DNA of 64,000 nt from Bacteroidota bacterium (GTDB lineage Bacteria > Bacteroidota > Bacteroidia > NS11-12g > UBA9320), in assembly GCA_016124755.1 (NCBI GenBank), contig WGNA01000008.1, forward strand, positions 62,001-126,000, read 5' to 3'. Numbering within the stretch: position 1 is the first letter of the stretch; each line of letters opens with the position of its first letter. The notes below the pieces were generated by a model. The model saw only the letters and a program-made list of their open reading frames with translations. It was not told the origin of the DNA and made no database searches. The position numbers and the translations under genes were made by a program. Below, one piece after another: positions 1-64,000 of this stretch.

Positions 1-3000
1 ATAAATTTCAAACTGGTGTCTGAAACATTTGTGTACATGAATATTGAATCACTTGTATAGGCAATCACGTCCAGCAAGCCATCGCCGTTTAAATCACCCA
101 AGCTGTTGATAATGCTTTTCGGATAAAATAACTCCGCGGTGAATTCAACTTTTCCGGGTTTTGACTTATTGGTTAAGAAAACAGTTTTATTGGATGCTGC
201 CCCGCACATTCCCTGACCATAACAGATCAGATCCGGCTTCTCATCGGAATTCAGATAAACAACATATGCTGATAAATCGGTATTTTTTGCGGTACAATAT
301 TTAAATGTATCCAGAATATCGTAGGCAAGCCGAAAACTAAATTTTCCAGGAGTTGATTCGTTCAGATAGATTTTGCCTCCGTCTACCAAATCTTTTCTGC
401 CATCTCCGTCTATGTCGGCTGAGGTAAATCCGGATGGAGGATCGGGAAATCGGTTTAAAGTATCGGAAATGTATTTAACAACCATGGAATATTTATCCAT
501 TGGAATTGTGGAGTGATTAAACTGATCGGAAATACTGGAAATAATATAAGTAGAATCCAGCACCCAGATTATATCCGGAATTCCATCCTGATCAAAGTCG
601 TGGACAATTCTTTTAGCTCCGTGTCGTGGATCGTGAAGCCCGGCAAATTGATACATTTGGGAATATGGATAGGTTAGTTTAAATCCCGAATCATAATGAG
701 GAGTTATAACAAACATTCCGTCGCAAATAGGACTGAGGCCACTGCAGTATGCACCGTAATCAATCGTTAAAAAATCTGTTTCACCATCGCGATTTAAATC
801 CTGAAGATAAAAATCCGGACTTTTAGAGTAGGGATAAGATGATTTTCTCGCAATCGATACACTGGCTGCCTGATTAAAACTAAATTGGTTTTCATTGCTG
901 TCTGCATCCGGAATCACAACAAAGAGACTGGAGCCCGGAGTAGTTGAATTATAATCTGTTTTGCCCGTTAAATCCAATTGACCATCATGGTTAATGTCGA
1001 TTAATTGTACGCTGTAAAATGGCAATTTGGAAATCTGCGCGGAATTAACATTCGGACTTTTATATAAAGAATCTAAGTGGAAATAATCCAACGACAGTAT
1101 TCCTCCCGGCCCGGATCTTTTGGGTCGTATTGACATTGCGGATACCGCACCAATGTGATTGATGGTGTCGGTAACTTCAACTTCTGTAATTCCAATTTTA
1201 GATGGGATAATAAATTTGTACAACGTGTCTGACGTAAAAATTGGCGTGAGGTTTTGTGCACTCACATTCACCACATTCGGATTTCCATTCCTGTTTAAGA
1301 GATGTTTGCCAAATATTGAAATCGTGTCACCAGCAACGAAAGTGAAAGGACGTAAACTATCAATTTTTGGCGGATCTGTATATTTTCCGATAACTATCTG
1401 AGGGATTCGAACAGCGCCTCTCTCAAAGGAAAACCAAAGAGTATCTTCAAAACTTTGCGTCCTTATTTTATTGTTATTCCAGATATAAAATTTAAGTACT
1501 CCGCCGGTGTCAAGTACAATTGGAAATTTTAACTCAGCGGTAAGAGTTGAATCTATGATTTCAAAGGCCGGGTTGAATGAAATGGAATCAAAAATAACCG
1601 GTACCAATCCCAGATTTACCGCATAAATGGGTTCAAAAGATGAAAAAGATGCCGTATCAGCGGATCTTAAAAAAACCGGTTCATTAATTGATTCTTTCTG
1701 AAACGGATACAAAGCCTTGTTCATATCATGCTCAAGCTCAGACCATACTTCGGTTTTCTTAAGCTGATTGATATAGGTTGTTTTATTAGAAATTACATCG
1801 GGGACATAATCTCCGTTCACATCCATTATTAAGGATAAATTGCTTGCACCGATTGAAAACGGTTTATCAAATGACAACCCGCTGCTGTCACTGGTATTCA
1901 TGAAAATATAGCCGTTCATGAAGAAATCCGGTTTTCCGTCACCATCAAAATCACTGGCTCTAATTACACCGCCGCTCATGTTGTACGAATACAACGAATC
2001 CCATTTTACGGTATCCATATCAATCCAAAGCTTGTGAAAAAGCAATGTATCGGAATGATAATGATCAGCGACAAGTAGTTCTTTTCTATCATTAATTCCT
2101 AAAACACCATCTACATGTTCAGAGTAATTCTGTGGATTTCGATGGATTCGTGCAATAGGTTTAAATTTAAAATTACCCTTACGGGAAAAGTTCTTATACA
2201 CAATAACAGTTGAATCATTAAACATAATCACATCCTCCTTTTGATCGCCGTCCAGATCAAATATTGTCATGGATTTGAATATCTCTCCCGGTAATCGGAA
2301 TTGCGTACTGAATGAATAGAGCGATGTGTCGAATTGTCGGGATCGAATTACAACGTAAGAAGTGCCATAACTCTGATCAACATCAATAATGTCGTTTAAA
2401 CCGTCTTTATCTAAATCAATATATACGAAATAATATTTTGAATACGCCTGAACATTCGAAAGTGTGTCAAATTCGAAGGGAAATGAATCGGCAAACTGAG
2501 AGTTGTTTTCTAAAAATGTGTATTTATTCGAACTAAAAATTGCATCCGGTAAACTATCTCCTGTTAAATGAATTAATTTCAAATCGTTACTATAAGAGTC
2601 TTCTCCGACCTTGTTGAACAATCCTTCTCTGGCCGGCTTTAAATAGTACCGTTGATTATTTTTATACGTTCCTCTAAGGCAAATTTCATTGATTAAATAA
2701 TCAACCTGAAGATTGTCAATATCGACATTACTGTGGTATGTTGAAATATCATTAAAAAATTCTGCGGATAATTTTACGGCATTATTGTGTGGATGCGACA
2801 TATAAAAGGATCGCGCGGTACTCGCTGTTAATCCATGCTTTTTATCAAACACGGAAATCTTTGAATCATTGAAATATTCCGGGGCTATTATGGAAAGGGT
2901 ATCATTTTTCAACGAGACTATTGAAGCGATTGCATGATCGAAAAAAACAACGGTAGAATCGGCACTTCCTCGGAAGTTTGTTAAAATAATATCTACCGTA

Positions 3001-4775
3001 TCTCTGGTTCTGAAATGCGACGGATTTACTGATTTAATATAAAAAGGAGGGTTGTCGTCTTTTTTAGTTTTTATAAACGGGCCTTTAAAATTAACATCTG
3101 ATGCACGAATGATAATCTGTGATAAAGAGGAATCTATTGATGGTCCCGTGAACTTAATCAAAAAATCTAAAGTGTCGCCCGGTTTAAAAATAACTGGAAA
3201 TGTAAAAGGCAATGAATCCAATTGAACCAATTCTATATGATCTTCGGTATATATAGTATCAATTTGTACCACCTCTTTGCCAGAGTTAATTACGTAGTGA
3301 TCTTGGTCAATTATCTCCTCACCGGTATAGCCGTATAAAAAATTTATTGTGTTGAGATTGTCCGAAAATTTTAGTCTCTTAACCATGCTGGGGTAGATTC
3401 TGAATTCTTTTCGGTTTATTACATCCGCATATCCATCTCCATTAAAATCGCAGAATTCACTGAAGTTAAAATCGGAAGAGATAGTGTCTGTAATTTGCCA
3501 TTGAAGTGTATCTCCGGAGAACATGAGTTTCTGAGTAACGGTTTGCGGGAATTTTTTTCGGGATGTTACAATTTGAAAAACGGCGCTATCCAAATCTGTT
3601 GCCATTAGTTGATTTGGATCAAATTGCATATTATCATTTATAAATTGCCCTTTACTTGAAATTAGGGAATCCCGATATGAATAAATCGTGTTAACCAGAG
3701 TGTCGAAAATTACTAATTCCTTTTTACCGTTAAATAAAAAGTCGGTTGGCGTAGTAAAATACCCATTACCTGAAATATTCATGGAGGCCAGCAGGTTTGA
3801 CCTTAGACCGGAGCTATCTTTGGAGATCTTAAATGCTTCCAGAATATTTGACTTATGCCCGATGAAAATCGCTTCACCGTCTTTTGAATATTCTACCAGA
3901 TCAAATCTGTCCAATGTATCAATCTCGAGAAATTGAAGCGTATCGAATTGAAGAGAATCCTGAGTGATGTTCAAAAAATATTGAATGCCATATTTCTGAC
4001 CCGATGAATCTGACGAAGGCCAGTAAATGTCTGATTTTCCATCTGAGTTAAGGTCGGCAAACCGAAATTCCTTTTGATATGGAATATAAAGAGAGTCGGC
4101 AATCTGCAAGGTCCCGGACGGCTTTTCGAAACTAATCAGGTTGGTTCCGCTACCGGAAATAAGCATTACCTCCGGAAAGGGTTTTCCATTGAGTTCAACC
4201 AAAGTATAAAAATCTGTGTTTGGAAATGCAATTGTGTCGAAATCGATATTCCAATCCGCCGTGGTATGGTTAATAAACAAATAAATATACCCGGAAGACG
4301 AGTGTCTGAGAACCAAATCTACAAGACCATCTCCATTGATATCTGCCACTTCAAGAATTTCCATATTGTTAAACAGGTTGAAGTAAGTTCGGTTATCAAC
4401 CATATTAATCGGATGATCCCGGAAATCGGCAGCGGTGTCGGAATATTCAGGATAAACCGCATGTGTAGATTGACAATTCTGGCCGGTTGAACTATCTATC
4501 AACGAAAAAAATCCGGTACAAAAATGTTCCGGACACACCGCAATTACTTTTTTATTGGAAATCTTAATTATAGGAACAGGAACGGATCCCAGAAATAATC
4601 TATAATTAGTGTTAGCTGTGTCGATGTTGAATCCATTTAAACTGATCGTGTCCCCACTTTTAAATCGATAATTTGTTGTGTTTGTTATCCGGAAGGGAGT
4701 TTGTGCCTGTGTAGAAAAAGCCAGTAATAGGATCACAAAAAGGGAAAGGGTTAGTTTGGGTATATGATTTCTCAT
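1..4775 (-). CDS. Giant secreted FG-GAP/TIG repeat surface protein (3' end outside window)
   Basis: An open frame of more than 1590 codons starts at the ATG at 4775 and runs without a stop off the left edge, so the C-terminus is missing. It begins with a signal peptide (MRNHIPKLTL then a hydrophobic run ending STQAQ). Residues about 25-90 read as an IPT/TIG-like Ig domain (YRFKSGDTISLNGFNI), and a second such domain occurs near 1.1-1.4 kb (FVAGDTISIFGKHLLN). In between and after lie many calcium-binding FG-GAP/VCBS-type motifs: DINGDGLVDLVL, DLNSDGKSDIYW, DFNGDGYADVIN, DLDGDQKEDVIM, DFDGDGKPDFFM, DVNGDYVPDVIS, DINHDGQLDL, DIDGDGRKDLV. These form beta-propeller blades in secreted adhesins and binding proteins. 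A T9SS sorting domain is expected beyond the edge but cannot be seen. Ligand unknown. Confidence 0.9.
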   Translation of the reverse strand, partial: MRNHIPKLTLSLFVILLLAFSTQAQTPFRITNTTNYRFKSGDTISLNGFNIDTANTNYRLFLGSVPVPIIKISNKKVIAVCPEHFCTGFFSLIDSSTGQNCQSTHAVYPEYSDTAADFRDHPINMVDNRTYFNLFNNMEILEVADINGDGLVDLVLRHSSSGYIYLFINHTTADWNIDFDTIAFPNTDFYTLVELNGKPFPEVMLISGSGTNLISFEKPSGTLQIADSLYIPYQKEFRFADLNSDGKSDIYWPSSDSSGQKYGIQYFLNITQDSLQFDTLQFLEIDTLDRFDLVEYSKDGEAIFIGHKSNILEAFKISKDSSGLRSNLLASMNISGNGYFTTPTDFLFNGKKELVIFDTLVNTIYSYRDSLISSKGQFINDNMQFDPNQLMATDLDSAVFQIVTSRKKFPQTVTQKLMFSGDTLQWQITDTISSDFNFSEFCDFNGDGYADVINRKEFRIYPSMVKRLKFSDNLNTINFLYGYTGEEIIDQDHYVINSGKEVVQIDTIYTEDHIELVQLDSLPFTFPVIFKPGDTLDFLIKFTGPSIDSSLSQIIIRASDVNFKGPFIKTKKDDNPPFYIKSVNPSHFRTRDTVDIILTNFRGSADSTVVFFDHAIASIVSLKNDTLSIIAPEYFNDSKISVFDKKHGLTASTARSFYMSHPHNNAVKLSAEFFNDISTYHSNVDIDNLQVDYLINEICLRGTYKNNQRYYLKPAREGLFNKVGEDSYSNDLKLIHLTGDSLPDAIFSSNKYTFLENNSQFADSFPFEFDTLSNVQAYSKYYFVYIDLDKDGLNDIIDVDQSYGTSYVVIRSRQFDTSLYSFSTQFRLPGEIFKSMTIFDLDGDQKEDVIMFNDSTVIVYKNFSRKGNFKFKPIARIHRNPQNYSEHVDGVLGINDRKELLVADHYHSDTLLFHKLWIDMDTVKWDSLYSYNMSGGVIRASDFDGDGKPDFFMNGYIFMNTSDSSGLSFDKPFSIGASNLSLIMDVNGDYVPDVISNKTTYINQLKKTEVWSELEHDMNKALYPFQKESINEPVFLRSADTASFSSFEPIYAVNLGLVPVIFDSISFNPAFEIIDSTLTAELKFPIVLDTGGVLKFYIWNNNKIRTQSFEDTLWFSFERGAVRIPQIVIGKYTDPPKIDSLRPFTFVAGDTISIFGKHLLNRNGNPNVVNVSAQNLTPIFTSDTLYKFIIPSKIGITEVEVTDTINHIGAVSAMSIRPKRSGPGGILSLDYFHLDSLYKSPNVNSAQISKLPFYSVQLIDINHDGQLDLTGKTDYNSTTPGSSLFVVIPDADSNENQFSFNQAASVSIARKSSYPYSKSPDFYLQDLNRDGETDFLTIDYGAYCSGLSPICDGMFVITPHYDSGFKLTYPYSQMYQFAGLHDPRHGAKRIVHDFDQDGIPDIIWVLDSTYIISSISDQFNHSTIPMDKYSMVVKYISDTLNRFPDPPSGFTSADIDGDGRKDLVDGGKIYLNESTPGKFSFRLAYDILDTFKYCTAKNTDLSAYVVYLNSDEKPDLICYGQGMCGAASNKTVFLTNKSKPGKVEFTAELFYPKSIINSLGDLNGDGLLDVIAYTSDSIFMYTNVSDTSLKF

Positions 4776-4852
4776 AGGGTAAAAATAATCTTTTTGTGTT
4801 TGGTTGCGAATCTACCGTCTACTCTTTTAAAGGAAATCGGAATACGGATAAA

Positions 4853-4962
4853 GAGCGGGGAGCGAAAAGCGAAGAACGAAAAGCGAAAATGGAAGAGCGA
4901 AGAATGAAGATCGAAAAATGAAGATCGAAGAGCGAAGAATGAAAATCGAATAGCCAAGAGCG
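4853..4962. repeat. Low-complexity GCGAAAAGCG/GAAGATCGAA repeat tract
   Basis: Purine-rich tract built of short variants of gcgaaaagcgaa and gaagatcgaa. The same vocabulary recurs beside the composite repeats at 58.86-60.56 kb and, in the opposite orientation (cgctcttcgctcttcg), at 17.08-17.22 kb. Frames through it are compositional accidents and are not called as genes. Confidence 0.7.
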
Positions 4963-4997
4963 ATCCGCCTACGCTTATTGGCTTTCGCTTACGCCGT

Positions 4998-5045
4998 GCT
5001 CCTACGCTGAAGCTTCGGCGCAAGCGTAAGCTTCAGCGTAGGAGC
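4998..5045. repeat. Perfect 18-bp inverted repeat, hairpin
   Basis: GCTCCTACGCTGAAGCTT at 4998-5015 is followed after 12 bases by its exact reverse complement at 5028-5045. It is followed by a stretch resembling the ctctgcgaaaaactttgcgtgactttgcgg module of the 58-60 kb repeats, so it looks like a variant of that composite repeat carrying a different hairpin. Confidence 0.8.
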
Positions 5046-5178
5046 ATGGAGGATAAAACAAGCTGGGTTACTCTGTGAAAAAATTTGCGCGACTTTACGG
5101 TTAAAAAATAAAAGTGGCCTTCACTCCTGACAACGAATAAAAAGAGACAACGATAATTCTCTAAACACACTGATGAGG

Positions 5179-5206
5179 AAAGGGTAGCGGAAGCTGCCCT
5201 TTTTTG
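5179..5206 (+). terminator. Rho-independent terminator, orphan on + strand
   Basis: Stem AAGGGTAGC / GCTGCCCTT (one G-T pair) with a GGAA loop, followed directly by six T. No forward gene lies upstream, so it either ends an unannotated short transcript from about 5.05-5.18 kb or is a stray element. Confidence 0.55.
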
Positions 5207-5230
5207 TTGTGATAAATTGGAGTTTAAATG

Positions 5231-5269
5231 AAAAAGGCAGATCAACTATCTAAAGCCGATCCGCCTTTC
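5231..5269 (-). terminator. Terminator of the GerW-like operon
   Basis: On the minus strand AAAGGCGGATC pairs with GATCTGCCTTT and is followed by a T run. It sits 13 bases past the stop of the GerW-like gene, the expected place for an operon terminator. Confidence 0.7.
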
Positions 5270-5281
5270 TGTTTAAGGAAC

Positions 5282-5644
5282 TTAGGAAGTTGCCTCAGCT
5301 TTTTTGTCTAAGAATTTGGAAATAAGATCCGGTACTTTTTCAAAGGCAGCAGCCAGACCCGAATTCGTTTTTGTGCTAATGAAAGTAATCTGATCGCCTT
5401 TAGTCGCTAAAAAACCGATCGGCTCGATGCCCATTCCGCCTCCTACACCTCCGCCGGAACCTTTTCCTTGTTTCGGGGAATCGCCTTCTCCCGAACCGGA
5501 GCCAAAGCCCATTCCCAATCGCACAACCGGAATACAAGTAAATTCCCCTAATTGAAATGATTCGCCTACTACCGTTTCTGTGTTTGCTTCATTTTGCAGG
5601 AAGTTCGTAACCTTTTCCAGCAACTGATCAATGTTCATGTCCAT
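5282..5644 (-). CDS. GerW/YtfJ-family protein
   Basis: About 120 residues starting MDMNIDQLLEKVTNFLQNEANTETVVG; a longer GTG start at 5704 would overlap the upstream gene by 19 bases and adds residues without family resemblance, so the ATG at 5644 is preferred. The order of features matches the YtfJ/GerW family (Spore_YtfJ): an N-terminal helix, VVGESFQLGEFTCIPVVRLGMGFGSG, a central glycine-rich stretch (GSGGGVGGGMGIEPIGFL) and a C-terminal GDQITFISTK segment. In Bacillus the relative is needed for spore germination, but many non-sporulating bacteria carry it and its role there is unknown. It directly follows a DUF2953-like membrane protein on the same strand, the same pairing as ytfI-ytfJ in Bacillus. 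Confidence 0.85.
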   Translation of the reverse strand: MDMNIDQLLEKVTNFLQNEANTETVVGESFQLGEFTCIPVVRLGMGFGSGSGEGDSPKQGKGSGGGVGGGMGIEPIGFLATKGDQITFISTKTNSGLAAAFEKVPDLISKFLDKKAEATS

Positions 5645-5685
5645 AATCTTTGAGTTTGTTATTGTTAATGATGAGATGAATTTGT

Positions 5686-6183
5686 TTATCTGATAATCGC
5701 CCACAAAACCTTCGCGGGTCGCATTGTAATTATTAATTGTAATTGATTTTCTCCCTGATAATTGATTTGAATTCGTTTTCTGTTCCTGTCAATAAAGTAA
5801 AAGACCGGAGCCAAAAAGCTGTTTAGTATAAAATCACCAGTATCCAGATTCAACCACAATTTTTCGATTTTTATGGATCTGAAAACCTGTTTCATTTTTT
5901 TTAGGCTAATTGGTTGTCGCTTCTTATTTGCAAATTGTTTTTTCTTGTTTTGCCTTTTTGATTTCGCCGCTATTTCCAGAAGATTAAAGTCTTTCTTCCA
6001 AAAAAGAATCTGTAGATGAAATACCGGTTCTTCTTCAAACAGGTAACGCGCGATGCCGATACTTTTCCATTTAACTTCATAGATGTGTTCAGTTGAGTCA
6101 ATAATTAATTGTACTGGAGCCAATAGCAGCCAAAGGACTATTAACAGAAAGACAATTAAAGACGAGAGAAGAAAGATTAACAT
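5686..6183 (-). CDS. DUF2953-like membrane-anchored protein
   Basis: 165 residues. A single N-terminal membrane segment (MLIFLLSSLIVFLLIVLWLL) is followed by a soluble part with VQLIIDSTEHIYEVKWKSIGIARY, a basic linker (KSKRQNKKKQFANKKRQP) and a C-terminal beta-rich portion (LWLNLDTGDFILNSFLAPVFYF). This layout fits the DUF2953 (YtfI-type) family, and the downstream GerW-like gene supports it because the two are neighbours in Firmicutes too. The two genes lie 41 bases apart and probably form one transcript ending at the hairpin at 5231-5269. Biochemical role unknown; the family assignment rests on layout and context rather than a decisive motif. Confidence 0.75.
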   Translation of the reverse strand: MLIFLLSSLIVFLLIVLWLLLAPVQLIIDSTEHIYEVKWKSIGIARYLFEEEPVFHLQILFWKKDFNLLEIAAKSKRQNKKKQFANKKRQPISLKKMKQVFRSIKIEKLWLNLDTGDFILNSFLAPVFYFIDRNRKRIQINYQGENQLQLIITMRPAKVLWAIIR

Positions 6184-6859
6184 TCAGTTCATATACCACT
6201 CCTAAATTATCTCAGGTAGTAAATCTGATGCTTGATAATAATCAGTAAGCGAACTGACTTAGTCTAAAGAATAAAAAATGAAGGACATTCAGTGAAATCA
6301 AATGCGGTTTTGATTTCATGCTTACCAGGGTTCGTGTATCCCATTACAGATAAATTATTGAGGAGTAAGTGTTTTCAAGGGTCTAATGCGTCCGCATCCT
6401 GAGAACATAAATTCGCAGGTGGAACTCGAAGCCATGTGAGGTAGTCTATGTCAAAACATGATTGGCTTCGATATAGAATGTCTGAAATTAGAATTTGATG
6501 TTCTGGCAAGGGAGGAAATACCGGAAGAGAATAAAAGCAAAATTTGTGGGTATAAAAGGGCTTAAGCCCTTATTCCCGCGCATGATAAACTCTTTTTAAC
6601 GAACCCGCAAATGGAATTGATCACCGGATCATCACAAGAAACTAAACGCGTTATACCCATCGTTGACTGGTTTCTGGCAACACGATTCTTTATGAGTATA
6701 TCCCGCCCGCAACCTTTGAACAAAAAATCATAAGCGGGCACTCGAAGCCATTTGAATTAGAATGTGCCAAAAACCGGATAATAATGAGGAACTTCGAATT
6801 CATTAATTCTCCTGTGTATCAATGGCATTTGTCAATCATTCACCAATTCCCCATTAACA

Positions 6860-6917
6860 CTGACTATGCTGTTCAATTAATAAGTTGTTACATAAAAATT
6901 TCATCAGCATTCGTCAG
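6860..6917 (-). repeat. CTGAC-family hairpin repeat
   Basis: Read on the minus strand: CTGAC, GA, ATGCTG, a loop containing TGTAACAACTTATTAA, then CAGCAT, A, GTCAG. The outer CTGAC/GTCAG helix is shared with the array at 26.1-26.5 kb, while the inner helix has a different but still complementary sequence. The tail GGGGAATTGG also recurs beside other copies. Confidence 0.7.
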
Positions 6918-7233
6918 TAAATCCCTCATTGGTTTCTTCGCTTTGCTCAGAATGACAGGGTTCTTTTTGGTCTCAAGGGATTCTTCGCAAGCTCAGAATT
7001 TCCTGTAAACCTTGGGAAGAATTCAAACGGAATTTGGTTTGTGGTTTCGCACATCTACACGAAGTTCTTCTCCAAAATAAGCATGCGTTAATTAAACTTC
7101 GTGTCTTTCATCAGGCAGTTTTAAGTGCACAGAATCCATTCTTTTACAAAATGATTTTAAGAGCAAAATGTTGTTGTGGCTTTGTGTGACATAGAGTAGA
7201 TTTTCAATAATTCTCGAATTCTCTATTTATACG

Positions 7234-7287
7234 GACAATGCCCTTCTATTAATAAGCTGTTAAATGGAAATTTCAGCGGCATTCGTC
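7234..7287 (-). repeat. CTGAC-family hairpin repeat
   Basis: Read on the minus strand: GAC, bulged G, AATGCC ... GGCATT, GTC. The inner helix AATGCC/GGCATT differs from the AAAGCC/GGCTTT helix of the 26-kb array on both strands together, keeping pairing. Confidence 0.65.
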
Positions 7288-7410
7288 ACCAATTCCCCAA
7301 TTTATCCCGACAATGTCAAACCTGCGACTCTTTGGTCTTGATACATATCAAAGGCATTCGCCATTAATTCTTTAATTAACTTAATTCTCTTAATTATTAA
7401 TTAATAAAGA

Positions 7411-7562
7411 AAGGGGGCCTGCGATCCCGCCCCTGGCATGGCTGGATATTCGCATCGGCCCCCTAAACAAGTACGCCAACAGCTTGTTTATCGCCCAAAC
7501 CGAACAGGTGTACGTTAAGCACACCCGTTCGGTCAGGGAAACATTAACCAAACACAGAGTTT
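7411..7562 (-). ncRNA. Candidate structured RNA or structured element of unknown kind
   Basis: Just past the stop of the outer membrane channel gene, reading on the minus strand, come four successive helices: ACAGAGTT/AACTCTGT; ACCGAAC with inner GGTGT closed by GTTCGGT; AACAAG/CTTGTT; and a last long one AGGGGGCC/GGCCCCCT followed by TTTCTTT. The GC content is clearly above the AT-rich surroundings. The last helix plus T run could terminate the efflux operon. The dense stems could also be a small RNA processed from the 3' UTR, or a remnant of a transferred element. No known RNA family was recognised. Confidence 0.4.
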
Positions 7563-7580
7563 GAACTCTGTCAAAACAAA

Positions 7581-9017
7581 TTATCTCCAGCCGCCTCCGA
7601 GTGCACGGTAAATTCTAACGATTGCGTGCATCTGATCCATCTTTGTTTCAATCAGTTCTCTTCGTGCCTGCAGTGCATCTCTTTGCGTGAGCAGCACTTC
7701 CATGTAATCAGCACGGGCAGATTTGAAGAGCTTTATTGAAATATTAATCGACTGGTTGAGTGCTTCCACCTGCTGAACTTTTAAATCGTAGCTCTGGGCT
7801 AAATTTCCAATGTTCGAAAGCTGGTTTGCCACTTCTATGTATGCATTTAAAATGGTGCGTTCGTAATTAAAGGCCGCCTGAATTTGTTTGGCGTTTGCAG
7901 ATAAATACGTCGCTTTAATGGCATTTCTGTTTACAACCGGAGCAACCAATTCTCCCGCTAATCCGTAAAGCATCGACTCCGGAGTTTGAAGCAGATATTT
8001 TGGATTAAATGCCTGATACCCCAAACCGGAAGTAATGCTGAACGACGGGTAGAAATTCGCTTTGGCTACCTGAATGTCGAGATTAGCCGCCATCAGTTGT
8101 AATTCTGCCTGCTGAATGTCAGGGCGGTTTTCGAGCAACTGAGAAGGAATCCCTTCCTGAACATGTCCGGTTGAAAGATGCGGAAATGTCTGTGAGTTGC
8201 GCTTCACCGGCTGAGGAAATCTTCCCACCAGAAAATTGAGCCGGTTTTCGGTTTCAATAATCTGCTGCTGAATGTAGAACTGCATACTCTGGTTTTTGAG
8301 AACTTCAGCCTGAAACCGTTTAACGGCGAGTTCCGTTACTTTGGCTGCCTGTTTTTGAAGTTTCACAATCTCCAGCGCATTTTTCTGAATCTGCAGGTTT
8401 TGCTTAACAATCTGCAGGTGATTGTCGAGTGCCATCAATTCGTAATACGATTCGGCGATTTCGGCAACCAGATTTGTCACCATAAAATTCTTTCCTTCAA
8501 TGGTCGACAGGTATCGGTACACCGCAGATTTTTTGGCGTTGCGCAGTTTTTTCCAGATATCGACTTCCCAGGTTATGGTGGCTGCTCCCATAAAATCCGG
8601 CAATGGATCCGGGAACTCTTTTCCGGGTTTGATATCCGTATTGGCATCGTTTGCTCCGCGACTGGTATAGCGGCCTACTTTGTCGATTCCGGCTCCTGCC
8701 CCGAGATGCAGAAAAGGTAGATATTCCCCTTTTCTTGCCATTATCTCGTTGTTCGATATATTGATTTCCTGAAGAATAATATTCAGTTCCTGATTGTTCA
8801 TCAAAGCAGTATCGATGAGAGCAAGCAGGTTTGAATCATTAAAGAACTCTTTCCATTTCAACTTACCCGAGTTAGTGGTATCAGTAGTTCCCGACTGATA
8901 GGTGACCGGGGTTGATTTGTTTTCTTTCTTCTGAACAATCGAAGGAAGATTACACGCGGGTAACAACCAAATCGAGACCGCCAGAAAGGCTATGGTTATA
9001 CGTGTGTTCTTATTCAT
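7581..9017 (-). CDS. RND efflux outer membrane channel lipoprotein (OprM/NodT family)
   Basis: Outer membrane factor of the tripartite drug/solute efflux system: a TolC-type trimeric channel that receives substrate from the inner membrane pump. The start chosen is the ATG at 9017 (MNKNTRITIAFLAVSIWLLPAC), giving 478 residues and a lipobox LPAC with Cys22, typical of NodT-type lipoproteins; this start makes an 8-base ATGAATAA overlap with the stop of the pump gene. An in-frame start 45 bases further up would put charged residues before the signal. Typical family stretches include GAATITWEVDIWKKLRNAK, LVAEIAESYYELMALD and LLENRPDIQQAELQLMAANLDIQVAKANFYPS. Last gene of the operon. Confidence 0.95.
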   Translation of the reverse strand: MNKNTRITIAFLAVSIWLLPACNLPSIVQKKENKSTPVTYQSGTTDTTNSGKLKWKEFFNDSNLLALIDTALMNNQELNIILQEINISNNEIMARKGEYLPFLHLGAGAGIDKVGRYTSRGANDANTDIKPGKEFPDPLPDFMGAATITWEVDIWKKLRNAKKSAVYRYLSTIEGKNFMVTNLVAEIAESYYELMALDNHLQIVKQNLQIQKNALEIVKLQKQAAKVTELAVKRFQAEVLKNQSMQFYIQQQIIETENRLNFLVGRFPQPVKRNSQTFPHLSTGHVQEGIPSQLLENRPDIQQAELQLMAANLDIQVAKANFYPSFSITSGLGYQAFNPKYLLQTPESMLYGLAGELVAPVVNRNAIKATYLSANAKQIQAAFNYERTILNAYIEVANQLSNIGNLAQSYDLKVQQVEALNQSINISIKLFKSARADYMEVLLTQRDALQARRELIETKMDQMHAIVRIYRALGGGWR

Positions 9018-12000
9018 CGTGGCTATTTCCATTTTTTTCTGTGAGCGGGTCAAATTCTTCATCCTGAATGAGTGATCTTCCTTTGGCTAATGTGCCGAAG
9101 ATGTAGTAAAGACCGGGGACAATAATTACCCCGAATACAGTTCCGAAAAGCATTCCTCCGAGTGCAGAAGATCCAATTGTACGGTTTGCAATTGCACCGG
9201 GACCGGTGGCAACAACCAAGGGAATAAGACCTGCAATAAAGGCGAATGAGGTCATAAGGATTGGTCTGAAACGAACCTTAGCCCCTTCAATCGCAGCTTC
9301 AAACACAGTTGCTCCTTCCCGCTGTTTCTGAACCGCAAATTCAACGATCAACACCGCGTTTTTACCAAGCAGTCCAACAAGCATAATCAATCCTACCTGA
9401 GCATAAATGTCGTTGGCCAATCCCATGAACTTTAGCAACAGGAATGAACCAAAAACCCCGGCGGGTAATGAAAGAACAACGGATAACGGAATAATGAAAC
9501 TTTCGTACTGGGCAGATAGCACAAGGAACACGAAACCGAGTACAATGAGGAAGATATAAATCGCTTCGTTTCCGCGACGAACTTCGTCAAACGACAAACC
9601 ACCCCAGTCGATGTCGTAACCACGGGGCAGTGTTTCCGCAGCAACTTCCTGAATAGCCTTAATGGCCTCACCGGAACTGAATCCTTCTGCCGGTGCTCCC
9701 TGAATTGCCGATGACGTGTACATGTTGTATCTCGTGATCTCGTTAAGACCCTGCTGTTTCTGAATTTTCATGAATGATGAATACGGAACCATATCGCCGT
9801 GTTCACTCTTAACATATAGTTGCAGAATGTCTTCAGGAAGCTTTCGATAACTCGGATCGGCCTGAACGAATACCTTGAAAAATCGTCCGAACCGGATAAA
9901 ACCGAGTTCATAAGTACTACCGATCAGAATGGAGAGGTTGTCCATCGCTTTTCCGATCGATACGCCTTTCTGCATCGCTAATTCATTATCGATTACTAAT
10001 TCGTATTGCGGGTAGTTGGCCGTGTAGAAAGTAAAGAGTGATTTAATTTCTTTTCGCTTCTTCAGTGCCGCTAGAAACTCATCGTTCACAACACCAAGAG
10101 CTCGATAATCTCCTGAGTTGGTTTTGTCGAGAAGTCGGAGTGTAAAACCACCTGCTGCTCCGTAACCGGGGACTGCCGGTGGCTGGAAGAACTCAATCTG
10201 AGCTCCGATGTTTTTACACTTTTCTTCCAGTTCTTCCACGATCTGTTCAGCGGTTTCTTTTCGCTGATCCCAGTTTTTGAGGTTGATAAGACAAGTACCG
10301 GCATTCGAACCACGTCCCTGAGTAAGAACTTCATATCCGGCAAGTGCCGAAACCGACTGAACTCCGTCGATCTTTTCACATATATTCTGAAGTCTTTGTG
10401 CTACTTCATTAGTTCTTTCTAAAGTAGAACCGGGAGGTGTTTGAATAATGGCGTAAAGCATCGCCTGGTCTTCCGTAGGAATGAAGCCCGGAGGCATTGT
10501 GCTACTCACGGTGAAGATTCCGAATCCGAAGGCGATGAGCATTCCGAAAGTCAATAATCTTCTGTTGGCAATCCGTCTCAGAACCGCTGCATACTTACCG
10601 GTTACTTTTTCAAAAATCACGTTAAAGCCGTCGATAAAGCGGTTGATCGGATTTCGGCTTTTCGGTTGACCGTGGGTGTTTTTAAGGATCATGGCACACA
10701 ATACCGGAGTGAGTGTTAATGCCACAACTCCGGAAAGTACAATGGAGGTTGCCATGGTAATCGCGAATTGACGGTAGAATACACCAACCGGACCGGGCAT
10801 GAATGAAACCGGAACGAATACCGAAGTCATCAAAAGTGTAATCGCGATAACTGCTCCGCTGATTTCACCCAATACTTTTTTAACAGCGTTATAAGGTGTA
10901 ATGCCGTGTTCTTCCGCCATTTTAGCGTGCACAGCTTCTACCACAACAATCGCGTCGTCGACCACAATACCAATTGCGAGTACCAGTGCGAAAAGTGTAA
11001 TGAGGTTGATGGTGAGTCCGAAAAACTGCATAAAGGCAAATGCCCCAATGAGAGAAACAGGAACGGCCAGAGTAGGAATAAGTGTAGATCTCCAGTCACC
11101 GAGGAAGATAAACACCACAATCGCAACGAGAACGAATGCTTCCCCAAGTGTGTGAATTACCTTATCAATGGAAGCCTCCAAAAAGTTGGAAACGTCGTAA
11201 CTGATTTCATAATCCATCCCGGGTGGGAAAGAACTTTCTTTCAGTTCGTCGAGTTTCTCCTTCACCCGCTCAATCACGGTACTCGCATTACTGCCGTACG
11301 ACTGGTTGAGCATGATCGCTGCCGAAGGATATTTATCTTTATTAGAATAAATATCGTAGTATTCACTACCGAGTTCGACCGTTGCGATATCTTTTAATCG
11401 CAGGAGTTCGCCGTCGGGATTCGCTCTGATAATTACGTTCCGGTATTGTTCCGGATCGTTGAATCTTCCCTGATATTGGAGAACGTATTCGATGGATTGG
11501 GATTTTTTACTGTCGCCCCTCCCGATACGACCCGGTGATCCGATAACACTTTGAGTGTTGAGGGCTTCCATCACTTCCTCGGTTCCAACGTTGTAAGCCC
11601 GCATTCTGTCGGGTTTGAGCCAAACACGCATTGCATACTGACGGCTTCCGAGAATCTGCGCCCGGCCGATACCGTTGATACGCTGAATTTCCGGAATCAT
11701 ATTTACGTTGGCGAAGTTGAAAAGGAACTTCATGTCGGCAGCCGTGTCTTTACTATACACGTTCACATACATCAGCATCTGTGGCTGAACCCGCATTACG
11801 ATTACACCTTCACGCTGAACGAGTTCCGGGAGGCGGTTAAGTACCTGCCCCATCCGGTTTTTAACGTTCACCGTGGCAATGTTCGGATCGGTTCCGAGGT
11901 TGAAGAAAATCTGAATATTGGCTTCACCGGCACTGGTAGCATCCGAAGTCATGTAACGCATGCCCTGTACGCCGTTGATTGCTTGTTCGAGTGGGATAAG

Positions 12001-12183
12001 AACGGAGTTTACAAGTACTTCCGCACTTGCTCCGGGGTAAGACGCCCGAACGATTACCTGTGGGGGTGCAACGTCGGGAAACTGAGAAGTAGGCAGGGTG
12101 TTGATGGCAAGTACACCCATGAAGATTATTACCAGAGATACAACAATGGCAAGAACCGGCCTGTGAATAAACCTTTGAAACAT
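9010..12183 (-). CDS. RND multidrug efflux pump, AcrB/MexB (HAE1) type
   Basis: 1057 residues, the usual length for hydrophobe/amphiphile RND pumps. It is a proton antiporter in the inner membrane that moves substrates from periplasm or membrane into the channel. N-terminus MFQRFIHRPVLAIVVSLVIIFMG is canonical. The proton-relay residues are present: the DD pair of IGIVVDDAIVVVEAV (about residues 407-408) in TM4 and the Lys of GLLGKNAVLIVEF (about residue 940) in TM10, both at the positions known for AcrB. Substrate-domain motifs TLPTSQFPDVAPP and GFIPTEDQ are also present. It lies 25 bases after the adaptor gene and overlaps the channel gene by 8 bases. Substrate range cannot be read from the sequence. 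Confidence 0.97.
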   Translation of the reverse strand: MFQRFIHRPVLAIVVSLVIIFMGVLAINTLPTSQFPDVAPPQVIVRASYPGASAEVLVNSVLIPLEQAINGVQGMRYMTSDATSAGEANIQIFFNLGTDPNIATVNVKNRMGQVLNRLPELVQREGVIVMRVQPQMLMYVNVYSKDTAADMKFLFNFANVNMIPEIQRINGIGRAQILGSRQYAMRVWLKPDRMRAYNVGTEEVMEALNTQSVIGSPGRIGRGDSKKSQSIEYVLQYQGRFNDPEQYRNVIIRANPDGELLRLKDIATVELGSEYYDIYSNKDKYPSAAIMLNQSYGSNASTVIERVKEKLDELKESSFPPGMDYEISYDVSNFLEASIDKVIHTLGEAFVLVAIVVFIFLGDWRSTLIPTLAVPVSLIGAFAFMQFFGLTINLITLFALVLAIGIVVDDAIVVVEAVHAKMAEEHGITPYNAVKKVLGEISGAVIAITLLMTSVFVPVSFMPGPVGVFYRQFAITMATSIVLSGVVALTLTPVLCAMILKNTHGQPKSRNPINRFIDGFNVIFEKVTGKYAAVLRRIANRRLLTFGMLIAFGFGIFTVSSTMPPGFIPTEDQAMLYAIIQTPPGSTLERTNEVAQRLQNICEKIDGVQSVSALAGYEVLTQGRGSNAGTCLINLKNWDQRKETAEQIVEELEEKCKNIGAQIEFFQPPAVPGYGAAGGFTLRLLDKTNSGDYRALGVVNDEFLAALKKRKEIKSLFTFYTANYPQYELVIDNELAMQKGVSIGKAMDNLSILIGSTYELGFIRFGRFFKVFVQADPSYRKLPEDILQLYVKSEHGDMVPYSSFMKIQKQQGLNEITRYNMYTSSAIQGAPAEGFSSGEAIKAIQEVAAETLPRGYDIDWGGLSFDEVRRGNEAIYIFLIVLGFVFLVLSAQYESFIIPLSVVLSLPAGVFGSFLLLKFMGLANDIYAQVGLIMLVGLLGKNAVLIVEFAVQKQREGATVFEAAIEGAKVRFRPILMTSFAFIAGLIPLVVATGPGAIANRTIGSSALGGMLFGTVFGVIIVPGLYYIFGTLAKGRSLIQDEEFDPLTEKNGNSHDE

Positions 12184-12208
12184 GGCCTGATATGTCTGAA
12201 GTTGATGC

Positions 12209-13294
12209 TTACTCTATGTAGAGTTTTAAATTAGACATTACCATTTTCGGGTCGACGAACTGAGTGTGAATTTTCTCTTTGTTGGTCACTTTTCTCAATC
12301 CTTCGAGCAAGACTTTTTCGTTGTCTTTTAATCCGGAAGTAACCACAAACAAGTCCTCCAGGTCGGCGCCAACTTTAATCTCCCGCTGATGAACAACATC
12401 GTCTTTATCGATGCTGAACACATAGTATTTATCAAGAATTTCAAAGGTGCATTTCTGAGGAAGCAACTGAGCGTTTTTAATGTCTGTTGTTACCTGAATA
12501 TTTCCGGTTTCTCCGTGTCTCAAAAGACGATCGGGGTTCGGGAAAGTGGCCCGGAAGGCAATCACTCCGGTTTCGTTGTTGAAGTCGGCTTCAATGGTTT
12601 CAACGGTTCCGGTCTGATCGAACATCTCATTATTCGCCATAATGAGTTTCACTTTCATTTTATCGCTGTTCTTCACGCTTCTTTTATAATTAAGATATTC
12701 GGCTTCCGGCACGTTGAAGTAAACCCACATCTGACTGTTGTCGGAAAGAATGGTGAGAAGATCTCCTTCGTCTACTAAACTTCCGAGCCGAACGTGGAAC
12801 CGGTCCATGATGCCTGTAAAGGGTGCGCGGATTTCGGTAAAGCCCAAATGAACCTGAGCGAGTGCCAGTTCCGCTTTTGCTTTGTCGTATTTTGCTTTGG
12901 CAAGTGCGAGTTCGTTTGGCGAAACCACATTGCTGTCGGCGAGAGACTTGGTGTTGAGGTATTCGATTTTTGCGAAATCTGCTTCTGCCTGAGCTTTCTG
13001 CAATTCCGCTTTATACATAAGTGGCATAATCTGGAACATGAGCTGTCCTTTCTGTACCACTTGCCCTTCGTCTACATATATTTTTTCGAGATAACCTCGC
13101 TCCATTGCACGCAGTTCGATGTGCTGGATGGAACGGATCTGACACACGTAATCGGATTTGATGGTTGTGTCTTTTCGAAGTGGAGTGGTCACCATATATT
13201 TGGCTTCCGCTTCCTTCCCTTCCGCTTTTTCTGATTGGCAGCTAGTGTTGCTTAGCATGGCCACCACGCCTAAAAGCATCAGTAATTGTTTCAT
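12209..13294 (-). CDS. RND efflux periplasmic adaptor lipoprotein (AcrA-like, HlyD family)
   Basis: 361 residues. A lipoprotein signal (MKQLLMLLGVVAMLSNTSC, Cys19) tethers it in the inner membrane. The family's order is visible: barrel-sandwich half motif (YLEKIYVDEGQVVQKGQLMFQI), alpha-hairpin (AQAEADFAKIEYLNTKSLADSNVVSPNELALAKAKYDKAKAELALA in part), the second lipoyl half (IRAPFTGIMDRFHVRLGSLVDEGDLL), beta-barrel and a membrane-proximal end. It bridges pump and channel across the periplasm. First of three efflux genes in the order adaptor, pump, channel; a small secreted protein is encoded 140 bases upstream on the same strand. Confidence 0.95.
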   Translation of the reverse strand: MKQLLMLLGVVAMLSNTSCQSEKAEGKEAEAKYMVTTPLRKDTTIKSDYVCQIRSIQHIELRAMERGYLEKIYVDEGQVVQKGQLMFQIMPLMYKAELQKAQAEADFAKIEYLNTKSLADSNVVSPNELALAKAKYDKAKAELALAQVHLGFTEIRAPFTGIMDRFHVRLGSLVDEGDLLTILSDNSQMWVYFNVPEAEYLNYKRSVKNSDKMKVKLIMANNEMFDQTGTVETIEADFNNETGVIAFRATFPNPDRLLRHGETGNIQVTTDIKNAQLLPQKCTFEILDKYYVFSIDKDDVVHQREIKVGADLEDLFVVTSGLKDNEKVLLEGLRKVTNKEKIHTQFVDPKMVMSNLKLYIE

Positions 13295-13434
13295 ATAGAT
13301 TTTAAAATGTTTGATTGTTTTGTTCCCTTGATGTTTGAAAAAATTGGTGAATGAGATTCACTTTGAAACACGGAGCAAAATCTCTGTATTTCAAAACGCA
13401 ATTTGCCCGGCGTTACCTTTTGCCGGGAACGATA

Positions 13435-13857
13435 TCAAATGCGAAAAACCTGAAGAACCAGATATCGCCGAACAGGAGCAGAGTGCTCTGATTCGGGCGA
13501 AGCGGATCCACTGCCGGTTAATGCTGAAGCAGGATTGATCCGGGTTCCACAGAGGGAAGCAGATTGATTGGAGGAATTGAAGTTCTTAGACTTTCGGGAT
13601 GAAACCCATTCGTCGTCTTCTTCTTCAAGCTCGCAAAAAGGAATTTTTAAAGCCTCTTCATCCGAAATATTGGAGATCGTAGAAGACGGCTGATCGTTGA
13701 TGTCGTCGGAGAATAAAATCTGAGCTAATGCCCGGCCATCCAGTCTTTCAATGGAAAGGCTGTTTGAATCCTCCCGATCGATCTGAGCTGATTTTAGTGC
13801 AAATCCGCTCAGCAGAAGAATACAGAGAGTGAGATATTTTAGAACTACCCTTAGCAT
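13435..13857 (-). CDS. Small secreted protein of unknown function upstream of the efflux operon
   Basis: 140 residues, not recognised. It has an N-terminal signal (VVLKYLTLCILLLSGFALKSAQ), then an acidic middle (CELEEEDDEW) and a Ser/Asn-rich region (KNFNSSNQSASL); two cysteines remain after cleavage. It reads in the same direction as the efflux genes and is 140 bases ahead of the adaptor gene, so co-transcription is possible. The charge and serine pattern suggest an exported low-complexity protein. A spurious frame is possible but the signal peptide and placement argue for a real gene. Confidence 0.55.
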   Translation of the reverse strand: MLRVVLKYLTLCILLLSGFALKSAQIDREDSNSLSIERLDGRALAQILFSDDINDQPSSTISNISDEEALKIPFCELEEEDDEWVSSRKSKNFNSSNQSASLCGTRINPASALTGSGSASPESEHSAPVRRYLVLQVFRI

Positions 13858-14169
13858 TCGGGGCGCGAAACTATATCAGCAAACAATCCCATACAAGGAT
13901 TGATTTCAACATATCGATGAACTTGTGTTCTAAACCGGATGACTTTTATCATTAGCATTCTCCTAAGCCGCTGTTATTGTTTATGATGCCTTGATATAAC
14001 AGGCGATTCAACGGTAAATCCGGCCGAGTTGGTATTCGGGAAATTAACAGTGTGATGACTTTGTGTTTCACTCCAAATCGACTTAACCGAATTTCAGCTC
14101 TGATTAAAGTGTTTGTGTTCGAATCGGATATTGCATTTTTTTTATTGGTTTAATTTCGAAACTAATGAG
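13858..14169. other. Divergent intergenic region, nothing specific seen
   Basis: AT-rich spacer between the minus-strand efflux cluster and the plus-strand ABC pair. It must hold promoters for both directions, but no good TTG/TAnnTTTG pair, operator palindrome or repeat stands out. Confidence 0.4.
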
Positions 14170-14478
14170 ATGCCGAATCCATTGAAAACATTCCGACTCA
14201 TCCGTCAGTTTTATAAACTCTTTGCGCTGCCATCGATTCTATTAACCGTAATACTCACGGGATTTGTTTTTCAGTACGGACTCTCGGTTGTGGAGGTGAT
14301 CGTGCCTTTTAAATTAATAACACTGGCTCTTTTGGTTTTTTATGTCGAACTTCAGAGAAGAGATGAATTCGTGTATTACCGGAATCTGGGATTAGACCGG
14401 AAACAACTTTGGGGTTATTCCATATCACTCGATCTGGTTGTATTTATTTTATGTATTCTTATGGCGAAAGTGCTTTGA
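14170..14478 (+). CDS. Small multi-pass membrane protein, partner of ABC ATPase
   Basis: The ATG at 14170 (MPNPLKTFRLIRQFYKLFALPS) is preferred over the frame's first ATG, which adds an unlikely cysteine/aromatic leader. About 102 residues with hydrophobic segments FALPSILLTVILTGFVFQYGL, VIVPFKLITLALLVFYVEL and LDLVVFILCILMAKVL, so two or three membrane spans. A short cytoplasmic loop, QRRDEFVYYRNLGLDRKQLW, separates the last two and resembles the coupling helix regions of small ABC permeases (inference). The stop overlaps the start region of the ATPase gene, which implies translational coupling and a joint complex. Substrate unknown. Confidence 0.7.
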   Translation: MPNPLKTFRLIRQFYKLFALPSILLTVILTGFVFQYGLSVVEVIVPFKLITLALLVFYVELQRRDEFVYYRNLGLDRKQLWGYSISLDLVVFILCILMAKVL

Positions 14479-15164
14479 AAAATATTCTGGAAGCCGATAG
14501 TGTGATTTTACATTTTGGGTTGCGAAAAATCCTTCAGGATATTTACGTCAAATGTGAAACGGGTTTGGGAACAGCACTCATGGGGAGAAATGGGTGCGGC
14601 AAAACTTCATTACTTCGGGTGATATTCGGGGAATTGGGAGCCACGGATTCTTCGGTCCGAATTAATGGTGAAAGTGTATTCAATTCAAAGAGGCGTTATC
14701 AGAGAATAAAATATTTACCACAGTTTAATTTTATTCCGCAATCGTTTCGTGTACGGGATGTTTTTCAGGATTTCAACCTGGATTTCGAAAAATTCAAAAC
14801 ACTTTTTCCGAACGCTGCCTTTGAAGCCCACACCAGAATTAGAGATCTTTCCGGCGGTCAACAACGTCTTGTGGAAGCATATATAATTTTGATGTCGGAA
14901 TCTGAATTTTGTTTACTCGATGAACCATTTACGCAAATATCTCCGGTGGATACGGAAGTTTTGAAAAACCTGATTCTAACCGAAAAGCACAACAAGGGCA
15001 TTCTTATTTCGGATCATTTATATCGGGACGTTCTGGAGGTTTGTGATGTATTTTATGTGATGAACAACGGAACAACCCGACTTCGTAATTCTGAGCAAGA
15101 TTTGATTAATGAAGGTTATATCACAAAAGCGACCCGCTTTAGCCGGGACTCTGCAGGCAATTAA
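14475..15164 (+). CDS. ABC transporter ATP-binding protein
   Basis: About 229 residues from the TTG at 14475 (MKNILEADSVILHFGLRKIL), which makes a 4-base TTGA overlap with the stop of the membrane protein; an ATG at 14451 is the alternative. All nucleotide-binding motifs are present: Walker A GRNGCGKTSLL (about residue 37), Q-loop LPQFNF, signature LSGGQQRLVEA, Walker B EFCLLDEPF, and the switch histidine in GILISDHLYRD. It hydrolyses ATP to drive transport by a membrane partner, most simply the small protein encoded just before it. The closest type is the single-domain ATPase of LptB/LIV-like or bacteriocin-export-like systems; which one cannot be decided. Confidence 0.9.
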   Translation: MKNILEADSVILHFGLRKILQDIYVKCETGLGTALMGRNGCGKTSLLRVIFGELGATDSSVRINGESVFNSKRRYQRIKYLPQFNFIPQSFRVRDVFQDFNLDFEKFKTLFPNAAFEAHTRIRDLSGGQQRLVEAYIILMSESEFCLLDEPFTQISPVDTEVLKNLILTEKHNKGILISDHLYRDVLEVCDVFYVMNNGTTRLRNSEQDLINEGYITKATRFSRDSAGN

Positions 15165-15327
15165 AAAACGAAAATCCAAAAAATAAAATCGAAGCGCCTT
15201 TCGAATTCAAATTCAATCCGAATCTCCCGATCAAAAATCGTCGATCTGAGGTCGTACTTTTTTTACTCACCGAAGCCATTCAGGAAATTGCTTTTTTATG
15301 TTGAGGTTAATATGGCGAAGGTGAGTT

Positions 15328-15676
15328 TTTCACGCAGAGACGCAGAAAAAATGAATTCTGAACCTTTTTAATGAATCCAGAAAAATGACTCTTGTTAATT
15401 GGTAATATATTTTGAGGCGCAGAATCGTGTTACCACGATAGTCTTCCAGAACATCAACCGTAACCTCCCGATCAAAAATCAACGATCTGAAATCGAACTT
15501 TTTCATTTCGCGCAGAGACGCAGGAAAAATGAATTCTGAACCTTTTTAATGATTCCAGAATTTTGACTCTTGTTAATTTGTGAAATATTTTGAGACGCAG
15601 AATCGTGTTACCACGATACTCTACTCGAACATCAATAGGGACCTCCCGATCAAAAATCGTCGATCTGAGATCGTAC
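15328..15676. repeat. Imperfect tandem duplication of a dispersed ~170-bp repeat
   Basis: Two units (about 15328-15500 and 15501-15676) each contain, in order, ACGCAGAGACGCAG, AATGAATTCTGAACC, GACTCTTGTTAATT, CAGAATCGTGTTACCACGAT and a final CGATCAAAAATC...GATCTGA. A truncated third copy of the end motif is at 15225-15260. The first and last modules recur at 27.30-27.69 kb, and their reverse complements at 58.8-60.5 kb. Confidence 0.75.
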
Positions 15677-15722
15677 AACCAAAGCTCTGAAGGTCTGTTT
15701 TAATCGGAAGTCGAAAAAGAAT

Positions 15723-16709
15723 TTATTCCGAAATTAATTCCTGGAGAAGCGCGGTATAATGCTTCATTATAGAGGAATTGATACAACCGTTTTTCAATTC
15801 ACCGGCATTGGGTTTTGAATCACAACCGTAACCGGAATGCACCCAACGAACCTTACCCGATTTGTCGACAATTACCGTTGAAGGTGTTCCGTCCAAACCA
15901 AATAATTCGTATTCGAGTTTTCTTTTGGGATCAATAATCAAAAAATACCCTTCAAGATGTTCGCGCACCATTTTGGTATATGCATCGTCAAGATTGTTCA
16001 CCGATTTTTCGGGTTGTAAAGCGAAGCCGACAAATACCACATCATCTTTAAATTTATTCTGTATGCTGTCGAGAAAAGGTACTTCCATAACACATCCGAC
16101 ACAACCAATTTGGAAAATATTAAAATAAAGTACCTTGCCTTTGCAGTCTTCCGGTTTTAAAATGTTGCCATTTAAATCGGTTAAAGTCGGATAAGAATAT
16201 GGCTTTAAATAGGTGCGATAAAAAATGTAATTTCTCAAGGCGAGTCCTTTATAACCTTTTTGCAGATTCCATTTTTTCGGAGGATCGATCAGATTTCTCC
16301 ACTCCGGATCGAATACCTGCGGAAGAATCGGTGTAAAATCGAATGTTCTCGTTTGAAGGATTTCTCCGTTGCCGGCAACTTCGCGTGTTACAACCCTGAA
16401 TTCACCCGAGATTGGAACCGCAATGTTAAACGCAGTAACCTTATCAAATCCGGTTTTATAATACTCATTGGAGAATTGAATTTCTACAACAGAATTTTTA
16501 TTGATCCCCGTAGTGTCAACCGAAAATACGTATTCGAAAAACTGGTACAACCTGTTTGTGTCGGGTTTAAAATTTTCACCCGGATCCGGAAAATAATGAT
16601 AGGGGGCGATGCTGAATGTAACATCCAGAGGTTTCGCATCTGCCAGATTTACGGCAATTAGAAATAGAATAAAAAAGTGGCTGAATCGATACGTTAGGTT
16701 TCTTTTCAT
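15723..16709 (-). CDS. TlpA/redoxin-like periplasmic thioredoxin-fold protein
   Basis: 328 residues with a signal peptide (FSHFFILFLIAVNLADA). The N-terminal 170 residues are not recognised and may be a substrate-binding domain. The C-terminal part is a TlpA/AhpC-type thioredoxin fold: the active-site CVGC in FQIGCVGCVMEVPFLDSI (about residues 203-206), the preceding GKVLYFNIFQ strand and the cis-proline segment GTPSTVIVDKSGKVRWVHSG. Such proteins reduce or exchange disulfides in the cell envelope. Two further cysteines lie near the end (YGCDSK, KNGCIN). It stands alone between repeats, so no pathway can be inferred. Confidence 0.85.
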   Translation of the reverse strand: MKRNLTYRFSHFFILFLIAVNLADAKPLDVTFSIAPYHYFPDPGENFKPDTNRLYQFFEYVFSVDTTGINKNSVVEIQFSNEYYKTGFDKVTAFNIAVPISGEFRVVTREVAGNGEILQTRTFDFTPILPQVFDPEWRNLIDPPKKWNLQKGYKGLALRNYIFYRTYLKPYSYPTLTDLNGNILKPEDCKGKVLYFNIFQIGCVGCVMEVPFLDSIQNKFKDDVVFVGFALQPEKSVNNLDDAYTKMVREHLEGYFLIIDPKRKLEYELFGLDGTPSTVIVDKSGKVRWVHSGYGCDSKPNAGELKNGCINSSIMKHYTALLQELISE

Positions 16710-17074
16710 GTGGTAAAACTACGCTTATTAATTAGTCGCACCATGTAAATAAAATGTTGCACCGCGATTCTATGTCCTTCATTTTTTGGTTGCAGAGAAC
16801 GAATCGACTTGCATTTTTATATCGAACTGGCAACATTGTAAAAGATTCTGTTTTGCAGTGAAGTCGCGTACAGTTGATTGCAGAGTATCACATTTTTTTG
16901 TCCACCTAAAAAAGGCTAATCTCTCAATCTGATTACACTTATTGAATTTATTGGAAGATCACGAGACCGAGAAATATCACGCTTTTACGATTTTGGATTC
17001 CGCCTGTTGCTCTTTTCTTCCAGTATTTTCTTCCCTCTATTTTGCTCCGTGTCATCCAACAGGAGGGAGAAATT
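16710..17074. other. Intergenic spacer, nothing specific seen
   Basis: AT-rich sequence between divergent neighbours. No gene, hairpin or operator that can be supported. Confidence 0.4.
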
Positions 17075-17225
17075 TGCTCTTCCGCTCTTCGCTCTTCGCT
17101 CTTACTTTTTTGTAATGGTTCCTTAAATTGTTTGAGGATCGCTCTTCGCTTTTCTTTTTTGGCTTTTCGTTTTTCCCTTTTGGCTTTTGGCTTTTCGCCT
17201 TTTCCCTTTTGGATTTTCGCTTTTT
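17075..17225. repeat. Low-complexity pyrimidine tract (CGCTCTTCGCT / GGCTTTTCG)
   Basis: Short iterations of cgctcttcg and ggcttttcg, the reverse-complement vocabulary of the 4.85-4.96 kb tract. The frame through it (repeated F/L/S residues) is not a gene. Confidence 0.65.
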
Positions 17226-17228
17226 GTT

Positions 17229-17336
17229 GTGGCGGGTAAACCCGCCATGTGTTGGTTTTTATTCGTGGCGGGTAAACCCTCCTAGTGTTTGTATTTAATT
17301 GTGGCGGGTAAACTTATTCCTGCCTCTCTTGTTCCG
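17229..17336. repeat. Three tandem 36-bp units starting GTGGCGGGTAAAC
   Basis: GTGGCGGGTAAAC begins at 17229, 17265 and 17301, an exact 36-base period; the rest of each unit has diverged. Only the first unit keeps the full stem GGCGGG-TAAA-CCCGCC. The array lies just upstream of the aconitase promoter. Confidence 0.8.
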
Positions 17337-17361
17337 ATTGTGATACCTGTTTTTATTTTTG
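17329..17361 (+). promoter_or_regulatory. Bacteroidota-type promoter of aconitase
   Basis: TTG at 17329-17331 and TATTTTTG at 17354-17361 match the Bacteroidota sigma-ABfr pattern (TTG, then TAnnTTTG) with 22 bases between. The start codon is 22 bases further down, so the 5' leader would be short. Confidence 0.5.
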
Positions 17362-17382
17362 CAACCCTAAAGATTTTGACCC

Positions 17383-19641
17383 ATGGCATTTGATATCGAT
17401 TTGATCCGAAAGGTTTACGGAACAATGGCTGAACGTGTTGAAGCTGCGCGAAATGTGCTCAACAAACCGCTTACTCTCACCGAAAAAATTCTCTACTCTC
17501 ATCTTTGGGACGGCAAAGCCACCGAAGCTTTCGAGCGTGGAAAATCGTATGTAGACTTTGCTCCGGATCGAATTGCTTGTCAGGATGCGACGGCCCAAAT
17601 GGCACTACTCCAGTTTATGCAAGCCGGAAAATCGAAAGTTGCAGTTCCGACCACGGTTCACTGCGACCACCTTATTCAGGCCAAAATTGGTGCAGACCAG
17701 GATTTACAGGACGCCCTCAACAAAAGCAACGAAGTTTTCAAATTTCTGGAATCGGTTTCCAACAAATACGGAATCGGTTTCTGGAAACCGGGCGCAGGAA
17801 TCATTCATCAGGTGGTTCTCGAGAATTATGCGTTCCCGGGAGGCATGATGATCGGTACCGATTCACACACGGTAAATGCCGGTGGTCTTGGCATGGTTGC
17901 CATTGGAGTTGGCGGTGCTGATGCTGTGGACGTAATGGCGGGAATGGCCTGGGAACTGAAATTCCCGAAACTCATCGGTGTTAAACTCACCGGAAAACTC
18001 AGCGGTTGGACGGCACCAAAAGATGTTATTCTAAAAGTGGCCGGAATTCTCACCGTGAAAGGCGGAACCGGTTGCATCCTCGAATATTTCGGAGAAGGAG
18101 CTAAATCACTTTCCTGCACAGGAAAAGGAACCATCTGTAATATGGGAGCCGAAATCGGAGCGACCACTTCAACCTTTGGTTACGACGAAAGCATGGAACG
18201 TTATCTCCGTGCAACCGATCGCGCCGATGTGGCAGATGCCGCCAATGCAATTCACCAACATCTCACCGGTGATGCAGAAGTGTACGCCAATCCGGAACAA
18301 TATTTCGATCAGGTAATTGAAATTAATTTGTCGGAGTTAAAACCGCATCTCAATGGTCCGTTTACGCCGGATCTTGCAACACCGGTTGGCGAACTCGGAC
18401 CAAAAGCCGAAGCCAATGGCTGGCCAATGGATGTGGAATGGGGACTCATCGGTTCGTGTACCAATTCTTCTTATGAAGATCTTTCCAGAGCAGCTTCCAT
18501 TGCCAAACAAGCCGTAGATAAAAAATTAAAAACCAAAGCTGAATTCGGAATCAATCCGGGTTCGGAGCAGGTTCGATATACGGCTGAACGCGACGGACTC
18601 ATTCAGGTTTTTGAAGATCTGGGTGCCCGCGTTTTCACGAATGCATGCGGACCTTGTATCGGACAATGGGAAAGAGCCGGTGCCGGAAAACAGGAAAAAA
18701 ATACCATCGTTCACTCGTTCAACCGGAACTTCAGTAAGCGCGCCGATGGAAATCCGAATACACACGCCTTTGTGGGTTCGCCAGAAATGGTGGCGGCTAT
18801 CGCGATTTCCGGACGACTCGATTTTAATCCGGCGACCGATAAACTCATTAATGAAGACGGACAGGAAGTGATGCTCGACGAGCCAACCGGAATGGAGCTT
18901 CCTCCGAAGGGTTTCGCAGTTGACGACCGGGGTTATATCGAACCAAAAGCAGATGGAAGCGATGTGGAAGTAATTGTGGCTCCGGATTCGAAGCGTTTGC
19001 AATTGCTTGAGCCTTTTCAACCGTGGGATGGAAAAGATATCAAAGGAGCTAAGTTGCTGATCAAAGTTGCCGGTAAGTGTACAACCGACCACATTTCCAT
19101 GGCCGGTCCGTGGCTTACGTATCGCGGTCATCTCGACAATATCTCGAACAATATGCTGATCGGTGCGGTAAACGCTTTCAACGGAAAAACCGATGAGGTG
19201 CGAAATCCGATGACCGGTGATTACGAGAGTGTTCCGAAGGTGGCGCGAATGATTAAAGCAGCCGGTGAATATTCGATTGTGATTGGCGAAGAAAATTACG
19301 GCGAAGGTTCATCCCGCGAACACGCAGCGATGGAACCAAGACACCTGGCGGTTCGTGCGGTATTGGTGAAATCTTTTGCGCGTATTCACGAAACCAATTT
19401 GAAAAAACAGGGAATGCTGGCGCTCACGTTTGCCAATCCGGCCGACTACGACAAGATTCGGGAAGATGATACTTTCGATCTGGAAGTAACCAATTTCAAA
19501 CCCAATCAGCCGCTGAATATCACAATTCATCACAGCGACGGAAGTTCCGAAAAAATTCAGGCGAATCACACCTACAACCAATCTCAGATCGAATGGTTTG
19601 AGGCAGGCAGCGCTTTGAATCTGATTAAAAAGAAGCAGTAG
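17383..19641 (+). CDS. acn: Aconitate hydratase (mitochondrial-type)
   Basis: 752 residues, the usual length of mitochondrial-type aconitase in Bacteroidota. It interconverts citrate and isocitrate in the TCA cycle through a [4Fe-4S] cluster. Cluster cysteines are seen in [10 protein letters not shown] (about residue 358) and in [10 protein letters not shown] (about 421 and 424). The swivel domain is complete, with [20 protein letters not shown] and the catalytic segment [21 protein letters not shown]. Other family signatures are [11 protein letters not shown] and [18 protein letters not shown]. Start at the ATG 17383 ([13 protein letters not shown]). Codon use is even and GC-richer than the flanking spacers, as expected for a well-expressed gene. 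It is monocistronic, with its own promoter and a convergent neighbour. Confidence 0.97.
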
Positions 19642-19650
19642 GTATTTGGA

Positions 19651-19667
19651 GGGAATTTTTAATTCCC
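19651..19667. terminator. Small hairpin between convergent genes
   Basis: GGGAATT-TTT-AATTCCC. The stop codon of the minus-strand lipoprotein gene (19659-19661) lies in it. The stem is short, but its position between convergent genes suits a shared termination or blocking role. Confidence 0.4.
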
Positions 19668-20528
19668 AGTAACCAATAAATTTCTCGCTCCTTTTATTCC
19701 GCACTTCTGATATTGATTATAGGCGGCTGCGGCACGAGACCGTATTTGTTCAGGCGATTCGTTTGCGATAAATCCCGCTAAAGCATCGTGCAAAGTATAG
19801 GCTTCCGGACACATGAGTCCGGTTGTCCAGAGCAACGGTTCCGCACCGGAGCTTTCCACAAAATCGTTGAAAAAGGCCTTGCTATAACATGCCAGAATAA
19901 TGGCGCTTCGTTTTAAAGAATCTGTTTTTTTGAAATTATTGGTTAACTGAAAATCCATTAATCCGTCGTGTCCTGTGTATGCCAGTAATTTCGAATAACC
20001 GGAAATGCCAATTATCTTTTTATTCAGATGTAAGGTGTCTTTTTGCAAGCCGCAACACGCCGATAAAAAATCATTCGTGCATCGTTTTATTTCCTTGCCG
20101 TTGTATGCATCCGCCACCAGAAAAGTTCCGGATGTTTTATGTTGGAAAATGATGCGTTCAAAAATTACCGAATCCATTTTTGTTTTGGAAATAGTTTTCC
20201 ATTCAGCACTGCGGGAGAAAAAGGTTCGTACGCCGTAACCACAGCCCCAATACAGATTCCGATCCGGATCCTGGCCGTTTCCGATAGCTGCCGGAACCGG
20301 AACAATTCCCTGATATTTATTGTCGCACAAAGCCACAAAAACATGGATGGTGCGTTGCACGCTATCGACCGGATAACCGGTGTTTATTTCCGAAGTCTGA
20401 GCAGTTGAAAAGGAAGCCTGTATTGCGGGGATTTTAATAGAATCCGATTGCGAAATATGTTTAGATTCGGGTTGCGTACAACTTCCCAAAACTATAAGAG
20501 CAAGTATGGTGAGAGTAAAATATTTCAT
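19659..20528 (-). CDS. Lipoprotein with possible caspase-like (clan CD) His/Cys pair
   Basis: 289 residues; lipoprotein signal MKYFTLTILALIVLGSC with Cys17. Not a family I can name. Visible features: an early strand RTIHVFVALCDNKYQG, a GNGQDPDRNLYWGCGYGVRTFF segment, then two hydrophobic strands each ending in a catalytic-type residue, LLAYTGHDG (His187) and AIILACYSKAFF (Cys214), followed by EPLLWTTGLMCPEAYTLHDAL. Hydrophobic block-His-spacer-hydrophobic block-Cys is the arrangement of clan CD cysteine peptidases (caspases, clostripain, gingipain), although the usual HG is HD here. Seven further cysteines are present (CGLQ, ACCG and others). The peptidase idea is inference; the gene and lipoprotein nature are well supported. 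Confidence 0.8.
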   Translation of the reverse strand: MKYFTLTILALIVLGSCTQPESKHISQSDSIKIPAIQASFSTAQTSEINTGYPVDSVQRTIHVFVALCDNKYQGIVPVPAAIGNGQDPDRNLYWGCGYGVRTFFSRSAEWKTISKTKMDSVIFERIIFQHKTSGTFLVADAYNGKEIKRCTNDFLSACCGLQKDTLHLNKKIIGISGYSKLLAYTGHDGLMDFQLTNNFKKTDSLKRSAIILACYSKAFFNDFVESSGAEPLLWTTGLMCPEAYTLHDALAGFIANESPEQIRSRAAAAYNQYQKCGIKGARNLLVTGN

Positions 20529-20590
20529 ATAAGTGAAAACAACACTACCCCAAACTAAATTATCCCGTTGTTAATTCTCTCTTTAACTTA

Positions 20591-20927
20591 AATGCTGCTC
20601 CGTTTGGATACACCAAGGTTGTAAATAGGTTGGGGATCGATGTACCATCTCTTTTCTTCTTACTTTTTTCTTGATAAAAAAGTAAGCAAAAAATCAAGTC
20701 GGAAAGAAAGCTGGCAAGCGCCCTTTATCATTTGTTGAAAATCTGGTGAAAGAAATGTCAAGCACTTTCCCGATTTTCTACCAAATGAAAAATTCCTGCT
20801 GGGGCTATCCCGCCTTTCCGACAACCCACCCACACGTTCCTATTTTTGTTTTGGGATCCGCTTCGCACCTTGCATTTTGTTCTTTTAACACTAACCACAT
20901 ATTGGTGTATTGAAGCGGAGAAACATT
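20591..20927 (+). mobile_element. MITE-like palindromic element, copy 1
   Basis: 337 bp from AATGCTGCTCCG to GCGGAGAAACATT. The ends are imperfect inverted repeats. Inside are nested complementary segments: CTTGAT/ATCAAG, GTCGGAAAG/CTTTCCGAC (the latter reads CTTTCCGACAAC), and GTTGAAAATC/GATTTTCTAC. It is flanked by ttaactta (20583-20590) and ttaattta (20928-20935), a 7-of-8 match that could be a target duplication. No transposase gene inside, so movement would need one supplied elsewhere. Confidence 0.75.
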
Positions 20928-20954
20928 TTAATTTATTTCATTCTTTTCATTAAT

Positions 20955-21236
20955 TAATTCTTGGTATGGCGTTTTGCGGGCCATCTCTGCAATTCACTTG
21001 CGCATCCGTTGTATTACATCGGTGCAAAAGAGCTACTGCCGGCCGCTTTTTGCACCGGGCAATACATACCGGCAGCGCGGCATTCATTTTCGTTTCTGTC
21101 CCTAACGCAGCTACGAAGGAAGATTTCCTGCCGCGATAGAAGCGGTTACGAAATGCAGGCAAGGCCGAGGCAGTAACGAGCGAAACAGCGACTGAAAGAA
21201 GCTCGTTGCGCGCAGATTATTGCCCAGCGTTGCCCA
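20955..21236. other. GC-rich structured spacer
   Basis: This stretch is visibly richer in GC than its surroundings and contains the inverted repeats GGTGCAAAA (21021-21029) / TTTTGCACC (21047-21055) and CTGCCGG / CCGGCAG around them, plus a GCCCAGCGTTGCCC repeat near its right end. No gene with family resemblance. It may be a mobile-element remnant. Confidence 0.4.
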
Positions 21237-21332
21237 ATGAAGTTTGAGCGGAAAGCGCGGATTGCCGGCATTGCAAATCAATTGTATTACGGATATCGAT
21301 ATAGTTCGGTAAATTCGGAAAAACTTTCTGCC

Positions 21333-24300
21333 ATGATCCGACTGAGTTTCTTTTCTGCTCTAATACTTTTAGTTTTTACACCTGCCATTGCACAGCTTTC
21401 TGGTTCGTATACTATTGGGGGGGCGAAGTCAGATTTTCGAACCATCGATTCGGCATTTGATGTTTTGGCATCGAAGGGTGTAAAAGGGCCGGTGGTTTTT
21501 CAAATTCGTGAGGGAATTTACCACGAACGACTGGATTACCGGAAAGTTCCCGGCGCAAATCAAACGAACTCTGTTACTCTCGATAAATATCCGACAGATA
21601 CCGGAAAGGTATTTATAATGAGTGACGCACCGGATTCAAAAAATAACTACATCGTTGCGGTTTTATTCGGTTATATTAATTTTAACAATATTCATTTTGA
21701 GCTGGAAGGATCGAATGCCGGATTCGGGCGAATAATTTATTTCCGCGACACAGTTGAATATGTTCGTTTTACGAATTGCAGTTTTAATGGTTACGAAACT
21801 GCAACGCGATCGTCTGTTTTTTCGCTTATGGAAAAACCCTCCGGAAATCTCGTGCGCAATCTTTGGGTAGAAAACTGTAGTTTTAACAGGGGTGCGTACA
21901 GCATTTCGATCTTTGGTGGCGATCCTAAATACGGAATTCCGGATTCGAATATAATTATCCGCAACAACCTGTTTTCCGAATTTCGCAATACAGGTTTAAA
22001 TTTTTCACATACCCAAAGTTTAGCAATATCTGAGAATGTAATTCGCAATTATGAAAATGCATTTTCGACTGTAGGAATAAATCTGGACAACCTACACGGA
22101 ACAGATTACGTGGAAGGGAATAGAATCGAATTGATCCGGAGTGGTTATGGTTTGGTATTGAATTGTTCTGCTCTCACCTCCGACACGGTTCAAATTTTTA
22201 ACAACGTTATAAACGGATTAAACAGTAAGTCTCACGATTGGATGGTGGGAATTGAATTATCTTCAGCAAGAAATTGTAACATCCTAAATAATACAATATT
22301 TATCCCACGAATTAATGCGGATGCTATTGGAGTTAATTTTTATTCCTATTCGATTTACTCTACACAATTTCTAAATAATAATGTGGTGAACCTGAGCATT
22401 GGTCCAGCATTGGTTAGAACTTTCTCCAGCAGTTACGGATTTGTAAGTGATTACAATAATTTGTTTAATGCTACCGGACATCCGATTGAAGACAAGGCTG
22501 TTGACAGCATGTATACACTAAGTGATGCACAAAGTCTCGGAATAGAAATGCACTCTGTTTCGGCAGAAGCCTATTTTGAAGGAGACTCGAATCTGCGTTC
22601 ACATTCGTGGTTTTTAGATGGAAAGGCAACTCCTGTTTCAATCGTAAAAAAAGACATTGACGGGAATTTAAGAGATTCTAAAAATCCGGATATCGGTGTG
22701 AACGAATTTAATCCTTACCACATCGATGCGGGTATTTTGCGTATGTCAGACGAATTTATTGAAGTGTGCGGTCAAACGAATCAGTATGTGCAATTGATCG
22801 TTGCGAATTTCGGAAACGATCCGATAGATTCGATTTCGATTGAGTTTGTTTCTCTTTCACCGGGAGGAAATCGGGATACACTTTATTTTACATATCCCGA
22901 CACACTCGACGCACTTGAATCGGATACTTTATGGGGTGGACCGCTCTCAATAAACGAATTCGGGGAGTACCTGTTTTGTGCCCGTTCTTTTGTTGATAAG
23001 GATGAATCTAGTGTAAACGACAGAAAGTATTTTCATTATTTCTCCAAAAGAAAATCGATTTTAAATAAAATATCAGATATAAAAGTTTGCAATGGAAGCA
23101 GGGGAGAGCTGAAGTATCCAACAGTTGATGGATTGATAGAATGGTTCACAGATCCTTTAAAACCGGCAATTGACACTTCGTTTAAAATGTCGGTTGATGC
23201 CGTAAAAAAGGATCAGATATTTTATTACCGCTTAACGAATTTTAATCGCGAGAATCTTGGATTCAAAGAACCGGAACCTACAACCGGTTTTTTAATGGAT
23301 GATTACGGTTTGGAATTTCATGTTACCCGCAGAATCCTTCTTGATTCCGTAACTGTATATCCGGTTGATACAGGAGTTATTTATGTTTTGTTAGAAAGTT
23401 ATCAAGGTGTTTTAATCGACACACTCGGCTCATTTAATGTTTCGGGATCCGGCAAGAGTACGCCGGTTCACTTGCCTTTACACGCGTGGCTTGACACCGG
23501 TACTTATGTGATGGCTATGCGCTCAACCGGTATCACAGATTTGCTTCGCGATAATGTTGAGCCAACAGTTTACCCGATGGTTGGTGTTGATAGTGCCGTT
23601 ATAATTAAGTGCGGTCGCGGCTCAGGAAATTACAGGGCATCCAATAAATTTTATTATTTCTACGATTGGGTCGTGCGAGTGCCTTATTGTCCTTCTCCGA
23701 TCGACAGTGCTACCATGCATGTTGTTGCATCACCCAAAGTTGATTTGGGTAAAGACACCATTGTTTGTATGAACGATCCAAAACAATTTACTCTGGACGC
23801 AGGAGCCGGAATGACGTCCTATTTCTGGCAGCCGGCCGGTACAGACCGATTTTTAACGGTTACAAAAAGTGGTACTTACATCGTTAATGTTCTGGATTCC
23901 AATAAATGCCAGGCCACAGATCAGATTGTGGTTAGCTTCTTTGATAAACCGTATTTGTACATTGGTCGAGACACACAGGTTTGCCAGAATGAATACATGC
24001 CATATTCGATCGGAACGAATGAGCAATTTGCAAAATTTGAATGGAACAACGGGGACACCACCTCGCATACTACGATGGTAAACGACGGTTTATATATTCT
24101 AAAAACCATCAATGAAAACGGATGCATTTTGTACGATTCAATTGAACTGAAACTTTTGGATTTGCCAAATTTGGATTTGGGCAACGACGTGGGATTTTGT
24201 CCGGGTGAAAAGGTAGATACAAATCTTTTATTAACCGGAACATACACTTCTGTTTTGTGGGATAATGGTTCACAGAGTATGAATTATAAAGTTAATTCAA

Positions 24301-25286
24301 CTGGAAATTATTCTGTTCGGGTTGGCGGCGATAACGGGTGTTACAATTCGGATACGGTTTCTTTTTATAGATTTATGCCGGTAAAACCCATGATCGGTAG
24401 TGATACGGTTTATTGTTCAAATACTGCATTCACTAAAACATTTGATGCCGGTAAAAAGATTAATTATATATGGCAAGATGGTTCCACCGGCAGATATTTT
24501 ACCGCGGATTCTGCCGGATTATATTTTGTGAATGTTACAGACACAAATGGTTGTGCGTCATCCGATTCTGTTTGGGTAAAAACAAAAGAACCGGTAACAC
24601 TCAGTCTTGGGAACGACACAGGTTATTGCGCGAATAAACGATTTTCAAAACTTATTAATTTGAGTGACAGTTTTGATTATTATTTATGGGACGACGGGTC
24701 GCGGAATTCGTATCGGTTGGTTGATCACGCCGCCATTTATTCTGTTGAAGCTGTCGACTATAAAGGATGTATCAGCCGGGATACGGTTTACGTGGTTTTG
24801 TGGCCTGTGCCAATCATAAATTTAGAGAAAGAAGTAGTTGTAAATCCTGATGAAAAAGTTAATCTCACTTTGGATGCAGGTCCAGATTACACAACGTATC
24901 AATGGAAAACCGGTTCAAATAAACAAACTGCTATTGTAAAAGATACAGGGACGTATTGGGTGAAGGTGACAAACGAATTCGGATGCGCGCAGTATGACAC
25001 AGTTCGGGTTCGGTATTGGCATGCAGTCGGACTCAAAAAAACAGAGTCCAATTCAATTTTGGTGTATCCAAACCCGGCGAATGGTACCGTCACTCTTTCT
25101 AATCTAAATGGGAAAAAAGGGACTATCCATTTATATGATATTTACGGTCAGAGCATTTTGGTTGATCATACCAATGGAACTGATTTGATTGTTTTGGAGA
25201 CTTCTTCACTAACTTCCGGAACATACTGGTTGGTTTGGAAATGTGGTACTGATATTTTCCGTAATCAATTGCAGATTATTCACTAA
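21333..25286 (+). CDS. T9SS-secreted parallel beta-helix / Ig-like repeat surface protein
   Basis: 1317 residues from the ATG at 21333 (MIRLSFFSALILLVFTPAIAQ, signal peptide); the frame is open further up, but the extra 32 residues precede the signal and are not expected. Residues about 25-450 form a right-handed beta-helix of the pectin-lyase/NosD kind (AFDVLASKGVKGPVVFQIREGIY, then repeated N-rich turns such as IIIRNNLFSEFRN and NILNNTIFI). From about 800 to 1240 there are six related ~75-residue repeats of the form LDLGNDTGFC...LDAG...Y.W..G......SG.Y.V.V.D..GC...D, Ig-like or PKD-like. The end, LVYPNPANGTVTLSNL ... LTSGTYWLVW, is a T9SS type A sorting domain, so it is exported and anchored to the cell surface. 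Likely adhesin or polymer-binding protein. Confidence 0.92.
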   Translation: MIRLSFFSALILLVFTPAIAQLSGSYTIGGAKSDFRTIDSAFDVLASKGVKGPVVFQIREGIYHERLDYRKVPGANQTNSVTLDKYPTDTGKVFIMSDAPDSKNNYIVAVLFGYINFNNIHFELEGSNAGFGRIIYFRDTVEYVRFTNCSFNGYETATRSSVFSLMEKPSGNLVRNLWVENCSFNRGAYSISIFGGDPKYGIPDSNIIIRNNLFSEFRNTGLNFSHTQSLAISENVIRNYENAFSTVGINLDNLHGTDYVEGNRIELIRSGYGLVLNCSALTSDTVQIFNNVINGLNSKSHDWMVGIELSSARNCNILNNTIFIPRINADAIGVNFYSYSIYSTQFLNNNVVNLSIGPALVRTFSSSYGFVSDYNNLFNATGHPIEDKAVDSMYTLSDAQSLGIEMHSVSAEAYFEGDSNLRSHSWFLDGKATPVSIVKKDIDGNLRDSKNPDIGVNEFNPYHIDAGILRMSDEFIEVCGQTNQYVQLIVANFGNDPIDSISIEFVSLSPGGNRDTLYFTYPDTLDALESDTLWGGPLSINEFGEYLFCARSFVDKDESSVNDRKYFHYFSKRKSILNKISDIKVCNGSRGELKYPTVDGLIEWFTDPLKPAIDTSFKMSVDAVKKDQIFYYRLTNFNRENLGFKEPEPTTGFLMDDYGLEFHVTRRILLDSVTVYPVDTGVIYVLLESYQGVLIDTLGSFNVSGSGKSTPVHLPLHAWLDTGTYVMAMRSTGITDLLRDNVEPTVYPMVGVDSAVIIKCGRGSGNYRASNKFYYFYDWVVRVPYCPSPIDSATMHVVASPKVDLGKDTIVCMNDPKQFTLDAGAGMTSYFWQPAGTDRFLTVTKSGTYIVNVLDSNKCQATDQIVVSFFDKPYLYIGRDTQVCQNEYMPYSIGTNEQFAKFEWNNGDTTSHTTMVNDGLYILKTINENGCILYDSIELKLLDLPNLDLGNDVGFCPGEKVDTNLLLTGTYTSVLWDNGSQSMNYKVNSTGNYSVRVGGDNGCYNSDTVSFYRFMPVKPMIGSDTVYCSNTAFTKTFDAGKKINYIWQDGSTGRYFTADSAGLYFVNVTDTNGCASSDSVWVKTKEPVTLSLGNDTGYCANKRFSKLINLSDSFDYYLWDDGSRNSYRLVDHAAIYSVEAVDYKGCISRDTVYVVLWPVPIINLEKEVVVNPDEKVNLTLDAGPDYTTYQWKTGSNKQTAIVKDTGTYWVKVTNEFGCAQYDTVRVRYWHAVGLKKTESNSILVYPNPANGTVTLSNLNGKKGTIHLYDIYGQSILVDHTNGTDLIVLETSSLTSGTYWLVWKCGTDIFRNQLQIIH

Positions 25287-25394
25287 GAATTTCTTCTCCA
25301 GTCGGGTGAAGAGCTTGTATTAGTAAGCTTTTCAAAATAATACGTGTACATACAAACAAAATGTTTCAGTGGTTGTTGATACAGGTAAACAACC

Positions 25395-26120
25395 TTGAAA
25401 ACGATGAAAAAAATCGTACACAGAGCAGAGAGTCGGGGACACGCGAACCACGGTTGGCTCGACTCGCACCACACATTCAGTTTTGCCGGGTATTACGATC
25501 CGGAGCGAATTCATTTCGGTGCTTTACGGGTTTTGAACGATGATACGGTTGCGGCGGGAAGAGGTTTCGGAGCGCATCCGCATCAGAACATGGAAATAGT
25601 TTCGATTCCGTTAGAAGGGGATTTGGAACACCGCGACAGCATGGGAAATGTGGCGATTATTCGAAAAGGCGATATTCAGGTGATGAGTGCCGGAACGGGT
25701 GTTCAGCACAGCGAAATGAACCGCACAAAAAACGGTGAGGTGAAATTTCTGCAGATCTGGATTTTTCCGAATACCGAAAATGTAGAACCGAGATACGATC
25801 AGATTTCACTCGAATCAGTTCGGAAGGAAAATGAATTGTTTCAGATTTTATCTCCGGATGCAAATGATGCCGGCGTTTGGATTCATCAGAATGCCTGGTT
25901 TAACTGGGGAGAATTAAAATCAGATACGAATCACACGTATAAATTACACAATGCGGGAAACGGTGTTTATGTATTTGTTCTCAGCGGGAAAATATCCACT
26001 TCGAATGAAACGCTGACAACACGCGACGCAATTGGCATTTGGGAAACCGATGAAATTGAATTCTCTGTGGAAGACGATTCGGTGGTGTTGGTAATGGAAG
26101 TTCCGATGGAGAATTACTGA
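25395..26120 (+). CDS. Pirin family protein (bicupin, quercetinase-like)
   Basis: 241 residues (ATG at 25395, or at 25404 if MKKIVHRAESRG is the true start). The N-terminal pirin cupin is clear: GWLDSHHTFSFAGYYDP, then GRGFGAHPHQNMEIVSIPLEGDLEHRDSMGN with metal-binding His residues in HPHQ and the Glu of EHRDS region, and MSAGTGVQHSEMN supplying the last histidine. A second, degenerate cupin follows (WFNWGELKSD ... GVYVFVLSGKI). Relatives bind Fe or Ni and include the YhhW quercetinase; physiological role is usually stress related. The stop codon is part of the first unit of the hairpin repeat array. YceI is encoded 545 bases downstream; pirin and YceI often occur together in Flavobacteriia. 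Confidence 0.93.
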   Translation: MKTMKKIVHRAESRGHANHGWLDSHHTFSFAGYYDPERIHFGALRVLNDDTVAAGRGFGAHPHQNMEIVSIPLEGDLEHRDSMGNVAIIRKGDIQVMSAGTGVQHSEMNRTKNGEVKFLQIWIFPNTENVEPRYDQISLESVRKENELFQILSPDANDAGVWIHQNAWFNWGELKSDTNHTYKLHNAGNGVYVFVLSGKISTSNETLTTRDAIGIWETDEIEFSVEDDSVVLVMEVPMENY

Positions 26121-26532
26121 CGAAAGCCGTGGAACTTTTCTTTTAGAGTTAACTTATAGATACAGCTTTGTCAGCATAAATACTGACGAAAGCCTGAGTG
26201 TTTTGGAAATGAAGAGAAATATTGAATGGCTTTGTCAGTATAAATACTGACGAAAGCCGGAATGAAATGGGAACGAAAGAAAAATACGCTACGGCTTTGT
26301 CAGCATAAATACTGACGAAAGCCGGAATGTTTTGGAAATGAAGAGAAATGTTGAATTGGGGAATTGAGGAAATGGAGAATTACTGACGAAAGCCTAAATG
26401 TACTTGGGACCAAGGGAAACGTTGAATGGCTTTGTCAGCATAAATGGGGAAATGGGGAATTGGGGAATTACTGACGAAAGCCTAAGTGAACTTGGAACCA
26501 AGGGAAATATTGAATGGCTTTGTCAGCATAAA
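26114..26532. repeat. Array of six CTGACGAAAGCC...GGCTTTGTCAG hairpin units
   Basis: Units start at 26114, 26181, 26245, 26310, 26381 and 26469 with TACTGACGAAAGCC and, except unit 4, end GGCTTTGTCAGCATAAA (or TATAAA). The first three are directly abutting, 64-67 bp each. The ends pair as CTGAC, bulged G, AAAGCC with GGCTTT, GTCAG. The middles (ttttggaaatgaagag, cttggaaccaaggga) are related to each other and not unique spacers. Units 4-6 are separated by AATGGGGAATTGGGG tails. The first unit overlaps the pirin stop codon. Confidence 0.85.
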
Positions 26533-26576
26533 TGGGGAAATGTACAATAGAAGAATACGAGAATTCGCCCACGGAG

Positions 26577-26604
26577 GTCATCCTGAATTTATTTCAGGAT
26601 CTCA
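26577..26604. repeat. GTCATCCTGAA...TTCAGGAT hairpin (widespread dispersed motif)
   Basis: TCCTGAA-loop-TTCAGGA within GTCATCCTGAATTTATTTC. Motifs of this form are scattered through many unrelated bacterial genomes. At 32.76-32.87 kb the same flanks (CCACGGAG..TCATCC and GGGATCTCATA) surround a CTGAC-family hairpin instead. Confidence 0.6.
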
Positions 26605-26665
26605 TATAAGGAATTCGGAATACTAAAAATGGCAAATCAATTTTTAAAAAAATAACATTATTAAA

Positions 26666-27202
26666 ATGAATACTCAAACAACAACAGACAACAAAACCCT
26701 TTGGGTAATTGATGCAGCACATTCAGAGGTGGCATTCAAGGTAAAACACATGATGATTTCCACCGTCAGAGGACATTTCGACGAATTCAACGCAACGGTT
26801 GAAACCGAAGGAGATGAATTTGAGAATGCAAATGTTCATGTTGAGATCAACACCGCATCCGTGAACACAAAAAGCAAAGACCGCGACGGTCATTTGAAAT
26901 CAGATGATTTTTTTAATTCGGAAACATATCCGAACATTATTTTTAATTCAAAGTCTTTCGACGGAAACACTTTGATCGGTGATCTCACCATCCGTGATGT
27001 TACCAAGGAAGTAGAGCTTCACGTTGAAAACAACGGAATGGCGGTTGACCCTTACGGACAAATTAAGGCGGGTTTTGAAATAACCGGAACTATCAACCGA
27101 AAAGAATTCGGATTGAAATGGGACGCTGTGACCGAAGCCGGGAGCGTTGTGGTTTCAGACAAGGTTACTCTCGTGATTGACACGCAGTTTATTAAGAAAT
27201 AA
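26666..27202 (+). CDS. YceI-family lipocalin-like protein
   Basis: 178 residues. The YceI fold is an extended lipocalin-type beta-barrel that binds isoprenoid-like molecules in the relatives of known structure. Typical stretches: LWVIDAAHSEVAFKVKHMMISTVRGHFDEFNATV, DRDGHLKSDDFFNSETYPNIIFNSKSF, GDLTIRDVTKEVEL and FEITGTINRKEFGLKW. There is no signal peptide, so it is cytoplasmic, unlike E. coli YceI. It lies after pirin, separated only by the hairpin array; both are commonly part of stress-responsive sets under a MarR regulator in Flavobacteriia, and a MarR gene lies 7 kb downstream (a link is only suggested). Confidence 0.95.
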   Translation: MNTQTTTDNKTLWVIDAAHSEVAFKVKHMMISTVRGHFDEFNATVETEGDEFENANVHVEINTASVNTKSKDRDGHLKSDDFFNSETYPNIIFNSKSFDGNTLIGDLTIRDVTKEVELHVENNGMAVDPYGQIKAGFEITGTINRKEFGLKWDAVTEAGSVVVSDKVTLVIDTQFIKK

Positions 27203-27242
27203 ATCGTACGGTCTTTTATTCGTCAATGGCATAAAAACAAAT

Positions 27243-27272
27243 CGAATGGGCGGGATGCATCTCGCCCATTCG
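27243..27272 (+). terminator. Strong hairpin after YceI gene
   Basis: CGAATGGGCG / CGCCCATTCG, with an inner GATGCATC palindrome, 40 bases past the YceI stop and followed by AT-rich sequence rather than a clean T run. Confidence 0.5.
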
Positions 27273-27296
27273 TAATTAAAAATAGTTACAGATTTT

Positions 27297-27690
27297 TTTC
27301 ACGCGGAGACGCAAAGAATTTCAGTACTCAAAATGATTTGGGAGAGAATTAATTGTTGTGGTCTTTGGCAGCTTTTGATGTGAGGCGGAGTGTTATTGTT
27401 AGAAACATTACACTTAAGAAATAAAAACGTAGTGCCGTTGTGTGAAACTATTGGAAGTAACAACCCTAGTTTTTCACGCAGAGACGCAGATATTTTCAGC
27501 TTTCAAAAAGATTAGGGTGAAACTAACTTCGACGGTCTTCAAAAACTTTTGATTTGAGGCGCAGTGTTTTTCGACTAACTAATGCCATTGTTCTGATTGT
27601 TAAGAAAATTTATTCGGTACGGCACCATCAATATGAATTGAGGAATAACATCAAACCGATCAAAAATCGTCGATCGTGTTTCGTACTTAA
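27297..27690. repeat. Degenerate copies of the ACGCAGAGACGCA dispersed repeat
   Basis: TTTTTTCACGCGGAGACGCA (27297) and TTTTTCACGCAGAGACGCAG (27470) each lead to a GAGGCGSAGTG motif, and the stretch closes with CGATCAAAAATCGTCGATC at 27656-27674, as at 15.2-15.7 kb. No gene in the 27203-27713 spacer. Confidence 0.65.
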
Positions 27691-27713
27691 TCTGGTAATA
27701 TCTGTGAATACCG

Positions 27714-30700
27714 CTATCGCAACAACGTGACCATTCCCGAAAAACTTTTGGCAAATCCATCCGATCCGCGAACGCGCAAGGTGTAGAAATATGATCCTTC
27801 CTGAACATCGACACCGTCAACCTTGCCGTCCCAACCCATTGACGGATTATTTGACGTAAATAAAATTCCTCCCCAGCGATCCGCAATTACAAATTCGTAA
27901 AGTCCTTTTTCTGATTGCCCCGGAGCTTCAATAAATAAAACAGATGGCCGGAATATATTATTCCCATTAACTGAAGTCGGCCGGAATGCATTCGGAATAT
28001 ACACATACGGATTTCCCGTTAAACAAACCTCATTTGACGTGCTCACCAGCGTATCCGAATTTTCGGCTTCGACCACAAAACAATATGCTGAAGAACCATT
28101 AGATGTAAGACTTCCTTTTGTTTCGAGTGTTGATCCGTTTACCGTTTTAACATTTTCCCGAACATCACGATTTAAACGGTACACCTGATAACGTTGAACT
28201 CCGCCCGGCCAGCCTTCATACGGCGTCCATCGAAGTGTAAAACTATCTCCCGTATTCTGGTCCAGCGTTAATAAAATGGAATTTCCAGGGCTTCCGGTCT
28301 TGCCCTGAACACCGCACGTATTTATCCCCAAAGCACGATAGAAATACGATGTATTCTGAACATTTACGGAGTGATCTTCAAACGTTCTTTCCGTTAATTC
28401 AAATTCCTGAGACAAACTTCCATTCTCCCGGATTAAAATGAAATGGTCGTCGTCATTATTTGTATTTAATTCAATTTTTACAAATTCGTTTTCGGCAACC
28501 GTTACAACTTTAACATCGGTGACGCTCAGGTTCTGACTTTCCCGTATCGATGCGCATTCCGGATTACTGACCGATCGGTAATTTCCTGTCGGGTCGATGG
28601 CTTCGATGCGATAACAATAAGTGTCCGGACAAACATCGGGATCCGAATAATTTAGTTGTGTTCCCGGAACTTCATCCAATATATTCCAGACTCCGTTTTT
28701 ATTTCTGAATACCTGATATTTTGAAACGGAAGTCCAGCCTTCGTATGCAGTCCAGTTTAAATCAATTTTGCCGGGAATCGCCGTTGAAATATTTAAAAGA
28801 ATGGTACAATGTTTTTCGGCCTGAGCACTGCTGTATCCGCAACTATCGATGTGTTGAAGCGAATAACAATACCGCTGATTCCGGGTCTTTGTTGTGCTGT
28901 CGTGATTTACAATTTCTTTAGGTGAAATCGTATCGAGGTAATCCCAATTGCCGGAATTATCCCGAAGTATAAATGTTTTTTGATAAGGCAAAGCAGGAGA
29001 TGCAAAATCCATTCGAACAACATTGGTATCTGCCACACTTACTACATGAATTATAGGTGCTTCCGAATTCGCCGAATCCCGAATTGTTTTAACTAATTTT
29101 TTTTCTGCAGTGCACCCTAAGGTATCGGTTACGGTTAATTTAATCTGCATACTCTTTCCGGATCCGGTCGCAGGAAGTGTAATGATCGAATCGGTTGATT
29201 TGCTACTTCCGCTTGACGTGGTAATTTCCCATTCACGGCTTTTAAATGGTAAATCGAATTGGGTTAAATCGGTTGCAGAAAAATCCTGCCCGACACACAA
29301 AACCGATGAAATTCCAATATCGACATCAGGAGGAGCAACCGCATATATTTCCCGGATAGCCGTATCCGAACAATTCCAGGTATTTGTGTTTGTGAGCGTC
29401 ATGTTATAATGTCCGGGAATGTTATAAATATGCTTTCCGGCAGCATTATTTCCGTCGTGTGTACCGTTGCCATCAAAGTCCCAGTTCCAGGTTTTACCAT
29501 CTTGTCCGAGGTATAAATAATCGATTGTTAAAGGAGCACAGCCGAAAGAGTCGAGAATACCGATTCGGGCAATCGGACCCGGTTTTACGCGAACAGTAGA
29601 ATCGGCTTTCAGCACACTGGTGCAGCCGTTTTTATCGACGACCAAAACCAATGGATTGTAAGGTTGTTCGATAATGCGATACGTGTTGTGATATGCGTGT
29701 TCCGATCCCAGTTCAAAACCGAAATCGGTTCCGTCTCCGTGGTCGATATACATTTTATATACGTTCTGGGTTTGCCCGACGAATTTTACTTTTAAAGGTT
29801 CGCAACCGGTAAAATTTTCGAGATGATAATCAATGGCAGGCCCATCTATTTTAATGAAATCCTTTTTGACTATAGTGTCGGTGCATCCGCTGTGATTTTT
29901 AGCAATTAATGTAACCGTAAAAGGTTTTAGCGAACCGGTATTTTCGGTATAAAGGGTGGTTACACGATAATCGGTGGTTGTTAATTTTTTGCCATCACCG
30001 AAATCCCAGAAAAGCGTATCGGCATTTTCAGAATCCGACCTGAATCGAACATACGAAGGCGCACAATAGAAATTAGAATCGAGGGTGTGAAAGTCCGCAA
30101 CGGGGGCGATAATGCTAATAGGAATTGAAGTCGTATCAAAACAAATAGAATCGCGGCTGGCAATGAAGTGAAAAATATAATCACCGTTTTTAAAAACTTT
30201 TAATGTTCCGGAATCTGCAAAAGGATTGGAAATCGAATAATTCGAAGTGTTCGGACTAATACCCGAAAACCAGCGGTTGGTGAATGTATCGGTTGTGTTT
30301 TTCCATTTAATTTCCGCGCCGGCACAAACCGAAGAATCTTCCAGTTCAATGATGGGATTCATTCCTACATCTATAATTTTTAACTCAGAAGAATCAGAAC
30401 AATGGTTGCTGTTTATCGCTAACAAGCCAATGGCATATCGTCCTTTAGAGGCAAAATTAAATGTGGCGTGATCGGTTGTGTCGTGATCAATTGCCGCTCC
30501 GGATGTTTCGGAAAACCAGTGGTATTTTATTTTACCGGACGAATTTCCATAAACGTGATTCTGGACATTGGCAATTCCGTCAAAACCCAGATTCCGGCAT
30601 GCACGAAGTCCGTTTGTATTAAAGTCTGATTCTATTCCGCTAATAACAAAAGCGTTCTTTTTAACCGCGGTGTCTTTGCAATAGCCGAAAATAGAAATAT

Positions 30701-32555
30701 CATAAATCACTTCGTATTTGCCCGGTTTGTCTAAAGTTATTTCCGGTTCTTCTGTGTATTGGACATAGGTTGTGTCGTTTCCGTTAACCAATTTCCAGTT
30801 ATGGCGGTATTGTCCGCTTGGCGGATAATTTTTAGGTCTCAATTTAAATTCAACACCCGAACAAATCGTATCCTGACTTGAAATAAAATCGGCTTTTGGA
30901 ACCACTACTTCAAAAACCTCTTCCTGAAAGTCTTCCTGTTTGCAACCCAGCGCATTTTCCGCTTTTACTTTTACATCGTAGCTGCCGGTATATTTTGCAT
31001 TAAAAACGGGTTGCAATTGATAGGAGGAATCAATAGGTGTTGAGCTGCCATGTTGATACAGCCACCAGCGAAAAACATCGTTTGTGCGATACGAAGAATT
31101 CTGACTTTGATTGAGTAAAACCACATCCTGATTTAAACAGACGTATTTCGGCTGAGGGAAATAAACAATGCGTATGGAGTCGGCGCGAATAAGTTTATCG
31201 TGGTTAGAAACATCAACACATCCGTTTTCGTGCGTTGCGATTAATTGTACATCGTAATACCCCCAATCTTCTACTTTGTACTGAAAGTCTTTGGTATTGG
31301 CGCTGTCCAGAATGTTTCCCATCGTGTCGAGTACATACCATTCGTAGGTTATTTTTCCAGTGGAAGTTGAAGTGGTTTTATTGGTGAATTTGGCCGTAAA
31401 CGGAATTTCACAATCGTAATAGGATTCTGCTTTAAAATCAGCGGCTAATTTTTCGGCTTTAATCGCTCCGGTTTTGTGGATGGTATACGTACAGAAATTA
31501 TCTTCAAAACTCACCTCTGCGTCGAACGTTCCGGGTTGTGTGAAATAAAAAGAACGGGTGAAATAATTAATGGAATCGTATTCGGTTGGGCCTTTAACGT
31601 TCCATTTTAAAATTCCGGCTACTTTGGGATCTTCCACTTTAAAAACAACATTTTCGGGAACACAGAGCACAGAATCGGAAAGGGTTAATTTAATTGGCGT
31701 GGGGGCATGAATGTCGAATGCATTTTTTTTTGTGACGGTGTATGTGCATTGTTTATTCGAGGTAACATCAACGCTTACATCATAACTGCCAGCTTTGGAA
31801 TACGTGAAAGTGGAAGGTGTTTGTTTTGTTGAAGATGCAGGATTAGCTCCCGGCATTTTCCAAACGGCGGAAATTATTTCTGTCGCTTTTAAACTGGTGT
31901 TCAGACTCACAGCCGCGGATTCTCCTATGCAGAGATCTTTGCCAAAAGTATTGATGTCGATTGAAGGTGCGGCATAAACTTCGGCTACATCCACAAAGGT
32001 TTTAACCGAACGGCATCCATATTTGTCTTCGGCCATCATTACAATATTTTTCTTACCGTCAGAATTAAAGGTGGCTTTAAAAGATGTTTTATTCGTGCCG
32101 TATAAACTGCCGTCAATAAGATAGGTTCTGAAAACACTTCCTTTAGTGTTGTCGGTGAGTGTAAAAGAATCTGCCACATCACAGATTTTGTTTTTAGAAA
32201 TGGAGAAAAGCGGATCGGGTTTGGGAATAACCTTTACGATTTTCGGAAACGACCGGTTGCAAACAGCTCCACCGGGAAGCACAATTTTTAAAAGCAAATC
32301 AATGGTATCCGGATCGGGAACGATGAGTTTAAAAGAATCGGTTCCGGCTGAAAATCCGTTTCCGGTATTCCATTGAATAAGGGAACCTTTGGGTACGTTG
32401 AGTGCCTTGAGTTGAAAAATTCCCGGAGCACAGGAAAGATTGGTATCGGGAACTACGATAATGGAATTACATTGAGACCAAACCACATCAACACCGAAAC
32501 CGGCGACAATTACCATCACCAACGCAAATCGTGATATGATGCGATAAAAACTCAA
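27714..32555 (-). CDS. T9SS-secreted giant PKD/FN3 protein with gliding-motility C-terminal domain
   Basis: 1613 residues from ATG 32555; signal peptide FALVMVIVAGFGVDVVWSQ. Most of the chain is PKD-like domains, recognisable by DFGDGKKLTTTDYRVTTLYTEN, WNWDFDGNGTHDGNNAAGKHIYNIPGHYNMTLT and many variants with GxYDVxVxA. Near the C-terminus two fibronectin-III-like domains follow (KIDLNWTAYEGWTSVSKYQVFRN and FTLRWTPYEGWPGGVQRYQVYR). The last ~90 residues, YIPNAFRPTSVNGNNIFRP ... FVIADRWGGILFTS ... GWDGKVDGVDVQEGSYFYTLRV, are the CHU_C / gliding-motility-associated domain, a T9SS type B sorting signal often served by a PorP/SprF partner. Such proteins are surface-exposed, probably adhesive. No PorP/SprF gene is next to it. 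Confidence 0.93.
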   Translation of the reverse strand: MSFYRIISRFALVMVIVAGFGVDVVWSQCNSIIVVPDTNLSCAPGIFQLKALNVPKGSLIQWNTGNGFSAGTDSFKLIVPDPDTIDLLLKIVLPGGAVCNRSFPKIVKVIPKPDPLFSISKNKICDVADSFTLTDNTKGSVFRTYLIDGSLYGTNKTSFKATFNSDGKKNIVMMAEDKYGCRSVKTFVDVAEVYAAPSIDINTFGKDLCIGESAAVSLNTSLKATEIISAVWKMPGANPASSTKQTPSTFTYSKAGSYDVSVDVTSNKQCTYTVTKKNAFDIHAPTPIKLTLSDSVLCVPENVVFKVEDPKVAGILKWNVKGPTEYDSINYFTRSFYFTQPGTFDAEVSFEDNFCTYTIHKTGAIKAEKLAADFKAESYYDCEIPFTAKFTNKTTSTSTGKITYEWYVLDTMGNILDSANTKDFQYKVEDWGYYDVQLIATHENGCVDVSNHDKLIRADSIRIVYFPQPKYVCLNQDVVLLNQSQNSSYRTNDVFRWWLYQHGSSTPIDSSYQLQPVFNAKYTGSYDVKVKAENALGCKQEDFQEEVFEVVVPKADFISSQDTICSGVEFKLRPKNYPPSGQYRHNWKLVNGNDTTYVQYTEEPEITLDKPGKYEVIYDISIFGYCKDTAVKKNAFVISGIESDFNTNGLRACRNLGFDGIANVQNHVYGNSSGKIKYHWFSETSGAAIDHDTTDHATFNFASKGRYAIGLLAINSNHCSDSSELKIIDVGMNPIIELEDSSVCAGAEIKWKNTTDTFTNRWFSGISPNTSNYSISNPFADSGTLKVFKNGDYIFHFIASRDSICFDTTSIPISIIAPVADFHTLDSNFYCAPSYVRFRSDSENADTLFWDFGDGKKLTTTDYRVTTLYTENTGSLKPFTVTLIAKNHSGCTDTIVKKDFIKIDGPAIDYHLENFTGCEPLKVKFVGQTQNVYKMYIDHGDGTDFGFELGSEHAYHNTYRIIEQPYNPLVLVVDKNGCTSVLKADSTVRVKPGPIARIGILDSFGCAPLTIDYLYLGQDGKTWNWDFDGNGTHDGNNAAGKHIYNIPGHYNMTLTNTNTWNCSDTAIREIYAVAPPDVDIGISSVLCVGQDFSATDLTQFDLPFKSREWEITTSSGSSKSTDSIITLPATGSGKSMQIKLTVTDTLGCTAEKKLVKTIRDSANSEAPIIHVVSVADTNVVRMDFASPALPYQKTFILRDNSGNWDYLDTISPKEIVNHDSTTKTRNQRYCYSLQHIDSCGYSSAQAEKHCTILLNISTAIPGKIDLNWTAYEGWTSVSKYQVFRNKNGVWNILDEVPGTQLNYSDPDVCPDTYCYRIEAIDPTGNYRSVSNPECASIRESQNLSVTDVKVVTVAENEFVKIELNTNNDDDHFILIRENGSLSQEFELTERTFEDHSVNVQNTSYFYRALGINTCGVQGKTGSPGNSILLTLDQNTGDSFTLRWTPYEGWPGGVQRYQVYRLNRDVRENVKTVNGSTLETKGSLTSNGSSAYCFVVEAENSDTLVSTSNEVCLTGNPYVYIPNAFRPTSVNGNNIFRPSVLFIEAPGQSEKGLYEFVIADRWGGILFTSNNPSMGWDGKVDGVDVQEGSYFYTLRVRGSDGFAKSFSGMVTLLR

Positions 32556-32639
32556 AAGCGCTTCCCTGTTTTACAGACCTCTCAGGGCCTGATTTCGTTG
32601 CTTATTCAATGTTACGGAAAAACAGTTGAAGATGTTTGT

Positions 32640-32953
32640 TCAGCATAAAAGGAATTACTGACGAATGCCTTTGAACATTGCGTGTAACAACTTATTAACG
32701 GGAGGCTTTGTCAGCATAAATAGGAGAAATGGGGAATTGGGGAATTGGGGGATGTCACCACGGAGCGTCATCCAACTGACGAACTCTTAGATATTTTGAA
32801 CAGAAATGAGCATTTGATTAGAGTTGTCAGTTTGAACCGCTACGCACCGTTCCGGGATCTCATACCCTTCCAGAACCAATGAGCTCAAGCCCTCAGTCAA
32901 ACACTCGAAGCGTTGAGAATTTGAAAGTGTCAAAATCTAATCGGCTTACACCG
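32640..32953. repeat. Cluster of dispersed hairpin repeats
   Basis: Contains a CTGACGAATGCC...GGCTTTGTCAG unit (32646-32715), an AATGGGGAATTGGGG tail, a second hairpin CTGACGAACTCT (32776-32787) / AGAGTTGTCAG (32820-32830) and an ACTCGAAGCG...GTGTCAAAA motif (32903-32930). It fills most of the gap between two minus-strand genes. Confidence 0.75.
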
Positions 32954-32958
32954 GAGTA

Positions 32959-33741
32959 TTATTCAGAATCCAATTCCGCATTTAAAATTTCCGAAATCTC
33001 GTTGGCCTTTGTCATAATCATCATGTGTGATCCTTTTTTAATGCGATAGGTATAATCCACATTGCGGATGGGTAAGGTGTGATCCCGGCTGCCGTGAATG
33101 GTGATAATGGATGAGTCGTAATCCCAACGATCCCATTCCACAATTAATCCAACAGCGCGTTTCATAAAAGTGGGATTTTTATCATTAAGCATCGCCAGAC
33201 AGGTTGATTTTACGTGCCTGCGATCGGGTTCAACAATGGGTTGAGCAATAAAAACGGATTTCCAGTAAAAGGTGTCGGAAACCAACCGATGGAGCGGAAT
33301 TGTTTTTTGAAACCGGTATCGGAGCGGCAATTCTTTCCGCGATTTTGCACTCGCAACCACAACTACTTTTTCGGGATTCAGAAATTCAGACATCTCAACC
33401 GAAACCATTCCCCCCAACGAAACACCAACAAGACTAAACGGCTCTGAAGTGTCGATCTGTTCTGCCATTCGTGCGGCGAACGTTCGCATATTGTCTGCGC
33501 TGTCCGGAATCAACCAATGCATATAATGAACTTCGAATCGGGTTGTGTCGAGTTGAAGAAAATACATAGATCGTTCGTCGGCCGCCAATCCCGGAATAAG
33601 ATAAATGTGGTGTTTGAAATTTGAATCAACGGAATACGAAGAAATAACCGGATCTGAATTTTGAGCGGATACAATTCCGGAAAAACAAATTGCCAAAAAG
33701 CTGAAATGCAGAAACAAACCTGCGATGATTTTTTTGTTCAT
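32959..33741 (-). CDS. Exported alpha/beta hydrolase
   Basis: 260 residues with signal peptide (LFLHFSFLAICFSGIVSAQ). An alpha/beta-hydrolase catalytic triad can be traced: nucleophile elbow GVSLGG (Ser108), the acid in HGSRDHTLP (Asp220) and the histidine in KKGSHMMIM (His239). The start of the fold, HHIYLIPGLAADERSM, supplies the oxyanion region. The cap is short. Substrate unknown; similar sequences are annotated as esterases or lipases. It is alone on its strand apart from the next gene 67 bases upstream. Confidence 0.88.
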   Translation of the reverse strand: MNKKIIAGLFLHFSFLAICFSGIVSAQNSDPVISSYSVDSNFKHHIYLIPGLAADERSMYFLQLDTTRFEVHYMHWLIPDSADNMRTFAARMAEQIDTSEPFSLVGVSLGGMVSVEMSEFLNPEKVVVVASAKSRKELPLRYRFQKTIPLHRLVSDTFYWKSVFIAQPIVEPDRRHVKSTCLAMLNDKNPTFMKRAVGLIVEWDRWDYDSSIITIHGSRDHTLPIRNVDYTYRIKKGSHMMIMTKANEISEILNAELDSE

Positions 33742-33808
33742 GGTTTAATACGTTTGGTGAGGCGAATGTACAGGAATTATTCTTAGTGCACAGGTATTTA
33801 ATTGTGTG

Positions 33809-34402
33809 TTATCCGCGTGGTCCCATTATTAATGTAACTACAAGAAAGACGAGAAAGATCATCACAATTAAACCCAACACGGCATGCATAATTTCTTTAA
33901 ATGCCATGTGAAAGAAAAGTACATTTAATAAGGCTATGAGTCCGACAATTGCCGCAATAATCATCAACAAAGCCAGCACTACCAGAATACCGTCTTCTGT
34001 CGGACGGGCTGATTTTTTAGAATGTATAACAGGGATTCTTTTGTGATGATTTCGTTTAAACAGGTGCGTTGATGAAACAGAACTAAGCCGGTGAAATATG
34101 TGAGAGGTTTTAATAATTGGGAGTACGGTTTCAATTTTAGGCGATGGCTTTAGAACAGATAAATATGTGAGTTTGGTTTGTTGAGAATCGGCTGATGACA
34201 GAGAGGCAAATGAGTTTATTTCAAATTTAACAGAGTCTTTCCCGTCTGGAAATATCCGGTGTTTATGATTGCCGGTGTTCGCAGACGAATTCGATGTGCG
34301 ATGCCAGAGTCTTGTTCGCGAACCATATCTGCGCTGTGTGCAGGAACTAAAAAAAGTAAGAATTATGAGGGGTATGAAACAGAATGCAAACCGGAATTTC
34401 AT
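33809..34402 (-). CDS. Lipoprotein with two C-terminal membrane segments, unknown function
   Basis: 197 residues from the ATG at 34402 (MKFRFAFCFIPLIILTFFSSC), chosen because it starts directly at a lipoprotein signal with Cys21; a longer start would add 19 residues. The middle is Ser/His-rich and basic (HRTSNSSANTGNHKHRIFP, HLFKRNHHKR) and looks disordered. The end has two hydrophobic segments (GILVVLALLMIIAAIVGLIALLNVLFF and IMHAVLGLIVMIFLVFLVVTLIMG). Similar lipobox-plus-C-terminal-membrane proteins are common in Bacteroidota without a known role. It diverges from the MarR gene, with only 99 bases between start codons. Confidence 0.75.
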   Translation of the reverse strand: MKFRFAFCFIPLIILTFFSSCTQRRYGSRTRLWHRTSNSSANTGNHKHRIFPDGKDSVKFEINSFASLSSADSQQTKLTYLSVLKPSPKIETVLPIIKTSHIFHRLSSVSSTHLFKRNHHKRIPVIHSKKSARPTEDGILVVLALLMIIAAIVGLIALLNVLFFHMAFKEIMHAVLGLIVMIFLVFLVVTLIMGPRG

Positions 34403-34501
34403 TACGCAACCTTTATTCGAATATAAGATTAAAAACATCATGAGTATGCAAACATTCAATTATCATTATTGTTAGGTAAGCTAATTAGTTGGACTAATAG
34501 A

Positions 34502-34927
34502 ATGGAAAACGAAGAACTGGTACACTCACTTCGGTTGCTCATATCCGGGCTGCACAAGAGTTTGCGAAAGGATATTTCGGAAAGCACGTCGTTGTCGCTA
34601 ACTGAGTTGGAAACAATTTCGCTTTTGTATCGCAACGATCACATGTTGCCGACTGAGCTTGCCAATCACACAAAGGTTAGTACGCCCAGTATGACGCAAA
34701 TACTTAATAAACTGGCGGAGCGAAAATATATCCGGCGAAAATCGGATCCGGAAGACAAACGAAAGGTGAGTATTTCGCTTACTTCAACCGGGAAAAAAGT
34801 AATTGAAAATGCCTTAAACAATCAGGATAACGAGTTGCGTGGAAGAATTGAATCGCGATTAACTGCCGGAGAAATTAAAACCCTGATGAAAGTTCTGCCC
34901 ATTCTTGAAAAAATAAATTCACTTTAA
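34502..34927 (+). CDS. MarR-family transcriptional regulator
   Basis: 141 residues from ATG 34502 (MENEELVHSLRLLISGLHKSL). The winged helix-turn-helix is clear: LSLTELETISLLYRNDHMLPTELANHTKVSTPSMTQILNKLAERKYIRRKSDPEDKRKVSISLTSTGKKVI, with the DxRxxxxxLT wing (DPEDKRKVSISLT). MarR proteins usually repress their own operon until a phenolic or other ligand binds. It is first in an operon with an isochorismatase-fold protein (7 bases on) and an MFS exporter, so it probably controls export of the ligand. Confidence 0.93.
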   Translation: MENEELVHSLRLLISGLHKSLRKDISESTSLSLTELETISLLYRNDHMLPTELANHTKVSTPSMTQILNKLAERKYIRRKSDPEDKRKVSISLTSTGKKVIENALNNQDNELRGRIESRLTAGEIKTLMKVLPILEKINSL

Positions 34928-34934
34928 TTTAATA

Positions 34935-35522
34935 ATGCAAAACAACGAAATGAAGTCTGCCTTGCTGGTGATGGACATGCAGACAGCTATTCTCAATTCT
35001 TTACCGGAAGAAGCTCGCAACGGGTTATTAAAACGAATGCAACTGTTAATCGAAACTGCCCGAAAAAATGAAATCCCGGTTATTTATGTAGTAGTCGGAT
35101 TTCGACCCGGCATCCCGGAGGTGGGAGAGACGAGCGGTTTTTTTCCTTTTAAGTCAAGATTAAAAGATGTTGACATTGAAGAATGGAAAAAGATTCATCC
35201 CGTACTGCAGCCGGATAAGGATGAAATTATTATTCAGAAAAAAAGAATTTCCGCATTTACCGGAAGCGATCTGGAAATAGTTTTAAGAGCCATGGATGTC
35301 CGCCATTTGATATTAACCGGAGTGGCAACCAGTGGCGTGGTACTTTCTACTTATCGGGAAGCATTTGACAAAGATTTTCGCTTAACGGTTTTATCAGACG
35401 GTTGCGCAGATGCAGATCCGGAAGTACATCAGGTACTCACCGAAAAAATATATTCCAGAACCGGAGAAGTTATTACGATAAAAGAATGGATCGACCGATT
35501 CAGTCAAACGACCGGCTCCTGA
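34935..35522 (+). CDS. Isochorismatase-fold hydrolase-like protein lacking the catalytic cysteine
   Basis: 195 residues. Fold motifs of the cysteine hydrolase (isochorismatase) family are present: ALLVMDMQTAIL with Asp14, IIIQKKRISAFTGSDL with Lys102, and LILTGVATSGVVLSTYREA. In active family members the last motif reads TGxATxxCV; here the cysteine position (about 135) is Val, so the normal Asp-Lys-Cys triad is incomplete. Related proteins with GVATSGVV exist widely, so this is probably a subfamily rather than a point mutation. It sits between MarR and an MFS exporter, 7 and 8 bases apart, suggesting binding or modification of the exported compound. Confidence 0.88.
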   Translation: MQNNEMKSALLVMDMQTAILNSLPEEARNGLLKRMQLLIETARKNEIPVIYVVVGFRPGIPEVGETSGFFPFKSRLKDVDIEEWKKIHPVLQPDKDEIIIQKKRISAFTGSDLEIVLRAMDVRHLILTGVATSGVVLSTYREAFDKDFRLTVLSDGCADADPEVHQVLTEKIYSRTGEVITIKEWIDRFSQTTGS

Positions 35523-35530
35523 GTACCGGA

Positions 35531-36748
35531 ATGAAAAACGGGTTCCGGAATACCTTCCGGTCGTTGAAATATCCGAATTACCGGTTGTTTATTACCGGAC
35601 AATCCATTTCGATTCTCGGCACCTGGATGCAACGAACGGCGGTGAGTTGGGTGGTGTACGAACTCACGAATTCGACTTTTATGCTCGGACTCACCATGTT
35701 TGCTTCACAGTTTCCGTCTTTTATTTTTTCGCTTTACGGTGGAATTATTTCGGATCGTTACGACCGACATAAAATCATTATCGTTACACAGATTGCATCG
35801 ATGATTCAGGCATTGGTGCTGGCAACATTAGTATATTTTGGATGGGCGGAAGTTTGGCATATAATGGCGCTGAGTGCATTGTTGGGCGTTGTAAATGCTT
35901 TTGATATACCGGCCCGGCAGCCCTTGGTACATCAGCTTGTAAGCGATCCGGCTGATGTACAGAATGCGTTGGCCTTAAATTCTTCGGTGGTAAATATTGC
36001 CCGGTTTGTGGGGCCGGCTTTATCCGGATTTGTACTCGCAGCATTTGGAGCCGGAATTTGTTTTTATTTTAATGCATTGAGTTTTCTGGCGGTTATTATT
36101 TCACTTTTTATGTTAAAACTAACACCACAGGTAATTCGTCCGAAAACACAAAAAGCAAAAATGGAATTGATCGAAGGATTCCGGTATATGAAAAATCACC
36201 GTGTTCTCGCTCCGATCATGTTGTACATTCTTTTCATTAGTTTGTTTGTAATGCCTTACGATACATTAATACCGGAATTTGCAAAATCCATTTTCAGCGG
36301 AGATGCCAAAACATACGGTTATATTCTGAGCAGTGTTGGTTTCGGAGCGTTAATGGGAACCATATTTCTGGCGACATTAAAATCGGAGGATAAGCAGGGT
36401 TTTATTTTATTGATTAATACCCTTGCGTTGGGCGTTGGTCTGATTTGTTTTTCGTTGATTCATTTTCTACCGGCGACATTAATTTTCGGAGCGTTGGCCG
36501 GTTTCGGAGCAATGACGCAGACGACGATTTGTTTAACGGTAATTCAGACCCGCACCGAACCGGAAATGCGCGGACGAATGATTTCCTATTTTGCCATGGC
36601 ATTATTTGGAATGCTCCCGATCGGAAGTCTGATTATCGGCGCAGTGTCGCATCAATTGGGGAGTTCGGTTACGATGTTGATTCAGGGGATAATTGCATTA
36701 ATTATTGCGATGGTATTTTATCCGGTGTTCCGGAAACCGGTAAAATAG
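35531..36748 (+). CDS. MFS transporter, EntS/MFS_3-like exporter
   Basis: 405 residues from ATG 35531 (MKNGFRNTFRSLKYPNYRLFITGQ); the frame extends further up inside the previous gene but that part is out-of-frame coding. Twelve hydrophobic segments can be followed from LFITGQSISILGTWMQRTAVSWVVY to VTMLIQGIIALIIAMVFYPVF. The MFS loop 2-3 motif is GGIISDRYDRHKIIIVTQ. The set FDIPARQPLVHQLV and TQTTICLTVIQTRTEPEMRGRM is typical of the EntS-like (TIGR/MFS_3) group that exports siderophores and drugs. Last gene of the MarR operon. Confidence 0.93.
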   Translation: MKNGFRNTFRSLKYPNYRLFITGQSISILGTWMQRTAVSWVVYELTNSTFMLGLTMFASQFPSFIFSLYGGIISDRYDRHKIIIVTQIASMIQALVLATLVYFGWAEVWHIMALSALLGVVNAFDIPARQPLVHQLVSDPADVQNALALNSSVVNIARFVGPALSGFVLAAFGAGICFYFNALSFLAVIISLFMLKLTPQVIRPKTQKAKMELIEGFRYMKNHRVLAPIMLYILFISLFVMPYDTLIPEFAKSIFSGDAKTYGYILSSVGFGALMGTIFLATLKSEDKQGFILLINTLALGVGLICFSLIHFLPATLIFGALAGFGAMTQTTICLTVIQTRTEPEMRGRMISYFAMALFGMLPIGSLIIGAVSHQLGSSVTMLIQGIIALIIAMVFYPVFRKPVK

Positions 36749-36825
36749 ATGAAGATTTTGGGGTGTAAGAATTATTTAATGGAAGTCTTTCATTTTTATG
36801 TTTTCGATTTTTTCGTTTTTTATTT

Positions 36826-37161
36826 AATGCTTCTCCGTTTGGATACACCAGGATTGCGAATCGGTTTATGCATCGATGAACAATCTCTTTTCTCACTTTT
36901 TTCTTGATAAAAAAGTAAGCAAAAAATCAAGTCGGAAAGAAAGCTGCCTAAGCTCCCTTTGTCATTTGTTGAAAATCTGAGAAAGAAGTGTCAAGCACTT
37001 TCCGGATTTTCTACCAAATGACAAATTCACTCCGGGGCTATCCCGCCTTTCCGACGACCCACCCACGCGTTCCTATTCTTGTTTTAGGATCCGCTTCGCA
37101 AAATTCATTTTGTTCTTTTTAATACCAATCACAAGTTGGTGTAATTATGCGGAGAAACATT
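36826..37161 (+). mobile_element. MITE-like palindromic element, copy 2
   Basis: 336 bp, AATGCTTCTCCG ... GCGGAGAAACATT. Best-preserved copy. Nested pairing: ends TTCTCCG/CGGAGAA and TACACCA/TTGGTGTA; CTTGAT/ATCAAG; GTCGGAAAG/CTTTCCGAC; TCATTTGTTGAAAATC/GATTTTCTACCAAATGA; centre AAGTGTCAAGCACTT. Flanked by ttttattt (36818-36825) and ttttatta (37162-37169), 7 of 8 identical. Lies between the MFS gene and the PhoX-like gene. Confidence 0.78.
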
Positions 37162-37194
37162 TTTTATTATGTGATTTTACATAGACGGAATTAG

Positions 37195-37213
37195 ATCAAT
37201 ATCACCTATTGAT
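37195..37213. promoter_or_regulatory. Operator-like inverted repeat
   Basis: ATCAATA-TCACC-TATTGAT, arms 7 bp, 218 bases upstream of the PhoX-like gene's start. Size suits a dimeric regulator; no regulator can be named. Confidence 0.35.
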
Positions 37214-37430
37214 TTAACCATATAAAAGCAGGATTTATACACCCTCTTATTTGCAGGCTAAATGTCAACTTATGGTGATTGCTTTCCACAAAATGAAAGA
37301 CTTCTTCCACAGTGGTTTTATTAAATTATTGTGAAGATTTTGGAAACTTCCGGCACATCATTCCTTAATGCTAATTCTACGGAGTCGTAACCTGAAAATT
37401 CTCCTTTTGCACCGGTTAAAAAGTAGAAAG

Positions 37431-40400
37431 ATGAAACTAAAAACCTGGCTCCTTTTCGTGGGAATCTCCCTCGGATTCAGCGCTTCGGCGCAAATCAAAT
37501 TCGATCCTAAGATCGATGTAAACTTCCTCTCGGATACGCTCATGCACACGGGAGATCCTCTCAAATTCCAAATCCTTTTTAAGGGTGGATATGATCATGT
37601 ACAAACTACTGCAACGTATGGTCACGCCGCAGACACTGCAATTGCTAAAAGCTGGAACGACTTTATCGGTTTTACACCGGATCCGACCGGTGCAAGTCTT
37701 GGCTGGATTTCCATCAACCACGAAGAAGTTGTATCGAACGACAAAATTGGTGACGGTGGAGGAATGACCGTTTTTCGTGTAAAGAGAGATCCGAACACCG
37801 ACACGCTCATTATTATGGAACAAACCCTTTCTGATGGACGAAAAGGGAAATTTTTTAATGTGGATTTTGCCAACACAACCGGAGAAACCGGAATGAATTG
37901 TGGCGGTATTGTTTCTCAGGTCGACGGAAGAATCTGGACGGCTGAAGAATGGTTCCGGTACAGTAACAAAGACATCGCAGATCGCGATACCAGTGATTTT
38001 ATTATCGGTCAGGGTACCGTGAACGGACAATCATCACCCGCCGGTTTTGCCGGTTACAACGGTGAGCAAATCCAGAAATTCGAGAACTTCAACTACATGG
38101 TGGAAATCGATCCGCGCGAAGCGAAAGCTATTCGCAAACAATACAACTGGGGTCGGCAGAATTTTGAAGGTGGTGTTGTAATGGAAGACAACAAAACCGT
38201 GTACACGGGCGCCGATGCAACTCCGGGATTCTTCACCAAGTTTGTTGCCGATGCCGCCGGTGATTTCACTTCCGGAAAAACGTATGTGTACCGACACATC
38301 GATAGTAATGTGCGAATGACACACTGGTCTTCTCAGCTTGAAACCTATGCCGAAATTTCTGCTTACGACGAGGTGAACGACCGAATTTATTCTACCGAAT
38401 CGAATAACTTCGGAGTTACCGTTTTCTCTCTTAAAAACGGTAGTGTTTCTAAAATTGACTATATTGATCTTAGCGCAAACGGTGCTGCCCCAACTTCGGT
38501 TGCTTGCAATAATGGTGTTCTTGCGGTTGCACTTCCGAACGCAACTAAAACAGATGCAGGAACAGTGAGATTCTACGATAAGGATCTGAAACTTGTTAAA
38601 ACCGTAACCGTTGGTGCGTTGCCGGATATGATCACGTTCACCGGCGATGGAAAATATGTGTTGGTTGCGAACGAGGGTGAACCCAACGACGATTACACAA
38701 TTGATCCGGAAGGAAGCGTATCCGTAATCGATCTTACAAACGGTGTTGCCAATGCAACCGTGATGAATGCAGATTTCAACGGAGTTACAATTCCTGCTGA
38801 TGTTCGCATCTTCGGTAGAAAAGCAGAATCTCAGTCTGAACTTTTTATTTCTGAATACGCAGAAGGTTCATCCAATCACAAATACCTGGAGATTTTTAAT
38901 GCATCAAACCAAACCATCAGTCTCGATAACTATGCTTTCCCGAATACATCAAACGGCGCCACAACCAACGGTGAATACGAATTCTGGAATGCATTTCCAA
39001 CCGGCGCTACTATCGCTCCGGGTAAGACCTACGTAATTGCTCACGGAAGTTCTGATGCTTCGATTTTGGCTAAAACCGATTACCAATTCACTTACCTCAG
39101 CAATGGAAACGATGGTTTCTGTTTAACGAAAGGTGGAACCTGGAACGATGCAAACAGCAACTCTGCGATTGATGCCGGTGAAATGACCGGATTCACTATT
39201 CTTGACTGTGTGGGTGATTGGGGTGCTGATCCGGGTGCTGGTTGGAGTGTCGCCGGTGTATCCGATGCAACCAAAGATCATACACTCGTTCGCAAAGCGG
39301 GCAAAAAAGCAAATGCAGATTGGACAGCTTCAGCGGGAACGAATGCTGACAACAGCGAGTGGATTGTTTTAGATAACAATACATGGACAGATGTAGGAAT
39401 CCGAAAAATGGGTGTTTTCTCAACTCCTCAGCAAGACATTGAGCCGGAATACATCGCCGTAAGCACTGATAATAAAACAGCGTATGTAACGCTTCAGGAA
39501 AACAATGCGATTGCAGTTGTAGATATCGCCACAGCTAAGGTTACCAAAATACTTCCTTTGGGCTATAAAGATCACAGCCTAACTGAAAATTCATTAGATG
39601 CCTCCGACAAGGACAATGCAATCGGAAATGAAAAAACGTATGCAAACCTTAAAGGTATGTATATGCCAGATGCGATTGCTGTTGCCAACATTGGTGGTAA
39701 AGATTATTTATTAACAGCTAATGAAGGTGATTCCAGAGATTACGATGGTTACTCTGAAGAAGCACGGGTTAAAGATTTAACACTCGATCCGACTGCTTTC
39801 CCAAATGCTTCAACCATTCAGGCAGAAGATGCACTCGGCAGATTGAAAACAACTACCAGTATGGGAGATACAGATGGAGACGGAGATTTCGATGTAATTT
39901 ATAGCTACGGCGGACGAAGTTTTTCGATCTGGGATACCGATGGAAATCAGATTTTCGACAGCAAGAATCAGCTTGAAACCATGCTCGCAACCATGTTTGC
40001 AGGAAACTATCCGGCTGATCGTGATGATGATAAAGGAGCTGAACCCGAATCGGTAACGGTGGGTGTAATTGGTTCTAAAACTTTTGCCTTTATTGGTTGT
40101 GAAAGATCTGCAGGCGTATTCGTTTACGACATCACGGATCCGGCAAAGGCTCATTATGTAACGTATTACAACAAAAACGGAAACGACAGAAGCCCGGAAG
40201 GACTCATCTTTATTTCGCGAACTAAATCAGACGACGGAGAAGCGTATCTGATTTCTACTAATGAAGTTATTGATGACTACCACGGTTCCGTTAGCGCCTA
40301 CAGAATCTATGGTCTTGATGGCAAAAACTGGGTTGAGATCAACAACCATGACCTTGACAAAATGCTCAATTTCGATTCAGAATCCGTTAATGTGGGTGCC

Positions 40401-41279
40401 ACTATGTTCAACCGTCTGGAATGGGTAACATACGACACAGACACCAAAGCGGTTTATTTCACTGAAACAGGTCGCGACAATCCGGGAAGTAGCTGGGCAG
40501 ATGACTATGCTAAAGGCGGTCACCACGCAAATCACACACTTGCCAGAGCTGCTGCTCAGGGTGTAAGTGCCAATGATAAAACCTATGTTGACTACTATGG
40601 TCGTGTTTTGAAATACGATCCGGCTACCGAACAAGTAACCGTTCACATCGAAGGCGGTCCGGATTTCGCAACTTCGCCCGACAGTGCAAGCTATCCGAAA
40701 AACCACCTTTCAAATCCGGATGGTATCACAACTATGCACATTAACGGAAGAAGTTATCTGGTGATTTGCGAAGACCTGAATGGTACTTCAGCGGGTCGTG
40801 TTCCAGCCGGAATCACAACGCCTACCTGCGAATTGTATTTGCTGGATCTTACCATTGCAAAACCAACCGTAAATGATTTGGTTCGAATTGCAGTAAGTCC
40901 TTACGGGGCAGAAACTACAGGAGCGTGTCCAACTCCGGATGGAAAAACGCTTTTAGTGAATGCACAGCATCCAAGTACTAAAAATCCGTATCCGTATAAT
41001 TATTCATTAACCTACGCTTTAACAGGTTGGGAACTTGAGAAACATATTTTGGTTGAAGAATTAAAAAAGAAAAATGAGAATTTCATTTTCTATCCAAATC
41101 CGACCAACGGAAAAGTGGTTTTTGAAAAAACTCAGGATGTGGCGGTTTATGATGCAAAAGGAACATTGATTCAGGTGTTTGAACAAACCAATGAAATCGA
41201 TCTTTCTGCCTATGCAAACGGTGTTTATTATTTAAAAAACACTGAGGGAGCTACTAAGAAACTTGTACTCAATAATTAA
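37431..41279 (+). CDS. T9SS-secreted PhoX-like propeller with inserted choice-of-anchor I and lamin-tail domains
   Basis: 1282 residues from ATG 37431 (MKLKTWLLFVGISLGFSASAQ). Residues about 25-300 look like the first half of a PhoX/DUF839 protein (GWISINHEEVVSNDKIGDGGGMTVFRV, WTAEEWF, VEIDPREAKAIRKQYNWGRQNFEGG). At about 310-960 comes a choice-of-anchor I beta-propeller (GTVRFYDKDLKLVKTVTVGALPDMITF, YVLVANEGEPNDDY, LLTANEGDSRDY), itself interrupted at about 470-600 by a lamin-tail domain (LFISEYAEGSSNHKYLEIFN). From about 980 the PhoX half resumes (WVTYDTDTKAVYFTETGRDN, HLSNPDGITT, GAETTGACPTPDGKTLLVNAQHP). The end FYPNPTNGKVVF ... ANGVYYLKNT is a T9SS type A signal. Possible calcium-dependent phosphatase at the surface; activity uncertain. 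Confidence 0.9.
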   Translation: MKLKTWLLFVGISLGFSASAQIKFDPKIDVNFLSDTLMHTGDPLKFQILFKGGYDHVQTTATYGHAADTAIAKSWNDFIGFTPDPTGASLGWISINHEEVVSNDKIGDGGGMTVFRVKRDPNTDTLIIMEQTLSDGRKGKFFNVDFANTTGETGMNCGGIVSQVDGRIWTAEEWFRYSNKDIADRDTSDFIIGQGTVNGQSSPAGFAGYNGEQIQKFENFNYMVEIDPREAKAIRKQYNWGRQNFEGGVVMEDNKTVYTGADATPGFFTKFVADAAGDFTSGKTYVYRHIDSNVRMTHWSSQLETYAEISAYDEVNDRIYSTESNNFGVTVFSLKNGSVSKIDYIDLSANGAAPTSVACNNGVLAVALPNATKTDAGTVRFYDKDLKLVKTVTVGALPDMITFTGDGKYVLVANEGEPNDDYTIDPEGSVSVIDLTNGVANATVMNADFNGVTIPADVRIFGRKAESQSELFISEYAEGSSNHKYLEIFNASNQTISLDNYAFPNTSNGATTNGEYEFWNAFPTGATIAPGKTYVIAHGSSDASILAKTDYQFTYLSNGNDGFCLTKGGTWNDANSNSAIDAGEMTGFTILDCVGDWGADPGAGWSVAGVSDATKDHTLVRKAGKKANADWTASAGTNADNSEWIVLDNNTWTDVGIRKMGVFSTPQQDIEPEYIAVSTDNKTAYVTLQENNAIAVVDIATAKVTKILPLGYKDHSLTENSLDASDKDNAIGNEKTYANLKGMYMPDAIAVANIGGKDYLLTANEGDSRDYDGYSEEARVKDLTLDPTAFPNASTIQAEDALGRLKTTTSMGDTDGDGDFDVIYSYGGRSFSIWDTDGNQIFDSKNQLETMLATMFAGNYPADRDDDKGAEPESVTVGVIGSKTFAFIGCERSAGVFVYDITDPAKAHYVTYYNKNGNDRSPEGLIFISRTKSDDGEAYLISTNEVIDDYHGSVSAYRIYGLDGKNWVEINNHDLDKMLNFDSESVNVGATMFNRLEWVTYDTDTKAVYFTETGRDNPGSSWADDYAKGGHHANHTLARAAAQGVSANDKTYVDYYGRVLKYDPATEQVTVHIEGGPDFATSPDSASYPKNHLSNPDGITTMHINGRSYLVICEDLNGTSAGRVPAGITTPTCELYLLDLTIAKPTVNDLVRIAVSPYGAETTGACPTPDGKTLLVNAQHPSTKNPYPYNYSLTYALTGWELEKHILVEELKKKNENFIFYPNPTNGKVVFEKTQDVAVYDAKGTLIQVFEQTNEIDLSAYANGVYYLKNTEGATKKLVLNN

Positions 41280-41302
41280 TTTTTTCTAATTGTGTCTTTG
41301 GG

Positions 41303-41333
41303 AGCCCCGGTAAGCCGGGGCTTTCCCTTTTTA
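41303..41333 (+). terminator. Rho-independent terminator after the PhoX-like gene
   Basis: AGCCCCGG-TAAG-CCGGGGCT followed by TTCCCTTTTT, 24 bases past the stop. The peroxidase gene begins only 10 bases after it, so read-through would be needed for joint transcription. Confidence 0.85.
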
Positions 41334-41342
41334 TATAAGAGC

Positions 41343-43154
41343 ATGAAAAACGTATTTATCGGTGTGTGTGCCTTGCTGATGGTTTTGTTTACAGCAAAAC
41401 TTTTTAGCTCAGAAGAACCGAACCGTAATGTGAAGAAGCTTTATATCACCAAGCTCGAAGAACTCATTGAATCTTTAGACGCATTGATGAAATCGGTTCA
41501 TTCGGGAAATCCGGATGATCTGAGAAATGCATATTCAGAAAGCCGTAAAAAATTTAAATCGGTTGAGTTTTTAATGGCTCACATAGATCATGAGTTTTAT
41601 TTAAAAAACATAAACGGAGCACCATTACCCAAACTTGAGAAAAATGTACCGGAAAGACGAATTATTGAACCATCCGGATTTCAGGTAATTGATGAATTGA
41701 TTGGTGAAGAGGATTTCGATAAAACCGAATTGTTGAACCACATCGAAAACCTCCGGAACAAAATTCAGGAAATGATTAATTACCAGCGGGCATTTTGGTT
41801 TAACGACGACATTATTGCCAGAGCCGTTCAATATCAACTGATCAGAAATTATGTTTTAGGCGTAACGGGTTTTGATACGCCCGGCACATTACAGGGCATT
41901 GAAGATGCGGCTTCTTCTGTTGCGGGAATTCAGGAATTTATGATGATCTGGAAATCCGATTGGGCTAAAGAAGCCGAAAAAATTAGTTCACAGCAGATTA
42001 AATTTTTAAACAAAAACAACGACTTTAATTCATTCGACAGATTAGAATATTATAAGAAATATTGGCAACCCCATTATTCATTTTGGATTAAAAAATTTAA
42101 AAACTCCGGAGAAGATTTTTGGAAAGAAGTACCGGGAATGCCCATTGAATTGAATGGAAAAAGTGATCACCTGTTTTCATCTGATTTTTTAAATAAGGCC
42201 GCATTTCTGGATTTTGCTTTCTCCGATGTAAATGAGAAATCCATTGCCTTGGGGAAGAGATTGTTCTTTGATCCGGGACTTTCTGCAGATGGAAAAGTTT
42301 CGTGCGGAACCTGTCATCAACCCGGTAAAGGCTATGCCGACGGATTGCCGAAAAGCAGAGCGGGAGACGGAAAGGAATTCGTCGACCGCAATGCACCCGG
42401 ACTTATAAATGCGCTGTACGCCAAAGCTTATTTTTACGATTTGCGCTCCGAACATTTATCGCAGCAGTTTGAACATGTAATTTTTAGTGATCTGGAATTC
42501 AACACTACGCTGATTGATATTTTGAAAAAGCTGCAATCGGATAAAACGTATTATGAAGAATTTAAAAATGCATTTCCGGCACATGCAAATAATCCGGTGA
42601 ATGTTTTCACATTTAAAAGTTCTTTATCGGCATATATCACTTCACTAACCGGTTTTGACAGTGAGTTTGATAAATTCATGCGCGGGGAAAATAAAGGCCT
42701 TAGTATATCTGCCCAACGCGGGTATAATTTATTTATGGGAAAAGCGGCTTGCGGAACGTGTCATTTTGCTCCGACGTTTTCGGGATTGGTGCCTCCGTAT
42801 TTTAATGATTCGGAGAGTGAGGTGTTGGGTGTTCCATCCGACACAACGTATCAAAAACCGGATGCGGACGACGGACGATATAACCGCCGGGTTTTACGCG
42901 AAACCGTTGATTTTTACCGGCACTCGTTTAAGACAACAACGGTTCGCAACACGTCGGTTACCGCTCCGTACATGCACAACGGCGTTTTTTCCAATTACGA
43001 TCAGCTTCTTGAATTTTACAACAACGGAGGAGGAACTGGTCATGGATTAAAAGTGGAATATCAAACCCTTGCCGGCGATAGTTTGCATTTAAATAAGGCA
43101 GAACTAAAAGATATCGAAATGTTTATGCGGTCTCTGGAGTTTGTGCCGGAATGA
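41343..43154 (+). CDS. Di-haem cytochrome c peroxidase with N-terminal helical domain
   Basis: 603 residues from ATG 41343 (MKNVFIGVCALLMVLFTAKLF, signal or anchor). Two haem c sites: CGTCHQPGKGYADG (about residue 320) and CGTCHFAPTFSG (about 470), with the family's LGKRLFFDPGLSADGKVSCGTCH before the first and TVRNTSVTAPYMHNGVFSNYDQLLEFYNNGGG near the end. It is of the CCP/MauG type: periplasmic, reduces peroxide or oxidises a partner. The first ~280 residues are a helical domain rich in Glu/Lys/Ile not found in classical CCP; in Bacteroidota such N-terminal parts resemble imelysin-like helical bundles (inference). Its neighbour is a surface PhoX-like protein, so the two may act on the same envelope process. 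Confidence 0.93.
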   Translation: MKNVFIGVCALLMVLFTAKLFSSEEPNRNVKKLYITKLEELIESLDALMKSVHSGNPDDLRNAYSESRKKFKSVEFLMAHIDHEFYLKNINGAPLPKLEKNVPERRIIEPSGFQVIDELIGEEDFDKTELLNHIENLRNKIQEMINYQRAFWFNDDIIARAVQYQLIRNYVLGVTGFDTPGTLQGIEDAASSVAGIQEFMMIWKSDWAKEAEKISSQQIKFLNKNNDFNSFDRLEYYKKYWQPHYSFWIKKFKNSGEDFWKEVPGMPIELNGKSDHLFSSDFLNKAAFLDFAFSDVNEKSIALGKRLFFDPGLSADGKVSCGTCHQPGKGYADGLPKSRAGDGKEFVDRNAPGLINALYAKAYFYDLRSEHLSQQFEHVIFSDLEFNTTLIDILKKLQSDKTYYEEFKNAFPAHANNPVNVFTFKSSLSAYITSLTGFDSEFDKFMRGENKGLSISAQRGYNLFMGKAACGTCHFAPTFSGLVPPYFNDSESEVLGVPSDTTYQKPDADDGRYNRRVLRETVDFYRHSFKTTTVRNTSVTAPYMHNGVFSNYDQLLEFYNNGGGTGHGLKVEYQTLAGDSLHLNKAELKDIEMFMRSLEFVPE

Positions 43155-43183
43155 TTGGAGGTAGTATGAATATGAAAATTCTG

Positions 43184-43483
43184 TTATGCCAAATCTCTTT
43201 CTACTGAAGTTATTCGATCTAGTTCTGATTCCTTTAACCGTTTTTCTTCTTCAATATCATAATCGTGCTGAAGTCCCAACCAGAATTTAGCTGAGGTTCC
43301 AAAATATTTTTGTAGTCGTAAGGCTGTGTTTGCTGTAATTCTGCGTTTGCCTTTAATGATCTGACTGATTCATGTTTGTGGAATAAATATATCTTTTGCC
43401 AGTTTGTAGGCCGAAATACCCAATGGGCTCAAAAACTCTTCTGTAAGAACCTCTCTCGGGTGAATATTTTTTAGCTTGTTCAT
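43184..43483 (-). pseudogene. higA: HigA-type antitoxin remnant, one in-frame stop
   Basis: Translating the minus strand from ATG 43483 gives MNKLKNIHPREVLTEEFLSP, then LGISAYKLAKDIFIPQT, a TGA at 43372-43370, and then ISQIIKGKRRITANTALRL, QKYFGTSAKFWLGLQHDYDI and so on to a TAA at 43184. This is a complete 99-codon HigA (XRE-family antitoxin) except for the TGA, at a place where family members have Arg in RISQIIKGKRRIT; CGA to TGA is a single transition. HigA binds its operator and neutralises HigB. With HigB also broken, selection to keep the antitoxin is gone. Confidence 0.88.
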
Positions 43484-43495
43484 TTTAATTTCTAT

Positions 43496-43780
43496 TTAGT
43501 GATAATCGGTTATTTCAACTTGAAACGCAATACCTTCATACCATTTGAATATTATTCTCCACTGTTGATTATCTCCGATACTGTAGAATTCGTTTAGGTT
43601 TCCCATTAACCTCTAAAGTCGGTTTGCCGGAGGAACTCTGAGGTCATTTATGTTTTGTGAATTATTAATCATCCTCAATTTACGTCTGGCCTTATTCTGA
43701 ATTTCAAATGGTAATTTTCGAGAGATTTCTTCATCCTATATCTTTTCGGTTTCCCTATCTCTAAAAGGCAATATTACTAT
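43496..43780 (-). pseudogene. higB: HigB-type toxin remnant, two in-frame stops and no start codon
   Basis: The minus strand reads ILPFRDRETEKI, stop, DEEISRKLPFEIQNKARRKL, RMINNSQNINDLRVPPANRL, stop, RLMGNLNEFYSIGDNQQWRI, IFKWYEGIAFQVEITDYH, then the natural TAA at 43498-43496. This is the RelE-superfamily HigB mRNA interferase along its full length; the stops (TAG, TAG) replace a likely Trp and Glu. No ATG is left at the front. It ends 12 bases before the higA start, the normal higBA order. Confidence 0.85.
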
Positions 43781-43923
43781 TTACATGAATTACTAAAGCC
43801 AAGGTCAGTAAATGGTTCTATTAACAAAAGGATGAAACTGACCCTAAGTCGAATTCCAATTAAAAGTAATCTGATTCATTGCCTTGCAAATTCTTCCCTA
43901 TCTTTCCAATCTATTTTCAAACT

Positions 43924-44496
43924 ATGGCATTCGATAATCTCGTCGGACTTTTTCGGCAGTATGTGAATTTTAGTGAAGAGGAGTTATCTTCTTTTACGGC
44001 TTGTTTGGTTCGAAAGGAGTACAAGCGCAATCAGATTATTTTAGAGGAAGGTGCGGTTGAAAAATGTCTGAGATTTATTGATTCCGGAATTTGCCGTCAG
44101 TACATTTTTAAAAACGGAGATGCGTACACCGTGAATCTTTGTCTTCAACATAATTTTTCATCTTCATACGGCTCTTTCACACAACAATCACCTTCCCGAA
44201 TGGGGATTTCAGCGATTACGGATGTAGTGGCCTGGGAAATTTCCCATCAGGATTTAAGTGAATTATACAACATGTCAAAAGAAGGGGAACGAATGGGGCG
44301 ACTTGCAGCCGAGGAATTATTCGCCGAAGCAGAAGATAAAGTGCTCGATCTGCTCGGTAAAACGGCATTAGAGCGGTATCAGGAATTACTTGACAATGAC
44401 CCAAAACTACTCACCAAAATTCCACAGAAATACATAGCGGAATATCTCGGGATGTCACCTGAATCGCTCAGCCGCTTAAAACACGCAATTGTTTAA
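43924..44496 (+). CDS. Crp/Fnr-family transcriptional regulator
   Basis: 190 residues from ATG 43924 (MAFDNLVGLFRQYVNFSEEEL); an upstream ATG would add 15 residues outside the fold. N-terminal cyclic-nucleotide-binding-type barrel (VRKEYKRNQIILEEGAVEKCLRFIDSGICRQYIFKNGDAYTVNLC) and C-terminal helix-turn-helix (KIPQKYIAEYLGMSPESLSRLKHAIV). The recognition helix has E-S-L-S-R, the E..SR arrangement that in E. coli Fnr reads TTGAT. No N-terminal cysteine cluster, so it is not an Fe-S FNR; the ligand is unknown. A perfect TTGAT-N4-ATCAA site lies 14 bases past its stop, before the TonB receptor gene, which is its likely target. Confidence 0.9.
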   Translation: MAFDNLVGLFRQYVNFSEEELSSFTACLVRKEYKRNQIILEEGAVEKCLRFIDSGICRQYIFKNGDAYTVNLCLQHNFSSSYGSFTQQSPSRMGISAITDVVAWEISHQDLSELYNMSKEGERMGRLAAEELFAEAEDKVLDLLGKTALERYQELLDNDPKLLTKIPQKYIAEYLGMSPESLSRLKHAIV

Positions 44497-44509
44497 CGGG
44501 CGAAATTTC

Positions 44510-44523
44510 TTGATATAGATCAA
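44510..44523 (+). promoter_or_regulatory. FNR-type operator upstream of TonB receptor gene
   Basis: TTGATATAGATCAA is a perfect TTGAT-N4-ATCAA palindrome. Its centre is 42 bases upstream of the receptor's start codon; if transcription starts near the ATG (a TACTTTG sits at 44548-44554) the site would be near -41.5, the class II activator position. The adjacent Crp/Fnr gene supplies a candidate regulator. Confidence 0.6.
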
Positions 44524-44558
44524 TGTCTCCACCGGATTGGACTTTTTTACTTTGCTGC

Positions 44559-46964
44559 ATGAAAAAAGCCCGATTCATTCTGTTGACTCTTCTTGTTTTA
44601 TTAATTCAGTTACCGGTTCTGAATGCACAAGGTCTTAAACAAACCGTTCGCGGAGTTGTGAAAGATGCCGTTTCTAAACAAGCGCTTTCCGGAGCAACGA
44701 TTTTGGTTAAAAACGATGCACATCAATACGGTTCTATTACGGATGAAAACGGAGCATACTCGATTCCGGATGTTGAAATCGGCCGTTACGATATTGTTTG
44801 TCAGTATGTGGGTTACGAAGAACGCGCCTTATTTCAGGTGGAAGTTACAGCGACAAAAGAAGTGGTTTTGAATTTCGACATGACCGAAGATCTCGCGACT
44901 TTGGGTGTGGCGGAAATCAAATTGAGAAAAGATAAGAGCAAAACAATTAATTCGGATATACGGGTTAGCGGTCGCACATTTTCCATTGAAGAATCGCAGC
45001 GATATGCCGGAAGCAGGGGAGACGTGGCGCGGATGGCGCAGAACTTTGCCGGGGTTCAGGGCGCGAACGACAGCCGAAACGACATCATTGTACGAGGGAA
45101 TTCCCCGATGGGCGTTTTGTATCGGTTGGAAGGAATCGACATCCCGAATCCGAATCACTTTTCTTCTTCGGGAACAACCGGTGGACCGGTGAGCATGCTC
45201 AATAACAATGTTTTATTAAACTCGGATTTTATTTCCGGAGCGTTCCCGGCGGAATACGGAAATGCGAATGCGGCTGTTTTTGATTTGGGAGTTCGGGAAG
45301 GAAATAATGAGAAATACGAATTCCTCGGTCAGATTGGTTTTGCCGGATTTGAAGGCATGGCGGAAGGCCCGTTTAAAAAAGGAAAACAAGCTTCTTTTCT
45401 GATTGATTACCGATATTCATTTTTGGGATTACTCGCTACGATGGGTGTTAATTTTGGCACCGGGGCGGCCATTCCCAAGTATCAGGATTTAACCGTTAAA
45501 CTCAATTTCCCTGATAAACATGGATACACTTCTTTGTTTGCATTAGGTGGAATGAGTCGTATTAAAATATTTCAAAGCGAGCAAACGGGAGATAATTTGT
45601 ACCGCGATGGACAAGAAGATTTAACGTACCGAACGAAAACCGGTGTTGTTGGTTTAACACGGTATCAGCAAATCGGAACAAAAAGCAATATCAAATTTAT
45701 TCTTGCGGTGGATGGTTCTTATACCCGCACCCAACTCGATACTTTTGCATGGAGTACAAACAATGAAATTATAAATTATTCGGGTCGCTACCGGGATGGA
45801 TCATCACAAGGTAAATACAGTTTAAATGTAATTTATACGCACAAGTTTAATGCGAAAGCTTCCATGTCGGCCGGTACCCGTTTGTACGAATATTTCTTTA
45901 ATCTGGAAGACAGTTTTTTTCGTTCTGATCTCAATCGCTGGGTACAGCCGACTAATTTTAATGGAAATACTACTTTATCGCAGACATTCACCAGTTTGAG
46001 TTACCGATTCGGTCCGAGATTAAAAATGAATACCGGAATTAATTACGCATACTTTTTTTATAATAATTCTCAATCATTAGAACCCAGAATTGGCCTCAGT
46101 TATAAAGTGAACGGCCGTTATCAGATAAGTGCCGGAAGTGGTTTACATAGTCAGGTGGTGCCTTTCCGGGTGTATTATGAAAAGTTTACCGATGATTACG
46201 GCCATCAATACACTGCCAATCAGGATGTCACACTTATGAGAAGTTTGCATTTTGTTTTGAGTCATGACGTATCGATTAACAGGAATTCCAGATTAAAGAT
46301 AGAAACCTATTATCAGCATTTATTTAATATTCCAGTTGATAGAGGAGATTGGCCTTCGTATTCAATGCTCAATCAGGGGACGGATTTCGGAGTACAATTC
46401 ACCGATAGTTTGGTGAATAAAGGAACCGGACGTAATTACGGAATTGAATTCACGTTAGAGCGATTTTTATCGAAAGGATTTTATTTCTTAAACACCATTT
46501 CGTTATACCGATCGCTTTATACAGATTATACCGGAGCAGAGCATTCAACTGCATTCGATGGGAAATATGCGATGAATCTCTTGGGCGGAAAAGAATTTTA
46601 TTTCAAACAACGCGAAACCAAATCCGGGTTTAAAAAACCGAGTCTTACGGTTGATATTAAAGCGATGATCAATGGCGGAAAGCGCTATACTCCCATTGAT
46701 GTTTCAAAAAGTGTGGAGCAGGTAAAGACAGTTTACACAGACGATATTTACGGTGCGAAATACAAGGATTACACACGTCTGGATATTCGGATTGCCTATA
46801 AAGTTCAAACCAAAAAAATCACACAGGAGTGGGGAATCGATATTCAAAATGTTACGAATCACCAGAATATTTTTACCCAGCGATTTGATCCGGCAACCGG
46901 TAAAACCTATTATTCGTATCAAACCGGAATTTTGCCAATCGGGATTTATCGGGCAACATTTTAA
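44559..46964 (+). CDS. TonB-dependent outer membrane receptor
   Basis: 801 residues from ATG 44559 (MKKARFILLTLLVLLIQLPVLNAQ, signal peptide). Residues about 28-110 form the carboxypeptidase-regulatory-like domain typical of Bacteroidota receptors (VRGVVKDAVSKQALSGATILVKN, TDENGAYSIPDVEIGRYDIV). A plug follows (VQGANDSRNDIIVRGNSPMGVLYRLEGIDIPNPNHF ... PAEYGNANAAVFDLGVREGN) and a beta-barrel to the C-terminal aromatic (GIYRATF). No SusD partner is nearby, so it is not a classic glycan uptake pair; metal-chelate or peptide uptake is possible. Transcription probably depends on the Crp/Fnr regulator encoded just upstream. A MITE-like element begins 6 bases after the stop. Confidence 0.94.
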   Translation: MKKARFILLTLLVLLIQLPVLNAQGLKQTVRGVVKDAVSKQALSGATILVKNDAHQYGSITDENGAYSIPDVEIGRYDIVCQYVGYEERALFQVEVTATKEVVLNFDMTEDLATLGVAEIKLRKDKSKTINSDIRVSGRTFSIEESQRYAGSRGDVARMAQNFAGVQGANDSRNDIIVRGNSPMGVLYRLEGIDIPNPNHFSSSGTTGGPVSMLNNNVLLNSDFISGAFPAEYGNANAAVFDLGVREGNNEKYEFLGQIGFAGFEGMAEGPFKKGKQASFLIDYRYSFLGLLATMGVNFGTGAAIPKYQDLTVKLNFPDKHGYTSLFALGGMSRIKIFQSEQTGDNLYRDGQEDLTYRTKTGVVGLTRYQQIGTKSNIKFILAVDGSYTRTQLDTFAWSTNNEIINYSGRYRDGSSQGKYSLNVIYTHKFNAKASMSAGTRLYEYFFNLEDSFFRSDLNRWVQPTNFNGNTTLSQTFTSLSYRFGPRLKMNTGINYAYFFYNNSQSLEPRIGLSYKVNGRYQISAGSGLHSQVVPFRVYYEKFTDDYGHQYTANQDVTLMRSLHFVLSHDVSINRNSRLKIETYYQHLFNIPVDRGDWPSYSMLNQGTDFGVQFTDSLVNKGTGRNYGIEFTLERFLSKGFYFLNTISLYRSLYTDYTGAEHSTAFDGKYAMNLLGGKEFYFKQRETKSGFKKPSLTVDIKAMINGGKRYTPIDVSKSVEQVKTVYTDDIYGAKYKDYTRLDIRIAYKVQTKKITQEWGIDIQNVTNHQNIFTQRFDPATGKTYYSYQTGILPIGIYRATF

Positions 46965-46969
46965 AGTAT

Positions 46970-47319
46970 AATGTTTCTTCGTTTGGATGCACAAAATCGC
47001 GCATTGGTTAGGGAACGATTTGTATTCTATTTTCTTCTCACTTGTTTCTTGATAAAGAAGTACGCAAAAAAGGTAGTCGGATAGTAAGCTGTCAATCACC
47101 CTTTTGTATTTGCTAAAAATTTTGTGAACGCAGTAACCAGCACTGTTCCTGATTTTCTACCAAATGGTTAATTCGCGCCGAGTCTATCCCGCTTTTCCGA
47201 CGGCCCACCCTCGCAATCCTATTTTTGTTTTAAGATCGGCTTCACATAATTCATTTTGTTCTTTCTACTACTCAAATAGAAATAATCCACAGGTTAGTTT
47301 AATTAAGAGGAAAAACATT
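46970..47319 (+). mobile_element. MITE-like palindromic element, copy 3 (decayed)
   Basis: 350 bp from AATGTTTCTTCG to AGGAAAAACATT. Clearly homologous to copies 1, 2 and 4 (CTTGATAAAGAAGTACGCAA, GTCGGATAG/TTTTCCGAC, GATTTTCTACCAAATGG), but with many substitutions, so older. No matching flanking 8-mers. It starts 6 bases past the TonB receptor stop. Confidence 0.7.
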
Positions 47320-47683
47320 ATAGGTTCTATCCATTGTGGAGAAATGTTAAGATAATGTGAGTTCTCCAAGATAAAACACACCATCAGCACATAAATATAT
47401 GTCCCATACGGTGAGAGTCGAAGCTCCAAGAATTAACAAATACCAAAACTTCATCGGCAACGGTATGTTTATGGATTTTGATTTTGCTATTGAGATTTTG
47501 ATTTGCAAATCAGAGATTGAGGGAGGGGCGGGGACAAAGCCACCCCTCCCCAGAGTAAAGATAATTGCAATGAATTGAAATCAGGTTAGCGATTGCCAAC
47601 TTAAACACTTAATCGAATTCCATCAAAAAAATGATAAATACTTAAATCATTAAACGATAGGCTTTACATGATCAAAATCAAGT
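47320..47683. other. Intergenic, one GC-rich hairpin
   Basis: GGGAGGGGCGGGG (47523 region) and CCACCCCTCCCC a few bases on form an imperfect hairpin, related to the CCGGGGAGGGGCGG repeats that follow. Nothing else supported. Confidence 0.4.
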
Positions 47684-48270
47684 AACTTTCATCCGGGGAG
47701 GGGCGGCTATTGCCCCGCATTTCTAATTCAGAATTAAGTATTTAAAACCGTGTGGCTATTTGATTTGCGTCTGCAATTCCATTAACTTTCATCCGGGGAG
47801 GGGCGGTTGTTATCCCTAACTTTTTTCGATCAATATTTAATCTTTAATTTCCTCCTGTGATCTGTATAAACGCATGGAACAAACGAACTTATTTCTGTGA
47901 GGTTGCTATTGCCCGCAGAAATTTCAGATCACCCATTCAACCAAAATTCATCCTGTGCTAACCGAACATCCGCGTTCAAATCTCTGCGCCTCTCAACTCT
48001 CTGATTATTAAACCTCCATCTTCCGCGTCCTCTGCGTGAAAAATGGATTTCGCGATACACCCAAAAATCACTCAATAATTTAAGTGTTTAATCTAAACCG
48101 ATTTTTTGTGAGTAACTCTCTAAATGCCGAACTTTCATCCGGGGAGGGGTGGCTATTGCCCCGCATTCGCAACTCAAGATTAAGTACTTAAAAGACCAAT
48201 AAAATTTGTTTTTAAGGCAAGGCGTAAATTATCTTTCATCCGGAGAATAGCGGTTTTTAACCCATGTCTA
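47684..48270. repeat. Four dispersed ACTTTCATCCGGGGAGGGG repeats
   Basis: Copies begin at 47684, 47784, 48130 and, degenerate, 48231. Copies 1 and 3 also share GGCTATTGCCCCGCATT and an AAGTAYTTAAAA end about 60 bases on. Between copies 2 and 3 there is a fragment of the CGCAGAG-type dispersed repeat (about 47990-48055). No gene in the 46965-48591 spacer. Confidence 0.7.
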
Positions 48271-48591
48271 AAACGCTAGACCAAATTCGATCAGGTTTTG
48301 ATACTCTGTTATTCTCAAGATTTCGAATGCCCTCCTGTTTATTTAATTCTTATTCGTTGTGGGCCAATATCTCATTTTTACATCAGACTTATTCATGAAG
48401 GATAAACATACAGGAATCTTTCTGATGAAGGTTCTATTGTTTTATGTTCTCGGTAAGAACAAAAGTCATGTTGCCGGAAAATACCGTGGTTATTAAAAAT
48501 TTGATCGGCTTAGAATGATAATTGAAAAATCAATTCACCTGCTAATTGCTTAATACTTTTGTATGTCAGTTAAGCATGGGAACCCATTTTT

Positions 48592-49284
48592 TCACTCCGA
48601 ACTACGCGACTCTTCTTCATCCGTTGCAAATGATTCTTTGAATTTTCCGAAATACCGTGAGATCAACAATCCGCCACTGAATACATTTATTTTGGAGGTA
48701 TACAACATCTGACTTACTCCCAGACCTAATTCCCATCGTTTGTTTTTACCCAGACCGGTTGTTATCTCGTATTTTAAAACAACACCTGTGTTAAAATTAA
48801 ATTGGTCTGGGCCGAAGAATGCATCCTGATCTGCTGTTAAAATTCTTTCCGTAATCAGATATCTTTCGCTTAATCCGCAATAAAAACGCTGATTGAAATG
48901 TGTACCTTGAATCAATTTCCCAACTATGAAATTAAGAGTGAATTCGTCTCTGTAAAATGGTTTTGGGTATTTTCCACCGGTCTGCCAGAAATCGATGGCC
49001 GGTGCGATTCTCGTTTCGGCTGCCCATATCCAGTTGGTGATTTTATCTTCTCTCGAAATGCTGATTTGCGGTATTAGCAAATTGGTTGCTAAAATGCGGC
49101 CAAAACGTTCGTTTCTCTGCCAGTCAGGTGCACCGATAAAATTGGATTTAAGATATCGTACGTCTGAATAAATGGGATAACCATTCTGATTTGAAATGCG
49201 CCATCTATAACGGCCGGGTTTTTCAGAAGCATGACCAAGAATAGGTGTCAGCAAAAGCAGATACAACAGACAGGTAGGTTTCAT
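48592..49284 (-). CDS. Secreted protein, probably an outer membrane beta-barrel, unknown function
   Basis: 230 residues; signal peptide MKPTCLLYLLLLTPILGHA. The rest alternates aromatic and polar residues in short strands (RYRWRISNQNGYPIYSDVRY, TNWIWAAETRIAPAIDFW, FTLNFIVGKLI, VVLKYEITTGLG, LGLGVSQMLYTSKINVFSGGLLISRYF), as in small outer membrane barrels. It reads in the same direction as the broken outer membrane protein gene upstream (69-base gap), and both may have formed one operon. No family recognised. Confidence 0.75.
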   Translation of the reverse strand: MKPTCLLYLLLLTPILGHASEKPGRYRWRISNQNGYPIYSDVRYLKSNFIGAPDWQRNERFGRILATNLLIPQISISREDKITNWIWAAETRIAPAIDFWQTGGKYPKPFYRDEFTLNFIVGKLIQGTHFNQRFYCGLSERYLITERILTADQDAFFGPDQFNFNTGVVLKYEITTGLGKNKRWELGLGVSQMLYTSKINVFSGGLLISRYFGKFKESFATDEEESRSSE

Positions 49285-49352
49285 ACACTAAACTAAACAT
49301 AATTTTGGTGCAAAACCAAACTTTGGTTTAACCTTCCAAATGATATTCGGAT

Positions 49353-50093
49353 TTATTGTTGGGGCCCAATTAGATCAGATCCCTGAACCGCAATTTTTTT
49401 ATTCAACCCCCAAACAGCATAAAACTGAAAATTTGATCCGTAGTTTTTATTCAATGGATTTAATTGCAAGGAAAGTCCCAGACCCAATTGATGTTTGATC
49501 AAAAAGTGTCTTTCATAATTAAATGAGTAATAAAATGCATTTAATTTTTCTGACTTGTTAAATGTATAATAAGATGAATGTCCTGCAGTTGGGGGAATTT
49601 GAACAAAAGAGTTCCAAGTGATATTCCGGAACACATAACCAATACCTGCAGATACCAGATTCTTTTTGTCTCTGGATGAAAATCTGTAACTGAGTATCGG
49701 AGATATATCAAGAAAAGTCGCTTGTTTCAGTAGTGTGTCTCCAATCTGTAGGTTAATATATCGTGGGACTAATGCCGGATCGAACCCGAATGTTTTCATC
49801 CTGGCAAATTCAAATCCTCCATATTAACCGCGGAATATCCTTATGCCTGAAGTAATCCCGATTCCACTGAAATTTAATGCGGTGGAACCTTCACCGGCAG
49901 CTTGTTCAACAGATTGATCGTAACTCAAAGCGTGGCCTTTAGGATCCAAATAAATATAGGCCCTTTCCTGAGCACATACTGTTTGTTGCCAGAGGCAAAT
50001 CATGGCTCCGAAAGCAAATGGCAAACATTTATTGAAAATGAATTTCAGGAATCCATTTGAATCTTTTGGAATTGAGATTAACACATATTGCAT
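49353..50093 (-). pseudogene. Outer membrane beta-barrel-like protein broken by one in-frame stop
   Basis: Two pieces lie in the same frame: 50093-49824 (signal FNKCLPFAFGAMICLWQQTVCAQ, then mature sequence ending SGIGITSGIRIFRG) and 49823-49353 (YGGFEFARMKTFGFDPALVP and onward through FLDISPILSYRFSS, LVSAGIGYVFRNITW, HQLGLGLSLQLNP). Only a TAA at 49826-49824 separates them, inside what reads as one transmembrane strand (GIRIFRG, stop, YGGFEFAR). The intact product would be about 246 residues. The second piece keeps an ATG but has no export signal, so function is probably lost unless the stop is a sequencing error or is suppressed. Confidence 0.75.
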
Positions 50094-50209
50094 AGTTTCT
50101 CATTTAAGGAATTATATGCAATATCCTGAAAAAATTACTTTCCCTACAACTGTCGTTTATCGCACATTGTTAGTGTTGGATTTCCGGATGTAGATCGGGT
50201 CAGCCGAAA

Positions 50210-51274
50210 TCAACTCCCGGTTGGAAGTATTTGCTCAATGCTTTTTGTGGAACCGGATTTTTCCGGAACCGCAGTTGCCGGTCGGCGATGTAGTTGTTCC
50301 TGTAAAACCGTATCCAGAATTTTTGAGGTCTGATCCGGATAGTCAACATCTATCCTGTTTTTATCCGCAAGCCAGTCGGCGATGGTAAAGAGTGATTGTT
50401 CGTTTAGTTTTTTAATTACCGGAACACCCAATTTTTTTAATGCTGCGGCATTACAGTGCTGCTCGTACTGCATGCGCATCGGAATTACCAAAACTTTTTT
50501 ACCCATATACAATGCTTCTGCAGGTGTTTCAAAACCTGCCCCGCAGAACACACCTTCACAACTAGCCAGGCTTTTTACGAATGCTTCGTTATTTACAGGC
50601 ATGATGTGAATGTTGCCGTGATTGTATGATTCTTTGGTATGCTTCGAGAAAACTTCCCATTTCAAATCCGCGAAATTGGAAAGATAATGAATGATTGTTT
50701 CATCTCCGTACGCCGGCAGGTAAACCGTGTAATGGCCGTTCTCGGTAACAACCTGTTCCCGGATCTGATCGCGGATCACCGGGGTAAAAATGCGTTTGTC
50801 GTAACTTTCGAAATGAAATCCGTATCGCGCGTCAACCGGAGCATAGCGGTGCAAAACCAATTTTCCGATAAGGTCGGTTCGTTTTGGTTTTGGTGCATTC
50901 GGATGAATTACGGCAGACTGATGACTTAACGAAATGCATTTAACTCCTTTGCGTTTTGCCGCCCATGCCGAAACCGGTTCAAAATCATTAATAACCAGAT
51001 CGTATTGTTCGATCGGGAAGTTTCGAACCTCCTTCATAAATCGGATCAGGCTGTTTCGTTTCCAGGTTTCTGTGTAATCAATTCCGCCTTTCTGACCGAA
51101 GATAAAACTCATCCCTTTCAAATTGTATTGAACCGGAAAAGGCAATTTAATGTCGGCCTGAATTCCACTTATTAAAACGTCGGTTTCTACTTTTTTACGG
51201 AGGAGGGGAACAATCTCCAAAGCTCGACTTACATGTCCGTTTCCTGTTCCCTGAATGGCATATAATATTTTCAT
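50210..51274 (-). CDS. Glycosyltransferase, MurG-like (GT-B) family
   Basis: 354 residues. N-terminal Rossmann loop MKILYAIQGTGNGHVSRALEIVPLLRKK is the glycine-rich start of GT-B enzymes. The C-terminal half has the donor-site region GVFCGAGFETPAEALYMGKKVLVIPMRMQYEQHCNAAALKKLG, typical of the GT28/UGT fold (PAEAL, P....EQ..NA). It would transfer a nucleotide-activated sugar, probably to a lipid. It overlaps the upstream LpxH-like phosphoesterase gene by 4 bases (ATGA), so the pair likely acts on a common envelope lipid. Exact substrate not determinable. Confidence 0.9.
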   Translation of the reverse strand: MKILYAIQGTGNGHVSRALEIVPLLRKKVETDVLISGIQADIKLPFPVQYNLKGMSFIFGQKGGIDYTETWKRNSLIRFMKEVRNFPIEQYDLVINDFEPVSAWAAKRKGVKCISLSHQSAVIHPNAPKPKRTDLIGKLVLHRYAPVDARYGFHFESYDKRIFTPVIRDQIREQVVTENGHYTVYLPAYGDETIIHYLSNFADLKWEVFSKHTKESYNHGNIHIMPVNNEAFVKSLASCEGVFCGAGFETPAEALYMGKKVLVIPMRMQYEQHCNAAALKKLGVPVIKKLNEQSLFTIADWLADKNRIDVDYPDQTSKILDTVLQEQLHRRPATAVPEKSGSTKSIEQILPTGS

Positions 51275-52167
51275 GATAAGGTTGTGGGTTCGATATTATG
51301 AGAACTCAAAAACTCTTTTAACATTTCATTAAAGAGCTCTTTGTTTTTATACCCTGCTTTTCCGGTGGCATCGAGATCCAGATTTTTGATTTCCTCCATG
51401 TTCTGGGCAATGGGATCCTTCATATATTCATAAAGCGACCAGGAGCCTTTGTGGTATTCTAATGAGGTTAGATTTTCAATCCAGTCTCCGGAATTGAGAT
51501 ATTTCACTCTCTTTCCATCAGCCCGTATGATGGTCTTCATTTGCGGGTGATGAATGTGTCCGCAGATTACATATTCGTATCCGTTGGAAATAGCGATATC
51601 GGCCGCGGTTTCTTCAAAATTATTAATGAATTTAACCGCACTTTTAACACTGTTTTTGATCTTTTTGGAAAGTGAAATTCTTCTTCCGCCCAAACGTTCA
51701 CTGCACCAGTTTACGAACGTGTTTATATGTATTAAAAGGTCGTAACCAAAGCCGCCGAGTTTAGCGAGCCATTTAGAATACTGCATGGTAACATCGAAAA
51801 CATCGCCATGAAAAATCCAGGCTTTTTCACCATTGAGATCCAGCATTACCTTGTTTACAATTTCTAATGTTCCGAGACGCATTCCCGTAAATTTCCGGAG
51901 CATTTCGTCGTGGTTACCGGTAACGTAATACACCTTCGTTCCCTTTGCAACCAGCGATGCTATATACATCAGCACTTCCATGTGCGATTTAGGAAAATAG
52001 CGTTTTGAGAACTGCCACATGTCGATGATGTCGCCGTTTAGCACCAACGTTTTGGGCTTGATGGTTTTGAGGTAGTTGAGTACTTCTTTCCCCCGGCAGC
52101 CGTATGTCCCCAAATGAATATCGGAGATTACAACCAGATCGACTTTTCTCTTTTTAAATTTCTTCAT
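51271..52167 (-). CDS. LpxH-like metallophosphoesterase (UDP-2,3-diacylglucosamine diphosphatase family)
   Basis: 298 residues. All five metallophosphoesterase motifs are present: SDIHLG (Asp15, His17), LNGDIIDMW, TGNHDE, FHGDVFD and CGHIHHP. The layout with a helical insertion between motifs 4 and 5 (LIHINTFVNWCSERLGGRRISLSKKIKNSVKSAVKF in part) matches the calcineurin-like LpxH/LpxH2 group that hydrolyses UDP-diacylglucosamine in lipid A synthesis. The C-terminal tail (about 60 residues past GDWIEN) is longer than in E. coli LpxH. It is translationally coupled by a 4-base overlap to the glycosyltransferase gene. A role in another nucleotide-linked lipid is the alternative. Confidence 0.88.
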   Translation of the reverse strand: MKKFKKRKVDLVVISDIHLGTYGCRGKEVLNYLKTIKPKTLVLNGDIIDMWQFSKRYFPKSHMEVLMYIASLVAKGTKVYYVTGNHDEMLRKFTGMRLGTLEIVNKVMLDLNGEKAWIFHGDVFDVTMQYSKWLAKLGGFGYDLLIHINTFVNWCSERLGGRRISLSKKIKNSVKSAVKFINNFEETAADIAISNGYEYVICGHIHHPQMKTIIRADGKRVKYLNSGDWIENLTSLEYHKGSWSLYEYMKDPIAQNMEEIKNLDLDATGKAGYKNKELFNEMLKEFLSSHNIEPTTLS

Positions 52168-52338
52168 CGTATACTTCTGTTTACCAAAATGGCCCGAACT
52201 GGATGATGAAAAATGTTCATCGGCAGGGTGCTAATTTTTGAAAAACATAGAGGCAAAAGACGAGTCGCATTGTTAGCGGAGAGTGAAGTCATTCTTATCA
52301 CAACATCACCACGACACATTGTGAGATTTTATAGACGA

Positions 52339-52368
52339 TTGCACCATGTTATGAAATAGATATATTTG
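52339..52368 (+). promoter_or_regulatory. Bacteroidota-type promoter of the two-component genes
   Basis: TTG at 52339-52341 and TATATTTG at 52361-52368 with 19 bases between match TTG-N19-TAnnTTTG. It ends 8 bases before the ATG at 52377, so the mRNA would be nearly leaderless or use a later ATG (52431). Confidence 0.55.
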
Positions 52369-52376
52369 ATCCGGGC

Positions 52377-54152
52377 ATGAAATTCAGTTGTTTACGTCTT
52401 CGGTTATTGTTCTTAAGCAGGTATCTCGTGATGGGTTTTATGCTGCTGGTATGCACATTCGTGGATAACTATAGTCTGGCGCAATCCGGCGATTATGAAT
52501 TGCATGTTTATGATTCTGCTTTAAAGAAAAAAATTCTTTCTCTTGAGAAGTTCAAACAGGAAAAAGACAGTGAAAATGTGATTAAAATTCTTACGGATAT
52601 TTCGGATCTGTATTATACCGAAAGCCAGTACGCATCGGTTCAGAAATATCTTCTTGAAGCGAAACGGTATGTGCGAAGAAATTCTCCCTGTTCCGAATCT
52701 CTTTCGATTGAACTAAACCTCGCAAGACTGATGTATTCCATTCAGGAAAAACCGGATGCACTGCGCCTTTTGGAGAAAAATTATAACAGTGTTTTTAGTT
52801 GCGGAGATAAAAATCTTCAATTCCACATTGTATATTATATGGGGGTTGTCACCTACGAAATGGGCATGATTGATTCGGCTAAAATGTATCTGGAACAATC
52901 ACTGAAACTGGCCAAGGAACTGGGGAAAATTAAAAGCATGAGTCAGTGTCACAGTATTTTTGGTGAAATGTATTTGTACCGGGTGCAAAATAATAAACTG
53001 GCAAAACTCCATATCGATTCGGCTCTGGCACTTGCTAAGGTAAGCGGCGATAAGAACGCCATCGCTTTTGCCCACATCAAAATGGCGATGTTTTATACTA
53101 AAGTTAAAATGTATGATTCCAGTTTGGTGCATCTCGACACGAGTGAAATGCTATTCACCGAAATGGGTTCTCTTCGGGATATTGTTTACGTGCGGCACAA
53201 CAGGGCAGATATTTACCGAAACCAAAATAATTCTGAGTTGACTTTTCAAACATTAATAAGTTTGTTTGGTCTTTACGATACCATATTTAAGCGGGAGAAA
53301 CTGGCAGATGTAAGCCATTACAGGACTTTATACGAAACTGAAAAAAAAGAACAGGAAAATCTGCAGTTAAATATTCAGAATCAAAAAGTCATTAACCGGA
53401 ATAAAAGTCTCGTCGCGTATTTTTCATTAGGTGTCGCAGTTCTGGTTTTAATAGGAACTTTTATTTTTTGGCGGAATCGAAAAAAGAGTTTGCTGGAACG
53501 GGAAAGGCTTCAGCAGAAGATGCTGAATGCCATAATAGAAGCGGAGGAAAAAGAAAGAGTGCGTATTGCCAAAGATTTGCACGATGGAGTCGGTCAACTT
53601 ATTACCATGGCGCGATTGCACGTTTCTTCCATTGAAGATGAGGTCCCGGAGGAGATAAATCATTCTATCACCACTTCATTAAAAACACTCGACAACGCTA
53701 TTGAAGAAGTGCGGAATGTAAGTCATGACCTTATGCCCGGTGTTTTAGTTGAACTCGGATTGGTGGCGGCGCTGAGGCAATTGGCAGGGAATCTCAATAC
53801 TTCCGGATTAATTGCGGTGCATCTCCGGTGCGAAACCGAACACGAACGATTTCACCGGTCGTCGGAACTGGCATTGTATCGCGTGGTTCAGGAAGTAACC
53901 AATAACATGATACGTCATTCGGAGGCAACTGAAATCCATATTTTATTAAAAGAAAAGGAGGGAAGTCTTTTGCTCAAGATATCCGACAACGGTAAGGGTT
54001 TCGATGTATCATTAATTCCCCAATCCAAAGGAATCGGATGGAGAAACATTCTCTCCAGAATACAGATGATTAACGGCAAAGTGGATATTCGCTCCGGAGC
54101 CATCAGCGGAACCGAAGTAGAAGTGAAACTTCCAATTCAAAACTCAAATTAA
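52377..54152 (+). CDS. Sensor histidine kinase, NarL-partner type, with periplasmic TPR region
   Basis: 591 residues. Hydrophobic N-terminus (YLVMGFMLLVCTFVDNYSLAQ) exports a TPR-like helical sensor region of about 300 residues (repeats such as YESQYASVQKYLLEAKRY and GMIDSAKMYLEQSLKLAKEL). One membrane span (SLVAYFSLGVAVLVLIGTFIFW, about 343-365) precedes a coiled-coil and the HisKA_3 dimerisation/phosphoacceptor helix RIAKDLHDGVGQL with His402, then the ATPase domain (LYRVVQEVTNNMIRHSEAT, LLKISDNGKGF, GIGWRNILSRI). It should phosphorylate the regulator encoded 1 base further on. Signal unknown. The ATG at 52377 lies close to the promoter; 52431 is an alternative start. Confidence 0.93.
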   Translation: MKFSCLRLRLLFLSRYLVMGFMLLVCTFVDNYSLAQSGDYELHVYDSALKKKILSLEKFKQEKDSENVIKILTDISDLYYTESQYASVQKYLLEAKRYVRRNSPCSESLSIELNLARLMYSIQEKPDALRLLEKNYNSVFSCGDKNLQFHIVYYMGVVTYEMGMIDSAKMYLEQSLKLAKELGKIKSMSQCHSIFGEMYLYRVQNNKLAKLHIDSALALAKVSGDKNAIAFAHIKMAMFYTKVKMYDSSLVHLDTSEMLFTEMGSLRDIVYVRHNRADIYRNQNNSELTFQTLISLFGLYDTIFKREKLADVSHYRTLYETEKKEQENLQLNIQNQKVINRNKSLVAYFSLGVAVLVLIGTFIFWRNRKKSLLERERLQQKMLNAIIEAEEKERVRIAKDLHDGVGQLITMARLHVSSIEDEVPEEINHSITTSLKTLDNAIEEVRNVSHDLMPGVLVELGLVAALRQLAGNLNTSGLIAVHLRCETEHERFHRSSELALYRVVQEVTNNMIRHSEATEIHILLKEKEGSLLLKISDNGKGFDVSLIPQSKGIGWRNILSRIQMINGKVDIRSGAISGTEVEVKLPIQNSN

Positions 54153-54153
54153 T

Positions 54154-54807
54154 TTGGAAACAATCCCGGAACTGAAGCGAATTATAATGGTCGATGACCA
54201 CCAGATTTTTATTGACGGACTAAAATCCATGTTAATAAAAGAACGCAACTGGGTCATCTGCGGAGAATTTAATACGGCAGAAGATGCACTAAAAGAAATT
54301 CCTTTGCTCAAGCCTGATCTGGTTATTACCGATATCAGCATGCCGGGTATGAGCGGTGTTGAACTCACAAGAAAATTGAAAAATGAATTTCCGGAAATTA
54401 AAGTGCTGGTTTTATCGATGCACAACGAAAGAGAAATTATCAGTGAGATTTTACTGTCTGAGGCTGAGGGTTATGTTTTAAAAAATTCGGGTAAAAAGGA
54501 TTTTATTTCGGCCATTCATAACATTTTAAACGGTGACACTTATTTTAGTTCAGAGGTGCTGAAAATTATGACAGACCGGGTTCGAAAGCAAGCCAGACAA
54601 GAAGAAGTAACTGCTCAATTAACCGATCGCGAAATGGAGATCATCAATTTAATTGTGCGGGAATTCACAACTTCGGAAATTGCCGAAAAACTTTTTATCT
54701 CGCCAAGAACTGTTGATTCCCACAGAAAAAATATTCTGGTAAAAACAAATTCAAAAACAATAGTCGGTTTAATGAAGTACGCATTCAGAAACGGACTTGT
54801 GACATGA
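54154..54807 (+). CDS. NarL/FixJ-family response regulator
   Basis: 217 residues, starting at a TTG one base past the kinase stop; the next ATG (54187) would cut away the first strand of the receiver, so the TTG start is preferred. Receiver domain: acidic pair Asp14-Asp15 in IIMVDDHQIFIDGL, phosphoacceptor Asp60 in DLVITDISMPGMSG, and the lysine of EGYVLKNSGKKDF. C-terminal LuxR-type helix-turn-helix: LTDREMEIINLIVREFTTSEIAEKLFISPRTVDSHRKNIL. Partner of the kinase upstream. A perfect 18-bp palindrome directly downstream may be its binding site. Confidence 0.93.
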   Translation: METIPELKRIIMVDDHQIFIDGLKSMLIKERNWVICGEFNTAEDALKEIPLLKPDLVITDISMPGMSGVELTRKLKNEFPEIKVLVLSMHNEREIISEILLSEAEGYVLKNSGKKDFISAIHNILNGDTYFSSEVLKIMTDRVRKQARQEEVTAQLTDREMEIINLIVREFTTSEIAEKLFISPRTVDSHRKNILVKTNSKTIVGLMKYAFRNGLVT

Positions 54808-54810
54808 GAC

Positions 54811-54828
54811 ATCCGTATTAATACGGAT
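54811..54828. promoter_or_regulatory. Perfect palindrome ATCCGTATTAATACGGAT with a further half site
   Basis: Starts 3 bases past the response regulator's stop. A third ATACGGAT half site follows at about 54846-54853. The spacer leads to an outer membrane protein gene on the same strand (start 55109). Arms of 8 bp with a 2-base centre suit a LuxR/NarL-type dimer; a terminator is unlikely because there is no loop or T run. Confidence 0.45.
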
Positions 54829-55108
54829 ATGTATTTTACCGATTGATACGGATTGATGCCGGTTTGTATGCCATCTACTTTTGGATATGCAAAAAACGTT
54901 AATCCATCGCTTGTGTATTGCAGGAGGCAGAGCACAGGCAACATCCGGTTTTAAGCCAGATTCAAACAGGTTTTTGAATTCTCTTATTTTCAAAAAGATC
55001 GTCCGCGGATCTGGATTATAGCAAATCGGAGCAGCAATCCATTTCGTTTTTTAAAACCTGAACGATTTCAATTTCTACCATTCTTAAAATTCTAAAATAT
55101 TTATAGTC

Positions 55109-56095
55109 ATGCAAAAAATAAAACAAAAAGCACTTGCGGTAATTGCCATGTTGTTCGCAGTTCCCGTATTTTCACAAAATGTATCTGTAGTAACCGAATA
55201 CGACGCACCAGAAAAAAACAGCTGGAACGGAGCGATGTACATCGGAGGAGATTTTCAACCGCATACCGGCGGACTTATGCTGGGTATGTACGGCAGATAC
55301 ACGCTGGGTAAAATTGCCACAATCAGCACAAATCTGGCGTATGATTATACCCGCTTGGTATCATCTGGCGGACTTATCACATACGATCAAACGCTTACCG
55401 ATAAACTTCCGGCGTATAAGAATTTTGAATTTCGAGGAACATTTCATTTGAAAGATAACATGGATGGTTCATTAAAAACCACTATTAAGCTTGGCAGAAG
55501 AGTGGAAAATGCCGGAGTCAATAAAACACGAACCATCAAATTCAGAACTGATCACACAACAAAAGCACGAATTGTTACCGGTTTAACGGCATCATTAAAC
55601 ATTCAGAGCCGATTCGCCGGTCAGCCGGATTCAACTCAGGTATTCAAAGTAACAGATGCCACCGGAAAGGATCCCGGAAAAGTGCAGGAAATCTTTATTG
55701 CCCAAAACAATGTAATGATTGGCGTGGGGATGCAAATCGCGCAGTACACATGGTTTAAAGGGAAATTTAGTGCTGCGGCAATCGGAACGAAAACCCGAAG
55801 AGTACGCAAAAGTATTATTGCCAATTTTGAACTTCTTTATGCGATGACGATTGCCACCGGAGACGAAGCGTATAAGGTAGATAAGAATAACAACAACACT
55901 TTACTTACCTATAAATTAAATGATGTTGAAAAACGCCGTTTGGGATTCCGGATATGCACCGATTATGCAGCCAACAAACCGGGCTTGTATCAACGTATGG
56001 AAATAGGCTATCGTCCGGGAGTTTGGGCGCCTAGCAACGGTTCCAAGTTTTTAAATCAGGGATATATTGTTTACGGAGTGGGAATTGGTTTTTAA
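55109..56095 (+). CDS. Outer membrane protein of unknown function
   Basis: 328 residues with signal peptide (KALAVIAMLFAVPVFSQ). The mature part alternates in a beta-barrel manner (SWNGAMYIGGDFQPHTGGLMLGMYGRYTLG, FEFRGTFHLK, IVTGLTASLNIQSRF, IIANFELLYAMTIATG, RRLGFRICTDYA) and ends in an aromatic (YIVYGVGIGF), as outer membrane barrels do. No specific family recognised. It follows the two-component pair on the same strand with a 300-base spacer that contains the ATCCGTATTAATACGGAT palindrome, so it may be a target of that system. Confidence 0.78.
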   Translation: MQKIKQKALAVIAMLFAVPVFSQNVSVVTEYDAPEKNSWNGAMYIGGDFQPHTGGLMLGMYGRYTLGKIATISTNLAYDYTRLVSSGGLITYDQTLTDKLPAYKNFEFRGTFHLKDNMDGSLKTTIKLGRRVENAGVNKTRTIKFRTDHTTKARIVTGLTASLNIQSRFAGQPDSTQVFKVTDATGKDPGKVQEIFIAQNNVMIGVGMQIAQYTWFKGKFSAAAIGTKTRRVRKSIIANFELLYAMTIATGDEAYKVDKNNNNTLLTYKLNDVEKRRLGFRICTDYAANKPGLYQRMEIGYRPGVWAPSNGSKFLNQGYIVYGVGIGF

Positions 56096-56161
56096 TAAAA
56101 ACAGTTAAAAAATTAAATCTCAGCACAACTTTTAACCCACAATAAGCATTGGAACTTCGTA

Positions 56162-56293
56162 GCGAGAGCTTAAAACCTGAAACCACGCGGCATTGAAGGA
56201 ATGAAGCATAGCACCGCTATGGTGAATGAGAAAAATGCCGTTGATCCACGTGGTGATGGGGTTTATGCTCGCAGCACCCGCCTGCCGGCAGGC
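56162..56293. ncRNA. Candidate nested-hairpin RNA or 3' UTR element
   Basis: Four complementary pairs are properly nested: GCGAG (56162-56166)/CTCGC (56268-56272); ACCACG (56182-56187)/CGTGGT (56249-56254); CGGCATT (56188-56194)/AATGCCG (56234-56240); CACC-GCTAT-GGTG (56212-56224). A 14-bp palindrome GCCTGCCGGCAGGC (56280-56293) follows. It lies about 65 bases past the outer membrane protein stop. No known RNA class recognised; no T run. Confidence 0.45.
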
Positions 56294-56437
56294 AGGGATT
56301 TTCTAATGCATATTATGGGTTTAAATCGCCACTCAAATACGTTTTTTGCATAACGTACCAGAGATCCGGGCAGTAATGTCCGGATTTTTTGGTTAATTGT
56401 TTTTGCTTATACTGCTCCTTTTAAAAGCAAAACATAT

Positions 56438-56786
56438 AATGTTTCTACGCCTAATTACACCAATTTGTGTATCACTTTCATTTGAGTATTTAAAAGATCA
56501 AAATGAAGCGTGTGAAGCGGAGCCCAAAACAAGAATTGGATCGCGTGGGTGGGCTGTCGGAAAGGCGGGGTAGCCCCGGCGGGAATTTGTCATTTGGTAG
56601 AAAATCGGGAAAGTGCTTGACACTTCTTTCCCAGATTTTCAACGAATGACAAAGGGAGCTTGGGCAGCTTTCTTTCCGACTTGATTTTTTGCTTACTTTT
56701 TTATCAAGAAAAAAGTGAGGAAAAGAGATTGTTCATCGATGCATAAACCGATTCGCAATCCTGGTGTATCCAAACGGAGAAGCATT
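56438..56786 (-). mobile_element. MITE-like palindromic element, copy 4 (inverted orientation)
   Basis: 349 bp, AATGTTTCTACG ... CGGAGAAGCATT, in the opposite direction to copies 1-3. It is flanked on both sides by exactly aaacatat (56430-56437 and 56787-56794), the clearest candidate 8-bp target duplication of the four. Inner nested pairs GTCGGAAAG/CTTTCCGAC, CATTTGGTAGAAAATC/GATTTTCAACGAATG and ATCAAG/CTTGAT are intact. Confidence 0.8.
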
Positions 56787-56938
56787 AAACATATTTCTCA
56801 AGTATTAATTTTATGTAACAACCGGAGCATGACGAAGGAGTATCCATCTTAAATTTTAATTTTTTGTCTTTTGTTCATCTGAGATCGTCCATTCCAAAGT
56901 ATCACTCCACTATCAATATCTTTTCATAAAATTGGAAC

Positions 56939-57589
56939 ATGGATAAATACCAACAGATTTTTGAAAACAACCGGAGATGGGTCGAGGAGAAAACCGCAAC
57001 GGATAAAGAATTCTTTGAGCATCTGGCAACAGGTCAGGAACCGGAATTTCTGTACATCGGGTGTTCCGACAGCCGGGTTACGGCAGAAGAACTGATGGGA
57101 GTTGAGCCGGGCGACGTCTTTGTTCACCGCAACATTGCAAACGTTATCAGCAACACCGATCTCAATGCTATGAGTGTGATTGAGTACGCTGTTTTTCATT
57201 TGAAAGTGAAACACATTGTAGTGTGCGGACACTATTTCTGCGGTGGGGTGAAAGCGGCCATGCAATCGGTGGATCTCGGCATCTTAAACCCGTGGCTTCG
57301 CAATATCCGGGATGTATACCGACTTCATAAAGCGGAACTCAATGCTATTGAAGACGAAGATCTGCGATACAAAAGATTGGTTGAACTAAACGTGGAGGAG
57401 CAGTGTATTAACGTAACCAAAACAGCGGTTGTTCAAAAAATGTATCTGGCAACCGGATATCCGATTGTTCATGGTTGGGTATTCGATGTTCAAACCGGAA
57501 AACTCATTGATCTCAATATCGACTTCGATGAAAAACTGCACGATATTCAGGAGATTTATAACCTCGGTACCAATCTTACCAAAGAGTAG
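56939..57589 (+). CDS. can: Beta-class carbonic anhydrase
   Basis: 216 residues. It hydrates CO2 to bicarbonate with a catalytic zinc. All ligands are visible: Cys42 and Asp44 in YIGCSDSRVTAEEL, with the partner Arg46, and His98 and Cys101 in VVCGHYFCGGVKAAM. HRNIANVI and NPWLRNIRDVY are also typical of the type I (Can-like) group. Start at ATG 56939 (MDKYQQIFENNRRWVEEK). A bestrophin-type channel gene follows 24 bases after the stop on the same strand, which suggests a bicarbonate-handling operon. Confidence 0.96.
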   Translation: MDKYQQIFENNRRWVEEKTATDKEFFEHLATGQEPEFLYIGCSDSRVTAEELMGVEPGDVFVHRNIANVISNTDLNAMSVIEYAVFHLKVKHIVVCGHYFCGGVKAAMQSVDLGILNPWLRNIRDVYRLHKAELNAIEDEDLRYKRLVELNVEEQCINVTKTAVVQKMYLATGYPIVHGWVFDVQTGKLIDLNIDFDEKLHDIQEIYNLGTNLTKE

Positions 57590-57613
57590 ATCGGGAAATG
57601 ATTTTTACCTTCC

Positions 57614-58651
57614 ATGTTTGTAAATAAAAACATCCGGTTTAAAGGAATTGTCTCCTTCACTGCAGCACATTTTTTCTGGTTAATACCATGGGTTTCGATC
57701 GTGACAGCCGTTTACGAATACAAACACTGGAGATGGATGGCTTTTCCTTGGTTGCCGATGTCGGTGATCGGAACCGCGGTGGCCTTTTACATTGGTTTTA
57801 AGAATAATCAGGCGTACGACCGAATCTGGGAGGCCCGAAAAATATGGGGTTCAATTGTAAATAGTTCGAGGAGTTGGGGAACTTCGGTGCGTTCGTATGT
57901 GGGGAACCAGTTCAGACAAAAAACGGAAGATGAAAACGAACTGGAAAAAATTCATCGACGTTTGATTTACCGTCATATTGCCTGGCTTTATACATTGCGG
58001 GAGCAGTTGCTGGTGCCAACAAGCTGGGAACATATCAGTCAGAATTCGCACATTGCACAGGTCGCAGCACGACGTCAGAAACGATATGGTTTGGGACTTA
58101 TTGAAGAGGAAGTGAAAAAGGTAAAAATGGACAAATTCCTTTCTCACCGCGATCTTGAACATATTGAGCCGATGTCGAACAAAGCAACTCAGCTTATTGA
58201 TTTGCAATCGCAGGAGTTAATGAAACTTCGTGAGGTGGATCTTGTGGATGATTTCCGGCATATTGAATTGCAAAAAATTCAGTCAGACTTTCTCATCTTT
58301 CAGGGACAATGTGAACGCATCAAAAAGTTTCCTCTTCCACGACAGTACGCCAGTGCGAGTTTCGTTTTTGTCGGAATATTTATTTTTCTGCTACCGTTCA
58401 GCATGGCGTATGAATTTAGCGGAATAAGTCCTTACGGTGCCTGGATTTCCATTCCGTTTTCAGTGATGATCGCCTGGGCATTTCTGGTGATGGAATTAAT
58501 CGCCGATTATTCCGAAAATCCGTTCGAAGGGTTGGGCAATGATATTCCGATGTTTTCGCTTTGCCGAACCATAGAAATTGATCTTCGGGAAATGATCGCA
58601 GACGACGACATCCCCAAACCTGTTGAAGCCGTTAATGGAGTACTTATGTAA
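57614..58651 (+). CDS. Bestrophin-family anion channel (UPF0187)
   Basis: 345 residues. Bacterial bestrophins form pentameric channels in the inner membrane. Family features: RFKGIVSFTAAHFFWLIPWVSIVTAVYEY (first span), LPMSVIGTAVAFYIGFKNNQAYDRIWEARKIWGSIVNSSRSWG (the conserved N-x-x-Y-x-R-x-W-E-x-R segment), later spans FVGIFIFLLPFSMAYEF and GAWISIPFSVMIAWAFLVMELIADYSENPF, and the C-terminal NDIPMFSLCRTIEIDLREM. In algae bestrophin-like channels carry bicarbonate; the adjacent carbonic anhydrase makes that plausible here. A different anion or cation is the alternative. Confidence 0.93.
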   Translation: MFVNKNIRFKGIVSFTAAHFFWLIPWVSIVTAVYEYKHWRWMAFPWLPMSVIGTAVAFYIGFKNNQAYDRIWEARKIWGSIVNSSRSWGTSVRSYVGNQFRQKTEDENELEKIHRRLIYRHIAWLYTLREQLLVPTSWEHISQNSHIAQVAARRQKRYGLGLIEEEVKKVKMDKFLSHRDLEHIEPMSNKATQLIDLQSQELMKLREVDLVDDFRHIELQKIQSDFLIFQGQCERIKKFPLPRQYASASFVFVGIFIFLLPFSMAYEFSGISPYGAWISIPFSVMIAWAFLVMELIADYSENPFEGLGNDIPMFSLCRTIEIDLREMIADDDIPKPVEAVNGVLM

Positions 58652-58689
58652 TCGTAGATTTTAGATTTACGGTCGACGAACAGGAAGAA

Positions 58690-59370
58690 TTAAAAAGCAA
58701 TCCGCCGTCGCCTATCGGCTTTAGCGGATAAACCAGAGCCTGTCCGTAGTGTCCTAGCTACGGACAATTTAATTCTGAAATCTGATCAGAATTTGGATAT
58801 CGTAAAAAAAAATCTGTATGACTTTGCGGTAAAATATAAGTACGATCTCAGAAGTACGATTTACGAACGGAGCGACTTAAAAAGCGAAAAGCGAAAAAAG
58901 AAAATCGAATTGTCTTCCGTACATAATCCACCTTCGTCTATTGGTTTCGGCGGAAGAAAAACTTTGCGTGACTTTGCGGTTAAACACAGGTAAGATCTCA
59001 GAAGTACGATTTACGAATTGGCGACTAAAACCAGAGCCTGTCCGTAGCGTCCTCGCTACGGACAATTTAATTCGCATAAATGACCAGAATTTGGATGCCA
59101 TAAAAAAACTGCGTTACTCTGCGAAAAACTCTGCGTGACTTTGCGGTTAAACACAGGTACGATCTCAGAAGTACGATTTACGAACGGGGCAGCTTAAAAA
59201 GCGAAAAGCGATCCGCCGTCGCCTATCAGCTTTAGCGGATAAACTAGAGCCTGTCCGTAGCGTCCTCGCTACGGACAATTTGATTATGAAATCTGATCAG
59301 AATTTGGATATCGTATATATGCGTTAATCTGCGAATAACTCTGCGGTTAAACCTAGAATCCAAAATCAGT
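58690..59370. repeat. Composite dispersed repeats, three units left of the esterase gene
   Basis: Each unit contains, in order, a gcgaaaagcg tract, GATCCGCCGTCGCC...GGCTTTAGCGGATAAAC, the hairpin TGTCCGTAGCG-TCCT-CGCTACGGACA (58741 variant, 59039, 59252), CTGATCAGAATTTGGAT, a ctctgcgaaaaactttgcgtgac module and GTACGATCTCAGAAGTACGA. Some units lack modules. Frames through the units are not genes. Confidence 0.8.
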
Positions 59371-59430
59371 CATGAGAGATTAATTCTTCCAAATTGGTTT
59401 ACCTTTAGCCTGATTATTTTAGATAATTGG

Positions 59431-60210
59431 ATGAAGACGTGTGTATTTTCTTTTAGCCTGATTCTCTTTGTTCAATTACTCTTTCCGCCGCGTATATTGG
59501 CGATCCACTCTGAACCGACCACTGCCCGAAAAACCATTTATTCCGAAATTCTTCAGGATTCAGTAGTTTTATTTTACACCAAAATTTCCGAAACAAAGAA
59601 TCCGACCCGTATTCATTTATACCTCGATGCATCCATTCGTTTTGGGAAGGATTTGCGGGAATTTATTTCAATTAACCAGGATTCTTTTTCTGCTGATGAG
59701 ATATTTATAGGTGTTGGCTACAAACATTTTTCACGGAAGTTCAGACGTCAGGCATTCATAGAAAACACGCACGACTCCGGTCGAACATGGAGCTCATCCA
59801 TGAGTTTATTTCTGATTCAGGAATTAATCCCGGATTTAATGCTTGAATTTCCAGAATCAACATTAACTAATATATACGGTCATTCTTTATCGGGCTTATT
59901 TGTATTACACGAGCAATTAAACCATCCTCGTTTGTTTCGGAATTACATTGCGTTGAGTCCGTCGGTCTGGGTCAACAATTATCAGATTCTCGATCGATAC
60001 GATTCAACCTTGTGTGAGGCGGCTGATTCATTAAACATACGACTGGGTTATGGCAGCCATGAGGTACTGAATCGGGTTCGAACCGGATGTAACCGAATTT
60101 GGAATCTGAATATTAATTGTTTGAAAGTTCAAAGATTGATAGCTGTTGGGAAGGGACATAATTCTTCAGTTAAAACCTTGCTTTCCGATTTTTTGCTTGA
60201 ATTTGATTGA
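59431..60210 (+). CDS. Secreted esterase (alpha/beta hydrolase, esterase D/IroE-like)
   Basis: 259 residues with signal peptide (VFSFSLILFVQLLFPPRILA). The PF00756-type layout is visible: RIHLYLDASIRFGKDLREFI, EIFIGVGYKHFSRKFR, the oxyanion/nucleophile elbow IYGHSLSGLFVLH with Ser152, RNYIALSPSVWVNN, and a C-terminal histidine in VGKGHNSSV (His243). Relatives include ferri-siderophore esterases and acyl esterases. It is bracketed by direct copies of the composite repeat (59.1-59.3 and 60.2-60.5 kb), unlike any other gene in the window. No neighbour indicates a substrate. Confidence 0.85.
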   Translation: MKTCVFSFSLILFVQLLFPPRILAIHSEPTTARKTIYSEILQDSVVLFYTKISETKNPTRIHLYLDASIRFGKDLREFISINQDSFSADEIFIGVGYKHFSRKFRRQAFIENTHDSGRTWSSSMSLFLIQELIPDLMLEFPESTLTNIYGHSLSGLFVLHEQLNHPRLFRNYIALSPSVWVNNYQILDRYDSTLCEAADSLNIRLGYGSHEVLNRVRTGCNRIWNLNINCLKVQRLIAVGKGHNSSVKTLLSDFLLEFD

Positions 60211-60236
60211 ATATGTAATTTGCTACAGATATGAAG

Positions 60237-60640
60237 AAGAACCAAACTGCGAAAAACTTTGCGTGACTAAGTGGATAAACAAAGGTGCGATCTCAGTAGT
60301 ACGATTTACGAACGGATCAACTTAAAAAGCGAAAAGCGATCCGCCGTCGCCTATCGGCTTTAGCGGATAAACTAGAGCCTGTCCGTAGCGTCCTCGCTAC
60401 GGACAATTTGATTCTGAAATCTGATCAGAATTTGGATGCCATAAAAAATCTGCGTTACTCTGCGAAAAACTTTGCGCGAATAATAAGTAAGATATCAGAA
60501 CTACGATTTACGAACGCCGGTAGGAAAAACGAAAAACGAAAATTCGAAAATCGATACCTCCAAAACTAAAACCGGAACCTGTCCGTAGCGTCCTCGCTAC
60601 GGACAATTTGAGTACGATTTACGAACGGTGGATATTCGCA
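60237..60640. repeat. Composite dispersed repeats, two units right of the esterase gene
   Basis: Hairpin TGTCCGTAGCG-TCCT-CGCTACGGACA at 60380 and 60580 with the same surrounding modules as at 58.7-59.4 kb. The stretch 60237-60470 matches 59110-59340 closely in the same orientation, including GATCCGCCGTCGCC, the hairpin and CTGATCAGAATTTGGAT. Confidence 0.8.
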
Positions 60641-60688
60641 ATCCTGATTTTTGTATATTTGGTTTTCAAGTAAAAACCGAATGCGCAT

Positions 60689-61138
60689 TTGAAAATTCAG
60701 CTTCTGATAAAAATAATTCCTATTTGTTTTCTGTGCTTTTTTGCTGCAAATGCGATAGATCAATGGTGGTTTGCTCTTGATCCGATTGGCTATCAGCATG
60801 CTAACGGTGTTTTTATATGTTTTACTCCGAGACTTTATGCATGGTTTTATTCCATTCTCTTCACAGTGATTTCTTCATTAATCATCACCGCATTTTTTAA
60901 GAAGAAAATCGGCTACCTTTTCTTAAAATGGTTGCTGATAATTTGTTCCGGAGTTATGGTTTGGCATGCCTTGCCCAAATTGAATGGTTTATGGTGGGGT
61001 GTATATAATTCAAATGACGAAATGTTAAATGCAATTATTATAGTTCTGATTGCATCATTACTCGTTTGGGCAACCTGGTTTTGGCTAAAACCGGAAGTGA
61101 AGTGTGAGTTCAATATATACGAGGCAGAGAAGGTATGA
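60689..61138 (+). CDS. Small membrane protein, about four spans, unknown function
   Basis: 149 residues starting at TTG 60689 (MKIQLLIKIIPICFLCFFAA); no in-frame ATG lies at the front, so TTG is the only reasonable start. Hydrophobic segments: IKIIPICFLCFFAANAI, LYAWFYSILFTVISSLIITAFF, LFLKWLLIICSGVMVWHAL and MLNAIIIVLIASLLVWATWFWL. Tryptophan-rich throughout (NAIDQWWFAL, LNGLWWGVYN). No family recognised. Confidence 0.65.
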   Translation: MKIQLLIKIIPICFLCFFAANAIDQWWFALDPIGYQHANGVFICFTPRLYAWFYSILFTVISSLIITAFFKKKIGYLFLKWLLIICSGVMVWHALPKLNGLWWGVYNSNDEMLNAIIIVLIASLLVWATWFWLKPEVKCEFNIYEAEKV

Positions 61139-61275
61139 TGAATCAGAGAACTTTGTGTCGGAGTTAGCTATTCCAGCTCAAAGCAAAAATTACAGACTTG
61201 CGTTTGCTATAAAATTCCTGCTTTGTATTCAATTTTTATTTTTAATCAATCATACTACGACAGAAAAATACTTCG

Positions 61276-61818
61276 ATGTTCAGCAAGAGTTATCGTCTCG
61301 ATTCGAACGGAAGTTTTGTTTTCCGGTTTACCAGTTGTACCGGCGTAATGTATGGTTTCGGGTCTTATGTTCAAACCCGGAGGGAACTGGTATTTGCATA
61401 CGATTCGGTTGTTGAACCGTATTACGTTTCAAAACACGATACTTCAATCGGTAATAACGTGAGAATAGTTTTTAAGCACAGAATTGATGAGGAGGCAATT
61501 AGCAAATTATTGGTTTATTATGGCGATACCTTCTATATAACGGATACATCCGGAGAAGTATTAATTGAATATTCGGGTGGTTAAATTGATTTGCCTGTGG
61601 ATGCGTATCCGGTTTTTCGATTTATTAATCCGGACGAAGATCAAAAAAATACCTATTTCATAAATGTGTATTACCTGAGCGATCGCTTTATCCAAGAGGG
61701 TTTAGTCGTTAAAATGAAAAGGCGCAGAAGAGCGTACAAAGTAATCAGCAAAACAAGTAAAAGAGACAAAAGGCCTGTGTATATAGTTTATAAGAATGGT
61801 GGAAAGAATGGTAATTAA
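61276..61818 (+). pseudogene. Decayed small exported protein gene, one in-frame stop
   Basis: From ATG 61276 the frame reads MFSKSYRLDSNGSFVFRFTS, CTGVMYGFGSYVQTRRELVF and on to GEVLIEYSGG, a TAA at 61582-61584, then IDLPVDAYPVFRFINPDEDQ through to KNGGKNGN at 61818 in the same frame. The pattern (K-Y-x-L-x-x-x-G-x-F, C-T-G, G-x-G-x-Y, L-x-x-x-Y-D) is that of small Bacteroidota periplasmic proteins. No signal peptide is in this frame, but one (KFLLCIQFLFLINHTTTEKYF) is in the next frame just upstream at about 61210, so a frameshift near 61270 is likely in addition to the stop. Product and function unknown. Confidence 0.55.
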
Positions 61819-62000
61819 AACGGGTTCTTGTTGCCCCTTTCATCGAAACCAAAAATCTGCTTCAGCACAGGTAAATTCCGTTTTTCAACTGCAAGAAATG
61901 GATAGGATCTCCGGCGTGGTTCGAAATGTTATGCGGTTTTGCTTGTAAGTTGAATCCTGACTGATTAGCTTTAGCCTTTGAAACTGAAAACACCTTATCC

Positions 62001-63563
62001 ATGAGAAGGATTCTAATTTTACTTTTACTAATTGTCGGTTCATGTCTTTCATCTGATGTATCATCCACTTCGATACCTTCGGGCCCAAAGCCTTTTATTT
62101 TCGAACCGGGAAAACCAGGTGATAAAATCCGAAGCCAGAAACTGTTATTGTTTGGTGAAAGAGGAGCGCTCTATTTTGCTGAAACGGAACTTAAAAAGAA
62201 TAAAAAGAAAATTCGGGTACACGTCAATTTTAAGCGCAAAAAGAAGAAGAAAGTAAAAGAATCCAAATACGCCTGGACCATTTATCTGATGGATAGATTT
62301 ATGGGTGTGTCGTATGAAGAAACGCTTAATATCAGATCTTCTTTTGGTGATTTCAGCCGTTACTACGACGACGGAGAAAGGGTGTATTTTATAGCGCAAC
62401 GTTACAAAAAGGAAGAAGGATTTGAATTGCTGGAAGTAAATTTCAAACGTCATCAGTTCCGGCATTTTAATCTTAAGATGGAATCTGAGACAGAATTCAA
62501 GGATGTTGAGAAAGTCGGAGATTCACTTATTATTTCCACTACAGATGCATCCTATTTTTTGGATTCATCGTATAAAACGCTGCATACACTAAAATGCGAG
62601 GATCTCACTACAGAATATTTTAACAAAAAAGACAGAGCCAACGCGTTGGAGCGTCACTTTATTTATTTAAAGGAATACAACAAAACCCTGATGCTCGAAG
62701 ATGTGGAAATGAGTGCAAACCGTAAAGTAACGTATGCCCGCTGGTTCGACGAAGACCTTGAACACGAATCGGATGAAGTGCTGTACGACGGCGAATACCA
62801 TCTTTTTGTTCAGAATGTTTTGCCTCTGGGAAATGGTGATTATGCGATTTCTGGACAAGTAAATTATTCCGGCGATTATTACGGAGGTGTTGGGATATTT
62901 TATTTGCGAATTGAAAAAGGAATTCCCGGTAAACCTGTTTTGTATTTTGCTCAAGATGTGGAAGGGTTCGGCTTATTAATGATCCGTAAATACATAAATC
63001 GGAATGAACGTGCAGAGAAAAAGGGGCGTCCTAAAAAATACAAACCGCCTGTCGGACATCTGCACATTGTTCAGTCTTTTAAAGATGGAGATGCTATAAC
63101 GTTCACATTTCAGATGGGTCAGTTGTATATTAAATCCGGAGAGGGTTATTCTTATGTGTATTGCCATACCCGATATGGTGTAGCGTTAAAAGTAAATATT
63201 AACGGAGAATTGCAATGGTCGCATTCGATGAGATTGTCGCACAGTAGTACTACCTTTCCGGAAGCCAGTGCATCGCAGGTTTGTGGAGTGAGTAAAGACG
63301 AAGAAGGGAATTATATGTTTAGCGGTATTTATAATAATACCATGATGGTTAATAATTATGATTCTTTGGGGAAATTGACGACTAAAGAATCATATAACAT
63401 GTTTTGGAAGAAATATACCTTTTATCGTATCAGGCTCCGGATTATGTATGAACACGATTACTGGTTCGCTAAAAAGTCGGTTTTTCACATTCATATTAAA
63501 AGAAGATATAAGAAAAAAATTTTCCGGAAACGAAGGTATTTAGTGAGGATAGTTGGGGAATAA
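62001..63563 (+). CDS. Lipoprotein of unknown function, possible beta-propeller
   Basis: 520 residues; lipoprotein signal MRRILILLLLIVGSC with Cys15. After a Ser/Thr-rich linker there is an unusually basic stretch (KKNKKKIRVHVNFKRKKKKKVKES) and then repeated strand pairs of a kind seen in beta-propellers (RVYFIAQRYKKEEGFELLEV, DSLIISTTDASYFLDSSY, NGDYAISGQVNYSGDYYGGV, EEGNYMFSGIYNNTMMVN). The C-terminus is again very basic (HIHIKRRYKKKIFRKRRYL). No family recognised. The excess of Lys/Arg is odd for a lipoprotein and might mean binding to a negatively charged polymer (inference). Confidence 0.78.
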   Translation: MRRILILLLLIVGSCLSSDVSSTSIPSGPKPFIFEPGKPGDKIRSQKLLLFGERGALYFAETELKKNKKKIRVHVNFKRKKKKKVKESKYAWTIYLMDRFMGVSYEETLNIRSSFGDFSRYYDDGERVYFIAQRYKKEEGFELLEVNFKRHQFRHFNLKMESETEFKDVEKVGDSLIISTTDASYFLDSSYKTLHTLKCEDLTTEYFNKKDRANALERHFIYLKEYNKTLMLEDVEMSANRKVTYARWFDEDLEHESDEVLYDGEYHLFVQNVLPLGNGDYAISGQVNYSGDYYGGVGIFYLRIEKGIPGKPVLYFAQDVEGFGLLMIRKYINRNERAEKKGRPKKYKPPVGHLHIVQSFKDGDAITFTFQMGQLYIKSGEGYSYVYCHTRYGVALKVNINGELQWSHSMRLSHSSTTFPEASASQVCGVSKDEEGNYMFSGIYNNTMMVNNYDSLGKLTTKESYNMFWKKYTFYRIRLRIMYEHDYWFAKKSVFHIHIKRRYKKKIFRKRRYLVRIVGE

Positions 63564-63640
63564 CCGATTAGTGTTTTCTATGTTCTGCCAGTCACGGATG
63601 AATTTTTAGCGCATCATGTCAGAAATCTATGAAATAAAAG

Positions 63641-63703
63641 CTCAGTGGCAGGTTCTCGAACCTCTACAAATCATAGAATGCCAAACACATGATCGGCTTC
63701 GGT
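63641..63703. repeat. Degenerate CTCGAA...GCCAAA...ATCGGCTTCG repeat
   Basis: TTCTCGAACC, then ATGCCAAACACATGATCGGCTTCGG. Related to 6415-6480, 6733-6785 and 32.90-32.95 kb. Confidence 0.45.
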
Positions 63704-63746
63704 ATATTTTTGATTTAATGTTCACAATTTAAATTTGGTTCAAGGA

Positions 63747-64000
63747 ATGAATTTATTCTGCAGTAATAAAGTTAGTCCGCATCATTACCATCAATCCGAT
63801 TTATGTTCTTTTAGTAAGCAGATTTGTTTTAGATGTAATTCTTTTTACCTCACTACATCGGTCTTTTTACTTTTTATAATGGGTTGTAGGGTTGAAAGTG
63901 GATCGGAACGAAAAACCGAATTGGAAGTTCATGATTCTTTAATGAATACTCAAACAGACATTCCCGAGAAATTGGAAATAATGCGGGTTGGAAACCGTAT
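63747..64000 (+). CDS. Lipoprotein, N-terminal part only (runs off window)
   Basis: From ATG 63747 the frame is open to the window end (84 codons). It begins MNLFCSNKVSPHHYHQSD and reaches a hydrophobic run with lipobox (FYLTTSVFLLFIMGC, Cys about 47), then ESGSERKTELEVHDSLMNTQ. The long N-terminal part before the signal is unusual; a downstream non-ATG start is possible. No family can be assigned from this fragment. Confidence 0.55.
   Translation, partial: MNLFCSNKVSPHHYHQSDLCSFSKQICFRCNSFYLTTSVFLLFIMGCRVESGSERKTELEVHDSLMNTQTDIPEKLEIMRVGNR

Follow-up and report, generated by a model that had tools for sequence, protein, structure and literature searches.

The question raised by this locus is whether a short Crp/Fnr-type gene controls the TonB receptor gene that follows it through the FNR-like palindrome lying between the two, and whether such an arrangement is particular to this locus or belongs to a wider pattern among the Bacteroidota. 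The window, i.e., the whole stretch of 64,000 nt that was analysed (C29:62001-126000), comes from a genome of 4.05 Mb in 39 contigs and holds the following features.

43924..44496, + strand: Crp/Fnr-superfamily regulator, 190 aa, wingless (profile search, family alignment, nearest structure 3dn7)
44449..44472, + strand: recognition helix SPESLSRL (approximate codons), carrying the Glu that co-varies with the site (sequence and covariation)
44510..44523, + strand: candidate operator TTGATATAGATCAA, TTGAT-ATAG-ATCAA, preceded by the ATTTC flank of the family (sequence)
44547..44554, + strand: putative -7 element TTACTTTG, one mismatch to TAnnTTTG (sequence; consensus and position from PMC9723704; spacing statistics)
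44559..46964, + strand: TonB-dependent-receptor-like gene, 801 aa, proposed target (CarboxypepD_reg, Plug, orthologues adjoining regulators)

The receptor product gave a clear CarboxypepD_reg match (58.4 bits), a Plug match below the cut-off (17.5 bits) and no PDB match by sequence. Its ATG at 44559 opens what looks by eye like a signal peptide (MKKARFILLTLLVLLIQLPVLNAQ); another in-frame ATG (44523) shares one base, the last, with the box and is unlikely to be the start. No further gene on the same strand lies close downstream of the receptor.

On the other side of the regulator, fragments named by eye as resembling a HigB/HigA toxin-antitoxin pair occupy 43184-43735 on the minus strand, and this module looks decayed because the HigA-like antitoxin frame is broken by a stop codon and the HigB-like toxin part is split over frames. 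Farther away are a di-haem cytochrome c peroxidase (41292-43154; MauG type in its C-terminal half, extended at the N-terminus by a long helical stretch) and, directly before it, a choice-of-anchor I/PhoX-like protein bearing a type IX secretion tail (37368-41279).

The regulator, the box and the promoter

Starting at ATG 43924, the regulator contains a cNMP-type beta-barrel sensor domain (cNMP_binding, PF00027, 38.2 bits against a cut-off of 27.5), followed by a helix-turn-helix whose profile match falls just below the cut-off and covers only positions 18-42 of 70 (HTH_Crp_2, PF13545, 22.6 bits against 27); we count the latter as Crp-type because solved FNR and the family profile can be aligned through the helix. 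Two claims of the original prediction hold up in the translation: the recognition helix reads SPESLSRL, and the Fe-S cysteines are missing, with zero Cys in residues 1-26 where FNR would carry its [4Fe-4S] ligands. The four Cys that the protein does have sit in the barrel and are not common to its relatives in the alignment. The C-terminus lies 8 residues beyond the SR of the recognition helix, leaving the protein without the wing (beta-hairpin), and the same ending is seen in 16 of 16 aligned relatives. Lacking both the cluster cysteines and FNR's DNA-binding wing, the regulator is not an FNR orthologue. The cAMP contacts of CRP, Glu72 and Arg82, are also replaced in the family, as judged by profile alignment only. 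That is, on its sequence the protein is best described as a superfamily member that is neither FNR nor CRP, and its signal would not be oxygen sensed by way of an FNR-type cluster; the lost contact residues argue against cAMP too. A search of GTDB contigs found no close orthologue of the protein, nor any closer relative with the exact gene pair.

The perfect TTGAT-N4-ATCAA that had been placed about 42 bases before the receptor start is present at 44510-44523, between the stop codon of the regulator (TAA, 44494-44496) and the receptor ATG, 13 nt past the former and with its centre 42.5 nt before the A of the latter. A pattern search returned 3 exact copies of TTGATN4ATCAA in the window and 19 in the genome, compared with ~9.8 expected from base composition and 4 for a reversed-pattern control, and 12 of the 19 fall within long ORFs; we therefore rejected the bare copy count as evidence. 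Another exact intergenic copy in the window (TTGATACATATCAA, 7338-7351) is 229 nt from the nearest long ORF and lacks the TTTG spacing. The significance of the box comes instead from its position: TTGAYN4RTCAA followed by TTTG at class II spacing has only 5 matches in 4.05 Mb, and the reversed control has 0. The sequence of the box is not significant by itself and becomes so once combined with position.

The position taken by class II activators is known for CRP and FNR. Here, the G of TTACTTTG comes 31 nt after the end of the box. When the A of the receptor ATG is taken as +1, the box centre falls at -42.5 and the -7 element at exactly -12 to -5, the location of the Bacteroidota -7 element TAnnTTTG in Flavobacterium psychrophilum (PMC9723704). 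With the start site placed in this way, relative to the -7 element, the spacing would correspond to class II activator geometry, and box and spacing together give the FNR-type combination of TTGAT-N4-ATCAA at the class II position. A +1 at the A of the ATG also predicts a leaderless receptor mRNA, and the promoter geometry makes such a transcript probable; leaderless mRNAs make up 5.5% of mRNAs in F. psychrophilum (PMC9723704). Inspection of the sequence upstream of the receptor revealed no evident -33 element (no TTG at -33), and a sigma-70 scan gave background only, as expected for this phylum.

Spacing in the wider family and in related genomes

The same geometry was assessed in a sample of 139 distinct family regulators with their downstream DNA, drawn from the order, the class and the phylum. 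For every TTTG within 180 nt past the gene, each upstream 14-mer was scored for palindromicity, with no consensus base assumed. Perfect palindromes numbered 12 at 30 nt and 10 at 31 nt before TTTG, compared with at most 3 at each of 42 other offsets, and arms with at least four of five pairs matched peaked at the same two offsets (31 and 45, respectively; at most 15 elsewhere). These peaks show that the layout of regulator, class II site and target gene is a property of the family, and both the layout and the match between protein and site recur across the whole phylum.

Within the genome studied here, three of the five spaced-box matches adjoin short Crp/Fnr genes, namely the window locus and those on contigs C12 and C21. 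The C12 site overlaps the stop codon of its regulator; the gene that it precedes looks DinB-like, and the pair of regulator and gene recurs in another genome (L154) with TTGACTTCAATCAA. The C21 site precedes a neighbouring gene on the opposite strand. A fourth short paralogue (C18) has AAC-ATTT-GTTATC at the corresponding place. Of the two remaining matches, one lies within coding DNA and in the other (C20:247552-247596, L119), TTGATCTAAATCAA carries the ATTTC flank, has a perfect TACTTTTG spaced as at the window locus, and adjoins no regulator. A 331-aa gene that resembles short-chain dehydrogenases begins 57 nt downstream of this C20 box and represents a candidate second target in trans. A gene 25% identical to that 331-aa gene comes after a regulator in L062. 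Across 39 related genomes, nine pattern matches start no more than ~40 nt downstream of where a Crp/Fnr match ends (G020 C116 and C124; G009 C39, C72 and C76; G017 C5; G039 C3; G000 C12 and C29).

The pairing of regulator and receptor is found elsewhere as well. In the sister genus g14, receptors 42-45% identical to that of the window follow a short Crp/Fnr gene (L093, L094, L096, L097, L098, L100 and L101), with TTAAC-N4-GTTAA or a one-mismatch form of it located 30 nt from TTTG and with TTTG-N4-ATG kept; further pairs occur in other families (L069, L137 and L186). Loss of the site in relatives with the same gene pair had been named as one refuting condition, and the outcome is divided: the palindrome is kept at the same place, but its sequence differs (TTAAC-N4-GTTAA), even with a KPESLSR helix. 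A quick tree separates the regulators of the two receptor-pair sets, and AU tests did not reject a single clade (p 0.85 with the quick tree, 0.39 with the careful one), so that the two sets may share one origin. The nearest receptors, at 58-61% identity, have no adjoining regulator. One of them (L089, a G005 receptor, 59% identical) retains TTTG-N4-ATG and shows upstream an ATCAATG stretch whose distance to the G is ~28 nt instead of 31.

Recognition helix and half-site sequence

According to the original prediction, the E..SR residues of the helix read TTGAT, and protein and site predict each other. Site calls made without the tested base were available for 90 regulators, a few evidently chance calls (e.g., L047, L048 and L083) being retained in the statistics; the tested helix residue is the one aligned with the Glu of FNR, Glu209 in E. 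coli. With the helix Glu present, 27 of 35 regulators have C at position 12 of the site; without it, 1 of 55 does (Fisher p 8e-15, inflated by relatedness among the 90 regulators). A quick tree offered only 3 supported independent pairs and left the test without power, whereas the careful, maximum-likelihood tree gave 8 independent Glu-differing pairs, of which 5.7 on average changed in the same direction and 0 in the opposite one (tree-controlled sign test, median p 0.031). In a mutual-information scan, the residue at the Glu position with site positions 13 and 12 ranked highest.

Typical sites differ between helices: TTGACTTTGGTCAA for PETLSR..RARK, TTAACCCNNGTTCATTG for PQALSR, (A/T)TAACATTTGTTAT for PVHLSR, and TTAACATAGATCAA or TTGAT/ATCAA for PESLSR. 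The nearest rows of the tree, with PETLSR/AETLSR helices (L196, L007 and L154), likewise carry TTGAT/ATCAA-type boxes. In contrast, the helix Ser and Arg do not vary within the family and are found alongside TTAAC/GTTCA, TTAAC/GTTAA and ATAAC/GTTAT sites alike; being invariant, they cannot explain the choice of site. Mutual prediction thus survives for Glu, which predicts C/G at the third half-site position among the 90 homologues, and not for Ser/Arg, so that the reading of TTGAT by E..SR has to be reduced to one informative residue acting on part of the half-site. Moreover, three g14 regulators with KPESLSR, i.e., sharing Glu, Ser and Arg with the window regulator, have a TTAAC/GTTAA site, which means that the code is incomplete.

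With this proviso, we lean toward the view that the wingless, cluster-free Crp/Fnr class consists of one-gene local switches phylum-wide, each adjoining its target and using a fixed class II site, with the helix partly predicting the site (a TTGA half for Glu, GTTCA for Gln and GTTAT for Val-His); the targets and sites of many uncharacterised Bacteroidota regulators would then be predictable from sequence.

Proposed mechanism, alternatives and known systems

Taking the computed site, its geometry, the family recurrence and the Glu-base covariation as the starting point, we consider it likely that the regulator works locally, activating transcription of the downstream receptor gene via the box. 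Specifically, a regulator dimer would bind TTGAT-N4-ATCAA, centred at about -42.5 if transcription starts at the A of the receptor ATG, with the helix Glu reading the G:C pair at half-site position 3. The bound dimer would engage RNA polymerase as class II activators do, and this contact may compensate for a poor promoter that has a one-mismatch -7 element and no evident -33 element. The sensor domain would answer a signal other than cluster-borne oxygen or cAMP.

The same regulator and site could instead serve repression, with the protein blocking the receptor promoter until its signal arrives. The box does lie directly upstream of the promoter core, and the computed results are silent on the sign of regulation; however, the centre is kept within one base family-wide, at -41.5/-42.5, a precision required for direct contact with polymerase but not for steric blocking, and the imperfect -7 element and missing TTG at -33 also speak against repression. 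Hence, we regard repression as unlikely, yet as the most credible of the alternatives.

It is less probable still that the box is used mainly by another paralogue, such as that of C12 or C21, or is shared among paralogues. These two have PETLSR/AESLSR helices and nearly identical boxes beside their own genes, and the C20 box shows that the geometry can occur with no regulator adjoining, but every short paralogue has an adjacent site of its own, and in the family as a whole gene and site as a rule lie side by side. A chance palindrome without function would fit the 19 exact genome copies and the 12 of these inside ORFs; it is the least plausible reading by far given the position relative to TTTG, the ATTTC flank, the matching helix and the family recurrence. 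Local activation of the receptor gene thus remains the reading that we favor.

Bacteroidota genomes contain many short Crp/Fnr genes without a known target, site or signal, and the layout described here offers each of them a likely target, a likely site and a testable protein-DNA code. At the window locus itself, a TonB receptor gains a named regulator and a putative promoter, with an mRNA predicted to begin at the start codon. No description of this layout of regulator, class II site and target was found in the searchable literature, subscription journals being mostly outside its reach.

Among known systems, HcpR, PgRsp and CrpPg of Porphyromonas gingivalis belong to the same superfamily and come from the same phylum. 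HcpR and PgRsp are reported to bind heme, and CrpPg to be cAMP-independent and unclassified (PMC12040651); the CrpPg structure 2gau matches the family profile weakly and in the sensor part only (E 4e-5). FNR (E. coli, Aliivibrio fischeri) shares with the window regulator the superfamily, the E..SR helix, aligned with LGLTVETISRL of solved FNR (5cvr group), and a TTGAT-N4-ATCAA box at the class II position, but the window regulator lacks the N-terminal cluster cysteines and the wing after the recognition helix and would serve a local single target as opposed to the global regulon of FNR. E. coli CRP has a related sensor domain (1g6n and others) and supplies the model of class II activation applied here, whereas its GELGLF..ERSA aligns with SSYdSFltqtPS, so that the cAMP contacts are not kept, and its half-site is TGTGA rather than TTGAT. 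The best solved relative is 3dn7 ('cyclic nucleotide binding regulatory protein'), which, at 194 residues, aligns end to end and likewise has no wing, and differs in its helix, PEYLSEIRK, which is without SR.
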